This document shows, in pieces, positions 1 to 61,273 of a stretch of DNA of 61,273 bases; the first letter of the stretch is position 1, and each line of letters begins with the position of its first letter. Source of the stretch: Defluviitaleaceae bacterium. GTDB lineage: Bacteria > Bacillota > Clostridia > Lachnospirales > WRAX01. Location of the stretch: assembly GCA_009780415.1 (NCBI GenBank), contig WRAC01000009.1:1-61273 (forward strand). The letters are read 5' to 3'. The notes below the pieces were generated by a model that made no database searches, was not told the DNA's origin, and saw only the letters and a list, made by a program, of their open reading frames with translations. The position numbers and the translations under genes were made by a program.

Positions 1-446
1 AAATGTTTTAAGTCATGAAGATGCTTTTCACTTCCCTCTAAAGTAAAAAATGCGTTGGAAATTGTCTTATATGACGTTAACTTTGAACTTATCGCAGAAA
101 AGGGATGAATTGAATATCCAAACGCCTGTCTTTCTTCTATTCCGTTAAAAACGCCGGATGAAAGCGCGCCGCTGCAATGGCATATTATTTTGCCGTGAAC
201 AGGCATTTTTTTCAAGGAATCCCATATGGGCTTAATTGCTGTATCGGGAACCGTTAAAAATAAAATATCATTTTCAGATAAAATAATCTCAAGGGAGCCA
301 AAACATCTTGTTCCTGTGAAAATGGCAGCTTCCTTTGCCGAGCCGGGATTACGGCTGTAATAACCCGTTACGTCTGCGCCGCGGTCCCGTAAATATTTAC
401 CGAGAGTAAACCCAACCTTTCCCGCTCCGATAAATCCTATTTTCAT
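1..446 (-). CDS. Rossmann-fold DUF2520 protein (5' part only)
   Basis: The gene starts at the ATG at 446 and is cut by the left window edge; about 148 residues are visible. It opens with a dinucleotide-binding loop, MKIGFIGAGKVGFTLGKYL, followed by the strand ending LFLTVPDTAI and the HCSGALSSGVF segment seen in DUF2520 proteins. These are NADP-binding oxidoreductase-like proteins related to ketopantoate and F420-dependent NADP reductases, often encoded near pantothenate genes. It lies 4 nt after the coaB stop, so the two are probably co-transcribed and may act in pantothenate/CoA supply. The family is clear from the N-terminus, but the reaction is not established. Confidence 0.8.
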   Translation of the reverse strand, partial: MKIGFIGAGKVGFTLGKYLRDRGADVTGYYSRNPGSAKEAAIFTGTRCFGSLEIILSENDILFLTVPDTAIKPIWDSLKKMPVHGKIICHCSGALSSGVFNGIEERQAFGYSIHPFSAISSKLTSYKTISNAFFTLEGSEKHLHDLKH

Positions 447-450
447 TTGA

Positions 451-1215
451 TTATGCTCCCGCCTTTTCAAGCACCTTATCTGCTATAACCCTGGCTATGT
501 CCTGCTTGGAATACAATCGTTGGTATGAGCGGTCCGGTTCTATAAGTATTCCTTCATGCTTGTCCCCCTCTATATCGTCCAAGTCATTCGCAAAAACGAA
601 ATCGCAATCACTTTTAACAAGAAGCTCATGTCCTGTATCAAATAATTTATCCGCACCTGCACTGGCCAGCAGCTTAAACCCAACCAAAATCGTTTCCGGC
701 TGCATCCTCTTAATCATGTTAATCACTTTTGGCGTTTTTTCCATGTATATCACAAGGTTTTCTATGTCTGAACTTATCTTTTTATGTTCCGAAGCGTTTT
801 TCATGCTTTGCTGAATAGCGGAGTAAATAATGGCCTTCATATCATTAAGCTCGTTTGAAAATTTTTTAACTGCCGTTTCGGCAATAGCAGATGATAAATC
901 ATCCGCGGATACTGTACCGCGAACCGAATAATCGCTTACTGCCATCGAATGTATGACAGCGTCGAACCTGCTTTGTTTAAAGCAGGATGCAAGCGCGTAC
1001 GTTAATTCATTTACCGAGCCAACTTTAATAATCTTTACTGGCATGCCCAATGGAATAACGGAATTTTCACCGCAAACAAAAGTTATGTCCGCATTGGCTT
1101 TTCTTATAAACGCATCCGCGATCAGAGCCCCCAGCCGCCCGGTGGATATATTCGAAATCTTTCGGATTTCATCTATTTTTTCGGAAGTGCCGCCCGCTGT
1201 AACCAATATCTTCAT
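451..1215 (-). CDS. coaB: phosphopantothenate--cysteine ligase (stand-alone CoaB)
   Basis: This 254-residue protein corresponds to the CoaB half of the bifunctional CoaBC (Dfp). CoaB joins cysteine to 4'-phosphopantothenate using a nucleoside triphosphate in coenzyme A synthesis. Visible motifs are the N-terminal nucleotide loop ILVTAGGTSEKID, the substrate segment ISNISTGRLGALIA, the AVSDYSV motif, the K-rich KTPKVI loop and FVFANDL near the C-terminus. No decarboxylase (CoaC) domain is attached, so this is the split type known from streptococci and some clostridia. It sits 4 nt downstream of the TetR gene and upstream of the DUF2520 gene, in an apparent three-gene operon. Confidence 0.88.
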   Translation of the reverse strand: MKILVTAGGTSEKIDEIRKISNISTGRLGALIADAFIRKANADITFVCGENSVIPLGMPVKIIKVGSVNELTYALASCFKQSRFDAVIHSMAVSDYSVRGTVSADDLSSAIAETAVKKFSNELNDMKAIIYSAIQQSMKNASEHKKISSDIENLVIYMEKTPKVINMIKRMQPETILVGFKLLASAGADKLFDTGHELLVKSDCDFVFANDLDDIEGDKHEGILIEPDRSYQRLYSKQDIARVIADKVLEKAGA

Positions 1216-1219
1216 AATT

Positions 1220-1810
1220 TCATATCCTCTTAGCTGAAAAAATCATTTTCTTAACGCAGCCGAATTGAGAATCTATTATTTCTTCCGTAACCACCTTGGA
1301 GAGTGCCATCGTACTTATTCCTTCGATTAAAAACATAATATTCATTGCCATGTCCTCTAAATCGCCGCAGGATATTTCACCTTTGTCCGCCCCATATCTC
1401 AATAACTCTAAAATTATGTTTTTTGTATTGAGGAATTGTTCATAATAAAACTCTTTATCTTGGTCGCTTTTATGGGAAAAACGGTATTCGTGCATGGCCA
1501 TAAGAAGGCTGCCGCCAATATTTAGCAGGCGCTTTTTTTGCTTGCTTAAATAATCTTCCAAAACCTGGTCAAAGCTTTTATTCTCTTGAATTCTATTTTG
1601 AGTGTCTTCAAGCTTCTGTTTGTTATGTGCTGATATTACTTGCATAAAGATTTCATCAATAGAATTAAAATATAAATAAATACCGCCCCTGCTTATCTCA
1701 CACTCATCTATAATGTCTTTCATGGTAACAGCCGCGAAGCCTTTGCGAATAAAAACCTGCTTTGCTTTTGCTAAAATAAATTCACGCTTCTTATCCGATT
1801 TTTTATTCAT
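1220..1810 (-). CDS. TetR/AcrR family transcriptional regulator
   Basis: A regulator of 196 residues with an N-terminal TetR helix-turn-helix: ILAKAKQVFIRKGFAAVTMKDI, then ISRGGIYLYFNS, where GxxYxYF is the family signature. The rest is an all-helical ligand-binding domain. The start at 1810 is preferred over the in-frame ATG at 1849 because a GAGG ribosome site lies just upstream, and because the upstream start would lie inside the operator and promoter. Two inverted repeats overlap its promoter, so it probably represses itself and the downstream coaB-DUF2520 genes. The inducer cannot be told from sequence. Confidence 0.88.
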   Translation of the reverse strand: MNKKSDKKREFILAKAKQVFIRKGFAAVTMKDIIDECEISRGGIYLYFNSIDEIFMQVISAHNKQKLEDTQNRIQENKSFDQVLEDYLSKQKKRLLNIGGSLLMAMHEYRFSHKSDQDKEFYYEQFLNTKNIILELLRYGADKGEISCGDLEDMAMNIMFLIEGISTMALSKVVTEEIIDSQFGCVKKMIFSAKRI

Positions 1811-1834
1811 TTTGCCTACCTCTATAAACCAAAA

Positions 1835-1874
1835 TGACACGTGTGTCATAAAAGATTATATGACACATTTGTCA
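1835..1874. promoter_or_regulatory. paired TetR operators
   Basis: Two near-identical inverted repeats, TGACACGTGTGTCA (1835-1848) and TGACACATTTGTCA (1861-1874), share the half-sites TGACA/TGTCA and start 26 bp apart. One fills the promoter spacer and the other covers the predicted transcription start. This geometry fits autorepression by two dimers on roughly the same face of the helix. Confidence 0.8.
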
Positions 1875-1883
1875 TTTTGTCAA
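1855..1883 (-). promoter_or_regulatory. sigma-A promoter of the TetR-coaB operon
   Basis: On the minus strand, a perfect -35 TTGACA (1883-1878), a 17-bp spacer and a perfect -10 TATAAT (1860-1855) precede the TetR gene. One TetR-type operator lies within the spacer and another just downstream of the -10. Confidence 0.85.
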
Positions 1884-1936
1884 GGGTTACTTAAAAATTT
1901 TTACGTTGATATTGATTAATCTGTGTAACCGCGTTA

Positions 1937-1964
1937 GCTTCTTGATTCGGCGGAATCAAGAAGC
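1937..1964. terminator. 12-bp perfect hairpin downstream of the MCP/CheW gene
   Basis: GCTTCTTGATTC (1937-1948) and GAATCAAGAAGC (1953-1964) form a 12-bp stem with a 4-nt loop. It lies between the stop of the MCP/CheW gene and the TetR promoter. There is no clean U-tract on the minus strand, while a short one follows on the plus strand. It probably insulates the two operons. Confidence 0.6.
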
Positions 1965-1975
1965 CGTTTTCAATC

Positions 1976-2767
1976 TTACCGGGTGAGTTTCGGCCAGTCT
2001 AAAAAGAGGAAGGGCTCGCCGTTCTCGCTTTCCCAGTATTCGCGGATATATCCGGCAAGGGGCGTATCGGGCGGCGCGGCTGTTGGGATGCCGATTGGAC
2101 TGTTGAAGATGTACGTCACATTCGCGGTAACCGCGTATGTCTTGTTTTGCGCGGCCCAAGGGGTGTTAAGAATGATATAGGTTGGCTCATCTTGGGTTTT
2201 GCCAAGCTGTTTATACAGGTCTATAAGGGGAACCTCCATACCGCGCAATTTAACGTGGGTTTCTGTACGCTCCGCAAAGCAGATCTCCTTAATGTTGATA
2301 AGGGGCTCCGCAATAGCAATCCCGTCTATGTTTATCCGAAGGTAATCGATTCCCCTGTCAACCGATGTCATACGGTTTTTCGGTAAAGGAACACATCTTC
2401 TGAGCTGATTTGTATTACCGTCAAACAACTTAGTAATCTCATAAGCTAGGCTGCGGATATCATCGGCGCAGACAGCAACCGGTTTACCTCTCCAGCCCAT
2501 CCGGTGGGATTCAATGGCGCTGTTAAAGGCCAATAAGTTCAGCATAAACGCAACGTCCCGTAAATGGCCCGGTTGAATCTCTTTCTCTTCAAACAAAGCC
2601 CGTTCAACCAACTCGTTAATCTTTTCCGCCATCTTACGGGTTTCCTCCGCCACAACCGCCAGACCCAGCCCCTCAATTTCAAAAGTGGCGGACTGCTGCG
2701 CGGTAATGTTCGCCAGAAGCCATAGCCTCTCCCCGGCGTTTTGCAATTTCCATAAAATCCTATTCAT
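1976..2767 (-). CDS. soluble MCP-like/CheW-like fusion protein
   Basis: This 263-residue protein has no transmembrane segment. Residues ~25-65 (GLGLAVVAEETRKMAEKI) and ~75-115 (LLAFNSAIESHRMGWRG, then AVCADDIRSLAYEI) resemble the signalling hairpin of methyl-accepting chemotaxis proteins, whose usual form is LNAAIEAARAGE with AVVADEIRKLAE. The C-terminal half, from ~150, resembles a CheW fold: a strand-rich region with ICFAERTETHVKLRGMEVPLIDLYKQLG. The start overlaps the sigma-factor gene by 8 nt, so translation is probably coupled. Its place after a small sigma factor is where an anti-sigma factor is usually encoded. A role in regulating that sigma factor or in a chemotaxis-like relay is inference. 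Confidence 0.62.
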   Translation of the reverse strand: MNRILWKLQNAGERLWLLANITAQQSATFEIEGLGLAVVAEETRKMAEKINELVERALFEEKEIQPGHLRDVAFMLNLLAFNSAIESHRMGWRGKPVAVCADDIRSLAYEITKLFDGNTNQLRRCVPLPKNRMTSVDRGIDYLRINIDGIAIAEPLINIKEICFAERTETHVKLRGMEVPLIDLYKQLGKTQDEPTYIILNTPWAAQNKTYAVTANVTYIFNSPIGIPTAAPPDTPLAGYIREYWESENGEPFLFLDWPKLTR

Positions 2768-3275
2768 AACTCTCTTCCTTTCTATATCCTAATAATCTGG
2801 TCAGTTGCGGGCGCAGTTTGCCAAGCGCCCTCCTGTGATGGGATAGAACCGTGTTCAGTTTTAATCCGTTGGCTTCCGCGATTTCGGCAAACGAAAAATC
2901 TCCGTAATACCGCTGGGTTATTACAATCCGCTCAATATCGCGCAGTACCTTGAGTGATTCCAGAACGGTCTCCGTATTTTCTTCCCGGATGATTTCGTTT
3001 GCGATATCCGTTTCGTCAAGCAGTGACGTCTGCATCGCATCAAAATATGTCTGCCGGAAATCCGTTGCCTGAGCCATAAATATCCGATATGCCAGCCGGA
3101 TACACACCACGGACAGGTAGCCGTAGTTTTCTTTTTCCGGTTCGTAACTCTTACTTATTTTAAGCTTTGCATACGCGTCATGCACAATGTCGTCCGCCAG
3201 CAGCGCCACATTGGGATACCCCGAGAACTTATGCCGGACAAGACGCAAAAGCGCATTTCGCAGCTCTCCGTCCAT
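2760..3275 (-). CDS. ECF-like sigma-70 family RNA polymerase sigma factor
   Basis: A small sigma factor of 171 residues. Region 2 spans ~1-75 (LADDIVHDAYAKL) and region 4 spans ~110-165, with the helix-turn-helix FSFAEIAEANGLKLNTVLSHHRRALGKL near the C-terminus given here only by its two ends, FSFAEIAEANG and LSHHRRALGKL. Regions 1 and 3 are absent, as in ECF and related groups. It has a good AGGTGAAC-type ribosome site and overlaps the MCP/CheW gene. The promoter it recognises and the inducing signal are not visible. Confidence 0.8.
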   Translation of the reverse strand: MDGELRNALLRLVRHKFSGYPNVALLADDIVHDAYAKLKISKSYEPEKENYGYLSVVCIRLAYRIFMAQATDFRQTYFDAMQTSLLDETDIANEIIREENTETVLESLKVLRDIERIVITQRYYGDFSFAEIAEANGLKLNTVLSHHRRALGKLRPQLTRLLGYRKEESYE

Positions 3276-3357
3276 CTGTTCACCTCCTGTTTTTCAGATG
3301 TGAAGATGAGAAAGGCCTTTCACATATATAAAGCAATTATTTGATATTTTATTGCAT

Positions 3358-3381
3358 AAAAAAGAGCCTTATGTGAGGCTC
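3358..3381 (-). terminator. intrinsic terminator of the LacI-GH127 operon
   Basis: On the minus strand, GAGCC/GGCTC arms (3381-3364) with a 6-8 nt loop are followed by TTTTTT (3363-3358). It lies downstream of the hypothetical gene ending at 3471 and closes that operon. Confidence 0.75.
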
Positions 3382-3470
3382 AAATTATAACATCAATCTT
3401 TAAGCACGCCCAGCGCAATGCCGTCCGCGAAAAACTGTGTTGCCGTATATCACCGGAAACCCGGTAAAAG

Positions 3471-3923
3471 TTATAATAATTGATTTCCTTTGGCAATCAA
3501 CGAATGCACTTCCGTTATAAACCCGCCGCCGATTTCACAGGGGCAGCCCCAATAATCGAAAATACCGCCTTTACCGCTGTTTTGCCCGCAAACTACAAAA
3601 ACGCCTGTGCCTAATTTTTGCTTCAAATGTGTCGCCAGCCAGCCTACAAATCCGCTGTTGTCAAAACCTGGCTTGAAATGGAACCCGATTAACTTAAATA
3701 ATTCTTTGGTTTTATCCTCGGAAGGCACTAATTGGCTCCAGATTTCCTTGTCCCGCACATGTGCCAGCGCGTTTTCGTTAAAATTGGCATGGAAATCACG
3801 CAGCGGATATTCTTCAAAAGTATAAAACCCCTCAAATATTTCAAATTCAGCTCCTGCAATAACCTTTAAAAGACGAAGTTCCGTTTGTTCAATTGTTTCG
3901 CTGCTGATGTACAGAAAATCCAC
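3471..3923 (-). CDS. hypothetical protein of 150 residues (possibly DUF6196-like)
   Basis: A soluble, acidic protein with no signal peptide or membrane segment. Conserved-looking features are the aromatic-rich FEIFEGFYTFEEYPL, VPSEDKTKELFKLIGF and the C-terminal GKGGIFDYWGCPCEIGGGF. The layout resembles small proteins annotated as DUF6196, but that assignment is from memory and uncertain. It starts 4 nt after the GH127 stop and is the last gene of the LacI-GH127 operon before a terminator. Confidence 0.55.
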   Translation of the reverse strand: MDFLYISSETIEQTELRLLKVIAGAEFEIFEGFYTFEEYPLRDFHANFNENALAHVRDKEIWSQLVPSEDKTKELFKLIGFHFKPGFDNSGFVGWLATHLKQKLGTGVFVVCGQNSGKGGIFDYWGCPCEIGGGFITEVHSLIAKGNQLL

Positions 3924-3926
3924 TCC

Positions 3927-5849
3927 TTAACGATACAAAAAGTGTACGCGCATTTCATTCTCGCCGCGGTTTGCCCACAGGAAATACGGTATGAGATTGA
4001 GTTTTGCATCCTCAAGCTCCGGCGCGTTGCTTGAGTACAGCGTTTTTGTCTGGGTTTTATACTTTAATACCGGAGCCGTGAGCGCGACGGTCTCCGCCGG
4101 AAGCCCGTCGGGCGCGGCAATTTCGGTTAAGCAAGCCGCGTTTTGTAAAAGGAATGAACCCAGTCCCGGGCCGTTATCAGCTTCCTCGGCGCAATACACA
4201 AGCGGGCCGCGCATTATGGCCGCTTTACCGATATCGCGCTGAGCATTGAGACTAGTATACACAAGTTTAGGCTTCATATCAAGAGTAAGCTTGATTTCGC
4301 AGCCGTCCCATTCCTCTTTCAATACTATGTAGCCATTCTCCGTTGTAAATCCGCGGTTTTTGCCGTTTACGGATACGGACAGAACCGGCGCGTTTTCGGG
4401 ATTGCGGAAAAATAACTTATAGCGCCCTCCCCAGGCTTTTATGCTGACTTCGTTTCCGTACGGGTAATCCGTTTGAACCTTCACGCGGCGCTCGCCGCCG
4501 GCAGCCTCCGCCGAGCAGTAAAGGTTTATATACAGGCCTTCTTCCGACATGCCGAAAAGGTATTCGCCAAGGTTTAAAATTGTCCGCGCCACATTGGTCG
4601 GGCAGCAGGAGCAGTCGAACCACTTCTGACGTACGGGCTTGACATGGGACAGGCTTAGGTTTCCGGCAATCCTGCGCGGCTCAGTCTCCAGCGGGTTTAC
4701 ATAGTAGAATTCCGTGCCGGATAAGGACATGCCCGCCAAAACGGTGTTCAGCAAAGCCCGCTCGCAAACATCCATATAACCTGCGTTACCGTGCAGCATT
4801 GCCATACGGCGGCAGAACATCATAAGTCCGACGGAGGCGCATGTTTCGCCATAAACTGTGTCGGGCGGAAGGTCATATTCTCCGGTGAAGCTTTCGCCTT
4901 CCCTGGTTGAGCCGATTGCGCCTGTTACGTACATTTTACGTTCCTTAATGTCCTCGTAAAGCGCGGCGCAGGCATCCGCCATGTCACTGTGCCCAAGCTC
5001 CGCCGCCAAATCTGCCATCGCGCTGTACTGATACACGGCGCGGACACTGTGACCAATGGCATTTTTTTGATCGGTAACCGGTATATGGGACTGTGAATAA
5101 CTCCAATCAAAAGCGGTTAAAACCGGGAAGATCTCTTTATAATCGTCTTTTGCGCGCTCAAGCTCAAAATAGTGCGGCTTCGCGCCTCTTTGACGGAGAA
5201 AGTAGTCCGCTAAGGACAGCCATCTCCGCTCGCCCGTTATGCTGTACAGCTTAACCAGCGCCAGCTCAATTACCTGATGCCCGGGATATCCTTGTATTTT
5301 ACCTTCATCCAGCCCAAAGGTATTTTCGATACATTCCGCAAAGCGGATAGAAATATCCAAAAACCGGCGTTTTCCTGTCGCGTTGTAATACGCGGCGGCG
5401 GCTTCGATCATATGCCCGGCGCAGTACAGCTCATGTCCGTGCTGTAGGTTCGTGAAGCGTTTCCCGGGCATTTTTATTGTGTAATATGTGTTGATATACC
5501 CATCCGGCTCCTGTGCCGCGCCGATTAGCTCCACCGCGCCGTCGGCAAGCTTTTCCAGCTCCGCGTCGGGGGAGGTTTCCAGGCTGAACGCCACGGATTC
5601 CAGCCATTTGTACAAATCGCTGTCTTGAAAGACCATGCCGTAAAAATCACCTTGCTTGTCGCCTTTCAAATGATTCGCGGCAATCGTGAAGTTGGCGATG
5701 CATCCGCTTCTAGCGGCATCCGGGACGCGGTCATTCAGCGCTTCCCATTGATACGGGATAACCTTTTCGCGCACAAGTTTTCTGTAGCGGCCCCAAAATT
5801 TATCATCGATCTTGATGTCCTTCAACCGCAGCGGCTTAATTTTATACAT
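3927..5849 (-). CDS. GH127 beta-L-arabinofuranosidase-type glycoside hydrolase
   Basis: A cytoplasmic enzyme of 640 residues with the usual GH127 length and no signal peptide. The metal and nucleophile site is present: YGETC near residue 334 (Glu-x-Cys) and CSCCPTN near residue 412. In the characterised enzyme HypBA1, the equivalent Glu and three Cys bind zinc and one Cys is the nucleophile. The (alpha/alpha) barrel is followed by beta-sandwich domains. The family releases L-arabinofuranose from plant oligosaccharides. It follows the LacI gene by 2 nt, so the regulator probably senses the product. The exact substrate is inferred from the family. Confidence 0.85.
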   Translation of the reverse strand: MYKIKPLRLKDIKIDDKFWGRYRKLVREKVIPYQWEALNDRVPDAARSGCIANFTIAANHLKGDKQGDFYGMVFQDSDLYKWLESVAFSLETSPDAELEKLADGAVELIGAAQEPDGYINTYYTIKMPGKRFTNLQHGHELYCAGHMIEAAAAYYNATGKRRFLDISIRFAECIENTFGLDEGKIQGYPGHQVIELALVKLYSITGERRWLSLADYFLRQRGAKPHYFELERAKDDYKEIFPVLTAFDWSYSQSHIPVTDQKNAIGHSVRAVYQYSAMADLAAELGHSDMADACAALYEDIKERKMYVTGAIGSTREGESFTGEYDLPPDTVYGETCASVGLMMFCRRMAMLHGNAGYMDVCERALLNTVLAGMSLSGTEFYYVNPLETEPRRIAGNLSLSHVKPVRQKWFDCSCCPTNVARTILNLGEYLFGMSEEGLYINLYCSAEAAGGERRVKVQTDYPYGNEVSIKAWGGRYKLFFRNPENAPVLSVSVNGKNRGFTTENGYIVLKEEWDGCEIKLTLDMKPKLVYTSLNAQRDIGKAAIMRGPLVYCAEEADNGPGLGSFLLQNAACLTEIAAPDGLPAETVALTAPVLKYKTQTKTLYSSNAPELEDAKLNLIPYFLWANRGENEMRVHFLYR

Positions 5850-5851
5850 GC

Positions 5852-6913
5852 CTATTCTCCTCGCATATTCTTTATGTCTTGCACTGTATCGCGTAAAATC
5901 AGCTTGGATGGAATAATAACCATCCGTTCGGTTTCCGTAGTCTTTCCTTTAATTGCGTCAATCGCCATTTTTGCCGCCGCCAGCCCTATACCTTTTAAAT
6001 CTATCTCGATGGTTGTCAGCTTCGGCCTAAGATAATAAGCAATCTCCCTGTTATCAAACCCGATAACAGAGATATCTCCCGGTACGGAAAACCCCGCGTC
6101 GCGTATCGCGTCCATCGCGCCGGAAGCCATCAGGTCATTCATGGCGAAAATCGCGGTTGGCGGGTTTGCTTGCTCCAGCAGCTCAACCGCGCCGGAATAT
6201 CCGCTCTGATACTCCCAGTCGCCATTTTTAATAAGGGAATTATCCGGCGCCAGCCCCATTGCATCGAATGCCCGGTACACGCCCTGCATACGCATCCTTG
6301 TGGGGAAGGTGTCCTGTGAGCCCGTTATGACAGCCACACGCCGGTGACCTCTGTTGAAAAGATAACGGATCGCGTCGTGGGTGATATTGTTACTGTCGTA
6401 TGTAACGGAATGCGCGTGGCCGTCGTCTGCGGTGGAATAGGCTATTACAAGGGGTTTTCGTATCTCGTTAATAATCCCTGTGATATCGCGGTCAAACATG
6501 CCTATGTAAATGACCGCGTCCACAACCGCGCCGTGTAATAACAGGGATATGGCTTCGTTTATCCGATCCTTGTGCAGCTTTATCTGGTCGTACTGGTTGA
6601 ACAGGCTCTCCAGCATCCGTAAATCGTTTAATAAAATCCGGTAACCGTTTTGCCCGGCGTATTCCGATATACCGTTTATGATTGATGGGACGGGGAAGCC
6701 CCTGATGTCCTCGACCAGTACGCCAATATTTTCTGTACGCTTCACGCGCAGGCTCTTTGCGATATTATTGGTCTGGTAGCCGGATTGAGCCACGGCATCC
6801 AGTACGCGCCGGCGTTTCTCCTGTGTCACATTTTTCGTATTATTGAGGACGTATGAAACCGTAGCGGTGGACACGCCCGCGATTTCCGCTATTTCACGTA
6901 TTGTCATGGGCAT
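5852..6913 (-). CDS. LacI family transcriptional regulator
   Basis: A regulator of 353 residues. The N-terminal LacI HTH reads TIREIAEIAGVSTATVSYVL, followed by the hinge region with KSLRVKRT, then a periplasmic-binding-protein-like sugar domain (IGVLVEDIRGF, AVITGSQDTFPTRMR, AIFAMNDLMASGAMDAI, DISVIGFDNREIA). It is the first gene of the operon with GH127 and the DUF6196-like gene. A CG-centred dyad in its own leader suggests autoregulation. The ligand is probably a pentose-containing sugar, by context. Confidence 0.88.
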   Translation of the reverse strand: MPMTIREIAEIAGVSTATVSYVLNNTKNVTQEKRRRVLDAVAQSGYQTNNIAKSLRVKRTENIGVLVEDIRGFPVPSIINGISEYAGQNGYRILLNDLRMLESLFNQYDQIKLHKDRINEAISLLLHGAVVDAVIYIGMFDRDITGIINEIRKPLVIAYSTADDGHAHSVTYDSNNITHDAIRYLFNRGHRRVAVITGSQDTFPTRMRMQGVYRAFDAMGLAPDNSLIKNGDWEYQSGYSGAVELLEQANPPTAIFAMNDLMASGAMDAIRDAGFSVPGDISVIGFDNREIAYYLRPKLTTIEIDLKGIGLAAAKMAIDAIKGKTTETERMVIIPSKLILRDTVQDIKNMRGE

Positions 6914-6925
6914 TTTGTCCTTTGG

Positions 6926-6937
6926 TTAATCGTTTAG
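6926..6937. promoter_or_regulatory. candidate LacI-type operator
   Basis: TTAATCGTTTAG is an imperfect palindrome centred on CG, the typical core of LacI-family operators. It sits between the -10 box and the LacI start codon, where binding would block transcription. Confidence 0.55.
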
Positions 6938-6947
6938 CTGCTTTGGT

Positions 6948-6976
6948 ATTATACAATATGCTTAGACAGTTGTCAA
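6948..6976 (-). promoter_or_regulatory. sigma-A promoter of the LacI-GH127 operon
   Basis: On the minus strand, TTGACA (6976-6971), a 17-bp spacer and TATAAT (6953-6948) lie 35 bp upstream of the LacI start codon. Confidence 0.82.
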
Positions 6977-7028
6977 CAACATTTTTTATAGATATAAAGC
7001 AAAACAAATTTTAACATTTACCGTTTTC

Positions 7029-7307
7029 GGGGACTTTATGCGGTCTAAGGGTAAAGAGAGTATGGAATTGATACTTAGAGAGGAGCCGGATATTGACATA
7101 CTGTTCGCCCATAACGATGATATGGCACTGGGCGCGATTGAGATACCGGAGGAACATGGCGTTGTGCCCGGTGTTGATATTATCATAGGGTTCCCTGTGG
7201 GTTCGTTGTTCGGCGTAATGACGCTGGGTGTTAGTATGATGCAAATAAAAATAAAGAGGCATGAGCCGGATTATAATTTATTAATAACCAGTTCGGGCGA
7301 CCTGTGA
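7029..7307 (+). pseudogene. remnant of a sugar ABC transporter substrate-binding protein
   Basis: The translated segment GDFMRSKGKESMELIL, then DIDILFAHNDDMALGAIE, then EEHGVVPGVDIIIG, matches the C-terminal lobe of periplasmic sugar-binding proteins of the RbsB/YtfQ type. After DIIIG the similarity stops abruptly, the upstream two thirds are missing, and there is no ribosome binding site. It is therefore a decayed or deleted gene end. A plus-strand terminator follows directly, as it would after an intact operon. Confidence 0.7.
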
Positions 7308-7327
7308 AGGCCGCCCTTATGTTTTTA
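7295..7327 (+). terminator. intrinsic terminator after the decayed binding-protein gene
   Basis: GGGCGACC (7295-7302) and GGCCGCCC (7309-7316) form an 8-bp stem with one mismatch, followed by TTATGTTTTTA. The orientation matches the remnant and not the convergent GH5 gene. Confidence 0.65.
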
Positions 7328-9640
7328 TTTGGAGATAAATCCAATATTATCGTACCAGATATAACCCGTATAATCACATTCCTCGCCAGCCAACGCCAGA
7401 ACGAGATTCCGCGGGAGCGCCGCTTCTGTGTAATCCGCGACGCTAAAAGGTTGTATAAGCGTAAACTTTAAGAGTGTTCTGCCGTCGGGTGTTGTTACGG
7501 TTTCCCCGCCGTTCACCGGGTCCATGGCTTGCGCGCCAGCTTCATGCCAATAACTGCCGCCGCCCGGTACCGGGATGAAATGCAATTCCAGAATGCCTGT
7601 CGTAGCTTTGTCAGGCTCAAGGTATACATCTATCGTGATTGCCGTAACATTGGCCCAGTATTCCGCCGTATATCCGGCGCTTCCAAGCGCGTGGGGGCTG
7701 CTCAGGCGCACGCCGTCTTCCCATCTGTTAGCGTCAACGGCGAATTCCGCCGGGAACATAAGCGCCTTGGTTTCGGCAACGCCTATGGAAAGGCCGGCGT
7801 TTGTGATTCTTGATTCACCCTCTTTTATCCATCCCTCGCGCGTGCCGGATTCAAAGTCGAAGGGCAGCTTTATGAACATACCGGGCTCGTCGGGGATTTC
7901 CGGCAAAAGGCTTATGTCACCGTTAAAGCCGGTGGAGAAGGCAACATTTCCGATGTAAACGGCGGAACCTTCCGATACGGGGCCCAGGGCTATTAATAAA
8001 ACCAAGTGTTCAACAGTTTCAGCCGGCCGGGGTGAAAGCGGCCGAAGCGATGCCGATACGGAAGCTTTTGCAAGCCCCGTGCCCTCCGCAACCGCAAATT
8101 GATTGCCCGCGATCTCAATTTCGGGCATCTGATCATACCACCAGTTCGGCGGGTATTGGAATACGGGCTTCACGGAGAACGCTGTGTCCGGGCTTGATAT
8201 ATCAACTTTATCCGCGTCCAGGTACACGTCAAAGGCGAGGTTTTGATATACGCCGAAGAGGATTTTTAAGTTGTCCATCGAAATACGGTTGTTCCATACG
8301 CTGTCCGGTGTAACGCCCGTTACTTTGGCAAGGTTGATTCCGTCAACGGTTACGCGTTCAATAGCCAGCTCCCTGTTGGGGTTATCGCTTTGCCTCCCGA
8401 ACATAGGCGAACCTGTGTTAAAATCAGTAATAAGTGTGTACGACACATACATCGGTGTTCCCTCACCGCGTATCATAGACCTGTAGAAACGCCCGGCCAC
8501 CGATAATTCATCGTCCGGCCACGCACCGACGGGCTTGTGTGACGCGCCGGGAAGAAACGCCGCCGAAACCTCATTTTTCAATGCCATAGACCAAGCAGCC
8601 CAGCTTATGCCGTTTTCTTCCATATACAGTACCCAGCGTTCCGCGAAGTCGATATACGGGCCGCCGTCTCCGGATGCGGTGCTTACGCCCCACTCCGTGG
8701 CGAATATAGCCAAGCCGTGCGCCAAGGCATTGTCCGTCATCCTCCGCAGCCAGTAACGTCCCGTATAAGAAGGTTCGTCGGGATCGGGATCGTAGCCCGC
8801 GTCATGTGTTCCCGTATAGAAATGCAAAGCGTACATAACTTGCGGGTCGTCGATTGGGTCGTGTACAGGGCCATCCACATATTGGCTCCAGTTATCCGTG
8901 CCGCAGATGACAATGCCGTCTTCGTCGAACATGCGTATAACCGGGATAATGCTTTCATAGTAAGGCTTTAGCTTTTCGCTCCACACGTCAAAACGCGCGT
9001 CGTAGCTGCCCAGGCGGTTTGGCTCATTGGCGGGCTCATACAGTATGTTGCCCTGATGCCCGTATTTTTGCGCTATGTAGGCGAAGAATACCTGCGGCCC
9101 TGTCCAGCCCGGGTTCGCGTCCCTTAGCGCAAGGAAATCACCGGGCATATCCTCAGCGCCCAGCCCGGCTTCCAGATAGCGGGAGTCCATGGGGTCACCC
9201 GGGGTTAACACATGCCAGTCCACAATAACATACATCCCGCGCTCGGTCGCCAATTGAATTCCTTTCTCCAGGCGTTCCAATATGACCGCCGGGTTTGACG
9301 CGTAGCCGTTCTCCGTCACATACATCGCAAAACGGATAAGGTCGCACTGCCAGTCATCCGCAAGCACATCGAATGCTTCCTCGGTCAGCGCCCAGTAGCC
9401 GTCACTCCATTGCAACCCGAAAGAACTCATGCCCCGCAGTAGAACAGGATTTCCCGCCTCGTTGGACAACTGTCCTCCCAGGATTTGCAATCTGCCGTGT
9501 CTTTCAAAAGGCGTTAGCTTTGCGCCTCCAACGGAAGGGTTGCCGACTTCTTCCGCCCCGGACTCACAACCCGCCGATAAGACACCGATTACCGCGCTTA
9601 ACGCAAGCATAAACGATAACCTCATTATCCTTGAAATCAT
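7325..9640 (-). CDS. GH5-type endoglucanase-like lipoprotein
   Basis: A lipoprotein precursor of about 771 residues. The start at 9640 is chosen for its GGAGGTGAT ribosome site; it gives a signal peptide ending in the lipobox VLSAGC, so the protein is anchored to the outer face of the membrane. The catalytic (beta/alpha)8 domain spans ~60-370. It carries LLRGMSSFGLQW, YVIVDWHVLTPGD, the acid/base Glu in ILYEPANEPN near 205 and the nucleophile Glu in FATEWGVS. About 400 residues of beta-rich accessory domains follow, probably carbohydrate-binding. The family hydrolyses beta-1,4-glucans or mannans; the true substrate is unknown. Confidence 0.82.
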   Translation of the reverse strand: MISRIMRLSFMLALSAVIGVLSAGCESGAEEVGNPSVGGAKLTPFERHGRLQILGGQLSNEAGNPVLLRGMSSFGLQWSDGYWALTEEAFDVLADDWQCDLIRFAMYVTENGYASNPAVILERLEKGIQLATERGMYVIVDWHVLTPGDPMDSRYLEAGLGAEDMPGDFLALRDANPGWTGPQVFFAYIAQKYGHQGNILYEPANEPNRLGSYDARFDVWSEKLKPYYESIIPVIRMFDEDGIVICGTDNWSQYVDGPVHDPIDDPQVMYALHFYTGTHDAGYDPDPDEPSYTGRYWLRRMTDNALAHGLAIFATEWGVSTASGDGGPYIDFAERWVLYMEENGISWAAWSMALKNEVSAAFLPGASHKPVGAWPDDELSVAGRFYRSMIRGEGTPMYVSYTLITDFNTGSPMFGRQSDNPNRELAIERVTVDGINLAKVTGVTPDSVWNNRISMDNLKILFGVYQNLAFDVYLDADKVDISSPDTAFSVKPVFQYPPNWWYDQMPEIEIAGNQFAVAEGTGLAKASVSASLRPLSPRPAETVEHLVLLIALGPVSEGSAVYIGNVAFSTGFNGDISLLPEIPDEPGMFIKLPFDFESGTREGWIKEGESRITNAGLSIGVAETKALMFPAEFAVDANRWEDGVRLSSPHALGSAGYTAEYWANVTAITIDVYLEPDKATTGILELHFIPVPGGGSYWHEAGAQAMDPVNGGETVTTPDGRTLLKFTLIQPFSVADYTEAALPRNLVLALAGEECDYTGYIWYDNIGFISK

Positions 9641-9659
9641 AAAATCACCTCCGGTATTA

Positions 9660-9688
9660 ATTATACTATTCAACCGTTTCATTTTCAA
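9660..9688 (-). promoter_or_regulatory. promoter of the GH5 gene
   Basis: On the minus strand, TTGAAA (9688-9683), a 17-bp spacer and TATAAT (9665-9660) lie 20 bp upstream of the GH5 start. The spacer contains GAAACGGTTGAA, a weak CG-centred dyad that could be a LacI-type operator. Confidence 0.65.
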
Positions 9689-9690
9689 TA

Positions 9691-10359
9691 TTAACGCGGC
9701 ATTTTTTGCGCCCTTATCATTCCAAGCAATACCTTAAATGTTTGGGCCGCGGTTTCGTGTACAACCTCCGTGGATTTAAATTTAAACAACCTGAAGATGA
9801 TTTGTATGCAAGCGCCCATCCCAAAGGCGGACAAAACGGTTCCAACGCCGACCATGCCGCCCAGCAGCCATCCCATTCCAAGAGCCATAAGTTCAATTAC
9901 CGTCCTGCATACGCCAATCGGCAGCTTGGTTTTTCGCGTGACTGCCACCATTAGGCTGTCTCTGGGGCCTCCGCCGAAAGCGGAGCTAAGATAAAGACAC
10001 GAAGCTCCCGCGATAATAAATAACCCCGCAAACAGCAAAAGGACTTGTAATGCCATAATTTCAAAGGCTGGTATAATATTCAGAAACAAAATAAAATCCA
10101 GAATCAGGCCAACCAGCACCATGTTCAAAACTGTGCCTAAGCCCAGCTTTTCTTTGAGTAAAATACAAATCAAAACAATGGTAAACGAAACGGCGATTGA
10201 GGCCGTTCCAATGCGGATTCCTAAGATATTGGCGGCGCCGGAGTGGAAAACGTCCCAAGGCGCGTATCCGATATTCGCGGTAATGGTACACGCAATTCCA
10301 AATGCAAACAGGGAAAGCCCGGCAATTAAACGGGTAATACGCAGAATAAATCGCTTCAT
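9691..10359 (-). CDS. YczE/YitT-like integral membrane protein
   Basis: A 222-residue membrane protein with about five hydrophobic helices. The N-terminus RLIAGLSLFAFGIACTITAN, the motif IGYAPWDVFHSG and the second-half motif SSAFGGGPRDSLMVA are typical of the YczE family, which also shows an internal repeat of the PWD/PRD type. The function of the family is not known; B. subtilis YczE affects lipopeptide production. It lies upstream of the GH5 gene, whose promoter overlaps its 3' end, so co-regulation is uncertain. Confidence 0.78.
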   Translation of the reverse strand: MKRFILRITRLIAGLSLFAFGIACTITANIGYAPWDVFHSGAANILGIRIGTASIAVSFTIVLICILLKEKLGLGTVLNMVLVGLILDFILFLNIIPAFEIMALQVLLLFAGLFIIAGASCLYLSSAFGGGPRDSLMVAVTRKTKLPIGVCRTVIELMALGMGWLLGGMVGVGTVLSAFGMGACIQIIFRLFKFKSTEVVHETAAQTFKVLLGMIRAQKMPR

Positions 10360-10467
10360 TAGAATACATTAAACCCCTCAGTTTTTATTTAACGCAGCGT
10401 AAGCTTCAAAACAACCAATAATTTAATATATCATTTTCCCCAAAGGATTTCAATGATGATAATTTAA

Positions 10468-10496
10468 TTGCCCGCACTTTGTTTATGTGATATAAT
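10468..10496 (+). promoter_or_regulatory. promoter of the secreted metallophosphoesterase gene
   Basis: TTGCCC (10468-10473), a 17-bp spacer and TATAAT (10491-10496) lie 36 bp upstream of the start codon. The gap contains an AAGGAGG ribosome site. Confidence 0.7.
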
Positions 10497-10531
10497 TCTT
10501 AACATAAATTCTTTAAGGAGGTACATAATTG

Positions 10532-13500
10532 ATGGGAAAAAAATCAACTGCGGCAAATAAGCGCGTACTAAGCTGGTTTATTGCGCTTTGTATCATGCTT
10601 ACGGCTTTGCCTGCCGCCGTCCTGGCTCACGGCCCCGGTGAAGGCGGGGAAATCGAGGTATCCTATGTCTTGGATGAATGGGAGACCTTCCCGGACGGCG
10701 TGACGGTTACCCGTATAGGCACGGACGACCATGTCCTGAAGCTGGATATCAATATCGGAGCGGAGGACGCGGCGGAAATCCTTGCGGGCGGGGGCGCTGT
10801 TTTGGAAATTCCCTTTGCCGTCGCCCACAACTCCGGCAGGCGGCTCGTAGCGTGGACGGATTTATCCGGAGCGCCTAACGAAATTGACGACTTCACCTTT
10901 GCCACGCGTGAAAATCAGGAAGCCGGCATAGTCGTAAGGTCAGACCTCCTGGCGTCCGGTACGGAACACGCGAGTATTTTGATTCCGAAGGAGCTGCTCT
11001 TTGATGAGGCCGCAAATAAAACGGCATCCGAAATTTACCTCATCTTTACCACGGATAATGTAGACGACGCGAGTACTCCCGGCGGGAACAGGGGCGCGTC
11101 TCCCAGAGGCGGCGTAAACGGCGTTGACCTTGCCGCCGAGTTTGATATCTTTGAAAGAATTATGTTATCAGCCGTCTATACAATGCCCTGTCCCGGCGAC
11201 GACGAGATTGTCATTTCCGATTGGGATATCTTCCCGGACGGCGCGTCTGTAACCCGCATAGGCACCGATAATCATGTCCTAAAGCTGGATATCGTTATCG
11301 CGCCGGAAGGCGTTTCCGCGATACTTGAGGGCGAGGGCGCTGTTTTAGACATCCCCTTTGCCGTGGCGCACAATTCCGGAAGGCGGCTTGTGGCGTGGAC
11401 GGATTTATCCGGAGCGCCCGGCGAAATTAACGACTTCACCTTTGCCACGCGTGAAAATCAGGAAGCCGGCATAGCCGTAAGATCAGACCTTTTGGCGTCC
11501 GGCACGGAACACGCAAGCGTTTTTGTTCCGAAAGAGCTTCTCTACAATGAAGACGCAGAAAAGGCCGCGGCAGAAATATACTTAATTCTTACCACAGACA
11601 ATGTGGACGACGCGAGCACTCCCGGCGGGAACAGGGGCGCATCCGCGAGGGGCGGCGTAAACGGCGTTGACCTTGCCGCCGAATTTGATATTTTTAAAAA
11701 AATAATGCTGACGGTGACTATCCCCTGTAAATGCGACGGCGGGATTGAAACAGTTTTCACGCACATTTCGCTTGCTCCCGGAGCCAATCCTACGGAAATG
11801 GGTTTCGCCTGGTTCACGGAGAAGGGCTTCACAGATACGGCGATACTCCAGCTTGCGAAGTACTCCGAGCTGGTTAACAGGGCGATGCCGGAAAACCCGC
11901 TGGAATTCATAGGCGTGAACGGTATAGGCTCGTCCTTGTTCGATACAAACAAGGTAACGGTTACCGGCCTTGAAAACGATACAACGTATGCGTACCGTGT
12001 CGGTAACGGCGAAGAGTGGAGCAGGATATATACCTTCAACACGCGGAATCCAGAGGGTTCGTACCGGATTATCGTGGTATCCGACCCGCAGATCAGCAAC
12101 GAAGATGACATCCCCGTTTGGCGGAATACGGCTGGGATAGCGGTTGAAAATGCCCCTGACGCCGCGTTTATCATGATTCCGGGCGATCTTGTCGACTACG
12201 CCAATGACCCTGCCGAATATTATGGTTATTTAGCGCCAAGGGAGCTTAGGAGCTACCCTGTCAACGCCGCTCCCGGCAACCACGACCTCCCCGCCTTTAT
12301 GAGGCAGCATCTCGAACAAGTCGCCTATATGCCTTTAATCTACCAGTGGCCTAACGCGCACTATATCGAGGACGGCCTGTTCAGCGGCTATAACTTCTAT
12401 TTCAGCTATGGCAATACGCTGTATATAACCATTAATTCAAACATCAAGGACATTGAGGACCACAGGGCGTTCATGGAAGAAGCCGCCGCCTCCCATCCCG
12501 GCGCGGTATGGCGTATCGCCAACTACCACCATGACATTTACGGCGCAGGCGACCATGCCGGCTCAGGGTACGGCGATTCAGCCGCCATGCAGGAGGATTG
12601 GTCGCCATTCATGGACGAGTTCGGGATTGACATTGTATTCAACGGACACGACCATATCCACGCGCGCTCATATTTTATCAGGGGCGATGACATCAAGAAG
12701 TACCAAATGCCCACCGTTTTGCTTCAGGATATAACCCAGGCTCATCCCTCCGGGGCGTATATCGCGCCGGACGGGGTATTGTATTTGTCGCTTTCAACGG
12801 CAGGCACCAAGTTCTATGACCCCGAAATGCAGGTATGGGTGGCTTATACCCCGGGCAGATCCGATGTACAGGAGTACACGGTTATGACGGTGGACGGCGG
12901 CAGTGTTACGGTTGAAACATACCGCGTCGATACCAACGAAATGCTCGACAGCATTACCATCCGCAAAACGGCCACATTTGATGATTTGCAATCCCTTATC
13001 CTGGGCTGTGAAGCGCTTGAGCGCGGCGATATCCTTGAGCCGGGCTGGCTGGCTTTCCAGGCGGAGATTACTGAAGCCAAGAAGGTTGAGTCCGCAGGGC
13101 TTGCTGACGATATCCACAACATGTATGTAACGCTTTATGACGCTTTCTACGCACTTGAGGTGTCTACCGACAAAGCAAAACTGACGGCGCTTATCATTCA
13201 AGCCGCGGAAAAGCTGGATACCGCAATGGAAGGCCTTTGGGCGGGTCAGTATCCCTTTGGCTCAATTGCCGAATTGCAGCTTGCTTTTGACCCGGCGCTT
13301 GTGGTCTATGAAGACAGGCTGGCTACGCAGGAGGCGGCTGATGCGGCGTACGCCGTGCTGGATGCCGCGTTCACCGCGTTTGAATCATTAGTCAGCAGCA
13401 TCCCCATGCCCTGGGTTTACGTCCACGAAATCAAAGCGGAAGGCGTAACAGTGGTCGATTTGCTGGACTGGATGGATGACGGGCGCACATACACCTTAGG

Positions 13501-14458
13501 TACCGAGCCGATGTTCAGATATTTCACACATCATACAAAACAGGAATTCGCCAACGACAATTTCGGGGGCCCGCGCAGCGAACTCTTCGCTCCCGCCAAT
13601 GCCGCCGGGGGCCGCGGGGTCAGCGAAGGCCATATCACAAGGACGCACATCGGCGAATGGATACGTTATGAGCTGGATGTGGCGGAAGAGGGCATGTACA
13701 AGGTTATGCTGGGCGCCGCCAATGATACCGCGTTGGATCAAAAAGTCCTGTTCAGGGACGACAGGCAAAATATCCTGACTGAGTTTACCGTGCCGGCAAG
13801 CTCACCCCTTACGGATGCCGGATGGGACGGCGCGCTTATGGTTGAGGCTGACACGGAGGTCTATCTGCCCGCCGGGATTTTTGTCGCCGAACTGTTCTTC
13901 GTAAACGACGGCGTGAATGTGAACACCAGAAACAACAATCCCTATCCCGACGGCGCGGATTTCGATATACTTACCTTTGAGCGCACAGGCGGCGGGGAAG
14001 CGCCCGCGGTAATCGATGCCCCGGGGATTTATCAGCTTCCGTTTATACCGGAGCTCGCGGCCGGGGCGGCTCCCCGCCAGCGCGGCTGGGGCACGCCGGA
14101 TTATGTAGACGAATGGGGTAACGCCGGAAGCGTCCCTGTAAACATTTTAAAAGCGGCTACTCATCTTGTTCTGGAGCTTGCCGCCCCGCTTCCCACCCAT
14201 GGCGGCGTTATTATCCAGATACAGATTCAATCCGACGCGATTGGGGAATGGCGCGATAATAATTTTATAGCCGAAGACATAGCCGGCTTCATGGACGGCG
14301 AAAAGATCGTGATTCCGCTGGACAGGCTGACAAACTACGATATCTGGCGCTCCATGGAATCCGCCGGCAGATTAAACGTCAGCTATTACAACACCGGCTG
14401 GGATGAAATGAATTTTATGAATGCCTACTTCATTCTGGACTTGAATTTTATGGATTAA
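10532..14458 (+). CDS. large secreted metallophosphoesterase with duplicated N-terminal domains
   Basis: A 1308-residue precursor with a signal peptide (hydrophobic core WFIALCIMLTALPAAVLA). Two near-identical domains, ~45-190 and ~225-370, are repeated 181 residues apart. A purple-acid-phosphatase-like fibronectin domain (~385-490) and the calcineurin-like phosphoesterase core (~500-745) follow. The core shows VSDPQI, GDLVDY, GNHD, NYHHDIYG and NGHDHIHAR, the full set of metal ligands. A helical FIVAR-like stretch (~815-960) and a C-terminal carbohydrate-binding-like region (~985-1145) come next. There is no LPXTG or SLH anchor. It probably releases phosphate or cleaves phosphodiesters outside the cell; the substrate is unknown. 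Confidence 0.82.
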   Translation: MGKKSTAANKRVLSWFIALCIMLTALPAAVLAHGPGEGGEIEVSYVLDEWETFPDGVTVTRIGTDDHVLKLDINIGAEDAAEILAGGGAVLEIPFAVAHNSGRRLVAWTDLSGAPNEIDDFTFATRENQEAGIVVRSDLLASGTEHASILIPKELLFDEAANKTASEIYLIFTTDNVDDASTPGGNRGASPRGGVNGVDLAAEFDIFERIMLSAVYTMPCPGDDEIVISDWDIFPDGASVTRIGTDNHVLKLDIVIAPEGVSAILEGEGAVLDIPFAVAHNSGRRLVAWTDLSGAPGEINDFTFATRENQEAGIAVRSDLLASGTEHASVFVPKELLYNEDAEKAAAEIYLILTTDNVDDASTPGGNRGASARGGVNGVDLAAEFDIFKKIMLTVTIPCKCDGGIETVFTHISLAPGANPTEMGFAWFTEKGFTDTAILQLAKYSELVNRAMPENPLEFIGVNGIGSSLFDTNKVTVTGLENDTTYAYRVGNGEEWSRIYTFNTRNPEGSYRIIVVSDPQISNEDDIPVWRNTAGIAVENAPDAAFIMIPGDLVDYANDPAEYYGYLAPRELRSYPVNAAPGNHDLPAFMRQHLEQVAYMPLIYQWPNAHYIEDGLFSGYNFYFSYGNTLYITINSNIKDIEDHRAFMEEAAASHPGAVWRIANYHHDIYGAGDHAGSGYGDSAAMQEDWSPFMDEFGIDIVFNGHDHIHARSYFIRGDDIKKYQMPTVLLQDITQAHPSGAYIAPDGVLYLSLSTAGTKFYDPEMQVWVAYTPGRSDVQEYTVMTVDGGSVTVETYRVDTNEMLDSITIRKTATFDDLQSLILGCEALERGDILEPGWLAFQAEITEAKKVESAGLADDIHNMYVTLYDAFYALEVSTDKAKLTALIIQAAEKLDTAMEGLWAGQYPFGSIAELQLAFDPALVVYEDRLATQEAADAAYAVLDAAFTAFESLVSSIPMPWVYVHEIKAEGVTVVDLLDWMDDGRTYTLGTEPMFRYFTHHTKQEFANDNFGGPRSELFAPANAAGGRGVSEGHITRTHIGEWIRYELDVAEEGMYKVMLGAANDTALDQKVLFRDDRQNILTEFTVPASSPLTDAGWDGALMVEADTEVYLPAGIFVAELFFVNDGVNVNTRNNNPYPDGADFDILTFERTGGGEAPAVIDAPGIYQLPFIPELAAGAAPRQRGWGTPDYVDEWGNAGSVPVNILKAATHLVLELAAPLPTHGGVIIQIQIQSDAIGEWRDNNFIAEDIAGFMDGEKIVIPLDRLTNYDIWRSMESAGRLNVSYYNTGWDEMNFMNAYFILDLNFMD

Positions 14459-14543
14459 GTATTCGCATGATATTATAGTGCATGGAATGCAAGGCGCAAC
14501 TGCTTTTGCTGTGGTATCATTCTTCTCGAAGGGAGGGAATCTG

Positions 14544-15419
14544 GTGGATTGGCTTAACCGTATGAATGAAGCTGTGAATTATATTGAATCCCATCTTGAC
14601 GGGGTGATTTCATATGACCGCGCGGCGCAAGTAGCCTGCTGCTCGACTTATCATTTTCAAAGGATGTTCTCATATATTTCGGGCGTACCGTTATCGGAGT
14701 ATATACGGCGCAGGCGGCTGACCCTTGCCGCTTTGGAATTGCAAACAAGCGGCATCAAGGTTATTGACGCGGCTTTGAAATACGGGTACGAGTCGCCGGA
14801 GGCGTTCAGCAGGGCGTTTAAGGGCCTGCACGGTGTTACGCCGGTATCAGCGCGCGACACAGGCGTTTCGCTAAAGGTTTTTCCTAAGATTGTCTTCTCA
14901 ATATCCATTAAAGGAGATGCCGAGATGAATTACCGCATTGAGCAGAAAGAGGCTTTTGAGCTGTTTGGATTGGAACTAAAGACAACAGTTGTAAACGGTC
15001 AATGCTTTAAGGACATTCCCGCGTTTATTGAGCGTTCCGTAACTGACGGCAAAGCCGCGGCGTTGGTGCGGGATGCCGGGAAGGAACCGGGCGCTGTATT
15101 TGACGCGGGGGTGACCTATGCCCATAACCCCGATGGCAGTATGAATTACGCGATAGCTTGCCATAAACCGGATAAAGCCGTTCCGCCCGGGTATGTGGTT
15201 TTTTCTATACCGAGACAGACATGGGCGGTTTTTGAGACCGGGTGGGAAACAGAGCATGACGACAAGAAACTGCACGATGTTTGGGAGAGAATCTATTCCG
15301 AGTGGTTTCCTACAGTGAGTTACGAACATGCTAATGTTGATTATGACCTGGAAATGTACTTTGGCGACAGGGAAAACGGGTGCAGCTGCGAGATTTGGAT
15401 TCCAGTTGTGAAGAAATAG
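14544..15419 (+). CDS. AraC family regulator with GyrI-like ligand domain
   Basis: The start is the GTG at 14544, chosen because GGGAGGG lies 6 nt upstream. Residues ~1-105 are a double AraC helix-turn-helix (YDRAAQVACCSTYHFQRMF and AALKYGYESPEAFSRAFK). Residues ~125-290 form a GyrI-like (SOUL/AraC effector-binding) domain with a conserved FETGWETEHDD-type acidic segment. Such proteins bind hydrophobic cationic compounds and activate export or stress genes. A strong terminator follows. Two further GyrI-like proteins lie within 2.6 kb (the MerR and the stand-alone protein). Confidence 0.86.
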   Translation: MDWLNRMNEAVNYIESHLDGVISYDRAAQVACCSTYHFQRMFSYISGVPLSEYIRRRRLTLAALELQTSGIKVIDAALKYGYESPEAFSRAFKGLHGVTPVSARDTGVSLKVFPKIVFSISIKGDAEMNYRIEQKEAFELFGLELKTTVVNGQCFKDIPAFIERSVTDGKAAALVRDAGKEPGAVFDAGVTYAHNPDGSMNYAIACHKPDKAVPPGYVVFSIPRQTWAVFETGWETEHDDKKLHDVWERIYSEWFPTVSYEHANVDYDLEMYFGDRENGCSCEIWIPVVKK

Positions 15420-15431
15420 TTTGTTTGTTAT

Positions 15432-15468
15432 CAAATAGCCATACCGCGCAAACCGGTATGGCTATTTG
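15432..15468. terminator. strong bidirectional hairpin after the AraC gene
   Basis: A 14-bp perfect stem (15432-15445 with 15455-15468) has a 9-nt loop and is followed by TTTGAG. It lies 13 bp after the AraC stop. Confidence 0.75.
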
Positions 15469-15487
15469 TTTGAGCTTTGAAATTGCC

Positions 15488-15516
15488 TTGAAACACGGGC
15501 ACCGTTGTGATATACT
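15488..15516 (+). promoter_or_regulatory. orphan promoter in a decayed locus
   Basis: TTGAAA (15488-15493), a 17-bp spacer and TATACT (15511-15516) are followed by AGGAGGG at about 15521. The only in-frame ATG then hits a stop after six codons. It looks like the surviving start region of a lost gene, or the promoter of a short transcript. Confidence 0.45.
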
Positions 15517-15609
15517 GCGTAGGAGGGCAATTAAAATAGCGCATGGGGCAAGCTGATGAATAAATGCTCAATAAGGTTAGACGGAAAAAGATATTGATTA
15601 CAGGCGTAA

Positions 15610-15990
15610 GCCGCCCTATGGGTATCGGCCCCGTTTTTTATTATGCCGTCAGCGTCAATTATAACGGTATAGGGCAAACCGAGAGACGGGTACAAATCTG
15701 AGATTTTTTCATCTTCGTCAAGCCCGAAATTGAATGTATAATTATTTTTGAAACAAAATCTTCTGACCTGTATCGCCGTTCGCCTTGATTGACGGCAAGC
15801 ACTACAACATCATCGGTAAATGCTTCCGAAATCTTCTGTAAATCGGGCATTTTTTCAACGCATGGACCGCACCACGCAGCCCAAAAGTTCAACAGCACTA
15901 CCTTTCCCCTGTAATCCGAAAGTTTTACAGTTTCGCCGCTCAACAACTCAACGCTAACGCCGGATGATACCGCTGACTTAGCGCTTTTCC
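15610..15990 (-). pseudogene. frameshifted TlpA/ResA-like thiol-disulfide oxidoreductase
   Basis: The first part reads VKLSDYRGKVVLLNFWAAWCGPCVEKMPDL, given here as the ends VKLSDYRGK and AAWCGPCVEKMPDL, with an intact WCGPC redox motif and VVVLAVNQGE. The reading frame is lost near 15740. The rest of the thioredoxin fold continues in another frame (NNYTFNFGLDEDEKI, then LPYTVIIDADGIIKNG). The signal sequence is not in frame either. Intact homologues reduce extracytoplasmic disulfides. This copy is inactive unless the shift is a sequencing error. Confidence 0.75.
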
Positions 15991-16106
15991 TGCACAGCCC
16001 ATACGCGAAATGGATTACGGGGCAAGTTATAACCAGCGGCGGAGGGGTTAGGGAGAGCTGGTAGCGTTAATACTCATGCCATTATTAAAAATTCATAAAA
16101 TACCTC

Positions 16107-16137
16107 TTGACCTTAACGCGGCGGAATGGTTTATAAT
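16107..16137 (+). promoter_or_regulatory. MerR-type promoter with 19-bp spacer
   Basis: TTGACC (16107-16112) and TATAAT (16132-16137) are separated by 19 bp instead of 17, the hallmark of promoters that MerR proteins activate by twisting DNA. An imperfect ACC...GGT dyad spans the spacer. It sits 25 bp upstream of the MerR start, so the gene is probably autoregulated. Confidence 0.75.
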
Positions 16138-16162
16138 GCTATTTAGAGAGGAGGGTCGCGGT

Positions 16163-17095
16163 ATGTTAAGAATCGGTGAAGCGGCAAAGAGGTTTGACAT
16201 TTCCAACCGAACCTTGCGGTACTGGGAAGAAATGGGGATATTGAAAAGCATCAGGACAGAAAACGACTACAGATATTACGATGATGAAAACGTAATGCGT
16301 ATCAACCAAATTGCTCTGCTCCGCAAGCTAAGAATGCCTATAGCGGACATTGAGCGGATTTTCTTAGCGCCTGACTTCGGCGTGGCTATAGACGCGCTGA
16401 ACAAACACCTTGAAAATTTAAAACAGGATGCTGCCGTATACAATTCATTGATTATTGTTATTAATAATCTGATACGGCATATTGAGAGCTCGGAGAATTT
16501 AGAAAACGCCTTATCCAGCCTTGAAATCCAAAATGCGAATACCGGTTTGGAGGAGCATAAGCCCGCGCCTCAAATTCAACTCTCTGAAAGGGTAATGCTT
16601 GTGTCAGCGTCTGAATTAAGTAATGTCAGGATTGTAAGCCTTCCAGCGATGACGGTCGCGGCCTACCGCGCGGAAAGCGCAACGCCGGAAAATGATTGCT
16701 CAAAGGTATTCAACAAGTTTGTGCTGGAAAACAACCTTCACAAACGAAGCGGTTATCGCTATTTCGGATTTAATAACCCCAACCCGGGAGTGGGTTCCCC
16801 TGTTTATGGCTATGAAATGTGGGTGACTGTTCCCGATGATTTTGAAGTGCCGGAGCCGCTTGTTAAAAAGCAATTCGGCGGCGGGCTTTACGCTTCGGTT
16901 TCTACACATATGAACGAGATAGGCGAACGTTGGAATATGCTGTACTACTGGTGTGTAAACAGCACGGAGTATAATTTCGAACCATCCGTCCAATGCCTTG
17001 AGGAATGCTCCATGGATTTTGAAACATTCACATCGGATACGGTTTCCGACAACGTAAAGCAGCTTGATTTACTTGCGCCTATAAAGAGAAAATGA
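16163..17095 (+). CDS. MerR family regulator with GyrI-like effector domain
   Basis: 310 residues from the ATG at 16163, which follows GAGGAGGG; the upstream in-frame ATG at 16076 would start before the promoter. Residues 1-70 are a winged helix typical of MerR (RIGEAAKRFDISNRTLRYWE, then YRYYDDENV). The dimerisation coiled coil spans ~75-115. The effector domain, from ~160, is GyrI-like (VSLPAMTVAAYRAE, YGYEMWVTVPDDFEV, GGLYASVSTH), as in BmrR-like multidrug sensors. The inducer is probably a lipophilic drug or metabolite. No efflux pump is adjacent, so the target outside its own promoter is unknown. Confidence 0.87.
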   Translation: MLRIGEAAKRFDISNRTLRYWEEMGILKSIRTENDYRYYDDENVMRINQIALLRKLRMPIADIERIFLAPDFGVAIDALNKHLENLKQDAAVYNSLIIVINNLIRHIESSENLENALSSLEIQNANTGLEEHKPAPQIQLSERVMLVSASELSNVRIVSLPAMTVAAYRAESATPENDCSKVFNKFVLENNLHKRSGYRYFGFNNPNPGVGSPVYGYEMWVTVPDDFEVPEPLVKKQFGGGLYASVSTHMNEIGERWNMLYYWCVNSTEYNFEPSVQCLEECSMDFETFTSDTVSDNVKQLDLLAPIKRK

Positions 17096-17120
17096 TGTAA
17101 AACTGTAAGGGTAATTGATG

Positions 17121-17148
17121 CCGGAAGGGAGATGGCCCACCCTTCCGG
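17121..17148 (+). terminator. hairpin after the MerR gene
   Basis: CCGGAAGGG (17121-17129) pairs with CCCTTCCGG (17140-17148). There is no U-run immediately after, so it is a weak terminator or an RNA-stabilising hairpin. The remaining 150 bp before the next gene show no clear feature. Confidence 0.5.
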
Positions 17149-17304
17149 TATCAGATACAGCCTTTTGTGTATGAAAGGAACGGGTGGATGTGGCATATAC
17201 GGCGGCTCTTAAATCCGTAGCTGTTGAGAACGAACCTGCCCCGGCGAAACGGGAATGGAATTGTTAACTATAGGGGATCGATAATATGAAAATTACAAAT
17301 ATTT

Positions 17305-17940
17305 ATGTTTATTGACTTCAAAAAAACCGAGAAACACCTGTACCAGCCGAAGAGCTCACCTTCAATCATTGACGTGCCGGAAATGACTTTCATTGCCGTT
17401 GACGGCAAAGGCAACCCGAACACTTCCGAAGCCTATAAAACCGCGCTGGAAATCCTATACGGCTTGTCGTATACGATTAAGATGAGCAAAATGAGCGGAA
17501 CGCAGCCGGAGGGGTATTTCGAGTATGTTATGCCGCCGCTGGAAGGGCTTTGGTGGACGGCTGACGGCGGTACGGTTGATTTTTCGGATAAAGGCGGTTT
17601 CTGTTGGACTTCGATGATACGCCAGCCTGAATTTGTCAAACCGGAGGTGTTTGAGTTCGCCGCGTTCACGTTCGTAAAAAAGAAGCCTGATCTTGATATA
17701 TCAAAAGCAAGGCTTATAAAACTCACTGAGGGTTTGTGCGTTCAAATTATGCACATTGGCTCTTATGACGATGAACCCGCAACAATTGCCGCGATGGACA
17801 AGTATGCGGAGGAACAAGGGTACGTGATTGATATCAACGAAACCCGGCGTCATCACGAGATTTACTTAAATGACCCGCGCAAGGTTCCGCCCGCAAAATT
17901 GAAAACCATTATTCGCCATCCTGTAAGGGGATTAAGATGA
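17305..17940 (+). CDS. GyrI-like small-molecule-binding protein
   Basis: 211 residues with no DNA-binding domain. The N-terminus FIDFKKTEKHLYQPKSSP and the motifs FIAVDGKGNPN, PPLEGLWWT and IMHIGSYDDEPATIAAMD match stand-alone GyrI-like proteins. Some members of this family hydrolyse or sequester cationic toxins. The start codon is uncertain because no convincing ribosome site precedes 17305. It lies 210 bp after the MerR gene in the same direction and could belong to its regulon. Confidence 0.82.
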   Translation: MFIDFKKTEKHLYQPKSSPSIIDVPEMTFIAVDGKGNPNTSEAYKTALEILYGLSYTIKMSKMSGTQPEGYFEYVMPPLEGLWWTADGGTVDFSDKGGFCWTSMIRQPEFVKPEVFEFAAFTFVKKKPDLDISKARLIKLTEGLCVQIMHIGSYDDEPATIAAMDKYAEEQGYVIDINETRRHHEIYLNDPRKVPPAKLKTIIRHPVRGLR

Positions 17941-17967
17941 ATGATAATAAAGAGGCATAATTAAACA

Positions 17968-18567
17968 TCAAAAATGCCTATATCCGCGTATTTCATCGTC
18001 GATGCCCTTCATAAACGCGTTAATCAGGCTGAATAGCTGCCGGGTGCTGATTTTTACGTTTGGCTCCCTGTGCCATTCGGAAGAGCCTTCGAGGCTTAGT
18101 TCCCGGACCAGCTCCAGTAAATGGGGTATGCGATGCTCCAGGAAATCCATGGCCGGGCCGGGGTCGCCTTCGTTAGCCTGGTACATTAATCCTGAAACGT
18201 GCCGCCTGAGTAAAATCATATTTGGGGTTTGCCATCTATCTTTATTGTGCCGCATTAGCTGTGGAAGGCTGCTGTTAATTGAATCAATAGTGGACTCTAT
18301 TTCCCATATGCGGCGCTCTGGAATATCCTCACCGCGTTCCAATGAATGATATGAATCCGATAATACTATTTCAAGATTCATGAGTTGCTTAATAACACTG
18401 TACACGTACCCTTGCCTTATATCTTCGGAACGTCTGGCGTTAGTGATATTCATGATCACGGATACAGCGCATATTGTACATATAAAGATAAAAAACCGCC
18501 TATATTTCAGCTTAATTGTAAATACACCTTCTTTCTCATCTGGTACGGTCCTCAGACTATAAATCAT
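17968..18567 (-). CDS. hypothetical single-span membrane protein
   Basis: About 199 residues with one N-terminal hydrophobic helix (FFIFICTICAVSVIMNI) preceded by basic residues, then a largely helical, charged domain outside the membrane. No family is recognised. There is no clear ribosome site at 18567, so the true start may be nearer the membrane helix. It is 33 bp downstream of the GH172 gene in the opposite operon position: transcription toward it from the GH172 gene is not possible because the GH172 gene ends at 18601 on the same strand and would be upstream only if transcribed through this gene's promoter region. Confidence 0.55.
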   Translation of the reverse strand: MIYSLRTVPDEKEGVFTIKLKYRRFFIFICTICAVSVIMNITNARRSEDIRQGYVYSVIKQLMNLEIVLSDSYHSLERGEDIPERRIWEIESTIDSINSSLPQLMRHNKDRWQTPNMILLRRHVSGLMYQANEGDPGPAMDFLEHRIPHLLELVRELSLEGSSEWHREPNVKISTRQLFSLINAFMKGIDDEIRGYRHF

Positions 18568-18600
18568 AAGTCATAAATCATGTAATAATAATTTAATAAA

Positions 18601-19689
18601 TCAAATAATCTCCAGTTCATCTCTTTCAGACAGCGGCGGGAACGCCGCATGCGGCAAAGCCTGATACCAGAAAGCCACGGACGATATATCGTCCTGCAAG
18701 GGAAGGTACCGCCCGCCTGAACGCCAGCCCAAGGCTTGTATCGTCACGCGTAAGTCACGCTCAAACCGGATCGGGTCGGCGATATGCCAGCGGTACATTG
18801 AGAAGCGCTGCTGGGATTTATACCTTCCGTCGGGCTGCGATACCTTGGAAAGCCCTGCGTACGGCGTACAGTACTCCACATATCCGCCGTTCGCGTCGAA
18901 ATTATATGATCCGCAAAAATAATCCTCTGTCCCCGTCCCGCATATGGTGGGATACATGTCCCCGTCCAGGAAGAATTTGATTTCACCTTCGCCCCACCAT
19001 CCGTTGCTGTTGACGCCCCAATATATGTATGTCCCGACATAATGCCCCCGGCCCCTTACGCCATCCAGCAGCACATGGTCTTTTTTATATTCCAATGGGT
19101 TCGAGCGGCGGAATTGCGCGTGGAAATAGGCGCAATCACTTGGTACATCGGTGAGCGTGTAATTGATTTGGTAGTAGAGTGTCACCTCATTACCGTCTAT
19201 GTTTTCCAAAGTGATTTTACAATGCTTGCGGAAGGGCATCTCCCAGTAGCAATTAAACGCGCGCGCGGGATTGACGCAGACAGCCAGTGAGGACAGCGGC
19301 GCGTATCTGCCGTCGTCAAAGGCATATGCGAAGAAATCACCCAACGGACACTCAACAGACGGGTTTTCTGACCCGTCCCAGTATATGCGCAGGATATAAA
19401 ACCGGAATGTACCCGTCGGGGTAAGCCATATCTGCTGTATCGCTCCGGGGCCGCCGATATCCGCTATGGTTCTTACCTCGCCCGGCTTAATGACGATACT
19501 GGGCGATATCTTGAACCCAACGCCAAGGTCTCCGGCGCAGTTCTTGCCCGTTCCTTCCGCCGCCATTCCGCCCTTATTTTTTTCTCCGGTGAAGTTTTCC
19601 GGGCTGATCGAACGTGTCTTCGCCTCCGAAAGCCTGCTGAGGTTCCCCATATTCATGCCAAGTCCGTTAAAATTGTTCACTTCATCCAC
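18601..19689 (-). CDS. GH172 (DUF2961) glycoside hydrolase-like protein
   Basis: A cytoplasmic protein of 362 residues. Conserved DUF2961 elements are the N-terminal SRLSEAKTRSISPEN, IADIGGPGAIQQIW, LRIYWDGSENPSVECPLGDF, YYQINYTLTDVP and the signature ICGTGTEDYFCGSY. Characterised GH172 enzymes act on fructofuranosides and arabinofuranosides, for example difructose dianhydride I synthase/hydrolase. It is transcribed divergently from the creatininase-family gene, from an overlapping promoter pair. Together with GH127 it suggests use of furanosidic sugars, but this substrate link is inference. Confidence 0.82.
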   Translation of the reverse strand: MDEVNNFNGLGMNMGNLSRLSEAKTRSISPENFTGEKNKGGMAAEGTGKNCAGDLGVGFKISPSIVIKPGEVRTIADIGGPGAIQQIWLTPTGTFRFYILRIYWDGSENPSVECPLGDFFAYAFDDGRYAPLSSLAVCVNPARAFNCYWEMPFRKHCKITLENIDGNEVTLYYQINYTLTDVPSDCAYFHAQFRRSNPLEYKKDHVLLDGVRGRGHYVGTYIYWGVNSNGWWGEGEIKFFLDGDMYPTICGTGTEDYFCGSYNFDANGGYVEYCTPYAGLSKVSQPDGRYKSQQRFSMYRWHIADPIRFERDLRVTIQALGWRSGGRYLPLQDDISSVAFWYQALPHAAFPPLSERDELEII

Positions 19690-19700
19690 CTCTACAGATG

Positions 19701-19740
19701 ATTTTATCGCATTGAAAATGACTTGTCAATCTGATATACT
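19701..19740. promoter_or_regulatory. overlapping divergent promoters (GH172 / creatininase)
   Basis: Plus strand: TTGAAA (19712-19717), 17 bp, TATACT (19735-19740). Minus strand: TTGACA (19729-19724), 17 bp, TAAAAT (19706-19701). The two promoters interpenetrate, so RNA polymerase should not be able to occupy both at once. Confidence 0.75.
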
Positions 19741-19776
19741 CAATAAAAGTATGGTTGAATGATGGAGGGATATTTC

Positions 19777-20583
19777 ATGCTTTGGGAAGAATTAACGGCC
19801 GGTGAGTTTGCTGATGCTTGCAAAAAGGCTAAGCGTACATGCCTGCTGCCGCTTGGCGTTATCGAAAAACACGGCGGGCATTTGCCGCTTGGTACGGACA
19901 TGTTCTCGGCCCGCTGGTTTGCCGAAGAAACGGCGAAGCTTGAACCCGTTGTTGTTTTTCCTTATTATATGTTCGGGCAGATAGCGGAAGCCAGCCATTG
20001 TCCCGGTACCATCGCCATTAAGCCGGAATTGATGTACGCGCTTCTGGAAGAAATTTGCAGCGTTATTTCAAGAAACGGCTTGAAAAAAATTGTGATACTG
20101 GACTGTCATGGAGGAAACGAGCACTTTTTACGTTATTTTGTACAAAGCACCCTTTATTCAAAGCGCGATTATGCCGTATACGCAATACGCCCTTCATATG
20201 GTGAGGATACAAGGAAATTACTCCTTGAGATGTTTGGTACGGATGATTTTGGCGGACACGCGGGAAATACCGAGACATCGGCCATCATGCATATACGCCC
20301 CGATTTGGTAAAGGGCGGGCAAATTGAACCGGAAGGCGCGGCGTCTTGGAACAGGCTTGAAGACATAAAGAATGACGCGTATACCCCAATGTTTTGGTAT
20401 GCCGACCATCCGACACACCAATCCGGAAACCCTTCGCAGGCGTCGGTTGAGGCAGGCAAGGTTATGCACGCGGCCCAGATTCGACACATTACCAAAATCC
20501 TCAGGGCGATAAAAAATGACGAAACCACCGCTAATCTTATAAACGAATTCTATGATAAAACCGCCGCAAAAGGTTATGTTTAG
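19777..20583 (+). CDS. creatininase family amidohydrolase
   Basis: 268 residues from the ATG at 19777, which follows GGAGGG; the ORF also has an ATG at 19759 without a ribosome site. The metal-binding motifs of the family are present: IEKHGGHLPLGTD, ILDCHGGNEH and GGHAGNTETSAIM. Members hydrolyse cyclic or linear amides such as creatinine and formamidopyrimidines, and include the mycofactocin peptidase MftE. The gene stops with UAG and lies just upstream of the methyltransferase operon, which has its own promoter. Substrate unknown. Confidence 0.83.
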   Translation: MLWEELTAGEFADACKKAKRTCLLPLGVIEKHGGHLPLGTDMFSARWFAEETAKLEPVVVFPYYMFGQIAEASHCPGTIAIKPELMYALLEEICSVISRNGLKKIVILDCHGGNEHFLRYFVQSTLYSKRDYAVYAIRPSYGEDTRKLLLEMFGTDDFGGHAGNTETSAIMHIRPDLVKGGQIEPEGAASWNRLEDIKNDAYTPMFWYADHPTHQSGNPSQASVEAGKVMHAAQIRHITKILRAIKNDETTANLINEFYDKTAAKGYV

Positions 20584-20625
20584 GTAAGGGGTTCAATATG
20601 CCCAAATGACGTAAAGCCACGCCTA

Positions 20626-20654
20626 TTGACAACAATGCGGTTATTATATAGAAT
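20626..20654 (+). promoter_or_regulatory. promoter of the mttB operon
   Basis: TTGACA (20626-20631), a 17-bp spacer and TAGAAT (20649-20654) lie 36 bp before the TTG start of mttB. Confidence 0.72.
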
Positions 20655-20690
20655 TTAAGTAACACGGGCTTTGTTAAAGGATGTGGTATT

Positions 20691-22169
20691 TTGGCAAGAA
20701 AAGTTACGCCGGCGGGCCTGAGGACGGGCGGCGGGTTCGGGCTTGATGTTTTTAAAGCGGAAGGCATGGAGCAAATACACGCCGCTGCGCTTGAGGTTCT
20801 CGCGAACGAGGGAATAAAAACAAATTGCAAAATGGCGCTTGAGATTTACGCGGGCGGCGGCTGCGATGTGAACGCGGGCGAGGGCAGGGTGAAGATCCCC
20901 GCGCGTATCGTTGAAGCCGCGATAGAATCCGCTCCGTCAAGCATACTTTTCGCGGCCCGGGATGAGGAAAACGATTTTGTGATGGAAGGAAACAACGTTC
21001 ATTTTTGCAATTTCAGCAAGGGTGTCAATGTTGTTGATATCTATACGGGCGAATACCGCGAATCCACGTTGGAGGATCAGAAAAACGTCGCGCTGCTTGT
21101 AGACGCGCTGGAGCAATACGATTTGCTGGATGTGGCGGTGGAAACGCGGGATATCCCAGATGCAATCGCTAATATCGCCAGCTACGAGGTTATGGCGGCG
21201 AACTGTTCAAAACACAGCGGGCAAAGCGCCCACAGCAAACGCGAAGCCGAAATACTTATCGAAATGGCGTCGGTTGTCGCCGGGGGCAGGGAAAACCTTA
21301 GCAAACGCCCGATAACGTCCACGGTGGTCTGCCCGACAAGCCCGTTGTGTATTAACACGGAAACTACAGAGCCCATCATCGTTTACGCGGAGAATAATGT
21401 GCCCTGCACCGTCCTTTCGATGGTGATGGCGGGCAGCACAGCTCCCGTAACCCTTGCGGGAACGCTGGTTGTGCATAACGCGGAAGTGCTGTCAGGCATT
21501 GTTTTAGGGCAGCTAACGAGAAAAGGCGCGCCCAACCTTTACGGCAGCTCCACAACGATTATGGATCTGCGTACGGCGGCTGTGTCCGTCGGATGCCCGG
21601 AACTGGCTATTTTAAGCTCCGCAGTGGCAAAGCTGGCGGATTTTTACAAGATCCCCTCATACCTTGCCGGCGGGTAGACGGACAGCAAGCTTGGCGACGA
21701 GCAAGCGGGCCACGAAAAAACCCTGTCCATGATGCTTTCGGCGCTTGCCGGGGCCAATATGATTTACGGGCTGGGTATGATAGACCTTGGCATGACGCTT
21801 GATTTCGCACAACTGGTCGTTGATAACGAAATTGCTAAAATGACCAGGAAAATACTTGAAGGTATTCCTGTTACGGCAGATACGCTGGCTGTTGAGGTAA
21901 TCCGCGCGGTAGGCGCCGGCGGGCACTTCCTCACGGAGCCGCATACCCTGAAAAACATGAAAACCGTTCAGGCGCAGACAAAGCTATTTGACCGCCGGCC
22001 CTATTCGCAATGGCACATGATGGGCGGGCGGGATTTAGCCGCGCGCGCGGGCGACGAGGCGCGCAAAATTCTCAAAAACCACGTACCCAAGGCTTTGCCA
22101 AGTGATGCCGCAAGCAAACTCCGCAATATTGTGAAAGCGGCGGCTGAGGAATTCGGGGTACATATATGA
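20691..22169 (+). CDS. mttB: trimethylamine methyltransferase MttB with in-frame UAG (pyrrolysine)
   Basis: A single gene of 492 codons read through an in-frame UAG at 21675-21677 (codon 329). Both halves are in the same frame and both belong to MttB. The upstream half contains VCPTSPLCINTETTEP and LYGSSTTIMDLRTAAVS. The downstream half continues TDSKLGDEQAGHEKT and GAGGHFLTEPHTLKN. Methanogen MttB (about 495 residues) carries pyrrolysine at about position 334, in the same context before TDSK. The enzyme moves a methyl group from trimethylamine to a corrinoid protein. The start is TTG after AAAGGATG. It overlaps the next gene by 4 nt. The pyl genes must lie outside this window. Confidence 0.9.
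21675..21677 (+). other. UAG codon decoded as pyrrolysine
   Basis: TAG at codon 329 of mttB, flanked by YLAGG before and TDSKLGDEQAG after. No frameshift, substitution cluster or new ribosome site is seen around it. The next in-frame stop is the true gene end at 22169. Confidence 0.9.
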
Positions 22170-23578
22170 GCTTTGGACAACTACCGGAAAAGAATATACA
22201 CGAAATACATGAGAACGCTTTGAATCTCCTTGAATCAACGGGTGTGCTTTTTAACGATCCTGAAGCGGTTGAAATCCTTACGTCACACGGGGCATCCGCC
22301 GATGGGAGTATTATACGCTTCCCGCGAAACATGGTTGAGGAGGCGGCAAAAAAAGTTCCGTCCGAGTTTGATTTATATGGCGCTGATGGAAACGCGCTGC
22401 GTATCGGCGGTAATGAAACCCATTTCGCGGCTGGTTCATGCGGGATCAGGATACGCGGCAAAGAAGGCGCGATAAAACAATCCGTAGGAGTCGATTTACG
22501 CGATATAGTCCGGCTGACTGACGGTTTGGACAACATTGCGCTCGCGTCAAGCTCCGTTGTGCCGCACGAAATCCCTGAAGCAATCGGTGACAGCTACCGC
22601 GTGGCTCAACTGCTTCAAAACACGCGCAAACCCTTTGTTACGGGCGCGTTTTCGGCGCAGGGGCTGTTTGATATATATGAATTGCTTGAAGCGGCTTGCG
22701 GCGGGAAGGATGCCTTGGCGCGAAAACCCCGCGCCGTGCTGGACGTTTGTTCACTTTCGCCGCTTAAATGGACGGATGTCTCATGCCGGAACTTAATCGA
22801 CGGGGCGCGGCTGAACCTGCCGCTGGAGTTGATATCAGCGCCGCTTATAGGCGCAACGGCGCCAATGACTCTGTACGGCTGTGTTTTGATGCATACGGTT
22901 GAGATTCTCAGCGGCATCGTACTTATCCAATGCGTAAATCCTGGTAATAGAGTTGTATATGGCGGCGCGCCGATGTATTTCGATATGCGCCGCAGCACCA
23001 CATCGCTGAACTCCGTTGAGACAAGCCTGGTCGGCGCGGCGTACGCGCAAATGGGGCGTTTTTACGGATTGCCCACACATATTTACGCATGCCTTTCGGA
23101 CGCGAAATCAAACGACGCTCAGGCCGGCCTTGAAAGCGGCATAAGCGCGCTGATGGCGGCGCAATCAGGTTTTAACATAATCTCCGGCGCGGGGATGCTT
23201 GAGTTTTGCAATACGTTCAGCCTGGAAAAATTGGTTATAGACAACGAAATAATCGGAATGGTGAAACGGCTTGCGAAGGGAGTATCATGCGGCGAAGAAG
23301 AGATGGCGGCGGGGCTTATCGGGGAAATGGGACCGGGAAGCGATTATCTGTCAACCGGGCATACGTTTAAATGGTTTAGGAAAGAGCCGTATCTGCCGTC
23401 GGATGTTATTGACAGAAAGAATCTGGAACTTTGGCAATCCGAAGGATGCAGGACAGCGGAACAGAAGGCGTCTGATATAGTAAGCAAAAAATTGGCGCAG
23501 GTAAACGGCAAACCGCAGGAAATCAAGGATGCGGCGGAAGCGGTTTGGGAGAAAATAAGAATGCGGGAGGGTAGTTAG
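22166..23578 (+). CDS. MttB superfamily methyltransferase without pyrrolysine
   Basis: 470 residues, homologous to MttB along the whole length (VVPHEIPEAIGD, APLIGATAPMTLYG, VVYGGAPMYFDMRRSTTS, GAGMLEFCNTFSLEKLVID). At the pyrrolysine position the context CLSDAKSNDAQAG has Leu. Non-pyrrolysine members such as MtgB, MtpB and MtcB demethylate glycine betaine, proline betaine or carnitine; which substrate applies here is unknown. Its ATG overlaps the mttB stop by 4 nt (translational coupling). It ends in UAG immediately before the corrinoid-protein ATG. Confidence 0.85.
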   Translation: MSFGQLPEKNIHEIHENALNLLESTGVLFNDPEAVEILTSHGASADGSIIRFPRNMVEEAAKKVPSEFDLYGADGNALRIGGNETHFAAGSCGIRIRGKEGAIKQSVGVDLRDIVRLTDGLDNIALASSSVVPHEIPEAIGDSYRVAQLLQNTRKPFVTGAFSAQGLFDIYELLEAACGGKDALARKPRAVLDVCSLSPLKWTDVSCRNLIDGARLNLPLELISAPLIGATAPMTLYGCVLMHTVEILSGIVLIQCVNPGNRVVYGGAPMYFDMRRSTTSLNSVETSLVGAAYAQMGRFYGLPTHIYACLSDAKSNDAQAGLESGISALMAAQSGFNIISGAGMLEFCNTFSLEKLVIDNEIIGMVKRLAKGVSCGEEEMAAGLIGEMGPGSDYLSTGHTFKWFRKEPYLPSDVIDRKNLELWQSEGCRTAEQKASDIVSKKLAQVNGKPQEIKDAAEAVWEKIRMREGS

Positions 23579-24211
23579 ATGCTGGATAAAATAACCGACA
23601 GCGTTTATAAATACGAAATGGCGGAGATAGAGGGCCTTGTAAAGACAGCGCTGGACAGCGGCATTACCGCCAAAGATATATTAATCGACGGGTTGATGAA
23701 GGGCATGGAGGCCGTGGGCGAAAGCTTTAAGGAAGGCGATTACTTCGTCCCGGAGGTGCTGATGTCCGCAAAAACCATGGCGGCAGGGCTTGAAATTATT
23801 AAACCCATGCTGCTGGACACTTCCGGCGCGGGGTTCAGCCGGGGTAAGGCCGTAATCGGCACTGTGCAGGGCGATCTGCACGACATCGGCAAGAAGCTGG
23901 TGGGTATGTTCATGGAAGGCGCTGGATATGAGGTTATCGACATCGGCATCGACGTACCGGCGGATAAGTTTATCGAAGAAGCAAAAACGCGGGACGCTGA
24001 TTTCCTGTGTATGTCCGCGATGCTTACAACCACGATGAAACAGATGAAGGTAGTTATTGATAAAATGAAGGAAGCCGGGATTTACGGGAGGTGCAAGCCT
24101 GTCGTCGGCGGGGCTCCGCTTACGCATAAATTCGCCGAGGAGATCGGCGCGCATTACTCCTTTGACGCAGCCTCGGCTGTCGATTTGTTGAATGGTTTAT
24201 TGGCAAATTAG
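23579..24211 (+). CDS. methylamine-type corrinoid protein (MttC-like)
   Basis: 210 residues. The N-terminal helical cap domain spans ~1-85 (LVKTALDSGITAKDILIDGL, EGDYFVPEVLMSAKTM). The B12-binding Rossmann domain spans ~90-208, with the cobalt-ligand His in GDLHDIGKKL (about residue 101), VIDIGIDVP and VGGAPLTHKFAEEIGA. It receives methyl groups from one or both adjacent MttB proteins and passes them to a second methyltransferase, which is not in this window. It starts directly after the preceding UAG, with GGGAGG as ribosome site. Confidence 0.9.
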   Translation: MLDKITDSVYKYEMAEIEGLVKTALDSGITAKDILIDGLMKGMEAVGESFKEGDYFVPEVLMSAKTMAAGLEIIKPMLLDTSGAGFSRGKAVIGTVQGDLHDIGKKLVGMFMEGAGYEVIDIGIDVPADKFIEEAKTRDADFLCMSAMLTTTMKQMKVVIDKMKEAGIYGRCKPVVGGAPLTHKFAEEIGAHYSFDAASAVDLLNGLLAN

Positions 24212-24274
24212 ACAAATTATGTTTTGCGCGGCATTACTAAATTATTCCCCGGTGTTAAGGCGCTGAACAAGCAA

Positions 24275-24315
24275 AAAAGTAACCGCTGACTTATTATAAA
24301 TCATCGGTTACTTTT
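24275..24315. terminator. terminator of the mttB operon
   Basis: AAAAGTAACCG (24275-24285) pairs with CGGTTACTTTT (24305-24315), followed by CCTTTT. The A/T-rich stem ends make it usable on both strands, closing both the mttB operon and the convergent SASP gene. Confidence 0.75.
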
Positions 24316-24395
24316 CCTTTTGAATTTTATCGCGCGATTGAGCCATATGTAACCCTGGCTTCACATGTGGTTTATCAAATTAAATTATGTTATGC

Positions 24396-24599
24396 TTAGA
24401 AGGACTTGCCGGCCATCTGGCGCTCCTGGGCTTCGATCATTTTCTTGACCATATAGCCGCCGACGGAACCGTTCTGCCTGCTTGTAAGGTCGCCGTTGTA
24501 GCCTTGCTTTAGCGGCACGCCTATTTCGTTGGCCACTTCGTATTTAAACGCATCAAGAGCGGCGCGGGCTTCCGGTACGGACGCTTTGTTTCTCGACAT
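24396..24599 (-). CDS. alpha/beta-type small acid-soluble spore protein
   Basis: 67 residues with the family pattern: the GPR protease site region FKYEVANEIGVPL and the DNA-binding signature NGSVGGYMVKKMIEAQE. These proteins coat DNA in the dormant spore and are degraded at germination. The gene has a very strong GAGGAGGTGAT ribosome site and is monocistronic. It shows that the organism is, or recently was, a spore former. No consensus sigma-G promoter was assigned. Confidence 0.93.
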   Translation of the reverse strand: MSRNKASVPEARAALDAFKYEVANEIGVPLKQGYNGDLTSRQNGSVGGYMVKKMIEAQERQMAGKSF

Positions 24600-24765
24600 T
24601 CAATATCACCTCCTCAATATTTATTATGTGTTTTTTCCGCGCCTTTATGCTGGCAGATATTTCGACGTTTTTTTGAATAATTTGGCAAATTTAACAGCAA
24701 CTACATGTGGATTATTAGCGTTTATTATTTTACAATATATATAATAAAATAATGGGGGTTATTCA

Positions 24766-25191
24766 ATGCAATTGCAAACCTACATAAAGCCGCAAAACTT
24801 TTATGATTTTTATTGTTGGTATATTTCACCAAAATTGAAAAAAATTGACTTGTTTATTAAAACATCTTGGCGCGGTATAAGTGTTGCTACTGCCGCGCAG
24901 CTTTTGGGCATCTCGGAGTGCGAAGTGCGTTCTATAATGAAGGAAGAAAAAATTACCCGGCTGGACCGCGATAATTTCTGCACTGTCATGAAACGCGGCT
25001 CCTCGGATATTTGCCAATACATAAACCGCGAGGCTGAGCTATGCGCGCCGCCAACCTATACTATGGACGATATAGCGTACATATACGGTTTAAATATTGA
25101 GGATGTAATTAAAGCCGGCGACATAACCGGCATTCACGAAGCTACTGCTTTGACATTACCCTGTTTGTTTTATCATATCCCGGTTGAGTAA
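24766..25191 (+). CDS. hypothetical protein with HTH-like segment
   Basis: 141 residues. A central region (SVATAAQLLGISECEVRSIM) looks like a MarR/excisionase-type helix-turn-helix, followed by MDDIAYIYGLNIEDVIKAG, which resembles a second one. No signal peptide or membrane segment is present. An A/T-rich region with TATATATAAT precedes it. It has no named family that I recognise; a sensor or sporulation-linked regulator is only a guess. Confidence 0.5.
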   Translation: MQLQTYIKPQNFYDFYCWYISPKLKKIDLFIKTSWRGISVATAAQLLGISECEVRSIMKEEKITRLDRDNFCTVMKRGSSDICQYINREAELCAPPTYTMDDIAYIYGLNIEDVIKAGDITGIHEATALTLPCLFYHIPVE

Positions 25192-25269
25192 ATCAAATTC
25201 GTTGAAAATTAGCTTGCTTGTCTGGTGGAAATGTTTTACAATAATAGAAATACGAAGCGGAGGTTATAT

Positions 25270-26403
25270 ATGGTAAAAAAAACATTTGGCAAAACTGGGA
25301 TTGAAATGTCGGCATTGGGTTTTGGCGCTATGCGTATGCCGATGTTTGAAAAAGACGGAAAGAAATACGTTGATGAGGATAAATCTATACCCATGCTGCA
25401 TAAAGCCTTTGAGCTGGGCGTTAATTATGTGGATACCGCGCTTTATTATATGGATGGGTTAAGTGAGATAACCGTCGGGAAGGCGCTTAGAAGCTGGAAA
25501 GGCGGGCGTGTTTACCTTGCGACGAAAAACCCGGTCGAAAACGACTCCGGCCCGGACTGGATGAAGCGGCTGGAAACGTCGCTTAAAAAATTGGAAATGG
25601 ACAGTATTGATTTTTACCACATGTGGGGGATTGGGCTGGATTCCTTCAAAAACAAAGTGATGGCTAAGGACGGCCCGATGGATATGGCTGTAAAGGCTAA
25701 AGAGCAGGGACTTATTAAACATATCTCGTTTTCGTACCACGACAAGCCCGAAAATATGAAGGAAATTATAGACTCCGGTTATTTTGAATCCGTACTCTTG
25801 CAATACAATCTGCTTGACCGTTCAAATGAGGAAAATATTAATTACGCTCATGAGAAGGGGCTTGGCATAGTGGTAATGGGCCCGGTGGCGGGCGGCAGGC
25901 TGGGCGTGCCGTCGAAGGTTATAGAGGAAGTGCTGGGCGCGGCTAAGCCCGTAAGCACGCCTGAGATGGCGCTGCGTTTCGTTTTGGCGAACCCTAAGGT
26001 GCATGTTGCCCTTTCCGGCATGGAGACTATGGAAATGGTTATTCAAAACGCCGAGGTCGCTTCACGCACGGGGCATCTTACGGCGGAGGAGCAAAATCTC
26101 ATACAGGCGATGCTGGAGGAAACAAAGCGCTTGATGGATCTCTACTGTACGGGTTGCAATTACTGTATGCCCTGCCCGGCGGGCATCAATATCCCGCGTA
26201 TATTTGAGTGGATGAACTACCATAAGGTTTACGGCCTTACCGATTATGCAAAGCAGCAGTTCGCGTTGATAGGCAATGAGGCGTGGGGGCCGAAATACAA
26301 GCCCGTTTCCGAATGTACGGGCTGCGGAGGATGCGAGGCGAAATGCCCTCAAAAGCTGGAAGTCATTAAGCAACTAAAAGAAACCGAAAAAGCGCTGTCG
26401 TAG
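25270..26403 (+). CDS. aldo/keto reductase with C-terminal 4Fe-4S domain
   Basis: 377 residues from the ATG at 25270, chosen for GCGGAGG 8 nt upstream. The aldo/keto reductase barrel spans ~1-285, with FGKTGIEMSALGFGAMRM, the catalytic Tyr region YVDTALYYMDG and VVMGPVAGGRLG. The C-terminus carries two cysteine clusters (CTGCNYCMPCPAGINIP and CTGCGGCEAKCPQ) that bind iron-sulfur clusters. This class is common in anaerobes and may use ferredoxin and NAD(P)H; the substrate is unknown. It stops with UAG. Confidence 0.86.
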   Translation: MVKKTFGKTGIEMSALGFGAMRMPMFEKDGKKYVDEDKSIPMLHKAFELGVNYVDTALYYMDGLSEITVGKALRSWKGGRVYLATKNPVENDSGPDWMKRLETSLKKLEMDSIDFYHMWGIGLDSFKNKVMAKDGPMDMAVKAKEQGLIKHISFSYHDKPENMKEIIDSGYFESVLLQYNLLDRSNEENINYAHEKGLGIVVMGPVAGGRLGVPSKVIEEVLGAAKPVSTPEMALRFVLANPKVHVALSGMETMEMVIQNAEVASRTGHLTAEEQNLIQAMLEETKRLMDLYCTGCNYCMPCPAGINIPRIFEWMNYHKVYGLTDYAKQQFALIGNEAWGPKYKPVSECTGCGGCEAKCPQKLEVIKQLKETEKALS

Positions 26404-26417
26404 GGACAAACATTAGC

Positions 26418-26451
26418 GCCATCATCATTTCAGATGATGGCCTATTTTTTT
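26418..26451 (+). terminator. intrinsic terminator of the aldo/keto reductase gene
   Basis: GCCATCATC (26418-26426) and GATGATGGC (26433-26441) form a 9-bp stem, followed by TATTTTTTT. It overlaps the last codons of the convergent AI-2E gene. Confidence 0.85.
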
Positions 26452-27579
26452 CCGCTCGTAAAATTCTATAAGGTTATATAAAATATCCTTTAAAACAGCG
26501 ACAATCGGAATAGCGGCGATCATGCCGAAAACCCCGGCGACAGCACCGCCTACGGTTACGCTGAGGATAATAAGCAAGGGGCTGATTGAAAACGAGCCGC
26601 CCATCAGCTTCGGCTGGATAACGTTGCCGTCAAGCTGCTGTGTTATCAGCAGCACTATACCCGCAATGAGCATCATTATCGGGCCCTGTGTAAAACCGAC
26701 GACGGCAACGGCAACAATAGTGCCGAAAATTGAGCCGAAATACGGTATATAGTTTACAATGCCCAACATCAGGCCAAGAACCGGCGCGAAGGGTGAGCGT
26801 ATTATAAAAGCCAGCTCAAGGGTTACGATTGTGCCAAGGATGCAGCCGTCGATTGTTTGCGTAAAGATATATTGCTTGAAGTTCTTGTTAAGCCTGCCGG
26901 AATAATTGGTTATGGAGTCAAAGGCTTTGCCGGACGTGAATGCTTTAAGCATTTTTGTGAGGAAAACCTTAAATTTGTCTTTCTCCAATAAAATATAAAT
27001 CGAGGATACAACGGTTATAAAAGTGGTAAACATTGCCGATGTAACACCCATTATTGCGTTAAGGGGTATTTGCAAGTCATCAAAGCCAAATCCGCGCACC
27101 CAGTCCTGGATACTCACAAAGATCGCTTCCGGGTCAATTTTGATATTATAGGTTTCAAGCAGTTCAAAGTTGTTTATAATGTCAAAAAGCTCAAGTGTGC
27201 TTGCGTAATAAATCGGAATATTATTGATAAAAAGCGTGATGCTTGAATAAATAAAAGGAATGACCACGTTCAAGACCGAATAGACGATAAATACAAAAAT
27301 CAGGTATACTATGAGAACGCTGAACCCTCTTTTTCTTTTTTCGATAAATGCCCGGTTGGTTTTTGAAAGCAGCCTTTCCATGCCGCCGCAAGGTATGCTG
27401 AGGATATACGCCAGTACGAAGCCATAGAAAAACGGCGTTATAATGCGCCAAAACCAATGAAAAAAGCCGAGGAAGTAGCCGATCTCGTTTATAACTTTCC
27501 ACGCGGCTATAACCATCAAGGCCAGAAAAAAATAAGGCAGCAGCGATCTGAAAAATACCCGGTCAAATTTATCCCTCAT
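26425..27579 (-). CDS. AI-2E family transporter (PerM/YdbI-like)
   Basis: 384 residues with about eight hydrophobic helices. N-terminal helices 1-3 flank a large non-membrane segment (~120-220). The second half contains the family motif PYFGSIFGTIVAV and LITQQLDGNVIQPKLMG, then the helix GGAVAGVFGMIAAIP. Members export AI-2 or act as Na+(Li+)/H+ antiporters; which one applies is unknown. The gene is downstream of the ynbB-like gene by 13 bp and probably co-transcribed with it. Confidence 0.86.
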   Translation of the reverse strand: MRDKFDRVFFRSLLPYFFLALMVIAAWKVINEIGYFLGFFHWFWRIITPFFYGFVLAYILSIPCGGMERLLSKTNRAFIEKRKRGFSVLIVYLIFVFIVYSVLNVVIPFIYSSITLFINNIPIYYASTLELFDIINNFELLETYNIKIDPEAIFVSIQDWVRGFGFDDLQIPLNAIMGVTSAMFTTFITVVSSIYILLEKDKFKVFLTKMLKAFTSGKAFDSITNYSGRLNKNFKQYIFTQTIDGCILGTIVTLELAFIIRSPFAPVLGLMLGIVNYIPYFGSIFGTIVAVAVVGFTQGPIMMLIAGIVLLITQQLDGNVIQPKLMGGSFSISPLLIILSVTVGGAVAGVFGMIAAIPIVAVLKDILYNLIEFYERKKIGHHLK

Positions 27580-27592
27580 GAGGTAACCCCCT

Positions 27593-28840
27593 TTATAATT
27601 TGATTATACCCGAAACCGCCAATTCATTCAACCCCATTAAAATCCCCAGCCTGCTGTGGTCATACGACAGCCCGCCTTGGAAAAACACCGCGTACGGCTC
27701 ACGCATGGGCGCGTCGGCGGAAAGCTCGATGGACGAACCCTGGATGAAAGCCCCGGAAGCCATAATCACCGGGCAATTATAGCCGGGCATATCCCAAGCC
27801 TCCGGCGTGAAAAAGCTGTCAACGGGAGACGCCTTCTGAATGCCCCGGCAAAAAGCGGCTACCGCCTCGGCCGAACCCAGTGTTGCGGTTTGCACGATAT
27901 CCCCGCGCTTTTCATATGCGCCCGGAGTATGCGTAATGCCCAGTTTTTCAAACATCTTCGCGCCAAAAACGGCACCCTTCAACGCACCGCCGACAACCTG
28001 CGGGGCTTGGAACAATCCCTGTGTGAAAACGGACGGAAGCCCAAGCGAGGGGCCGACATCCCTGCCCGCGCCGGGCGTGTTGAGGCGGCATGCCGCGGCG
28101 TACACGTGCTCCTCTGTTCCGGCGATGTATCCGCCAACGGGCGCAAGGCCGCCGCCTGGGTTTTTAATAAGCGAACCGGCAATCAGATCCGCCTTAGGCT
28201 CAAAAAAATCCGTAAATTCGCCGTAACAGTTATCAACAAAACAAATAATGTCCTTATTTATACTCTTAATAAAACCAATAAGCTCATTTATTTCGTCTGT
28301 TGTAAATGATCTGCGTAAGCTATAACCTCTAGAACGTTGTATTGCGGCTACTTTTGTTTTGGGCGAAATCATAGAGCGTATAATATTAAGGTCGGGATAA
28401 TCGTTGACATCAAGGGCTGATTCCTTATAAACGATGCCGTGCTCAATTAACGACCCCTTTGCGTCTTGAACGCCGATAACCTTCAAAAGCGTGTCATACG
28501 GCGGCCCGGTTACGGAAAGCAGTTCGTCACCCGCGCGCAGTACGCCGAATAGCGCGGTTGCGATGGCATGAGTGCCGGATATAAGCTGCGGGCGCACCAA
28601 AGCGGCTTCCGCGCCGAATACATCGGCGTATATTTCCTCAAGGACATCCCGGCCGGCGTCGCCGTAACCATATCCGTTTGAAACCGTAAAATGTCCTGAG
28701 CTAAGGCCCCGGTGCTGCATGGCTCCAAGGATTTTTAATTGATTGAATGAGGTTATCTCCGTTATCCCGTTAAAAACCTGCGCCAGTTCTGTATCAACCG
28801 CATCGGCTAATTCAATCAGGCGTTTATCTATGCCAAACAT
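27593..28840 (-). CDS. PLP-dependent YnbB/aluminium-resistance family protein (methionine gamma-lyase-like)
   Basis: About 415 residues from the ATG at 28840, which agrees with B. subtilis YnbB-type proteins; an in-frame TTG at 28882 would overlap miaA. Motifs are HFTVSNGYGYGDAGRD, VRPQLISGTHAIATALFG, AIQRSRGYSLR, the CFVDNCYGEF segment and the PLP lysine in AGSLIKNPGGG. The family is often called aluminium resistance protein and is related to cystathionine/methionine gamma-lyases. The reaction is not proven. Gene order with miaA and mutL is common in Firmicutes. Confidence 0.82.
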   Translation of the reverse strand: MFGIDKRLIELADAVDTELAQVFNGITEITSFNQLKILGAMQHRGLSSGHFTVSNGYGYGDAGRDVLEEIYADVFGAEAALVRPQLISGTHAIATALFGVLRAGDELLSVTGPPYDTLLKVIGVQDAKGSLIEHGIVYKESALDVNDYPDLNIIRSMISPKTKVAAIQRSRGYSLRRSFTTDEINELIGFIKSINKDIICFVDNCYGEFTDFFEPKADLIAGSLIKNPGGGLAPVGGYIAGTEEHVYAAACRLNTPGAGRDVGPSLGLPSVFTQGLFQAPQVVGGALKGAVFGAKMFEKLGITHTPGAYEKRGDIVQTATLGSAEAVAAFCRGIQKASPVDSFFTPEAWDMPGYNCPVIMASGAFIQGSSIELSADAPMREPYAVFFQGGLSYDHSRLGILMGLNELAVSGIIKL

Positions 28841-28856
28841 ATCTGTTAATAATGTT

Positions 28857-29801
28857 CTATAACAAATATAACTCACGCGCAATCCGCTCCGCTAACTGTT
28901 TATGATCGTTAAAGTCAGATATATCATACCATGATACGTTGTCCGGGTAAATTTGTCTTGTAAACCATGTAAGCTGACGCTTTGCATAATGCCTGGTTCC
29001 TGTTTTTATCGCTTCCGCGGCATCGTCAAGTGAATACAAGCCATTGATATACCGTATAATTTCCTTATACCCAAGGCCTTGCATACTCACCAAACCCGGA
29101 GCGTAGCCGCACTTCAATAAACCGCGTACCTCAGCTTCCAAACCGGCTTCTAACATCACATCGACACGCTTGTTTATTCTGTTATATAACAAGTGCCGAT
29201 CCGTGGACAGTATAGCTATTTTCGCGTTTTCCGGCGTTTTTTGCCGTTCCTTTATGTTATGGGCCGAAATAGGCGTTCCCGTTTGCTTAAAATACTCCAG
29301 AGCGCGGATGACGCGCTTGATATTATTAGGATGTATTTCCTCCGCCGCTTTAGGGTCGCAGGACGCAAGCTGTCGGTGCAGAGCCTCCGCGCCATCTTGC
29401 TCCGCCAGCGAGTAAAGCTCGCCGCGAAACTCTATATCCGGTGATATATCGGAAAAATCAGTGCCGTTGATAAGCGCGTTTGTATAAAACCCCGTTCCGC
29501 CGCAAATTATGGGGTATTTGCCGCGGGAACGCGCATCGGCGGCATAGGATGCGGCGCGTTTTTTGAATTCATATGCTGAGTACGGTTCATCGGGATACAG
29601 CTCGTCTATCAGGCGGTGAGGCACGCCTTTCATTTCTTCCGCCGTTGGCTTTGCGGTGCCGATGTCCATGTATTTATACACCTGCATGCTGTCAGCAGAG
29701 ATGACCTCGCCGCCGATAAGCAACGCCAGCTCAACGGCAGCAGCGGTTTTACCCGTAGCTGTCGGCCCGCCGATAATAATATACGGGATTTCACCCATCA
29801 T
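28857..29801 (-). CDS. miaA: tRNA dimethylallyltransferase
   Basis: 314 residues of normal length. It adds a dimethylallyl group to A37 of tRNAs that read UNN codons. The P-loop GPTATGKTAAAVELA, the DSMQVYKYMDIGTAKP motif, GGTGFYTNALING and the C-terminal GTRHYAKRQLTWFTRQ are all present. The start overlaps the mutL stop by 4 nt (ATGATG/TGA), so the two genes are translationally coupled. Confidence 0.95.
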   Translation of the reverse strand: MMGEIPYIIIGGPTATGKTAAAVELALLIGGEVISADSMQVYKYMDIGTAKPTAEEMKGVPHRLIDELYPDEPYSAYEFKKRAASYAADARSRGKYPIICGGTGFYTNALINGTDFSDISPDIEFRGELYSLAEQDGAEALHRQLASCDPKAAEEIHPNNIKRVIRALEYFKQTGTPISAHNIKERQKTPENAKIAILSTDRHLLYNRINKRVDVMLEAGLEAEVRGLLKCGYAPGLVSMQGLGYKEIIRYINGLYSLDDAAEAIKTGTRHYAKRQLTWFTRQIYPDNVSWYDISDFNDHKQLAERIARELYLL

Positions 29802-31627
29802 TGTATCCTTTTAAACATTTTTTCTATTTCACGCCGCGTAAGCTCAACCATAACAGGCCGCCCGTGGGGGCAGGTGAAAGGGTTTTCAAGCCTCAGCGCC
29901 CGATCTATCAAAGCCCGCGCTTCGTGCGCGTTCAGGCGGTCATTGGCTTTAACGGCAGCGCGGCAGGCCAGGCGGCTTACCGCATCTGCGCGAAGCTCGT
30001 AAATACCTGCCGTATCCGCGTTTTCGGCTTCGTCCATCAACCTGGATACGATTTCCATAAAAAACGCACCGTCCGCCGGCTGTTCAAATATATACGGGAC
30101 TGAGCGGATTGCTATATTATTATCATACATATCTTCAAGCTCAAAGCCCATGTTTGTGAGTAACCGGCGGTTTTCGCAAACAGCGCTTGCTTCCGCCGGA
30201 ATCAGTTTGATAGCGATGGGTTCAATAACACGCTGGCTTATTATACCCGAGGACATTAATTTTTCCTTAATTTCCTCATAAAGAACGCGCTCGTGGGCCG
30301 CATGCTGATCCATTATATAACAAGCGCTGTGGTCTGTCGCCTCTATAAGCCAATAAACCCCGAAAAATTGCCCGATGATCCTAAAATCAGCGATTTTTTG
30401 TTTCTCATTGAGCTCAGGTTGGATAAAAATATATTGTAAATCCGGTATTGCGGGGTTCGGAGTTGCCGTATACACGGAGCCTGGCTCTCTTACTATATGT
30501 TCTATATTCTCTATAACTTTTATTTCATCTACAATGGATACATTTTTAGTAAAATCCGGAATGAAGTCCGGCGCTTTATATTTTTCACGCGTTATCACGG
30601 GGGGAGGGGACTGGATGGGAATATGTACCCTGGGTATTAAATCCGCTGACTTTAAAGCGGCGTCAACCGCGCCCATAATAATGCGGAAAATGTCCACATC
30701 GCGGCTGAAACGTGCTTCCATTTTCGCGGGGTGGACGTTTACATCAGTTAATTCCGGTGGAATTATCAAATTAAGAATGTAAACCGGGAATTTGCCAACG
30801 GTCAGCTTCCCTTTATATGCTGCCTCAACGGCGGATTGTACAATCGTGTTCCTAATATACCGGTTGTTAATAAAAAAACTGCCCATAGCACGGTTGCCGC
30901 GCGCAATTTCCGGTTTGCCCGCAAGACCGGTAACCGTTATATGCCCGCGCTCATGACGGACGTCAAGCAGCTTACCCGCGATGTCGCGTCCATAAACGGC
31001 AAGGGCGGCGGCACGTAAATTCTCACCCGGCGCGCTGAACACTTCGAGGGTATTGTTAATAAAAGTAAACGACACGTCCCAGCGGCCCAATGCAAGCCTT
31101 GCAACCGCGTCCGCGACGTATGAGCCTTCCGTACCCGGTTTTTTCAGGAATTTCTTTCGCGCCGGCGTATTATAAAACAGATTGCGTACAGAGACCGATG
31201 TGCCTGTAACACCGGCGGTTTCGCGCGTATCCTGTACAATACCTCCGTGAACCGATATCTTAACACCGATTTTCTCATTTGCGGTTTTACTTATCATCTC
31301 CGTCATTGACACCGCCGCGATGCTTGACAAAGCCTCGCCTCTGAAACCCATGGTCAGTATACGGTTCAACCCATCGTCATCTGTGAGCTTGCTGGTGGCG
31401 TGGCGAAGAAAAGCGGTTTTTGCCTGATCCGGAGGAATGCCGCAGCCATCGTCGGTTACGCGGATCAATTCAAGCCCGCCGTCGCTGATTTCAACGGTGA
31501 TATTCCTCGCTCCGGCATCAAGGGCGTTTTCAATAAGCTCCTTCACAACCGAGGCGGGGCGCTCGACCACCTCGCCGGCGGCGATCTTGTTAATTAACGC
31601 GGTATCAAGAACCCGAATTTCCGCCAT
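29798..31627 (-). CDS. mutL: DNA mismatch repair protein MutL
   Basis: 609 residues. The N-terminal GHKL ATPase has KELIENALDAGA, DDGCGI, FLRHATSKL and GFRGEALSSI. The C-terminal endonuclease motif DQHAAHERVLYEE fits DQHAx2Ex4E, so this is a nicking MutL as in Gram-positives without MutH. A CPHGRPVM zinc-site motif lies near the end. mutS is not in the window. It overlaps rqcP by one base and miaA by 4 nt. Confidence 0.95.
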   Translation of the reverse strand: MAEIRVLDTALINKIAAGEVVERPASVVKELIENALDAGARNITVEISDGGLELIRVTDDGCGIPPDQAKTAFLRHATSKLTDDDGLNRILTMGFRGEALSSIAAVSMTEMISKTANEKIGVKISVHGGIVQDTRETAGVTGTSVSVRNLFYNTPARKKFLKKPGTEGSYVADAVARLALGRWDVSFTFINNTLEVFSAPGENLRAAALAVYGRDIAGKLLDVRHERGHITVTGLAGKPEIARGNRAMGSFFINNRYIRNTIVQSAVEAAYKGKLTVGKFPVYILNLIIPPELTDVNVHPAKMEARFSRDVDIFRIIMGAVDAALKSADLIPRVHIPIQSPPPVITREKYKAPDFIPDFTKNVSIVDEIKVIENIEHIVREPGSVYTATPNPAIPDLQYIFIQPELNEKQKIADFRIIGQFFGVYWLIEATDHSACYIMDQHAAHERVLYEEIKEKLMSSGIISQRVIEPIAIKLIPAEASAVCENRRLLTNMGFELEDMYDNNIAIRSVPYIFEQPADGAFFMEIVSRLMDEAENADTAGIYELRADAVSRLACRAAVKANDRLNAHEARALIDRALRLENPFTCPHGRPVMVELTRREIEKMFKRIQ

Positions 31628-31869
31628 TAAGGTATCATCTCCACCAAATCCGACGCCTCATCCTTGCGCGGGCTTTCTTTTATACCCATCACCCGCGCGC
31701 GCGTAAGCCTTGCGCCGAAACGGATTTCCAGCACATCGCCTGTCTTAACTTCGTAAGAAGCCTTGGCCTCTTTCCCGTTTACGGAAACCCTGCCCGCGTC
31801 GCAGGCTTCGTTGGCTACGGTGCGCCGTTTTATCAGCCTTGAAACCTTCAGGAATTTGTCCAATCTCAT
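31627..31869 (-). CDS. rqcP: RqcP-like S4 RNA-binding protein
   Basis: 80 residues, almost entirely one S4 domain (MRLDKFLKVSRLIKRRTVAN, then GRVSVNGKEAKASYEVKTGD). Homologues named YabO/RqcP (Hsp15 family) stabilise peptidyl-tRNA on obstructed 50S subunits during alanine tailing by RqcH. The symbol is by family similarity. It lies between the HU gene and mutL; its stop shares one base with the mutL start. Confidence 0.85.
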   Translation of the reverse strand: MRLDKFLKVSRLIKRRTVANEACDAGRVSVNGKEAKASYEVKTGDVLEIRFGARLTRARVMGIKESPRKDEASDLVEMIP

Positions 31870-31883
31870 AGAATCACCCTAAC

Positions 31884-31916
31884 ATAATAAAAAGGGCGCA
31901 TTTAATACACGCCCTT
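31884..31916 (-). terminator. terminator downstream of the HU gene
   Basis: AAGGGCG (31892-31898) pairs with CGCCCTT (31910-31916). On the minus strand it is followed by TTTTTATTATG, so it ends HU transcription before rqcP. Confidence 0.75.
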
Positions 31917-31948
31917 CATTTTTGAAATAAAACCGTGCGCAAATGGAA

Positions 31949-32227
31949 TTATTTGCTGTTTACGGCGTCTTTAAGTACCTTGCCGGCCTTAAACCTGGGG
32001 GCCTTGGAAGCCTCGATGTTCATGGGCTCGCCGGTTTGGGGGTTTCTGCCCGTCCTGGCGACTCGGTCAGAAACGTCAAAAGTGCCAAACCCTACGAGCT
32101 GCACTTTGCCGCCCTTTACAAGCTCTTCGCTTACGACTTCCTCAAATGCCTTGAGTGTCTTCTCGGTTTCCTTTTTTGTCAGCCCTGTTTTTTCGACAAT
32201 CGCCGAGATAAGTTCCGCTTTGTTCAT
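31949..32227 (-). CDS. hup: HU family DNA-binding protein
   Basis: 92 residues matching HU throughout: MNKAELISAIVEKTGLTKKE, VQLVGFGTFDVSDRVARTGR, NPQTGEPMNI and APRFKAGKVLKDAVN. It is the main bacterial nucleoid protein and bends DNA non-specifically. A GGAGGAAC ribosome site and its own promoter indicate high, independent expression. Confidence 0.95.
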   Translation of the reverse strand: MNKAELISAIVEKTGLTKKETEKTLKAFEEVVSEELVKGGKVQLVGFGTFDVSDRVARTGRNPQTGEPMNIEASKAPRFKAGKVLKDAVNSK

Positions 32228-32280
32228 CAGTGTTCCTCCTAAGTGTTTGAAAATAAGGATTGTGGAATGTCCTATGAATA

Positions 32281-32309
32281 TTTATAATATTAAATCGGCG
32301 ATTTGTCAA
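32281..32309 (-). promoter_or_regulatory. promoter of the HU gene
   Basis: On the minus strand, TTGACA (32309-32304), 17 bp, TATAAA (32286-32281), 54 bp before the HU start. Confidence 0.8.
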
Positions 32310-32397
32310 GGGTTTTAAGTATAATTTTTACAAAAAACGCTTGAAATACGCTGATGGCAGTCAATTTATAGTTGTTATACAGCAAATATAACGGATT

Positions 32398-34794
32398 TTA
32401 CCCCCCTATAGACCTCTTATAAAACTTTTTAAGCTTTTTGTAAACCAACCCATGGACGGTATCCGGAGGGTATTTCCCGTTTGTTTCAGCTCCGGGTTCC
32501 AGTCCTGTCAGCAGACGGACGGCCTCATCGATATGGTTTATGGCGTAAATATGAAACATCCCGGCTTTTACGGCTTCGGCTACCTCGTCCCGCAGCGTCA
32601 GGTCCTGGATGTTTACATGGGGAATAATTACGCCTTGCTTGCCCGTCAATCCCCGCTGTTTGCACAAGGCGAAGAAGCCCTCGATTTTATAGGTTACACC
32701 GCCGATTGCCTGAATTTCGCCGCGCTGATTGATGCTGCCTGTTATGGCCAGATCTTGCCGGATAGGCACATTGGCAAGGCTGGAGAGAACGGCTACAAGC
32801 TCCGCGCCGGAAGCGCTGTCGCCGTCGATACCGGCGTAATTTTGCTCGAAGCAGACGCGGCAGCTCAAAGACAGCGGGAAATTCTGTGCGTATTTCTGGC
32901 CGAGATAACCGATTATAACCTGAACGCCCTTGATGTGGATATTGCCGCTCATGTCCGCTTCTTTTTCGATATTTACAATGCCGGCCTTGCCGACATATGC
33001 CGTCGCCGTAATCCTGGCGGGCTTGGCGAAAATATGGTCGCCAGTTTCAAAAACCGCAAGCCCGTTTATCTGCGCGGTTTTTTTACCGTCGGTGTCGATC
33101 ATGATGATGTTTTGCTCTATCATGTCGTTTACTTTTTCCTCGTAAAGCCCGGAGCGTTTTTCCCTTGCGTCTACGGCGTGCTTTATGTGCCCGGCGGTAA
33201 TGTTTTTGACCGGCTCGGCATAAGCGGCGGCTTCAACCAGAATATCCCTGAGAACGCCAATCTGTGTGCATAGCTTATCCTGACGTTCGGCTGAGCGGCT
33301 GAGGTGCTCGACAAGAATCTGTATAGACCCCGCGTCAAAGCTCAGTCCGCGCTCCTTGCCGAAGGAACGCGCAAATGCCGCTATATGCTTGATATTTTCG
33401 GTATTATAAGGCATTTCATAGTCAAAGACCGCGTTTATTTTGAAGAGTTTACGGAACTCCTCGTCAAAATCGTTTAAAATGTGGTAATAAAAAGACGGGC
33501 CGATGAGGACTACCTTGATGTCAATTTCACAAGGCTCGGGCCGCAACCCCGCCATCGCCACTCCCGTCGAGAATTCGCGGTTCGGCTCAATCATCAGCCT
33601 GCCCGTTATCAGGCACTTGCACAAAGCCTCCCAGACCGCCGCATTTTTAAAAACATCACGTGCCTGTAATACTAAAAAGCCGCCGTTGGCCCTATGCAAA
33701 AGTCCCGGCTTTATCATCATGAAATCGGTGGTGAGGTTGCCGTGTTCGCTGTCGTATTCAACCTCCCCTATCAGGTTTGCGTAAGTGGGGTTGAAATCAA
33801 TGATAACGGGCGCGCCTTTTTGCCCGGATCCGTCGGTCAGAAGGTTTACATGATATTTTGAAGCTGTCTCGTTTTTTTCGCGTTTACCCATTAAGGACAT
33901 CAGCGGAATTAGATTCTGTAAGTATTCCTCGTCGTCGTTTTCGGGTGCGGCAAAATCCACCAGATTGTTTAGCGCATCCTCTTTAACCTGTTCAAGGAAG
34001 CCCGTTATCGCGGCCTTAGCATTGTCCTCCGCCTCGGAATATTTCTCGAGAAGCGGGCCGATATGCCCGTCAAGTATGCGTTTTGCGCTCTCGCGTTCAA
34101 GCTCGCTTACCTCTTTTTGCGTAGTGCGCTCATACTCGCGTATACCGCGCATAACCTCCTGCGCGCGCTCCTGTATAAACTCGGTGCGCTGGGCGATTTC
34201 GTCCTTTTCATCCTGGGGCATGGCGTTGTACTGTTCCTCGGAGATCATCTCCCCGTCGATGATAGGCATAAAATAAACGCCCGTGTTGGTCATTTTTACG
34301 CCGTAATCCTTTTCGCGGGCTTCGTCGGTTATCTCACGGATAATTTTATCGCGCTTTTCCTGATATGCCTTCACGATGACATGTTTTTTTGACTCAAAGT
34401 CATTTGAATTGAATTCGCGGGGAAGCTCATCCGTAATAGCCGCGATGAAATCCTCCATATCGCTGCGCAATTCGCGCCCCATGCCTGCCGGTAAGCTTAG
34501 GAGCTTCGGGTAACGCGGCTCCTTAAAATTATAGATATAGCACAAATCCGGCGGGGTAGGGCGGTTTTTCGCAATCTCCCGGGCGAATTCCGCCGCGAAC
34601 GTTGTTTTACCCGAACCTTGAGGCCCGGATGCGTAAATATTAAAGCCGCGTTCACGTATACCAAGGCCAAAGCGGAGCGTCTCCGCCGCCTTATCCTGCC
34701 CTATGAGGGTCTTTTGCGCCGTATCCGCGTCTTTAACGGGGACATGCTTCCTGTTGCATCTCTTTTTTAGTTGACTATATTTAAGTTCGACCAT
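32398..34794 (-). CDS. Lon-like (AAA-32/S16) ATP-dependent protease
   Basis: 798 residues. The N-terminal ATPase part has a P-loop in IYASGPQGSGKTTF and a long helical insertion (~170-290). The middle has FLVLQARDVFKN and RPEPCEIDIKVVLIG. The C-terminal Lon protease domain carries the catalytic Ser in GIDGDSASGAEL and Lys in IGGVTYKIEGF. This is the large LonB/AAA_32 group of Firmicutes and Proteobacteria, different from classical LonA because it lacks the LonA N-domain. Substrates are unknown. Confidence 0.88.
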   Translation of the reverse strand: MVELKYSQLKKRCNRKHVPVKDADTAQKTLIGQDKAAETLRFGLGIRERGFNIYASGPQGSGKTTFAAEFAREIAKNRPTPPDLCYIYNFKEPRYPKLLSLPAGMGRELRSDMEDFIAAITDELPREFNSNDFESKKHVIVKAYQEKRDKIIREITDEAREKDYGVKMTNTGVYFMPIIDGEMISEEQYNAMPQDEKDEIAQRTEFIQERAQEVMRGIREYERTTQKEVSELERESAKRILDGHIGPLLEKYSEAEDNAKAAITGFLEQVKEDALNNLVDFAAPENDDEEYLQNLIPLMSLMGKREKNETASKYHVNLLTDGSGQKGAPVIIDFNPTYANLIGEVEYDSEHGNLTTDFMMIKPGLLHRANGGFLVLQARDVFKNAAVWEALCKCLITGRLMIEPNREFSTGVAMAGLRPEPCEIDIKVVLIGPSFYYHILNDFDEEFRKLFKINAVFDYEMPYNTENIKHIAAFARSFGKERGLSFDAGSIQILVEHLSRSAERQDKLCTQIGVLRDILVEAAAYAEPVKNITAGHIKHAVDAREKRSGLYEEKVNDMIEQNIIMIDTDGKKTAQINGLAVFETGDHIFAKPARITATAYVGKAGIVNIEKEADMSGNIHIKGVQVIIGYLGQKYAQNFPLSLSCRVCFEQNYAGIDGDSASGAELVAVLSSLANVPIRQDLAITGSINQRGEIQAIGGVTYKIEGFFALCKQRGLTGKQGVIIPHVNIQDLTLRDEVAEAVKAGMFHIYAINHIDEAVRLLTGLEPGAETNGKYPPDTVHGLVYKKLKKFYKRSIGG

Positions 34795-34812
34795 TGGGTT
34801 CCATCCTTATTA

Positions 34813-35256
34813 TTACTTCTTTAGCCGCTTCCACAGAACCAAAGCATCTTCGCCTGTGTCGGAGTAATAGTTCTTGCGTATCCTTTCGAGTATGAAGCCG
34901 TTTTTCATGTAAAGCCGCTGGGCATCGTAGTTGCCGACGCGGACTTCAAGCTGTATGCCGACCATTTCAAGCATAACCGCGGAGCTAATAATCTTCTCCA
35001 GCAGGGCCGCGCCAATCCCGCGCCGTCTTTTATGCGGAGCCACCGCGATGTTTGTGATATGCCCCTCGTTTATCACATGCCAGATTCCACCGTAACCGAC
35101 TACCTCCCCATCCTCCAAGGCTACGTAATAAACGGACTCCGGTTTAGCTAGATCGTCGGCAAGCATCTGTAACGACCAGGGCACCGCGAACGAAACCTTT
35201 TCAACCGCGTAAACCGCGTCCAGATGATGCTGCTCCATCGGTATGATTTCAAGCAT
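34813..35256 (-). CDS. rimI: ribosomal protein S18 alanine N-acetyltransferase
   Basis: 147 residues from the ATG at 35256, which overlaps the tsaB end by 8 nt; the longer ORF start at 35328 lies inside tsaB and is rejected. The GNAT fold shows YAVEKVSFAVPWS, GYGGIWHVINEGHITNIAV, the acetyl-CoA loop HKRRRGIGAAL and LEVRVGNYDAQRLYMKNGF. It sits in the usual tsaE-tsaB-rimI cluster. Confidence 0.9.
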   Translation of the reverse strand: MLEIIPMEQHHLDAVYAVEKVSFAVPWSLQMLADDLAKPESVYYVALEDGEVVGYGGIWHVINEGHITNIAVAPHKRRRGIGAALLEKIISSAVMLEMVGIQLEVRVGNYDAQRLYMKNGFILERIRKNYYSDTGEDALVLWKRLKK

Positions 35257-35938
35257 TTTTCGCCTCTGATTCGCGCTCTGCCTGCGGTTTGCGGATGTAA
35301 AAGATTTTGAAATCCCTTGGTGAAACAACTTCGCCCGCCTCCGCCATCTTTAAGGCCAGCGCGCCGACACTTGACGCGCGTTGAAGGCTGGAGCCAAGGG
35401 GGGCAAGGCTCATGCCGTTTTCAACAAGCAACTCCCTGTGCGGAAAGACACCGTCGCCCAGAAATACGGCGGTGCTTCCAAGCTGATTTACGCGTTCTAT
35501 AACAACCTCTATTTTTTCTGCCATATATTCAGTTACGCGGGTTAACTCATTTTTCCATTTATAGACGGCGGCGTACACTTCTCCGCGCCTTGCGTCCATT
35601 ATTGGCGTGATATAGCCATCCCGCTCATATACATTGTATGCCAGAGCGTCCAATGCCGGAACATTTACCATTTTTTTGCCAAGGCCCCTGGCAAGGCCTT
35701 TCGCACAGCCCGCCCCGATACGGAGCCCGGTAAACGAGCCCGGGCCGGAAGCGCACGCGATATAGTCTATGTCCGACAGTGACGTGCCTGATATCCGCAC
35801 AATATGGTCAATAAGCGGCATCAGAGTTTTGGAATGGGTGTAGCCGCAGTTGAGGGAAATCTCGGCGACTACCTTTTCCGCCGTAACCAAGGCCGCGCCG
35901 GCGGTCTGCCCGGAGGCGTCAATCGCTAATATCAACAT
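35249..35938 (-). CDS. tsaB: tRNA threonylcarbamoyladenosine synthesis protein TsaB
   Basis: 229 residues with the ASKHA fold: ILAIDASGQTAGAALV, ISLNCGYTHSKTLMPLID and CASGPGSFTGLRIGAGCAKG. It works with TsaD, TsaE and TsaC in making t6A37 of tRNA. It overlaps tsaE by 20 nt and rimI by 8 nt. Confidence 0.93.
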   Translation of the reverse strand: MLILAIDASGQTAGAALVTAEKVVAEISLNCGYTHSKTLMPLIDHIVRISGTSLSDIDYIACASGPGSFTGLRIGAGCAKGLARGLGKKMVNVPALDALAYNVYERDGYITPIMDARRGEVYAAVYKWKNELTRVTEYMAEKIEVVIERVNQLGSTAVFLGDGVFPHRELLVENGMSLAPLGSSLQRASSVGALALKMAEAGEVVSPRDFKIFYIRKPQAERESEAKNA

Positions 35939-36332
35939 GTATGTGCCGCGCCCCCTCTATTTGAGTAATATCGATCCATACGGCGCTTTCCGGTATTAAT
36001 CCGCGCAGCTTGTCCGCCCATTCAATAAGGCAGCAGCCATGGCCAAATATATAATCGTCAAAACCGATGTCAATCATACCTGCGGCATTCACCCGGTAAG
36101 CGTCGAAATGGTATATGCTCAATTTGCCGCCCTCGTATTCGTTAACGATGCAGAATGTCGGGCTGGCGACTCGCCCTGAGTAGCCCAAGCCGCGGGCAAA
36201 GCCGCGGGCGAATACGGTTTTCCCCGCGCCAAGCCCGCCGCGCAGGCAATAGATCGCTCCCGGCCCGGCGGCTTGCGCCAAATTATATGCAATCGTTTCT
36301 GTTTCCGACTCACTATTGGAAATAAAAAACAT
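35919..36332 (-). CDS. tsaE: tRNA threonylcarbamoyladenosine synthesis ATPase TsaE
   Basis: 137 residues, a P-loop ATPase: LRGGLGAGKTVFARGFARGL, SPTFCIVNEY, YHFDAYRV and CCLIEWADKL. It is the ATPase that resets the TsaBDE complex in t6A synthesis. It is 2 nt downstream of the DUF445 stop, so the operon is DUF445-tsaE-tsaB-rimI. Confidence 0.93.
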   Translation of the reverse strand: MFFISNSESETETIAYNLAQAAGPGAIYCLRGGLGAGKTVFARGFARGLGYSGRVASPTFCIVNEYEGGKLSIYHFDAYRVNAAGMIDIGFDDYIFGHGCCLIEWADKLRGLIPESAVWIDITQIEGARHIHVDISD

Positions 36333-36333
36333 C

Positions 36334-37557
36334 CTATACTCCGAAAAACCTTGTTAAAAGCGGTATAAATCCGATAAAAAACCCCAGTATGCCACCCAGT
36401 GCGGTAATCAATTTCAATTCCTTATCCACAACGGAAAGAATCAAATCCTCGGCTTCGGCGACGCTGAACGCGTTTATCTTATTTTCAACCAGCTCGTCAA
36501 AGCGTATCGACGAAACCACGAATGCCCCGCCCTTTGAGGCTATGAGACGCAGGGCGCGGATTGCGTAGTCGTTAAGCTTTGCGGAATTTTCGTCGTTCAA
36601 ACCCGATGTAATGGCTTTAACGCTGCCTTTAAGCAACCCCTTTACTACGGGGCGCGGTTCGGGAATAAAACGTAAAATAAATTCCGAAGGGTTGATATTA
36701 TCAGCTTTTTCAGAAATACGCGCGGCTATGCCGTCTAATGTGTCCTCCGGGATTTTGCCCGCCAGTTCGCCGATTTGCCTGCGTAACAGCATATCAACGG
36801 CGGCCGCGGTTTTGTACGCCATAAACCGCGTGTTGTCGGGGTCTTCGAGCCAGCCGAAAACGCTTTCCTTGATTTTGTCGTAAAGCTGGTCATATTTAAT
36901 GAAAATGCCAAGAAACGAACCGAAGTTTTCCTCGGCTATTTTTTGCACCATATTTTTGATTTTCTCGTCCACATCGGGATATCGTTCTGGCAAAGCTTTA
37001 AGAAAAACGACTAAATCCGGGGATTTTGATGAAATAAACGCCATAAGCCGCTCCGGCAGCCCGTCCGGGGTATAATCGCCCAGAATATGTGTGTTGGAAC
37101 GCAGAGCATTAATAATTTTATGAACCAAGCCTGTTTGTGCTATACGTTCTATAACACCCGTAAATGCCGTATTTACGGGACTTTGTGAATCCTCAAGAGC
37201 GGCGGCTATTTTTTGCGATAGTACATCGCATAAGTCGCCGATTTGCCCGTCGTACGCGCCGGATTTGAAGGATTCCAGAAAACCGTCCAGCAACGACACC
37301 AGCTTGTCCATTACGGCGGGAGACGAAACGGCTTCCACCAATTCATCTTCCGTCAAGACATTCTTCGCCAGTGTTTCACCCATTTTTTGCGCAAGTCGGT
37401 GTTTTTCCTTTGGGATCAAACCGGGCGTAAACGGGAGCTTTATGCCGAAAAGCCGCTTTTCATAATGCGGGCGGAAAAGCATCTTAATAGCTACCACGTT
37501 TGTAAAATATCCGATTACCCCGCCGGCTACAGGTGTAATTATCCATGTCCAGTCCAT
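36334..37557 (-). CDS. DUF445 family membrane protein
   Basis: 407 residues from the ATG at 37557 (AAGGA ribosome site); another ATG lies at 37578. The N-terminal helix and motif IITPVAGGVIGYFTNVVAIKMLFRPH-type region is given here by GGVIGYFTNVVAIKMLF, followed by FTPGLIPKEKHRLAQKMGE. A long amphipathic helical middle and a C-terminal hydrophobic helix (LGGILGFFIGFIPLL) follow. The family is known from YheB/YjiN; function unknown, possibly membrane or septum related. Confidence 0.85.
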   Translation of the reverse strand: MDWTWIITPVAGGVIGYFTNVVAIKMLFRPHYEKRLFGIKLPFTPGLIPKEKHRLAQKMGETLAKNVLTEDELVEAVSSPAVMDKLVSLLDGFLESFKSGAYDGQIGDLCDVLSQKIAAALEDSQSPVNTAFTGVIERIAQTGLVHKIINALRSNTHILGDYTPDGLPERLMAFISSKSPDLVVFLKALPERYPDVDEKIKNMVQKIAEENFGSFLGIFIKYDQLYDKIKESVFGWLEDPDNTRFMAYKTAAAVDMLLRRQIGELAGKIPEDTLDGIAARISEKADNINPSEFILRFIPEPRPVVKGLLKGSVKAITSGLNDENSAKLNDYAIRALRLIASKGGAFVVSSIRFDELVENKINAFSVAEAEDLILSVVDKELKLITALGGILGFFIGFIPLLTRFFGV

Positions 37558-37581
37558 TAAAAACAGTCCTTTACCCAAGAT

Positions 37582-37641
37582 AGTATATATGTTGATTTAT
37601 GTATTGTCAATCTTTACATTTCCGTCTGTTTCTGCCATAAT
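37582..37641. promoter_or_regulatory. divergent promoters: DUF445 operon and ABC-F gene
   Basis: Minus strand: TTGACA (37610-37605), 17 bp, TATACT (37587-37582) for DUF445-tsaE-tsaB-rimI. Plus strand: TTTACA (37613-37618), 17 bp, CATAAT (37636-37641) for the ABC-F gene. The -35 boxes are 2 bp apart, back to back. Confidence 0.7.
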
Positions 37642-37662
37642 AGTAATGCGTGGAGGAAAACG

Positions 37663-39546
37663 ATGATTTTACAATGCAAAGATATAGTTAAGGGTTTTGG
37701 CGCGCAGGAAGTGCTGCGTCAGGTGAGCTTCGGCATAGAAGCAAACGAGCGCGCCGCGGTAGTTGGCGTTAACGGCGCGGGCAAAACCACTTTGTTCCGC
37801 ATACTGACCGGCGAAATACTGCCTGATGACGGCGATATTTCATTTAAAAAGGGCGCGACAATCGGTTTTTTATCGCAAGCGCCGGATTTTGGCACGGGAA
37901 ACAATGCCCATGACGAGCTGATGAGCGTTTTTGCGGATGTTATCGCGCTGGAAGAAACTATCCGCCGCTTGGAAACCGAAATGTCCGCCGCCGATTCGTC
38001 CGCTGTTTCCGGCCTCTTACAAAAATACGAAAAACTGACGGCAGAGTTTGAAAAAAACCGGGGATATACGTACAAGAGCCTGGTTAAGGGCGTTGTAAAA
38101 GGATTGGGCTTTACGGAAGAGGAAATAAAACTGCCGCTGCATAAACTTTCCGGCGGGCAAAAAACCCGCGTGGCATTGGGAAAGCTGCTGCTTCGAGAGC
38201 CGGATTTGCTGATGCTGGACGAACCGACGAACCATTTGGATATGGCGGCGGTGGCATGGTTAGAGGAATATTTGCTAAAAACCTTCAAGGGCGCGGTTTT
38301 GCTTATTTCCCATGACCGTTATTTTATAGACGGGCTGGCGAAGAAGATAGTTGAGATAGAATACGGCGTTGGCAAGGTTTATAACGGAAATTACTCAAGT
38401 TACGCCTATCAGAAGGATGTTGACCGTAACCTTCAGATACGCCGCTATGTAAACCAACAGCGCGAAATTAAGCGGCAAGAGGAGATAATCAGGCGTTTCC
38501 GGTCATACAGCCAGGAATGGTCCATCAAACGCGCCAAAACACGGGAAAAAATGCTGGCGAAGGTGGAACGGCTGCAATTGCCTAAAGACCAGCACACAAT
38601 CCGCATTATGCTTGAACCGCGCAAACACAGCGGGCAGGATGTGTTGCACGCGGAGAATCTGAGCATGGCTTATAATGAGCCGCTGTTTTCGGGCGTAGGT
38701 ATGGATATTTACAGGGGTGAGGTCGTCGCCTTGATCGGGCCGAACGGTGTTGGCAAGACTACGCTGTTGAACATGCTGCTGGGACGCGTAAAGGGAAAAG
38801 GCTTGATACGGTTGGGCGCGGGTGTACGGATTGGGTATTATGACCAGGAACAGGCCTTCTCATCGGCTGAAAAAACCGTTTATGATGAGGTTTACGATTC
38901 TTACCCCGGCATGACGCAGACAGAAGTGCGGACGGCGTTGGCGGCGTTTATGTTCTGCGGCGACGATGTGTTTAAAAAAGTGGGGACTCTGTCCGGCGGC
39001 GAGAAGGGCAGGGTGAGCCTGTGCAGGCTGATGCTGGGGCATTCTAACTTTCTGCTGATGGACGAGCCGACCAATCACTTGGATATATTTTCCCGGGAAA
39101 TATTGGAGGAAACCGTGCGCGGTTATACCGGAACAATTTTATATGTATCTCATGACCGTTATTTTATAAGCTCCACGGCGGATAAGATAATAGAGCTTAG
39201 CGCAGACGGGGCTGTGACATACGACGGCGGGTATGAATATTATTTGGAAAAAAGGCAGGACGCTGCGGTTTTGGAAGCTTCCAACGACTCCGTATCATCG
39301 TCGAAATCCGATTATTTGCGCCGTAAGGAAACCGGAAGCGGCGAACGGAAAAGAGCCGCGAGGATAGCGCGGCTTGAGAAGGAAATTGGCGAGGGCGAGG
39401 CAGTGTTGAAGAGTTTGGAAGAGCGGCTGATGTCTGATGCGGTGGCTACGGACGCGGCGGCGGCGCAGGCTGTTTATGCGGAGAAAGTGACCGTTGAGAT
39501 GCGTATCCATGCCCTGTACGAAGAATGGAACGAACTGGAGATGTAG
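37663..39546 (+). CDS. ABC-F family ATPase (ribosome-associated)
   Basis: 627 residues with two ATP-binding cassettes and no membrane domain. Cassette 1 has GVNGAGKTTLFR and LSGGQKTRVALGKLL; cassette 2 has GPNGVGKTTLLN and LSGGEKGRVSLCRLM. Both Walker B motifs read LMLDEPTNHLD or LLMDEPTNHLD. The linker (~245-320) is rich in Arg/Lys, as in translation factors of this family. A coiled coil (~560-625) ends the protein, as in Uup and YdiF. It acts on ribosomes; antibiotic resistance cannot be read from sequence. It stops with UAG. Confidence 0.9.
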   Translation: MILQCKDIVKGFGAQEVLRQVSFGIEANERAAVVGVNGAGKTTLFRILTGEILPDDGDISFKKGATIGFLSQAPDFGTGNNAHDELMSVFADVIALEETIRRLETEMSAADSSAVSGLLQKYEKLTAEFEKNRGYTYKSLVKGVVKGLGFTEEEIKLPLHKLSGGQKTRVALGKLLLREPDLLMLDEPTNHLDMAAVAWLEEYLLKTFKGAVLLISHDRYFIDGLAKKIVEIEYGVGKVYNGNYSSYAYQKDVDRNLQIRRYVNQQREIKRQEEIIRRFRSYSQEWSIKRAKTREKMLAKVERLQLPKDQHTIRIMLEPRKHSGQDVLHAENLSMAYNEPLFSGVGMDIYRGEVVALIGPNGVGKTTLLNMLLGRVKGKGLIRLGAGVRIGYYDQEQAFSSAEKTVYDEVYDSYPGMTQTEVRTALAAFMFCGDDVFKKVGTLSGGEKGRVSLCRLMLGHSNFLLMDEPTNHLDIFSREILEETVRGYTGTILYVSHDRYFISSTADKIIELSADGAVTYDGGYEYYLEKRQDAAVLEASNDSVSSSKSDYLRRKETGSGERKRAARIARLEKEIGEGEAVLKSLEERLMSDAVATDAAAAQAVYAEKVTVEMRIHALYEEWNELEM

Positions 39547-39627
39547 GGGCTTGTGCATATGCGCTTCAATGTGCGCGGTGTGTTCGCCCGTAATTAATAA
39601 AGAATGGAATAAACTAGGAGGAACGTC

Positions 39628-40662
39628 ATGAAAACCATGAAAGCGCTAGTTAAAAAGCACCCGGAACAAGGTTTGTGGCTGGACCAAGTACCAATCCCGG
39701 AACCCGGACCGAACGATGTGCTGATTAAGATCCGTAAAACAGCCATATGCGGTACGGACGTACATATCTACGAATGGGACGAGTGGGCTAAGCGCACCAT
39801 CCCTGTTCCGATGACCGTGGGGCATGAGTTTGTGGGGGAAGTGGCCGGTTTCGGGAGCAATGTTAAAAGTGTGAAGCTGGGGCAGATTGTGTCCGGCGAG
39901 GGACATTTGGTTTGCGGCGTATGCCGGAATTGCCTGGCCGGGCGCCGCCATCTCTGCCCGAAGACAAAGGGCGTAGGCGTTAACCGCGACGGCTGCTTTG
40001 CCGAGTACTTGTGCATTCCGGAGTGTAACGTCTGGATTTGCGACCCGTCCATACCCGAAGAACTGTACAGTTTTTTTGACCCCTTTGGCAATGCCGTGCA
40101 TACCGCGCTGCAGTTCGATTTACTGGGCGAGGATGTGCTTGTAACGGGCGCGGGGCCTATCGGCATCATGGCGGCGGCGGTATGCAGGCACGCGGGAGCG
40201 CGGAATGTGGTTATTTTAAACAGGGGACAGTACAGGCGGGATTTGGCCCATAAAATGGGTCTGGAGCACGCTTACAGCCCCGCGGAGATTTCAACCAAGG
40301 AAATAATGGAGAAACTCGGCATGAAAGAGGGCTTTGACGTAGGGCTTGAAATGTCGGGTTCCGCGGTTGCGTTTAATAATATGGTTGACCATATGGCGCA
40401 CGGCGGTAAAATAGCCATGCTTGGGATGCAAGCCAAGGGAACCGCGATAAACTGGGATAAAGTGGTCTTTAATATGCTTACGTTAAAGGGTATATATGGG
40501 CGCGAAATGTATGAGACCTGGTATAAGATGACCATGCTTTTACAAACGGGGCTGGATATTTCGCCGATAGTAACCCACCGTTACCACATTGATGATTTCG
40601 AGAAAGGCTTTGACGCGATGCGGAGCGGGAACTCGGGGAAGGTGGTTTTGAGTTGGGAATAA
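39628..40662 (+). CDS. tdh: L-threonine 3-dehydrogenase
   Basis: 344 residues. It oxidises threonine to 2-amino-3-ketobutyrate with NAD+. The zinc alcohol dehydrogenase fold shows the catalytic site [14 protein letters not shown] and GHEFVGEV, the structural Cys4 zinc loop ([15 protein letters not shown]), and the NAD loop [14 protein letters not shown]. It is the first gene of tdh-ridA-kbl, with a GGAGG ribosome site. Confidence 0.94.
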
Positions 40663-40667
40663 AACGC

Positions 40668-41027
40668 ATGCCGACCCATTGCGGTGATGAGACCTGTCCG
40701 GCGTGCGTTATCGCGGGAGACTTTATTTTCCTTGCGCATCACGGCGGCGGGCGTGACGAAACGGACGCTGCGCATCAAGTACGCGGAGCTTTGGAAAATA
40801 TTAAAAAGACATTGGAATCGGTTGGGGCGTCACTTAGTGACATGGTTCAACTGCATTTATATTTAAAGGATTTAACGGATTTCCGCGCGGTCAGGGATGT
40901 TTTCTATGAGTATTTTGAAAATGACAGCTTTCCCGCGAGGATGACCACGACGACAAGCTTCATAGACCCAAACTGTCTATGTATGATTGACGGGATAGCA
41001 TACAAAAAAACGGGAGGAAACTCATGA
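40668..41027 (+). CDS. RidA/YjgF family enamine/imine deaminase
   Basis: About 119 residues from the ATG at 40668, 5 nt after the tdh stop; a TTG start at 40653 is possible. Features of the family are AGDFIFLAHHGG, AALENIKKTLESVGASLSD-like helix (here RGALENIKKTLESVGASLSD), LHLYLKDLTDFRAVRDVF and FPARMTTTTSFI. RidA proteins hydrolyse reactive enamines and imines. Its place between tdh and kbl suggests it clears by-products of unstable 2-amino-3-ketobutyrate; this is inference. Confidence 0.85.
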   Translation: MPTHCGDETCPACVIAGDFIFLAHHGGGRDETDAAHQVRGALENIKKTLESVGASLSDMVQLHLYLKDLTDFRAVRDVFYEYFENDSFPARMTTTTSFIDPNCLCMIDGIAYKKTGGNS

Positions 41028-42214
41028 AGAAGGATTTTTACAACAGGATTCGCAGGGATTTAGAAAAGCTTGATAACGAAAAGACAATGAAGGTGTTCAG
41101 GCATCTTCAGGGGCCGATGTCCGGGAAAACCGATATTGAGGGCTACGGGCGTACGGTTATCCTCTGCTCAAACAACTATCTTGGGCTTGACAATAAGCCG
41201 GAGGTTGTAAACGCGGGGTTGGCGGCTCTGGGTAAATACGGCGCGGGCGCGTCCAGCGTGAGGTTTATCTGCGGGACGTTCGACATCCATAGGGAGTTGG
41301 AAGAGCTTACGGCCCGGTATTGCGGCATGGAGGCATCAATCTCGTACACATCCTGCTGGGCGGCTAATACGGCGGCGATCCCATCTTTGCTTGCGCCCGG
41401 AGATACCGTAATTTCCGACGAGCTTAATCACGCCAGCATTATTGACGGCTGCCGTGCCGTGGCAAAAGGCGTTAACCGCGCCGTTTATAAGCATTCGGAC
41501 ATGGCCGACCTTGAAGAAAAACTGAAGGCGGCGAAGGACAGCGAAACCAAATTGATCATTACGGACGGTGTGTTCTCTATGGAGGGCGATATCGCGCCGC
41601 TGCCGGATATCGTTGCGCTTGCCGAAAGGTACGGGGCGATTGTAATGGTTGACGAATCCCACGCGTCAGGCGTAATCGGTAAAACGGGGCGCGGCACGAT
41701 GGAATATTTTAATATGACAAGCGGCGTTGACATTATATCCGGCACGTACGGCAAGGCCTTGGGCGGCGCGGGCGGAGGTTTTATCGCGTCCACCGCCGAC
41801 GTATGTCAGATTCTCGCGCAGAAATCACGCCCGTCGCTGTTTTCTAACGCCCTGCCGCCTGTGCTGTGCGCCATAGCAATGGCGTCTATCCAATATTTGC
41901 TGGATAACCCGAAAATCGTAACATCTCTCCGAGAAAAAACGGAATATGCGCGTAAATTGATTATTGACGCCGGGCTTAAACCCATGCACGGCGACAGCGC
42001 CATCATTCCCATTGTCATAGGCAGTACGGCGGACGCCATACGCACCTCGCAGCTTATGATGGACAAGGGTGTGTTCGCGATAGGCTTCGGTTTTCCCGTT
42101 GTGGCCGAGGGTGCGGCGCGTATAAGATTACAGATTTCCGACGCGCTTGAGTACGCCGATCTGGATTTCGCGGCGGGTGTTATTAAGGAAGCCGTAAGTT
42201 CAGTTTTAAAGTAA
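41024..42214 (+). CDS. kbl: glycine C-acetyltransferase (2-amino-3-ketobutyrate CoA ligase)
   Basis: 396 residues, PLP-dependent alpha-oxoamine synthase fold: LCSNNYLGLDNKPEV, GAGASSVRFICGT, VDESHASGVIGKTGRGT and the PLP lysine in SGTYGKALGGAGG (about residue 244). It splits 2-amino-3-ketobutyrate with CoA to glycine and acetyl-CoA, completing threonine breakdown after tdh. It overlaps ridA by 4 nt. Confidence 0.94.
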   Translation: MKKDFYNRIRRDLEKLDNEKTMKVFRHLQGPMSGKTDIEGYGRTVILCSNNYLGLDNKPEVVNAGLAALGKYGAGASSVRFICGTFDIHRELEELTARYCGMEASISYTSCWAANTAAIPSLLAPGDTVISDELNHASIIDGCRAVAKGVNRAVYKHSDMADLEEKLKAAKDSETKLIITDGVFSMEGDIAPLPDIVALAERYGAIVMVDESHASGVIGKTGRGTMEYFNMTSGVDIISGTYGKALGGAGGGFIASTADVCQILAQKSRPSLFSNALPPVLCAIAMASIQYLLDNPKIVTSLREKTEYARKLIIDAGLKPMHGDSAIIPIVIGSTADAIRTSQLMMDKGVFAIGFGFPVVAEGAARIRLQISDALEYADLDFAAGVIKEAVSSVLK

Positions 42215-42223
42215 AATTTGTGC

Positions 42224-42252
42224 TTGACAAAATCAACAGGCGGCTTTATAAT
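42224..42252 (+). promoter_or_regulatory. promoter of rplM-rpsI
   Basis: TTGACA (42224-42229), 17-bp spacer and TATAAT (42247-42252), a perfect consensus, 81 bp before rplM. Confidence 0.9.
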
Positions 42253-42259
42253 GTCTATG

Positions 42260-42333
42260 TTTGTTTTCCCGTGTTCCACTAGCCCCGGACGCGTGTTAAA
42301 CTCTAGAACGGTAAAAAAAATGGAGGAAATCCG
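42260..42333 (+). promoter_or_regulatory. structured rplM leader, possible L13 autoregulatory element
   Basis: The leader between the promoter and rplM contains a possible stem: CCGTGTTC near 42270 against GAACGG near 42306, with a short GC-rich insert. L13 leaders with such structure control rplM-rpsI in many Firmicutes. Assignment is by position and a partial fold only. Confidence 0.4.
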
Positions 42334-42771
42334 ATGAGATCGACATACATCCTAAAAGCCGCGGATATTCAGCGGAAATGGTATGTTGTGGACGCCCAGG
42401 ATCACACGCTGGGGCGGCTTAGCACAGAAGTTGCCAAGGTTTTGCGCGGCAAGCACAAACCAACGTATACGCCGAACATGGACAACGGCGACTACGTTAT
42501 CATAATTAACGCCGACAAGATCAAGGTCACGGGCAATAAAATGGACGACAAGGTTTACAGGCGCCATACAGGCCACTTTGGCGGCGTGAAAGAGACAACG
42601 CTGCGGATGATGCTGCAGAAAAAGCCCACCGAGGTTCTCAGGCATTCCATCAAGGGGATGCTTCCGAAGAACAACCTTGGGCGGCATATGTTGAAGAAAC
42701 TCAAGGTCTACGCGGGCTCCGAGCATGTACACGCAGCTCAGCAGCCCGAAGTGCTTGAGATTTCGTATTAA
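42334..42771 (+). CDS. rplM: 50S ribosomal protein L13
   Basis: 145 residues. Family motifs: [48 protein letters not shown] and [13 protein letters not shown]-like [15 protein letters not shown]. It is normally co-transcribed with rpsI, as here (15-bp gap). Confidence 0.97.
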
Positions 42772-42786
42772 CGGGAGGTATAGGAT

Positions 42787-43179
42787 ATGGCTTTAGCCAG
42801 GTATTATGGCACGGGCAGGCGGAAAAGCTCTATAGCCAGGGTTTACCTGCTTCCCGGCACAGGAAAGATTACTGTCAACAAGCGTGATATAGACGATTAT
42901 TTCGGCCCCGAAACGTTGAAGCTCATTATTAGGCAGCCCCTTGAGCTTACAAACCTTACCGGGAGGTACGACGTAAGGGTTAACGTTAAAGGCGGCGGTT
43001 TCACGGGCCAAGCCGGCGCGATACGCCACGGCATCGCCCGCGCTTTGGTAGAGGCGGACGGCGAGTTCCGCCAGGCCCTCAAAAAAGCCGGATTCCTGAC
43101 CCGCGACCCGCGTATGAAAGAACGTAAGAAATACGGTCTTAAAGGCGCGCGCAGGGCTCCTCAGTTCTCGAAGAGATAA
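42787..43179 (+). CDS. rpsI: 30S ribosomal protein S9
   Basis: 130 residues. [19 protein letters not shown] at the N-terminus, [19 protein letters not shown] in the middle, and the basic tail [20 protein letters not shown] ending FSKR, which reaches the P-site tRNA. It follows rplM. Confidence 0.97.
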
Positions 43180-43198
43180 TTTTTATGTTTTATGCTCT

Positions 43199-43226
43199 AA
43201 AGCCCGCGTGATTCCATGCGGGCTTT
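43199..43226 (+). terminator. hairpin terminator of rplM-rpsI
   Basis: A 12-bp stem (43199-43210 with 43215-43226; one G-T pair) with a 4-nt loop ends in TTTGC. The U-run is short. Confidence 0.7.
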
Positions 43227-43258
43227 GCTATGCGCATCTATATATGGAGGGTATGTAA

Positions 43259-44188
43259 ATGGCGAAAATTGTAATAGCTTTGGGTGGGAACGCTTTAGGC
43301 AACGATGCTTACGAGCAGATGGAGAAAGCGGCGGTTGCCGCCGGCGCTGTCGTTGATTTAATTGAAGCGGGTCATGAGGTTTTGATCGGGCATGGCAACG
43401 GCCCGCAAGTCGGGATGATAAAAAAGGCTTTTGATGAATGTGAAAAAACGGGCCAAACCCCAGGTATGCCCTTTGCCGAATGCACGGCTATGAGCCAGGG
43501 ATATATCGGTTATCACTTGCAATCCGCTCTTGAGGCGGAGTTAAACAAGCGCGGCATAACGGACAATCCGGTTGTTTCCCTCATAACCCGCGTGGTTGTG
43601 CACACGGCTGACCCGGCGTTCGAGAAGCCCACAAAGCCCGTTGGCGGTTACTGTGATGAAACAACTGCGCGAAAAATTATGCAGGAAACGGGGCATGTTT
43701 ACGGCGAGGACGCCGGGCGCGGCTGGCGGCGGATGGTGGCATCGCCCATGCCCGTCGATATCATGGAAAAATTGACTGTTATGTGTTTGCTTGAAAACAA
43801 ACGTGTTGTTATAGCTTGCGGCGGCGGCGGTATACCCGTAGCGGAAAAAGATGGCGCTTTCACAGGGGTTGACGCTGTCGTCGACAAAGATTTCGCGGCG
43901 GCGCGTATGGCTCAGCTTATAGATGCGGACATCCTTTTTATCCTTACCGCCGTTGAACGGGTCTGCATAAATTACCGTAAGCCCGATGAAAAATCCCTGC
44001 CCGGAATGACCGTTGCGGAAGCTAAGAAACTTAGCGGCGAAGGTCATTTCGCGCCGGGCAGTATGCTGCCCAAGGTGCAGGCGGCTTGTATGTTCGTTGA
44101 AAGCGGAAAAAACCGCCGCGCCATTATCACTTCCCTTGAGAAAGCCGCGCAAGCGCTGAGCGGGGAATCCGGCACAGTAATTGAATAA
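43259..44188 (+). CDS. arcC: carbamate kinase
   Basis: 309 residues. Motifs: IVIALGGNALGNDAYEQ, GNGPQVGMI, AMSQGYIGYHLQ, RRMVASPMPVDI and CGGGGIPV. It makes ATP from carbamoyl phosphate, or the reverse. No arginine deiminase or ornithine carbamoyltransferase gene is adjacent. Other sources of carbamoyl phosphate (for example purine or agmatine breakdown) are therefore likely. Confidence 0.94.
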   Translation: MAKIVIALGGNALGNDAYEQMEKAAVAAGAVVDLIEAGHEVLIGHGNGPQVGMIKKAFDECEKTGQTPGMPFAECTAMSQGYIGYHLQSALEAELNKRGITDNPVVSLITRVVVHTADPAFEKPTKPVGGYCDETTARKIMQETGHVYGEDAGRGWRRMVASPMPVDIMEKLTVMCLLENKRVVIACGGGGIPVAEKDGAFTGVDAVVDKDFAAARMAQLIDADILFILTAVERVCINYRKPDEKSLPGMTVAEAKKLSGEGHFAPGSMLPKVQAACMFVESGKNRRAIITSLEKAAQALSGESGTVIE

Positions 44189-44195
44189 TATTTGA

Positions 44196-44217
44196 GGGAC
44201 GCCTGCGCGTCCCTTTT
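44196..44217 (+). terminator. intrinsic terminator of arcC
   Basis: GGGACGC (44196-44202) and GCGTCCC (44207-44213) with a 4-nt loop, followed by TTTTCTATTTTC. It is placed between convergent arcC and the TldE-like gene. Confidence 0.85.
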
Positions 44218-45516
44218 CTATTTTCCTGCTATTGAAACATTCTTAACCAAAACCGTTGCCGGGCCGTCATAATTATTATATCTTGCGCGCTCGGCGGATA
44301 GGAGCATATCGCCGTGTACTTTTTTTATGTTTCCGGAAACTGAGCCGCCTGTAACAGGTACGGTTTCTGTTCCGTCGTAATAAAATCCAAACCGGATTTC
44401 GCCGGCAAAATCGCCTGTCATAGAGTTCATTTGAAAATCGCTGAAAGAGATAAGCTCCAGATACGGAGCGGTTTTCATTTCGGAAACGGGTGTGGAGCCT
44501 CCGGTAATCACGCGGTTTTCGATATTTCCTGTAACCGGGGCGTTCAGGTAGCTTGAAAACCGCAGATCGCCCCACAGCTGCATAAGCCTGCCGTCCTTGA
44601 CTACGCAAACCTTTTTAAGCGGCGTCCCGTTATTATCGTAAGGCCTGGAACCGGTTGAACCGGGTAAAAATGGGTCAAGCTCCAAGGTAAACCTGTCACC
44701 GGCACATTCACCCTGCAGCTCGTCGCCCACGGCGAAGGTTGAAATCTTGGTGTAGATACTTGAAGCGTTTGAGTTCTCGTAGTAGTAATTAAAAAACTCA
44801 TTTAAGCATTCCCCGGTCAAAAGGACATTGACATCGTTTACAGATGGGGTAGGCACAGCAAGCGGCTTTTGCGAGGCTATATTAAACAGCTTCTCCACAC
44901 GCCCGCCAATTAACGCCGTATCGCAGTCCGCAAGTTTATAAGCCTCGAAGTTCTCGACCTCGCCGCCATCCCTCCAATGCACGGAAAGCTCAATATCAAC
45001 GGAGTAAGCAGTGTAGCGGACATCGACGCCATTTGAATTTATTATGCGGATGCCTGATTGATCAACAAAGAATTCACTGTAGCTTATATTGCCTTTATCA
45101 TGTTTGTCCTGCGCGTAGACGGCTTCGCGAAGCTTCGACATAGTTTTATGGACGCCAAGAGCGGGAATACCGCTTGTAAATTCTCCGGTAGGGGCAGCAC
45201 CCTTTTCTTCCAGCGGATACATTTCGTTTTTTACAAATCCCGCCGCGAAGAAGGCTTCATCAATAACGTTCTTAATTTCCTCACGCGTCATGCCGGGATG
45301 GATGGTCGCGTCCGCCGAACCCCTGAAGGATTTGCCGTCCTCCTCAAACACCTTATAAACCGTAAGGGCGATAGCATCAGTATCTACGCCGCGATTCATC
45401 TCAAGGCTTTTTTTGATGTAAAAGCTCTCGGCGCGGGATTTCTTCCGTTCGATCAAACGGTATTCAAGCCCTTGATTTTTATACTCGTCTAAAATAGTAA
45501 TAAGCGCATCCAGCAT
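44218..45516 (-). CDS. TldE/PmbA-like protein (pair 1)
   Basis: 432 residues from the ATG at 45516, which shares one base with the stop of the TldD partner. It has the TldD/PmbA fold but no HExxxH, as expected for the non-catalytic partner TldE. Recognisable parts are TIHPGMTREEIKNVI, VDQSGIRIINSNGVDV, FTLELDPFLPGSTGSRPYD and VTGNIENRVITGGSTPVSE. TldD and TldE form a heterodimer that hydrolyses unstructured peptides. Its partner is the gene directly upstream. Confidence 0.85.
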   Translation of the reverse strand: MLDALITILDEYKNQGLEYRLIERKKSRAESFYIKKSLEMNRGVDTDAIALTVYKVFEEDGKSFRGSADATIHPGMTREEIKNVIDEAFFAAGFVKNEMYPLEEKGAAPTGEFTSGIPALGVHKTMSKLREAVYAQDKHDKGNISYSEFFVDQSGIRIINSNGVDVRYTAYSVDIELSVHWRDGGEVENFEAYKLADCDTALIGGRVEKLFNIASQKPLAVPTPSVNDVNVLLTGECLNEFFNYYYENSNASSIYTKISTFAVGDELQGECAGDRFTLELDPFLPGSTGSRPYDNNGTPLKKVCVVKDGRLMQLWGDLRFSSYLNAPVTGNIENRVITGGSTPVSEMKTAPYLELISFSDFQMNSMTGDFAGEIRFGFYYDGTETVPVTGGSVSGNIKKVHGDMLLSAERARYNNYDGPATVLVKNVSIAGK

Positions 45517-46943
45517 CAGCCCAGCCTCGCTTTCGTCTTGATATAGGGCCCGCCGCAGGAGACTTTTACCCATTCTTTATACCCCTTGCCGCATCCGCCC
45601 GCGCCGGTGAGCTCAAAGCCGTCCTCCTCACGCGATACCATGGTAATATTCGATAGAAGCTCCGGCACATACCCCGTCATTATGACAGGCGCGTAAAGGT
45701 TTCCGGTCAGCTTGCCGTCAATGATTTCACGCGCGGATGTGAACATGCACTGGATGCCCCAATCCTTTGGGTCCTCCATTCCGCTTTCGGCGCTTTCGAT
45801 CAGGAACCCGTGTTTTAGTGAGGAAATCATATCGTCAAGTTTATCGTTTCCGGGACGGATTAGGGTGTTGGACATGCGCGTATAGGCTTTTCTGGCAAAG
45901 CTTTCGCGCCTGCCGTTGCCGGTGGGGGTTTCGCCCAGCTTCAGCGCGGAGAGCAGGTCGGAAATGCCTGTTTGCAAAATACCGTCTTTGATAATCACCG
46001 TGTCTGTTCCGAGTGTGCCTTCGTCGTCGAACAGATAAGACGCGGCATGGCTGGCCGATTTGGCGCCGTCATGCATCGTGACGTGCTTGCTTGCCACGGG
46101 CTTGCCGAGATACTCGACGGCCTTGGCGCGGTTTTTTACGAACATGTCCATCTCAACACCGTGCCCGAAGGCTTCGTGAGCAATGATGCCGACGGCGTCC
46201 GGCCCGCAGATTACATCGTATTCTCCGGCCTGCATAGGTTTCGCGTCCAGAAGCTTTACGGCGTTTTCAACGCACCCGGCGGTTTTTGATTCAAGCTCGT
46301 CAAGGATTTCAAGGCCTTTTAAACCTGAGCAGGAAGTGTAAAAATACCTTGTATTGTCATCTCGCCTTACGACGGCAACAATTGCGGCTTCGGATATGAT
46401 ATAGTTTTGCTCCAGGTCTTTCTTGGATGAAATGAAAACCTTCGACACCGCCGCGGTTGTGCAGGTAACAATGAGGTCTACTAAAACGTCGCACAAGTTA
46501 TGGGCTTTTTCATTTATGGCGCGTAAGCGCGCCAGCTTTTCGGCGGAGGCCATTGAATTTGGCAAGATTGCCACTTCGCCGTGGTAGCTTATGGTTGCGG
46601 ACTCCTCTTCGATCAAAGGGTAGCGGATGATATCGGCCGCCATTTCAGCCGACTTTTTTGCGTTTTCAACTATGGTTTCGGCCAGTTTGTCCGCGCCGCC
46701 CGGGGGCAGATTGTTAAATGAGTACTCGTAATACATGCCGTTTGTATAAACGCGTGCTACAAAACCGCGTTCCTCAAGAGGGATATTCGACACGGACGAC
46801 GATTTATCGCGGACGGTGAAGCTTTTGCCGGAAACATCGGTGCCAAGGACGGAGACATATGCGAATTGATTTTCAAGTAATCCCACAAGCCGCTTGATTT
46901 CCGGCTTTTGAGATGCTAAGAAGTCTGATACCGGTACTTTCAA
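45516..46943 (-). CDS. TldD-like metallopeptidase (pair 1)
   Basis: 475 residues. The zinc motif HEAFGH is in GIIAHEAFGHGVEMDMF; the C-terminus has ELTGAGGCGKGYKEWVKVSCGGP, quoted here in part as GAGGCGKGY and VSCGGPYI. Further family features are GTLGTDTVIIKDGILQTG and RMSNTLIRPGN. It should be the catalytic subunit, with the zinc site working on peptide chains in the cytoplasm. The gene is the third of four tldD/tldE-like genes in one run on the minus strand. Confidence 0.88.
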   Translation of the reverse strand: MKVPVSDFLASQKPEIKRLVGLLENQFAYVSVLGTDVSGKSFTVRDKSSSVSNIPLEERGFVARVYTNGMYYEYSFNNLPPGGADKLAETIVENAKKSAEMAADIIRYPLIEEESATISYHGEVAILPNSMASAEKLARLRAINEKAHNLCDVLVDLIVTCTTAAVSKVFISSKKDLEQNYIISEAAIVAVVRRDDNTRYFYTSCSGLKGLEILDELESKTAGCVENAVKLLDAKPMQAGEYDVICGPDAVGIIAHEAFGHGVEMDMFVKNRAKAVEYLGKPVASKHVTMHDGAKSASHAASYLFDDEGTLGTDTVIIKDGILQTGISDLLSALKLGETPTGNGRRESFARKAYTRMSNTLIRPGNDKLDDMISSLKHGFLIESAESGMEDPKDWGIQCMFTSAREIIDGKLTGNLYAPVIMTGYVPELLSNITMVSREEDGFELTGAGGCGKGYKEWVKVSCGGPYIKTKARLG

Positions 46944-47010
46944 ATAGACACCTCCATGTATTGATTAAGCGGATATAAAGTCCGCCCTTGCGTATGGCAT
47001 GGGCGTTTAA

Positions 47011-48258
47011 TTACAACCAGCCGCCAATGGTAACTACATTCATGTCCATAGCCAGATATTTAAAGGGGTTGTGCTTGGACAGGCCGTCGGCGGACAGGCC
47101 GATGAAATCCTTGCCGAACATGTCGAACACGTTGGAACGTATGGAAATCTGGGGCAATCTGCCAAGCAGGCGCGCGCCGTCGAAGAGGAAGGCGCATTGT
47201 ACGGGGGAGGCATACTCGCCCTGTGGGGTAAAATCGCCGCCGGACGCGAATACGACGTATATGGCCTTGCGCCCGCCCAAGAGTTCTTTTATGGTTTTGC
47301 CGCTGGCGCGCACATTTATAGAAGTTGGGAAGGTGTCCGGCACGGAATCGTACTCGCCGCCTGCGGAGCCTGTTGCGGCATAACCAAATTCCTTGGCTAT
47401 CTTTTTGGAGGAGTACGGGGATTTTAACACGCCGTTTTCGATAAGCGCGAAGGAGTCGCCGGGCAGTACAGTGCCTTCCGCGTCAAAGAAGGAGGAGTAA
47501 TAATCAAGAGGGCCGCGTTCAACACAGAGCGAAAAATCGTCGGCGAAGAGCTTCTGCCCGATTTTATCCGTAAACAGGGACGCGCCCGTTCCCATCATCC
47601 GCCCGTTTAAATCCGTCAAAAACTTTGCTAAAATATCATCATGCTCATATAAAAATACAACAGGCATTTTTTCTTCCGGGAGCGATACCTTTTCTTCATA
47701 ACCGGCGCAGGTTTGCGAAACGGTGTTAAAAACGTCGTCCAAATCATAACCGCGTGAAAAACTGATGCCTAAGCTGTCCATCATGTTTTTGGATTCCTTG
47801 TGCTTCATAAGCAGCACTACTTTAACGGTTTTGTCCTTGAATACAAGGTTTGCGCCGTTGCTGTTTCGAAGCCTGGTTTCCGTTTCGTTGTATATTATTT
47901 GATGGTTTACGGCGAATTGCGGATATTGCTTTGCCAACTTTTCCAGCAGAGTCTCCGATGTCTTGATAAAATCCTCATCAGATAAGGCAAAACTATCCGA
48001 CAGATCCACTGTCCTCTCAATATTCCCGGCAGGCTCACAATTATACGGCACCTTAAAGTTGAGCATCTGTTTCGCCCGGTTTGCAAGCTTCGCTTCATCA
48101 TATACTCCGATTGCGCCCGCAACGCCGATAATACCGTCATTATAAAGGCGCAGGCCGGTCTTAGCCGTGTCCGATTTTAATATGCCCGTAATTTTATTAT
48201 TAGTAACGCTTAAAATAGTTTTCTTAACCTTTTGGCTGTAAAGTTCATTTATCATCAT
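47011..48258 (-). CDS. TldE/PmbA-like protein (pair 2)
   Basis: 415 residues; no HExxxH. Parts: MKHKESKNMMDSLGISF, SFDAEGTVLPGD-like FFDAEGTVLPGDSFALIENG, TSINVRASGKTIKELLGG and FASGGDFTPQGEYASPVQ. It lies 12 bp after pair-2 TldD and 67 bp before pair-1 TldD. It is clearly different from pair-1 TldE, so the two pairs are old duplicates, not recent copies. Confidence 0.84.
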   Translation of the reverse strand: MMINELYSQKVKKTILSVTNNKITGILKSDTAKTGLRLYNDGIIGVAGAIGVYDEAKLANRAKQMLNFKVPYNCEPAGNIERTVDLSDSFALSDEDFIKTSETLLEKLAKQYPQFAVNHQIIYNETETRLRNSNGANLVFKDKTVKVVLLMKHKESKNMMDSLGISFSRGYDLDDVFNTVSQTCAGYEEKVSLPEEKMPVVFLYEHDDILAKFLTDLNGRMMGTGASLFTDKIGQKLFADDFSLCVERGPLDYYSSFFDAEGTVLPGDSFALIENGVLKSPYSSKKIAKEFGYAATGSAGGEYDSVPDTFPTSINVRASGKTIKELLGGRKAIYVVFASGGDFTPQGEYASPVQCAFLFDGARLLGRLPQISIRSNVFDMFGKDFIGLSADGLSKHNPFKYLAMDMNVVTIGGWL

Positions 48259-48269
48259 GCTGCCCCCTT

Positions 48270-49610
48270 TTATTGTACCTGCATGTTTTTAACGCGGATA
48301 TGCGGGCCGCCAAAGCCTACGGACAACGGGAACTGAGCCATTTTACCGCATCCGCCGGTTACAAAGCTTCCCATAGTAAGGTCGTTGGCTATGCCGTCTA
48401 TGTTTTCCAGCGCTTCGAATACGTTGCCTGAAATTACGGATATACGGACGGGCTTGCCGATTTTACCGTCCTTTATGTAATAAGCGAGGGATGGCGCAAG
48501 GGTAAAAGTGGACATGCCGGAGCCGTGGATTACGCCTTTGACATATATACCGTTTTCCGTTTCGGAGATAAGCTGGTCAAGGGTTTTCGCGCCATTTTCA
48601 ATATATGTAGTCGTCATGCGGACAAGGGGTTCGTGTTCAAAGTCCATCGCGCGCGCGTTGCCCGTAACATCCTCGCCAAGGTCGGCGGCGCTGGCGGCGC
48701 TGTGCAGGCGGCCTGTTAGAATGCCGTTTTTAATCAAATATGTTGTAGTGGCGGCGTTACCTTCATCATCGTAAATAACGTATCCATTGCCCTCCACCAA
48801 GCCCGATTCAACAATAGTCAAATCTTCCGGGCCGACTTTTTTACCCAGCGCCCATTCCTTGCGCGTGGCTTCATCGCCGATCATAAAATCGGATTCGCTC
48901 TTATGCCCAAAGCATTCGTGTACAAAAACGCCTGTGGGAACATGAGACATCAAAACCGGATAAATGCCAGGCTCCACGGCTTCCGATTCCAATAAAAATT
49001 CTTCGCACTCCTTGATTAGTTTGGTTATGCCTTCTTCAAAATCTTTAAGCTCGTTGAAACGTGTTTTTCCAATCTGATAGGATTCGCGCATCTGACGTTC
49101 GCCTTCGGCCATTTGGAAGCCTGTGGATAACCCGGCGCGCTGGAAATCCCATGTAAGCTCCGCGCCTTTACTGTTATAGAATTCCTTAACCTTATACTCG
49201 TCAAGATAATTTAACATCCAGATCTTGATATACGCGTTTTTTTCAACAAGCGGCATCAGTGATTCCAGCAGCGACACTTTTTCCTGAAGCGGTACGTTGG
49301 AAACCTCGTGCCCGGTAAAGACAAGCTTTTTGTCCTTCTTATCGCTGAAGTTCTTAAAAACCGGCATGTCTTCAAGTCCGACGTTATTGGCCGCAAGCTT
49401 AGCCAGCCCGTCTATCTCTGCCTGTACCGACGTTAAATCCGATGTGCTGGCGTAATACCAGCGGATTCCATCGTAGGCGCGTATAAAAGCCGCGCTGTAC
49501 TGGCGTTCCTTGCATTCATCAAGCGTCTTTAACGTATACCTGATACGCGTACTGAACAAATGCTCAATGCGTACGTCAACATACAGCCCTTTGGGGAAGT
49601 TATACTGCAT
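48270..49610 (-). CDS. TldD-like metallopeptidase (pair 2)
   Basis: 446 residues. Zinc motif HECFGH in TGVFVHECFGHKSESDFM; VEGNGYVIYDDEGNAATTTY; VIHGSGMSTFTLAPSLAYY; TGGCGKMAQFPLSVGFGGP near the end. It is the first gene of the four-gene run. Like other TldD proteins it probably works with the adjacent TldE. No small peptide gene that could be a dedicated substrate is seen nearby. Confidence 0.88.
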   Translation of the reverse strand: MQYNFPKGLYVDVRIEHLFSTRIRYTLKTLDECKERQYSAAFIRAYDGIRWYYASTSDLTSVQAEIDGLAKLAANNVGLEDMPVFKNFSDKKDKKLVFTGHEVSNVPLQEKVSLLESLMPLVEKNAYIKIWMLNYLDEYKVKEFYNSKGAELTWDFQRAGLSTGFQMAEGERQMRESYQIGKTRFNELKDFEEGITKLIKECEEFLLESEAVEPGIYPVLMSHVPTGVFVHECFGHKSESDFMIGDEATRKEWALGKKVGPEDLTIVESGLVEGNGYVIYDDEGNAATTTYLIKNGILTGRLHSAASAADLGEDVTGNARAMDFEHEPLVRMTTTYIENGAKTLDQLISETENGIYVKGVIHGSGMSTFTLAPSLAYYIKDGKIGKPVRISVISGNVFEALENIDGIANDLTMGSFVTGGCGKMAQFPLSVGFGGPHIRVKNMQVQ

Positions 49611-49801
49611 TTAATGCCCTCCTTATTGCTTATTGGTAATAATTACTATTATAAATGATATCCGGGGATGTAGCAAGATGCTTTATCATATCATTTTGTA
49701 TTTTAATGTAAAAGAGCTTAGGGGCGGTGGCAACGGTTAGTACAACATAGTGAATCACAGCGGTCAATAGGAATATGCCGCTTTTGAAAGTTAAATAAGT
49801 C
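49611..49801. other. intergenic region without a recognised gene
   Basis: This A/T-rich stretch between the divergent TldD gene and the secG promoter shows no ORF with a ribosome site and no strong hairpin. A promoter for the four tld genes probably lies at its left end but is not clear enough to place. Confidence 0.5.
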
Positions 49802-49830
49802 TTGCAATTATGAAAAGCATATGTTATACT
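49802..49830 (+). promoter_or_regulatory. promoter of secG
   Basis: TTGCAA (49802-49807), 17 bp, TATACT (49825-49830), about 70 bp before the secG start. Confidence 0.7.
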
Positions 49831-49899
49831 GTTGTTCGTTGCTTTGACGGTCAGTTAACGCTGTATGTTGATATGTATTTATATTAAGGAGGTAGTATT

Positions 49900-50145
49900 T
49901 TGAGTATTTGGTTTGTTATTTTATCTGTCATCCTATTTCTGACATGTGCCGCTATTAATGTCATGATTTTAATGCAAAAAAAGAAAAACGCCGGTTTATC
50001 GGCGGGTGTAACCGGAATGGGTCAAGGGGATACCTATTGGGATAAAAACAAGAGCAGATCCCTTGAAGGCAAGCTTGAGCGCTATACAAAGATAGCGGGC
50101 GCGGTTTTCATGGTTTTGGCACTGGTTTTAAATGTATTGAGATAA
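49900..50145 (+). CDS. secG: preprotein translocase subunit SecG
   Basis: 81 residues with two membrane helices (IWFVILSVILFLTCAAINV and IAGAVFMVLALVLNVL). The cytoplasmic loop contains KKKNAGLSAGVTGMGQGD, typical of Firmicute SecG. It starts at a TTG after AAGGAGG. SecG is part of the SecYEG channel. Gene order secG (often with rnr and smpB) next to ssrA is common in Firmicutes; rnr and smpB are not here. Confidence 0.93.
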   Translation: MSIWFVILSVILFLTCAAINVMILMQKKKNAGLSAGVTGMGQGDTYWDKNKSRSLEGKLERYTKIAGAVFMVLALVLNVLR

Positions 50146-50159
50146 CCATTATTTTCGTA

Positions 50160-50188
50160 TTGCCCCCGGGTTTTTAAGCTGTTATAAT
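50160..50188 (+). promoter_or_regulatory. promoter of ssrA
   Basis: TTGCCC (50160-50165), 17 bp, TATAAT (50183-50188), upstream of the tmRNA 5' end at 50215. Confidence 0.7.
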
Positions 50189-50214
50189 AGAAATAAACGC
50201 AAAACCTTTTATCT

Positions 50215-50555
50215 GGGGGTGTAATGGTTTCGACGGGAGTATTTTCTGCATGAATTGCCATCCGCAACGGTAAATGCGTTAAAATGCCAACAAAAAATAA
50301 ACAACAATAATAATTTAGCTTACGCCGCGTAATCGCGGCCGTCGGTCTTAATCACCCCGCTGATTAAACCACCGGCGTCGACTTTGCGGGGAACTGCGCC
50401 GCCAGTAGCTTTGAAACGGCGCAAGAACTAAAAGCTACCCAAAGCTCCCGCGTGTTGGTTCGCGTCTGCTTTGGGGAATCTTAAATAACCAACTGTGATG
50501 GGAGACGTTTGTGTAGACATGTTTTCGGACAGGGGTTCGATTCCCCTCACCTCCA
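50215..50555 (+). ncRNA. ssrA: transfer-messenger RNA (tmRNA)
   Basis: The 5' end GGGGGTGTAATGGTTTCGAC and the 3' end with GGTTCGATTCCCCTCACCTCC form the tRNA-like domain; GGGGGUG (50215-50221) pairs with CACCUCC (50548-50554), with A555 as discriminator. The tag reading frame ends NNNNNLAYAA and stops at about 50332, with a C-terminus recognised by ClpXP-type proteases. The start of the tag (resume codon) is not clear. The 3' CCA is not encoded: the next bases are CTT. tmRNA rescues stalled ribosomes together with SmpB. Confidence 0.93.
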
Positions 50556-50557
50556 CT
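50530..50557 (+). other. candidate prophage attachment core in ssrA
   Basis: The 3' end of ssrA is a frequent phage integration site. Here host genes end and phage genes begin right after it, and the expected CCA is interrupted after one C. The other att copy and the integrase lie beyond the window, so the exact core cannot be set. Confidence 0.5.
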
Positions 50558-50653
50558 TAATAACTTCAAAACCGAACCCGCCTAAATTCATTTTTGTAAA
50601 TGGGTTGTTCGGAATCGTGATTGAGCGATAACAGGCGAAAAGTTAAAAAAAAT

Positions 50654-50690
50654 AAACCCCGCAAGCCATAACAGGCAATGCGGGGTTTTC
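50654..50690. terminator. bidirectional terminator between ssrA and the prophage lysis genes
   Basis: AAACCCCGCA (50654-50663) pairs with TGCGGGGTTT (50679-50688), with a second short inner stem. On the minus strand it is followed by TATTTTTTTT, so it ends the phage late operon; on the plus strand it is followed by TC and T-poor DNA. Confidence 0.8.
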
Positions 50691-50692
50691 AT

Positions 50693-50932
50693 TTATGGGT
50701 TTTCTTTGTCTGATACAAGTTTGATTACCTCGGAAAGTTTTTCTACAACGTCAACTTTGCATTTTTTACAAAGTTTTATATTGTGTTTAATGCTATCAAT
50801 GCCGCCGTGTAATTCACTTTGCCGCGCCATGTGTAAAACGGCGGCGGCTTTTTCTCTTTCGCAAGCGTCGCATGTCGTGTCGCTGTCGTCTGCTAAGGGT
50901 GTAACCCATATCATAACGCGCCGCCTTGCCAT
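50693..50932 (-). CDS. small zinc-ribbon-like phage protein
   Basis: 79 residues (or 73 from the second Met at 50914). Two CxxC pairs (CDAC near residue 22 and CKKC near 55) suggest a zinc-binding fold. No named family is recognised. It is the last gene of the phage operon, overlaps the peptidoglycan-binding gene by 22 nt, and is followed by the terminator. Accessory or moron gene is possible. Confidence 0.6.
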   Translation of the reverse strand: MARRRVMIWVTPLADDSDTTCDACEREKAAAVLHMARQSELHGGIDSIKHNIKLCKKCKVDVVEKLSEVIKLVSDKENP

Positions 50933-51462
50933 GTGAAGCCTAAAGCCGTTGCGGTGAATTTTCCTACCTTGCCGTCAACAATAAGACCGTTTCGGGCTTG
51001 AAACAACCTTACGGCGTAAGCTGTTTTCGCGCCGTAAATTCCTTCGGCTTTATCCGTCCCGACGTTTATTCCCTTTTCTTCAAGCCGCGCATGAACGGCT
51101 TGCACGTCGTCGCCTTGCATAAGAAGCCGCGACGCTTGCAAAAGGCGGGTAATAACATTTTCGCCGTCGTTGTGGTCGTTTTCGGTCGGGTCAATAACAT
51201 TTTCGGGCGTTTCGATAACGATTGCGCCCGCTTCGCCGTCCCCTGTGACGCTTTCCGCGTCCCCTGTGGCGTTTTCCGCTTCGGGTTGGGTATTTGCACC
51301 CCCGCCCGCGCTTTCGTCGCTTGTGGGCTTATTCTGCGACGCTGTGGCGGCTTGTATTACGTCAACAATATCTTGCCGCCGCGTCTTGCCCTGTAAATCA
51401 ATATTATTTTTCGCCGCGTATTCCTGTAACATTGCGACGGTTGTTTTATTTGTGATTTCCAT
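50911..51462 (-). CDS. phage peptidoglycan-binding protein
   Basis: 183 residues from the ATG at 51462 (AAGGGGG ribosome site); the longer ORF start inside the endolysin gene is rejected. The N-terminus MEITNKTTVAMLQEYAA resembles a SAP/Rho-N-like helical motif. The middle is a low-complexity linker rich in Glu, Gly and Asn. The C-terminus (~110-180) is a PG_binding_1 domain: LMQGDDVQAVHARLEEKG, IYGAKTAYAVRLFQARNGL and DGKVGKFTATALG. It overlaps the stop of the endolysin gene by one base. It may act with the endolysin in host lysis or in tail-associated binding. Confidence 0.75.
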   Translation of the reverse strand: MEITNKTTVAMLQEYAAKNNIDLQGKTRRQDIVDVIQAATASQNKPTSDESAGGGANTQPEAENATGDAESVTGDGEAGAIVIETPENVIDPTENDHNDGENVITRLLQASRLLMQGDDVQAVHARLEEKGINVGTDKAEGIYGAKTAYAVRLFQARNGLIVDGKVGKFTATALGFTWQGGAL

Positions 51463-52577
51463 TATTGAACCCCCTTGTAAAATCTGTGGTTTCCTTCGTC
51501 GAATAAACGTATAAGCCGCCCTTCGTCGGCGGCTTGTTCGTGCCATACCTTGCGTCCTTCGGCTTCGGCTTGCCGTATACCGCTTATACTGTGAAAGAAC
51601 GTCGCGCCCTGTGAATAGTCTTCGCCGCTTAATGCCTTGTCTACCGCCGCAATGGTTCGGGCGTTCGGTTGCGCTTCGTCGAAGTCGGCGCGTTTGGTCG
51701 GCGTAAAAGCGTTCGGCGCGTATACAACGTCGTTTATGGTATCGGGAAAGCCCGCCGCCGCGACGCGGTTTCTAATCACGTTTACAACAAGTATTTGCCC
51801 CTTTTCGCTTTCGCCCCGCGCTTCCCAATGGGTTATTATTTGCAACAACCGCTTTTCGTCGTCGGTAACGGCGGCAACGGTCGGCGCGGTCGCGTCCCCT
51901 TCCTTTCGGATAACAGGCAAGCGGCGGTCGCCGTCCCATGTCGCCGCGAACCCTAAAGCCGCCGAATATTCGGTAAGCCTTACAAATGTTTCGCCGTTTT
52001 CAATGAAGCCCCTTACATCTTGAACTTTTCCCAAAATATCAAGCGTAACCGTTCGGGCGGGTTCGGCGGGCTGTGTCGGCGCGGGCGTTAAATTTGCCCT
52101 TACCTTGTCAATAAATACTTCCCATGTGTGGGGTCGCCCTGCTCGTATATTCTGCGGGCAATTCTTACCGCTCCAACTGTTATGTTGCCGTATATTTTCA
52201 ATCGGAATACTACGACGGCGGCATATTTCGGCGACAAGCTCTACGGTTCGGTCAATGGCTTTTTGAAAGTCGCCGTCTGAATTAACGCAAATTTCAATAC
52301 CGATTGATTGACGGTTTCCATTCCCGCCGCCGTCCCCCGCGTGAAAAGCGTCTTCATTTTCTGGCAAGTGTTGGTAAATTTCGCGGTCGTCGGTCGTATA
52401 ATGCCATGATACAGGCAAGCCCGCCGCCGCGTCGCCTTTTAAATAATTGGCGTGATTTCGCGCCCCCGCGCCCCTGCTTGTGTTTCCTGTTTCGTGAATG
52501 GTTATAAAATTCATGGGGTTAGCTCTCGCGGGTCTGTTTCGCCGCCCTGCGGGTATAAAGTCCTGTATTATGTTCAT
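51462..52577 (-). CDS. two-domain endolysin: amidase-2 plus SleB-like hydrolase
   Basis: 371 residues. The N-terminal N-acetylmuramoyl-L-alanine amidase (~20-165) has the zinc ligands in FITIHETGN, SWHYTTDD and the NSWSGKNCP segment, with EDAFHAGDG. A linker of ~90 residues follows, resembling a copper-amine-oxidase-N-type domain (VRGFIENGETFVRLTEYSA). The C-terminal domain (~240-365) resembles SleB/cell-wall hydrolase 2: HWEARGESEKGQILVVNVIR and AFTPTKRADF. Two different cuts in the wall are expected. It is next to the holin gene. Confidence 0.85.
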   Translation of the reverse strand: MNIIQDFIPAGRRNRPARANPMNFITIHETGNTSRGAGARNHANYLKGDAAAGLPVSWHYTTDDREIYQHLPENEDAFHAGDGGGNGNRQSIGIEICVNSDGDFQKAIDRTVELVAEICRRRSIPIENIRQHNSWSGKNCPQNIRAGRPHTWEVFIDKVRANLTPAPTQPAEPARTVTLDILGKVQDVRGFIENGETFVRLTEYSAALGFAATWDGDRRLPVIRKEGDATAPTVAAVTDDEKRLLQIITHWEARGESEKGQILVVNVIRNRVAAAGFPDTINDVVYAPNAFTPTKRADFDEAQPNARTIAAVDKALSGEDYSQGATFFHSISGIRQAEAEGRKVWHEQAADEGRLIRLFDEGNHRFYKGVQ

Positions 52578-52583
52578 TTCCCT

Positions 52584-52835
52584 TCAATCCTCCTTGTGGG
52601 TTTTGTCTGTTTCCTTCGTGAAATAGTAGGTAATAACCGCCGTCGCAATCATTACAAATTCGTTTGTTATCGCAATTCCGTTTAAGGTCTTGAAACACAA
52701 AGAAAAAACGATTGCCAACGTAACAATCGTTTTAACTTTAAGTAAATTCGCAAGATTGATAAGAACAGTCTGCCATGCTGTAGGCTTCGCGGTCGGCGGT
52801 TTTTTTGGCTGTCGCATAACCTCACTTCCTGTCAT
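52584..52835 (-). CDS. phage holin candidate
   Basis: 83 residues with one or two hydrophobic segments (TIVTLAIVFSLCFKTL and EFVMIATAVITYYF), a basic N-terminus and a charged C-terminus, typical of small holins. It lies directly before the endolysin gene (6-bp gap) and overlaps the upstream stop by 4 nt (ATGA). A holin role is inferred from size, topology and position. Confidence 0.72.
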   Translation of the reverse strand: MTGSEVMRQPKKPPTAKPTAWQTVLINLANLLKVKTIVTLAIVFSLCFKTLNGIAITNEFVMIATAVITYYFTKETDKTHKED

Positions 52836-53308
52836 TCGGATAAATTGCCCCCGCTTGTTAATACGAATATTTTATTTATTTTGCTTGCCATTTCTAAAAG
52901 GTTTTGCATCATATTTTCAATATTCGTATTGATTCTTACAATGTCGCTGTGTTGCGCCCGCATAACGGTGTCTTTGCTGTCTAAGCGTTCATGTACGCGC
53001 TTCAACGCTTCAACTTGCTTTTCGCTGTTTTTATCAAGCGTAACGGAAAGCCGCGTTATGGCTTCGCTGTTTTTCTCTATCACGCCCATTAATTGCTGTC
53101 GGCTGTCGTTTTCGGTTGCTTGCATATTCGCGTCGCGTTCGCTTTCGTGCTTGCGGGTTTCCCTGCGGTCTTTTAATACGGCAATATAAAGCGGCGCGAC
53201 GACAACCGCCATAACTATGGCAACAATGATAAAGAATAAAATTACTTCGCTGTTGGTTGCGTCAACTATGGCTTCATACATTCCGTAATGTTCGTTTGTA
53301 TTCGGCAT
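52832..53308 (-). CDS. phage membrane protein with coiled coil
   Basis: 158 residues: an N-terminal membrane helix (VILFFIIVAIVMAVVVAPLYI) near residues 18-38, then a long charged helix predicted to form a coiled coil (RETRKHESERDANMQ, then KNSEKQVEALKRVHERL). No family is assigned. Its place next to the holin suggests a spanin-like, holin-modulating or antiholin function, but Gram-positive phages do not need spanins; this is inference. Confidence 0.6.
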   Translation of the reverse strand: MPNTNEHYGMYEAIVDATNSEVILFFIIVAIVMAVVVAPLYIAVLKDRRETRKHESERDANMQATENDSRQQLMGVIEKNSEAITRLSVTLDKNSEKQVEALKRVHERLDSKDTVMRAQHSDIVRINTNIENMMQNLLEMASKINKIFVLTSGGNLSE

Positions 53309-53321
53309 ATTACGCGCCCCC

Positions 53322-54044
53322 TTATACTGTTATTTCGCGCCAACCAAATACAGACGGCTCCCAAATGTTACCGTTGCCGTGTATATTTTCCCAACGCTTG
53401 CCGTTATGCGTTACCTTTGCCCCTGCTGGGTATGCGTCATGCCCTCCAAGGGGTTGTATCCATTGCGGGAACTCTTCGGCGGGGTCTGCAATCCGCGTCC
53501 ACATAGAAGGGGTCGCCGACGGCTTTGTATTTTGCCCCGCGTTTGTTACGTTATGGATTGAGCGGTACAATTCGCCGTTGTCTCGAACGATTGTACCCGC
53601 GTTTCCGCGCCAACTTTCAGACCACAACGGAAAAAGCGTCGGTGCGGTTATTGCCACGTCTTCGGGCGCAAATTGCGCTATTTTTTCAATAGTCGCCCTA
53701 AACTCCAACGCTTCGCCCCTGCCGCCCGCGCCGCCCATAATGGTTGTTACAACGCTTGTAAGGTCGCTTATTTCTGCGGCGGCTATTGCTTCGGGCTTGT
53801 GGGTCTTTGCCGTCAAAATCCATTTGTCGTAATTTTCTTCAATGTCGGCGGCAAGGTCGGGTCGGTCTTGAACAATAATCGCGTATTCGTCGTATTCCCA
53901 AAACTTCACGGCTTCGCCGCCGTCAACCTTCGCTTCAATTTCGTTTGAATTTTCAAAAAATCGAACGAACATAAAGCCCGCCCTGTCGGGTTGTGGGTGA
54001 ATGTCATATGCCGCCGACGGTGCTTGATTTCCTCTTACTCTCAT
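53322..54044 (-). CDS. phage tail protein with C-terminal chitin-binding-like domain
   Basis: 240 residues from the ATG at 54044 (GGGAG ribosome site); a TTG at 54053 is also possible. The first part (~1-70) resembles short tail-fibre-assembly or XkdW-like proteins. The C-terminal ~75 residues carry repeated aromatic motifs, LYRSIHNVTNAGQNTKPS and GAKVTHNGKRWENIHGNGN, then WEPSVFGWREI, like carbohydrate-binding modules of the ChiC/CBM5-12 type. It overlaps the 3' end of the reverse transcriptase gene by 41 nt. It probably binds host surface sugar. Confidence 0.65.
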   Translation of the reverse strand: MRVRGNQAPSAAYDIHPQPDRAGFMFVRFFENSNEIEAKVDGGEAVKFWEYDEYAIIVQDRPDLAADIEENYDKWILTAKTHKPEAIAAAEISDLTSVVTTIMGGAGGRGEALEFRATIEKIAQFAPEDVAITAPTLFPLWSESWRGNAGTIVRDNGELYRSIHNVTNAGQNTKPSATPSMWTRIADPAEEFPQWIQPLGGHDAYPAGAKVTHNGKRWENIHGNGNIWEPSVFGWREITV

Positions 54045-55095
54045 TTCTAACAACTCCCTTTATTATTTTTAATGGCAATGTGTCAACGTACTTTCGCTTT
54101 AAGCCCTGCGATTTGAAATGCCGAAGCTGTCCCGCCCGCGCAAGGAAGCCCGCCGCCAACTTGTGCGGTATCACGCGCCCCGCCCTGTGTATTTTCGCAA
54201 TGCGCCGCGAATGACGCATAAGGGATAAGGCGTTGCGGCGGCGTTGGGTTGTATAACCTAAAGAAAAGCAAAAGCCCACAAAGTCAATAGGACGGTCTTT
54301 ATAACCGTTGCCCGCTTTTCTAATCCGAAAAATATTCCAATTCGGGTGTATGCTTAAACCCATTTCGGCAAGACGCGCTTCAACGTCTTTTACCGCCTTT
54401 TTTAATTTGCGCTTGTTGCTGTCAATCAAAACCATGTCGTCAATGTAACGAATGTAAAAATTGACTTTGTGCGTTTCTTTCAAAAGGTTGTCAATGGGTG
54501 TTAAATAGAAATTACAAAACCAAGCCGACGTATAATTGCCAATCGGCAAGCCCTCGCACGAACGCACGATTTTATCAATAAGCCACAACGCCCGCTTGTC
54601 TTTTATCAGACGTTCAAACGCCCGCATAAGCGGGTCGTTGGCAATGGTCGGGTAACATTTTTTAATATCCAACTTAACGGCGTACTTTGCCTTGTTCCTT
54701 CGTTGTAAGGTCGCCCGCTCCACGCCCTTTTTTGCATGACTTGTACCCTTATTCGGTCGGCTTCCACAACTCCAATGGTACATACGTTTTTCAAGTATCG
54801 GCGCAAGGACTTGTAAAAGCGCGTGTTGTACGCACAAGTCGGGAAAGAACGCGGGTACTTGCGTTTCCCTTTGCTTTCCCTGCAAGCGGTCGTTTATAAC
54901 AATGTTTCGGTATAACGTCGGCTTGTACGTCTGATTTTTAAGCATTTTATGAAGTATCGCGGCATACTGCCCGATATTGTCAAAAATAGGCTTAACGTCT
55001 TTTCGGGTTCGCTTACCATACGAAGCGTTGTATATTGCCCGCTTGCAATTGTCATAATGGTAAATTTTTTCGTAAATGTTGCCTATCCGTTTCAT
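54004..55095 (-). CDS. DGR-type reverse transcriptase
   Basis: 363 residues. It makes mutated cDNA from the template repeat RNA. Visible RT motifs: QVPAFFPDLCVQHALLQVL (~79-97), catalytic Asp in YAVKLDIKKCYPTI (D143), motif 4 GLPIGNYTSAWFCNFYL (~182-198), active site YIRYIDDMVLI with YIDD at 217-220, and IDFVGFCF (~270). The order and spacing match retroelements of the DGR class. In most DGR enzymes motif 4 reads xGxxxSQ; here the Gln is Ala. There is no intron maturase or RNase H domain. Position next to TR and VR confirms the class. Confidence 0.92.
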   Translation of the reverse strand: MKRIGNIYEKIYHYDNCKRAIYNASYGKRTRKDVKPIFDNIGQYAAILHKMLKNQTYKPTLYRNIVINDRLQGKQRETQVPAFFPDLCVQHALLQVLAPILEKRMYHWSCGSRPNKGTSHAKKGVERATLQRRNKAKYAVKLDIKKCYPTIANDPLMRAFERLIKDKRALWLIDKIVRSCEGLPIGNYTSAWFCNFYLTPIDNLLKETHKVNFYIRYIDDMVLIDSNKRKLKKAVKDVEARLAEMGLSIHPNWNIFRIRKAGNGYKDRPIDFVGFCFSLGYTTQRRRNALSLMRHSRRIAKIHRAGRVIPHKLAAGFLARAGQLRHFKSQGLKRKYVDTLPLKIIKGVVRNESKRKSSTVGGI

Positions 55096-55229
55096 GGGAT
55101 AACCTCAATTCTTCTTTTTACCTCGCGCCCTTTCGGTCGTCCTACTAAGCCGCGTCCCTACGGTAAAATTTTTTGGTAAAAGACCACGGAATAGCCGCGC
55201 TTAAAACAAGAAAGAACTTCTTTGTAAAA
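55096..55229. other. spacer between RT gene and template repeat
   Basis: No ORF. It contains the RT ribosome site (GAGG, minus strand) and a 7-bp hairpin, CTTCTTT (55217-55223) with AAAGAAG (55228-55234), that touches the 3' end of the TR. It may belong to the structured RNA that primes cDNA synthesis. Confidence 0.5.
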
Positions 55230-55345
55230 AGAAGACGCGCCCCGACGTTCGCATTGACAATCGAAGAATCGTTATTGACATTCCACGCGAACAAGCCCGC
55301 CCTGCCGCCGTTGTTCCAATTCCCGCCGACGATAGCAAGCCGCCA
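55230..55345 (-). repeat. DGR template repeat (TR)
   Basis: 116 bp, non-coding, between the variable-protein gene and the RT gene, same orientation. It aligns without gaps to the VR at an offset of 213 bp, with 103 identical positions. The 13 differences are at TR positions 249, 254, 255, 261, 269, 272, 275, 276, 282, 303, 311, 321 and 333 (add 55000). Every one is T on the plus strand, that is A on the sense strand. 7 other sense A positions are unchanged. Confidence 0.95.
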
Positions 55346-55397
55346 CGAAAGGCGCGGCTATCCCAAAATTTAAAACATTAAAAGACTTTAAGACCGC

Positions 55398-55417
55398 AAG
55401 GGGGATAAATCCCCCTT
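55398..55417. other. 8-bp hairpin with 4-nt loop downstream of VR
   Basis: AAGGGGGA (55398-55405) and TCCCCCTT (55410-55417), loop 4 nt, 25 nt past the VR on the sense strand. In the Bordetella phage DGR a similar 8-bp, 4-nt-loop hairpin or cruciform just after VR helps retrohoming. Confidence 0.6.
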
Positions 55418-55423
55418 CCTAAC

Positions 55424-55435
55424 CCCCTATCGGGG
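55424..55435. other. 4-bp GC hairpin with GATA loop at the stop codon of the variable protein
   Basis: On the sense strand CCCC-GATA-GGGG, 7 nt past the VR. The loop fits the GRNA pattern reported for DGR hairpins, but the stem is only 4 bp (plus one G-T pair). Confidence 0.4.
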
Positions 55436-56989
55436 AATACATAGAAGACGCGCCCCGACGTGCGCAACGACAAGCGAAGAAGCGCTACCGACATGCCACG
55501 CGAACAAGCCCGCCCCGCCGCCGCTGTTCCAATACCCGCCGACGACAGCAAGCCGCCAACCCGACGCGCTAAACCAATAACAATCACATAAAAACGTCGT
55601 TTCCGAACCTCCCGCGTTTGCCGACGGTAAGCCCGCCCACGGTTGAAGAACGTCGAAGCCAAGCCGCGTTGCATACGTCCCCGAACCCGACGCGGGAAGG
55701 GGAATTGCAATCGGCGTATAATTGGTTGCCGTATCGTCTGCGTAATTCGCGGGGTCGTTTGCGAAAAGCATTTGCCCCGCGTTGACGTTGAAGCCGTCTA
55801 CGAACTCCCAAACATTGCCGTAAGGGTTTTCAATCCCGCGCCATACAACCGACAAGCCGTTAGCATTTGCGCCCGCTTCCCGCCCTGTGCCTATTATCGA
55901 ATTTGTGCGCCCTGTCAATAACGCCGCCGCTGTCGCGGTGTTGCCGCCGCCGATAACCGCTTGCGTATTAAGGTTCGCAAATTCAATTTTAACAAGCAAT
56001 TCCAACGCCATGCGCGTTGTAAGGTCTTGCAAACTCCAATTCGTACCCTTACCCCTTGCCCCTATGCGGAACTGGTCGCGGGTTATGCTTACAAGCGGCG
56101 CAAGCCCGCTTCGGCTAACGTGTCCCGCCCCTGTTTCGTATGCCCCGACATAAATGTAAGGCGCGTTGCCCCACGGTCGGGCAAAAGCGGGGTGAACCGT
56201 AAACCCGCTTGTAGGTACGTTGCTTATCCATTCGCGGCGTTGGGTTGTGTCTTGTTCAATGCGGTAATAAAAAAGCGGTATTTCTACCATTACATCGGCG
56301 GCGGTGTACGAAAAGCCCGCTTGCCCTTCGTAAGCGGTAACAACGCCGCTTGCATTGACGTTACAACGGCGTATGTCTTTATATACAGGCATTTCGTCGA
56401 AGTCTGAAAAGCCTTGCGCCGCTCCAATGCCCGCCGTTGCGACAAGCCCTACCGCGTCGTCAAGCCTTACAAGGTTCGGCGAAGGGTTTGTAAAATTCCA
56501 TGCAACGCCCATTCTTGCATTTACAGGGCGAACAGGGGTTACACGCCGCAATATCGCTTCAACGTCGCGTTTTATTACCTCCGTTGCCGCCGCTATGTCG
56601 TCAACGCTTTCTTGACTTGCCCGCGTTAAATCCATTCCCGAACTGAAAAAGGCTTGATTTGATACGCGGTCGAAGTTTACTACCGCTACGTCGCCAGCCT
56701 TGAAGCCCGCGCCCTGCGGTGTAAAATCAACCGCCCCAATGCGTAATACCGCCCCCGCTTGAAAGTCGTTCGGAAAACGGCAACGAACGGAAAAGGTTTC
56801 GGGCAACGTCGCTGGAATCCCGCTTGCAACGTCGGGCGATAAATTATTGATTGCCACAATGTAAGCGTTGCCCCCTGCGTCATAAGTCACGTCGGCGGCA
56901 AGTGTTAAGCTGTCGCCGATAATTGCGTTGTTGGCATTTATGATATTATGCCAATCGGGTTGTGTCTTGATTAAATTTTGCAATACCAT
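55427..56989 (-). CDS. DGR variable protein, C-type lectin-fold phage receptor-binding protein
   Basis: 520 residues. The N-terminal ~150 residues probably attach to the tail (VARRV-type beta region and helix). The C-terminal ~250 residues look like the formylglycine-generating-enzyme/C-type lectin fold of DGR targets (IENPYGNVWEFVDGFNV, then CDCYWFSASGWRLA, GYWNSGGGAGLFAWHV and HVGARLLCIPR). Only the last 43 residues contain the VR. Variable positions lie among conserved Gly, Trp and Arg. Gene stop is UAG. The gene follows the baseplate gene by 15 bp. It probably binds the host surface and is the diversified protein. Confidence 0.9.
   Translation of the reverse strand: MVLQNLIKTQPDWHNIINANNAIIGDSLTLAADVTYDAGGNAYIVAINNLSPDVASGIPATLPETFSVRCRFPNDFQAGAVLRIGAVDFTPQGAGFKAGDVAVVNFDRVSNQAFFSSGMDLTRASQESVDDIAAATEVIKRDVEAILRRVTPVRPVNARMGVAWNFTNPSPNLVRLDDAVGLVATAGIGAAQGFSDFDEMPVYKDIRRCNVNASGVVTAYEGQAGFSYTAADVMVEIPLFYYRIEQDTTQRREWISNVPTSGFTVHPAFARPWGNAPYIYVGAYETGAGHVSRSGLAPLVSITRDQFRIGARGKGTNWSLQDLTTRMALELLVKIEFANLNTQAVIGGGNTATAAALLTGRTNSIIGTGREAGANANGLSVVWRGIENPYGNVWEFVDGFNVNAGQMLFANDPANYADDTATNYTPIAIPLPASGSGTYATRLGFDVLQPWAGLPSANAGGSETTFLCDCYWFSASGWRLAVVGGYWNSGGGAGLFAWHVGSASSLVVAHVGARLLCIPR
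55443..55558 (-). repeat. DGR variable repeat (VR)
   Basis: The last part of the 520-residue lectin-like gene (residues 478-516). The invariant GC-rich end at 55443-55461 (sense 3' side) fits the initiation-of-mutagenic-homing sequence. Compared with TR, 11 codons differ: I482V, N486Y, N489S, R492G, N499H, N501G, N502S, D503A, I506L, N508V and N510H (TR to VR). Confidence 0.95.
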
Positions 56990-57003
56990 TTTCTTTTACC
57001 TCC

Positions 57004-58200
57004 CTATCGAATTATTAAAAACAGGCTTGTTAAATTATCGGGGTCGGGGTCTGCGAAGCCGTATTGCGTATCGGAAATTTTATTTATTTCCGTGCATGAC
57101 GCATACGCGCTTGACGTTTTAACGGTCACGCGGTCGAAGCCGTCAATTTCAAATTCGGCGGGAATCGTGAAAAGGTTGCCGCCGCCCGCTCCATATACGC
57201 CCGCGCCCGCAATGCCCGCCGCGCCGTCCACCTTGTAAAGCGTACAAAGCGGGTAATGCCCTAAATTATGGGTTATCGTTCCTATAACGTCGGTCGCAAG
57301 AAATGTTTGTATTTCCTGTATCAACAAAAGCAAATGCCCCGCCGTGTCGTCGTCAAGCAAGCCCTTTATGCCGTCAAACCAATTATTGAAGTTTGCCGAC
57401 GATTGCGCTTGAAAATTGTTAAGCCAAACCAAAAAGGCTTGAAATGCGGTTGTACTGTCTGTCGTAAATCCGTTTATCAAGCTGACGAATACATTAAATT
57501 GGCTTGTTGTGCTGTTTCGGAACTGCAAGAAAAAGTCTGCCATATCCTGCGTAAATTGCGCGTGTCCCTGTACAACTAATTGCGTGTAAAGGTCATAATA
57601 ATATTGAATGTTATCCGTCCATAACGAATAATCTTCCAATATGCGCGGCTTCATTTCGTTAAAAAACGCCGTAAATTGCGCCGTAATGGTCGTCGCGTCT
57701 ATTTGTTGAACAAGCCCCGCCACTATGCCGCATAACGCCGTATTCCAACGATTATCCGTAATGCTTGATTGCGTAATGGAAGTCGCGCCCGCGTTTACCA
57801 AAACGTCGGCAAGGCATAATTCCCATGCGTCCGCGTCCCGCTGTAACGGCGGCGGCGTTGGGTTGCTTGCGGGTGCTGACGAATTAACGCGGGCAAATAT
57901 GCGCCGCTCCGTTAAATCCCAACGAATTACAATGCGGTCAATGCGCCGTAATACGCCGTCGGCAATGGGTAATTGCAATGTCAATTCGTCGCTGTTGACA
58001 TAAAAATAACCGTTAATCCAACCGCGCCCCGCTCGAATAATGACGCTTGTTCCCGCGTTTCCCGCTATAACTTGAAGCCCAACCGACGGCAAGGGGAAAA
58101 CGCCGTTGCCAATGAACGACGCAAAGTAATTCGCCCAATGTTCGGCAAGGTATCGGCGGTCGCGCCCGATTGAATTAAAAAAACTTGAAAACTCGGACAT
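57004..58200 (-). CDS. phage baseplate/tail structural protein (BppU-like)
   Basis: 398 residues. The N-terminal ~150 residues (GRGWINGYFYVNSDELTLQL, ADGVLRRIDRIVIRWDL) resemble the domain of baseplate upper proteins and of many clostridial phage tail proteins. A long helical middle (~170-310) is rich in Gln, Phe and Asn, and suits a trimeric stalk. The C-terminus (TITHNLGHYPLCTLYKVDG) resembles short tail-spike end domains. It is upstream of the variable protein and probably carries it on the tail. Confidence 0.68.
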   Translation of the reverse strand: MSEFSSFFNSIGRDRRYLAEHWANYFASFIGNGVFPLPSVGLQVIAGNAGTSVIIRAGRGWINGYFYVNSDELTLQLPIADGVLRRIDRIVIRWDLTERRIFARVNSSAPASNPTPPPLQRDADAWELCLADVLVNAGATSITQSSITDNRWNTALCGIVAGLVQQIDATTITAQFTAFFNEMKPRILEDYSLWTDNIQYYYDLYTQLVVQGHAQFTQDMADFFLQFRNSTTSQFNVFVSLINGFTTDSTTAFQAFLVWLNNFQAQSSANFNNWFDGIKGLLDDDTAGHLLLLIQEIQTFLATDVIGTITHNLGHYPLCTLYKVDGAAGIAGAGVYGAGGGNLFTIPAEFEIDGFDRVTVKTSSAYASCTEINKISDTQYGFADPDPDNLTSLFLIIR

Positions 58201-58218
58201 TAAAATATCACCCCTTTT

Positions 58219-59349
58219 TTATTGAATGTATAAAGCCCTTATTTGTTCAATAAGGGCGGGTAAACTTTCCCCGAAGGTTATTTCAATTTCGGGTTCGGGT
58301 TGGTTTTGGTAGACTTCCATTATTTCGGTTATGCGTACATTTACGCGAACGCCCCAACGCTGATTGATACAAGTTACCCTGTCGCCTAAGTCGTAATCGC
58401 GTTTATATTTCAAGTTGGCGTGTGTGTTTACCTTGCTTGTAAACGCCAATGTTTCGGCGAAGTATTCCAACTGCTGAACGCCCCTTGTAAAAAGCAACGC
58501 GCCGTATTCCGCGTCGCTTATGGATTGTTCGTTGCCGTTTTCGTCCCGCCAAAACTGCACGATGTCGGTTGCGTTTATAAATACTTCGGCGCGTTCATGC
58601 CCTGCGGCTGTGTCGCCTACCTCGACGACGCGGCGCGGTCGGTCGTGCGCGTCTTCGCCGCCTACATAAGCCGTTGTTCGCAAACGCTCGGTTGAATTTG
58701 TAAATGTTTGTTCTAAGATGTTGTCAAACTCTACCGAAAAGACGGCGGGCGGGTTTCCCGACAAATTTCCCGACGTAAAATCTTTGCCGTCATAGATATT
58801 AAAAAAATATCTCTTTTGCCTTATGTCGGCGGTCAAATTGTAACCAAGCCTTGACGCTTTCGCCGCACGCTCCAACGCAAGCCCCGCATTTATAAAAAGC
58901 TCCGACGAATATTCAATGTTGCCCCTGCTTATGCTTGATATGTCGGTATGGGTTATGTTGTGCAACCGTCGTCGGGGGTTCGCGGGATTTGTTATATTTT
59001 CGGTCACAATTCGGGTCATAATCTGCGGTGTCGGCGCGGTAACAACAATCGGGTTTAATACAATCCGCTTGCCTAACCAATTTGTAACGAAATGCCCTTG
59101 TATTTCAATTTCTTCAATGCCCTGTGTGTTCATGCGAATGTCAATATAGCGGATTTCGCCCGCTTCTTCGTCGTTGTCCCATTTCCGCAAAAGCCTGTAC
59201 ATTTGCAATAATTCGTTGTGGCGGGGCGTAAACGGTACAAGTAACTTAAATTCGCCGACGCTGTTATAACGGCGAACCCAAATAAAAGACGTTATTTTTT
59301 CAATAACGCCTTTCAACTCTAAGTCGCGGTCATATGAATATATTTCCAT
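58219..59349 (-). CDS. phage tail protein, ReqiPepy6 Gp37-like
   Basis: 376 residues. The start MEIYSYDRDLELKGVIEK and SFIWVRRYNSVGEFKLLVP are typical of the Gp37-like/tail-associated family of siphoviruses, followed by IRYIDIRMNTQGIEEIEIQGHFV-type strands (given in part). It is located after the distal tail gene, where the tail-tip hub (Tal-like) protein is usually encoded. No peptidase motif is visible. Confidence 0.78.
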   Translation of the reverse strand: MEIYSYDRDLELKGVIEKITSFIWVRRYNSVGEFKLLVPFTPRHNELLQMYRLLRKWDNDEEAGEIRYIDIRMNTQGIEEIEIQGHFVTNWLGKRIVLNPIVVTAPTPQIMTRIVTENITNPANPRRRLHNITHTDISSISRGNIEYSSELFINAGLALERAAKASRLGYNLTADIRQKRYFFNIYDGKDFTSGNLSGNPPAVFSVEFDNILEQTFTNSTERLRTTAYVGGEDAHDRPRRVVEVGDTAAGHERAEVFINATDIVQFWRDENGNEQSISDAEYGALLFTRGVQQLEYFAETLAFTSKVNTHANLKYKRDYDLGDRVTCINQRWGVRVNVRITEIMEVYQNQPEPEIEITFGESLPALIEQIRALYIQ

Positions 59350-59350
59350 G

Positions 59351-60280
59351 CTACACCCCCAAATATAAATTATTGTGGTGTATTGTTACGTCAAGGTTAT
59401 ACATATTTTCTTCTGCGTCGTATCTGAAAATATTATCACCTACGGCAAGCTGTAAATATCGGCTGTCGGGGTCAAGGTAACGGAAAGCGTCGGTTGTTAC
59501 GCCCGCCCGCCGCAATGTAATACCCTTTTCACCCCACGCGGTATTAATCGTTATTACGTCGCCCGCTTGCATATCCGTATTCATGCGTATAAATTCGCCT
59601 GTAACCACGTTTAATAAAAATGGTTTATCCAAGTAGCCCAACGCCCGAAAGTCTATACGCATACCCGCCCGAACGTCGCCGCCATTGAATACATTTACAA
59701 TAAGCGACGGTTCGCGCCAACCTATTTCCCAAGTCGGTTCTGTCGGGTCGTCGGGGTCAATCGGTATTTCTAAGCCCTGCGGCAAGTCGTCGTCGGCTCG
59801 GTCAATTGGAAATTCAAATCCCCCAATCCATGTTGCAATATCCTGTCGGGTTTCGGTGTCTTCACGCCAAAATGGGTTGCTACAAAAGACTTGTATAATA
59901 AATCGCGGCAATACAGGGTTCGCAACGTCGGGCGACGCTTCTTGAACGCTACAACTGATAACCCGCCGAATATTGCCGAACTCGAATATTAAAAGCCCTG
60001 TAAATTGCGGGTTCAATATTCGGTTCATGCGTCGGCGGGTTCTGTGTATCAAGTCTTTGTCCCTCATGTTGATATGTCCCACTATTTCAATGTCGCGGGC
60101 TTTTATGCGGCTTCCAATTTCCGTGTTGCCGTCTTGCCCCATGCTGATTATTGAAACAATGTCGTTGCTGATTTCCGAAAGCCCTGTAACGTCTTTGTCA
60201 ATGTTTACATGAAATTCCGAAGCTGTGGAAAATATAAGCCTGTCGCCGCGCTCATTCTCATAAATAAGCCGCTTCATCAT
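59351..60280 (-). CDS. phage distal tail protein (Dit-like)
   Basis: 309 residues. The N-terminal half has the siphovirus tail-component pattern (LIYENERGDRLIFSTASEF, ITGLSEIS-like segment, GSRIKARDIEIVGHI). The second half is a beta-sandwich with DNIFRYDAEENMYNLDVTI near the end. The gene overlaps the tape measure stop by 4 nt and is 1 bp before the Gp37-like gene. It should form the hub between tail tube and tail tip. Confidence 0.82.
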   Translation of the reverse strand: MMKRLIYENERGDRLIFSTASEFHVNIDKDVTGLSEISNDIVSIISMGQDGNTEIGSRIKARDIEIVGHINMRDKDLIHRTRRRMNRILNPQFTGLLIFEFGNIRRVISCSVQEASPDVANPVLPRFIIQVFCSNPFWREDTETRQDIATWIGGFEFPIDRADDDLPQGLEIPIDPDDPTEPTWEIGWREPSLIVNVFNGGDVRAGMRIDFRALGYLDKPFLLNVVTGEFIRMNTDMQAGDVITINTAWGEKGITLRRAGVTTDAFRYLDPDSRYLQLAVGDNIFRYDAEENMYNLDVTIHHNNLYLGV

Positions 60281-61273
60281 ATCGCCCCAACCTCCCTTGC
60301 AATTAATTTAAACCCCCTTGTTGCTTCCCGCTGTTGGGCGGCGTAATTGGTTTCGGCGGTGTATATGTTTTGCGTAAGCGCGAAGCCGCCTTGCGTTCCC
60401 GCTTGCCCGCCGCGCCCCGCCGTGTAGGTTGTCGGGTCGGGTATCATGTCGCCGACGGCGTTTTGTACTTCCCGCCGAACTTCGCGCATTTCGTCGGCGA
60501 ATCCTATTCCAAGCCCCATTGCCATAAATTCGCCGATTTCCGCAAATACTTTTGAAGGGCTTGAAATTTTTAATTTCGCTTGCGCTTCCCTTACAAGGCG
60601 GTCAATTTCGTTGTTTACGTCCCGCCGCATATCCGACGAACCATTTATAAACCCTGTCGTAATGCCCCGCGCCATGTCTTGCCCTGCTTGTTGAAAGCGT
60701 CTTACCGCGCTGTTTTGGTTGTTATGGTCGGTCAAGGCGGTAATAATCGGGTTTATGGCGTTGTTTACCTCGCTTGAAATGCCATTTGCGCCCTCTTTAA
60801 TGCCGTTCGCCAACTGTTGCATTAAATCCTTGCCCGCCTGTACAAATTGCGGGTGCGCGTTCTTTATCGCGTCAACAATGGCTTTTATGATTTCGGGTAT
60901 AACTGCGTTAATTTGCGGAATAGCCGCCGTCATGCCCGCCGCTATTTGCTTGTTAATGTCTTCGCCCGCTGTCTTCAATTTTGGGTGTTCGGCGGTAAAC
61001 GCGGTAATAATGGCTTGCGTTATCTGCGGTACAACCTTTGTAACTTCGGGAATTGAAGACGTAAGCCCCGCCGCAACTTGTTTGTTAATGTCTTGCCCCG
61101 CTTGATTAATGCTTTGATGTTGCGCGGTGAACGCGGTTATTATCGCTTGCGTTATCTGCGGTACAACGGCGGTCACGGTCGGAATGGAAGACGTAAGCCC
61201 TGCGGCTATCTGCTTGTTAAGGTCTTCGCCCGCTTGTTTTATTTTGGCGTGTTCGGCTGTGAACGCGGTTATT
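60277..61273 (-). CDS. phage tape measure protein (C-terminal part)
   Basis: The reading frame is open to the right window edge; the last ~330 residues are seen. They consist of tandem 44-residue repeats (VVPQITQAIITAFTA, AGQDINKQVAAGL, TSSIP) followed by a region with ARGITTGFINGSSDMRRDV and the amphipathic helix with SSPSKVFAEIGEFMAMGLGI, a motif common at the end of tape measure proteins. The protein sets tail length and is ejected with DNA. It overlaps the distal tail gene by 4 nt. Confidence 0.85.
   Translation of the reverse strand, partial: ITAFTAEHAKIKQAGEDLNKQIAAGLTSSIPTVTAVVPQITQAIITAFTAQHQSINQAGQDINKQVAAGLTSSIPEVTKVVPQITQAIITAFTAEHPKLKTAGEDINKQIAAGMTAAIPQINAVIPEIIKAIVDAIKNAHPQFVQAGKDLMQQLANGIKEGANGISSEVNNAINPIITALTDHNNQNSAVRRFQQAGQDMARGITTGFINGSSDMRRDVNNEIDRLVREAQAKLKISSPSKVFAEIGEFMAMGLGIGFADEMREVRREVQNAVGDMIPDPTTYTAGRGGQAGTQGGFALTQNIYTAETNYAAQQREATRGFKLIAREVGAI
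60870..61273 (-). repeat. 132-bp tandem repeats in the tape measure gene
   Basis: At least three copies, the last truncated by the window edge. Period is 132 bp (44 codons): for example the sequence CTGCGGTACAAC recurs at 61024 and 61156. The copies are similar but not identical. Confidence 0.8.

Follow-up and report, generated by a model that had tools for sequence, protein, structure and literature searches.

Among natural targeted mutators, diversity-generating retroelements (DGRs) are the best known, and most of what is known of their mechanism comes from BPP-1, which needs Avd. In the BPP-1 element (mtd/TR/brt), the target gene is followed by the template repeat (TR), a structured spacer RNA of 144 nt and the reverse transcriptase (RT) gene, with avd placed between the variable repeat (VR) and the TR; the changes between the repeats fall at A only, the target has a lectin fold, and a hairpin lies past the VR. 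According to a 2026 study, the folded BPP-1 spacer brings in bRT-Avd, and one of the adenines in it primes the cDNA (PMC12875486). Target hairpins of phage DGRs have a GRNA loop and a stem of usually 7–10 bp (PMC3240598). A further point of comparison is the Thermus aquaticus protein TaqVP (5VF4), a lectin/FGE-type fold with the VR at its very C-terminus (residues 341–381, PMC6328139). The DGRs of Firmicutes and gut phages (LBR48 and the IMG/VR loci L003–L006 and L020–L028) also resemble the element described here, sharing with it the RT clade, a related tail target, a TR followed by an RT-18 or RT-18-like RNA, the failure to find bAvd and, in most, a G5/C5 hairpin. The Butyrivibrio phage Arawn also has a DGR with an RT-18-like RNA.

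The window analysed here is the whole of contig C9 (61273 bases), and it carries a genuine DGR. On the minus strand, the gene of a 520-aa tail protein (55427–56989), with the VR at its end (55443–55558), is followed after a gap of 97 nt by the TR (55230–55345), then by a structured RNA and by the RT gene (54004–55095), whose start lies 134 nt from the TR. This is the target-TR-spacer-RT order of BPP-1, with a structured spacer of similar length (134 against 144 nt), A-only changes, a hairpin past the VR and a target that likely has a lectin fold. BPP-1 has an avd gene, for which no counterpart was found here; the two elements also differ in the spacer family (Rfam Phage_DGR in BPP-1, RT-18 here) and in the longer GRNA hairpin of BPP-1, and the two RTs share just 28% identity over the matched part. 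The kind of element is known and the locus itself is new; the element is ordinary among gut phages. A previous interpretation made from the letters alone (the sequence-only reading) had called it a complete DGR, and the A-only repeat pair, the grouping of the RT and the VRs of relatives all favour that assignment.

The repeat search reproduced the TR and VR of 116 bp each, with the 13 differences that had been reported. Every one of them falls at an A of the TR sense strand, so that 13 of the 20 A of the TR are changed (7 A>G, 4 A>C and 2 A>T; hypergeometric p 1.4e-12). When the pair is read in the opposite direction, A is found at just 2 of the 13 mismatches. The A-tolerant repeat score of the observed sequence was 99.1, against a maximum of 18.2 in 100 Markov-resampled sequences, and the claimed signature of adenine-directed mutagenesis withstood the TR/VR search. 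The VR encodes the C-terminal ~40 residues of the target, and the changed codons, mostly AAY, encode the protein tip. A genome-wide search found no second VR or remote target elsewhere in the genome. We consider it close to certain that this is a phage DGR, whose RT would bind the RT-18 spacer, copy the TR and rewrite the tip of the tail protein at A. The TR would be transcribed together with its 3′ spacer, and the RT would bind the folded spacer (the RT-18 RNA) and copy the TR into cDNA, placing random bases opposite A. The cDNA would then replace the VR, and the lectin-fold tip of the tail protein would vary on a fixed scaffold.

The spacer between the TR and the RT start codon (55096–55229, minus strand) contains an RNA of the Rfam family RT-18 (RF03021) at 55110–55185 on the minus strand. 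The Rfam match covers 55111–55181 and scores 44.1 bits against a cut-off of 41.3, and our own covariance model gives 57.9 bits. The fold consists of a hairpin and two nested helices around a UAGUA/GAAA internal loop. The Rfam entry is of type “sRNA”, and no paper naming RT-18 came up in a literature search made without the original description of the RT-n motifs. Searching by RT gave 15 further loci with RT-18 ahead of the RT gene (L023 and L030 being the same sequence), and 13 of these 15 have an A-biased TR/VR pair with RT-18 directly after the TR. In L028 the RNA is present and the TR/VR pair is eroded; LBR48 (L048) has a TR-like stretch, and the search found no VR there. So that finds of RT-18 would not be limited to loci selected by RT, an RNA-first search was also carried out, in which an IMG/VR pattern scan was rescored with our covariance model at a threshold of at least 37 bits. 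It gave seven further loci, one of them from a separate, over-specified pattern scan; all seven have an RT directly downstream, and four have a clear A-biased TR/VR pair. In a plain MAFFT alignment of 15 sequences, both sides change in 12 of 15 base pairs, and the covariation score is 0.650, compared with 0.271 ± 0.029 for shuffled alignments and at most 0.161 with slid partners.

RT-18 thus recurs between TR and RT across a supported RT clade, in the slot that is taken by Rfam Phage_DGR (RF03022) in BPP-1 and by RT-14 in BalMu-1. Given this shared slot with the BPP-1 spacer, the covariation and the recurrence within the clade, RT-18 is most likely the spacer RNA of the DGR clade of the window, and it may, by analogy with BPP-1, recruit the RT and prime or place the start of the cDNA. 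The strongest competing view is that RT-18 serves solely the RT gene, as a leader or regulatory element ending at the ribosome-binding region of that gene, and has no part in the start site of the template RNA. The end of the RNA is indeed purine-rich and stops a few bases short of the RT start codon, in the window as well as in relatives, and Rfam classes it simply as an sRNA. We nevertheless judge this view unlikely, since RT-18, where a TR was found with it, always lies on the 3′ side of the TR and 5′ of the RT, since the slot is that of Rfam Phage_DGR and of the BPP-1 spacer that recruits bRT-Avd (PMC12875486), and since RT-18 marks one RT clade. As a separate observation, the Rfam RT-14 match in the BalMu-1 record (L054, 3834–3977) overlaps the TR and continues past it; RT-14, like RT-18, is probably a DGR spacer RNA under a neutral name.

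The bAvd profile (PF22296) had no match in this genome, where the contig breaks off within the prophage, and none above the cut-off in any RT-18 record searched, many of these records being fragments. It matched only the BPP-1 and BalMu-1 records (E 2e-37 for the BPP-1 gene). The absence relies on this one profile, which a diverged Avd or an unrelated helper could escape. We infer that Avd may not be needed in the window element, and the RT-18 clade as a whole looks Avd-less in these searches. Two hairpins are located past the VR. The first, CCCC-GATA-GGGG (55424–55435, minus strand), contains the stop codon; its loop fits the GRNA rule, and its stem, at 4 bp, is shorter than usual. The second, AAGGGGGA-TTTA-TCCCCCTT (55398–55417, minus strand), has an 8-bp stem with G5/C5 and occupies the same place as in most RT-18-clade DGRs, where a hairpin with a G5/C5 stem lies 20–40 nt past the VR, mostly without a GRNA loop. 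It is conceivable, and we propose it tentatively, that RT-18 DGRs are a distinct class in which a compact RT-18 spacer by itself, with no Avd, places the RT and starts the mutagenic cDNA, and in which the target is recognised by a G5/C5 hairpin and not by one with a GRNA loop. The specialist interest of the locus lies in RT-18 as the spacer RNA of an apparently Avd-less clade: if RT-18 were the starting RNA of such a clade, an unassigned Rfam family would gain a function, and a smaller system of two parts (RT and RNA) would be open to laboratory tests.

The history of the repeats was read from relatives. The nearest different phage, L003, has an RT that is 86% identical to that of the window, and all 16 differences within its own TR/VR pair (16/16) are at A. 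The TRs of the window and L003 differ at 13 positions, 10 of them without any A, and all 10 non-A differences are mirrored in each phage's own VR; of the 19 A sites common to both, 15 carry different bases in the two VRs. Read from the compared sequences, this mirroring shows that the TR was copied onto the VR in the window lineage after its split from L003. Pairs with identical TRs point the same way as regards adenines: the VRs of L020 and L021, from the wider clade, show 18 differences at A sites and a single one elsewhere, and those of L031 and L034, from another DGR group, differ at 14 positions, 14/14 at A. The adenine-biased VR variation that the sequence-only reading expected was seen among relatives, whose VRs vary at TR adenines and hardly anywhere else. 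A single further copy of the window element came up, L002; its VR is identical to that of the window, and the two look like the same strain. Another RT-18 DGR was seen in genome G197 (L041, 644–6828), with a 1655-aa surface protein carrying S-layer-like repeats as its target; 3 of its 13 TR/VR differences lie away from A, its RT frame is apparently shortened at the start, and by these signs it looks like a decaying element.

Region 4 of the window RT reads IGNYTSAW, which begins the motif (I/V/L)GxxxSQ as usual and has A instead of Q. About 90% of DGR RTs carry this motif and functional-looking exceptions have been reported (PMC3521204), so it is usual for DGR RTs and not required. Among relatives, L003 has SA, L004 and L006 have SP, and L005 has SQ; the SA that the window shares with L003 sets it apart from other gut RT-18 DGRs, as does the carbohydrate-binding-module-like end of the gene after the RT (see below). 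The SA, together with the same VR in L002, the only second copy of the strain, and with the decayed look of the related chromosomal copy L041 (non-A mismatches, shortened RT), could indicate a DGR that worked in the past and has since become fixed, its repeats being the record of earlier mutagenesis. We hold this to be quite improbable, because the RT frame is open and complete, no non-A mismatch is found between TR and VR over 116 nt, L003 with the same SA has A-only changes, and TR changes were mirrored into the VR after the split from L003. The element is presumably active today.

The RT itself, a protein of 363 aa with the YIDD active site that had been pointed out before, matches PF00078 (E 2.2e-22) and PHROG 1423 (E 1.7e-93). 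Its best PDB profile match is 8ub7_A, of the 8ub7 series (E 1e-29), which is named “reverse transcriptase” and which we take to be the BPP-1 enzyme. An RT tree was built that took in group II introns and left out retrons. The clade of phage DGR RTs that includes the window and L003, that of the RT-18 elements, is well supported (100/98), and within it these two make up a separate branch; L035 and L036 are also placed there, on a long branch and with unsure placement. The RTs of BPP-1, BalMu-1 and FP_Brigit share the DGR grouping with the window but lie outside its clade, and the group II intron RTs are set apart from the DGR RTs with support of 100/100. The phylogenetic check proposed earlier therefore places the RT with DGR RTs and apart from group II introns, in a tree without retrons. 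Sub-cut-off NCBIfam matches and the general RT models listed by PADLOC might suggest that the RT belongs to a retron, a group II intron or a defence system and that the repeats are a coincidental duplication. The tree and the A-only pattern of the repeats refute this reading, and it is given practically no credence also because the NCBIfam matches are all far under the curated cut-offs and an Rfam search of the window found no intron RNA domain.

The target of the DGR matches PHROG 5302 (tail protein, E 5.9e-74), and the VR ends its reading frame, as had been stated; a Pfam search gave no family. A profile of 12 target relatives has a weak match to TaqVP (5VF4, E 0.007), in register with the TaqVP VR. 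The AlphaFold model of residues 158–520 is of low confidence (mean pLDDT 52, pTM 0.61), and that of the full-length protein is useless (mean pLDDT 39.8). With VIA-align against 970 PDB chains, the model of residues 158–520 had TaqVP (5vf4) as its sole match, with Z 10.8 over 222 residues; Mtd and other lectin-fold proteins are missing from the VIA-align list, which counts nothing against them. The C-terminal part of the target is therefore modelled as a likely C-type-lectin (FGE-like) fold, and the earlier lectin-fold claim gains this low-confidence TaqVP match and lacks a Pfam match. TaqVP and the target share 21% identity and both have the VR at the very C-terminus, and the window protein differs in its long N-terminal part, which probably serves in tail attachment. 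Its place in the tail and the example of known DGR phages suggest that the protein may bind the host.

Tail, lysis and DGR genes span the contig from its end at 61273, where the phage runs off the contig, down to 50693. The lysis end of this prophage fragment adjoins a tmRNA gene (ssrA, 50215–50558, plus strand), which was missed by ARAGORN though matched by Rfam RF00023 with 164.9 bits. The 3′ end of ssrA, sought as a duplicated att site with up to three mismatches allowed, occurs once in the genome. No integrase was seen in the prophage fragment, and four integrase-family matches lie elsewhere in the genome, unlinked to the prophage. An ssrA-linked prophage had been claimed: the adjoining tail and lysis genes bear this out as adjacency only, no att repeat or integrase was found to go with it, and the phage is cut by the contig end. 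Insertion of the phage at ssrA is plausible.

Downstream of the RT, a gene at 53322–54053 on the minus strand overlaps the RT stop by 50 nt. Its N-terminal domain is common to the neighbours in relatives, and its C-terminus resembles carbohydrate-binding module 5/12 (CBM5/12). The gene is conserved among relatives, and several of their versions have a Phage_tail_APC (tail assembly chaperone) domain. It was considered as a new DGR accessory factor and rejected: given the chaperone domains in relatives and the similar chaperones widespread in phages, a role in the tail module is favoured, and from these domain matches it is likely a tail-module gene and not a DGR factor.

Several further features were noted elsewhere on the contig. 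Adjoining the prophage, three long frames of TldD/PmbA-like proteases stand in a run at 44218–49610 on the minus strand, as seen by eye. A tandem pair of similar stretches of ~480–540 bp (10676–11707, spacing 543) is the strongest repeat of the window besides the DGR. Two frames of MttB-family methyltransferases on the plus strand (20691–22169 and 22166–24289) both overlap Rfam PYLIS_3, and the first has an in-frame TAG within GG-O-TDSK. Given the in-frame TAG and the PYLIS_3 overlaps, the host probably uses pyrrolysine.
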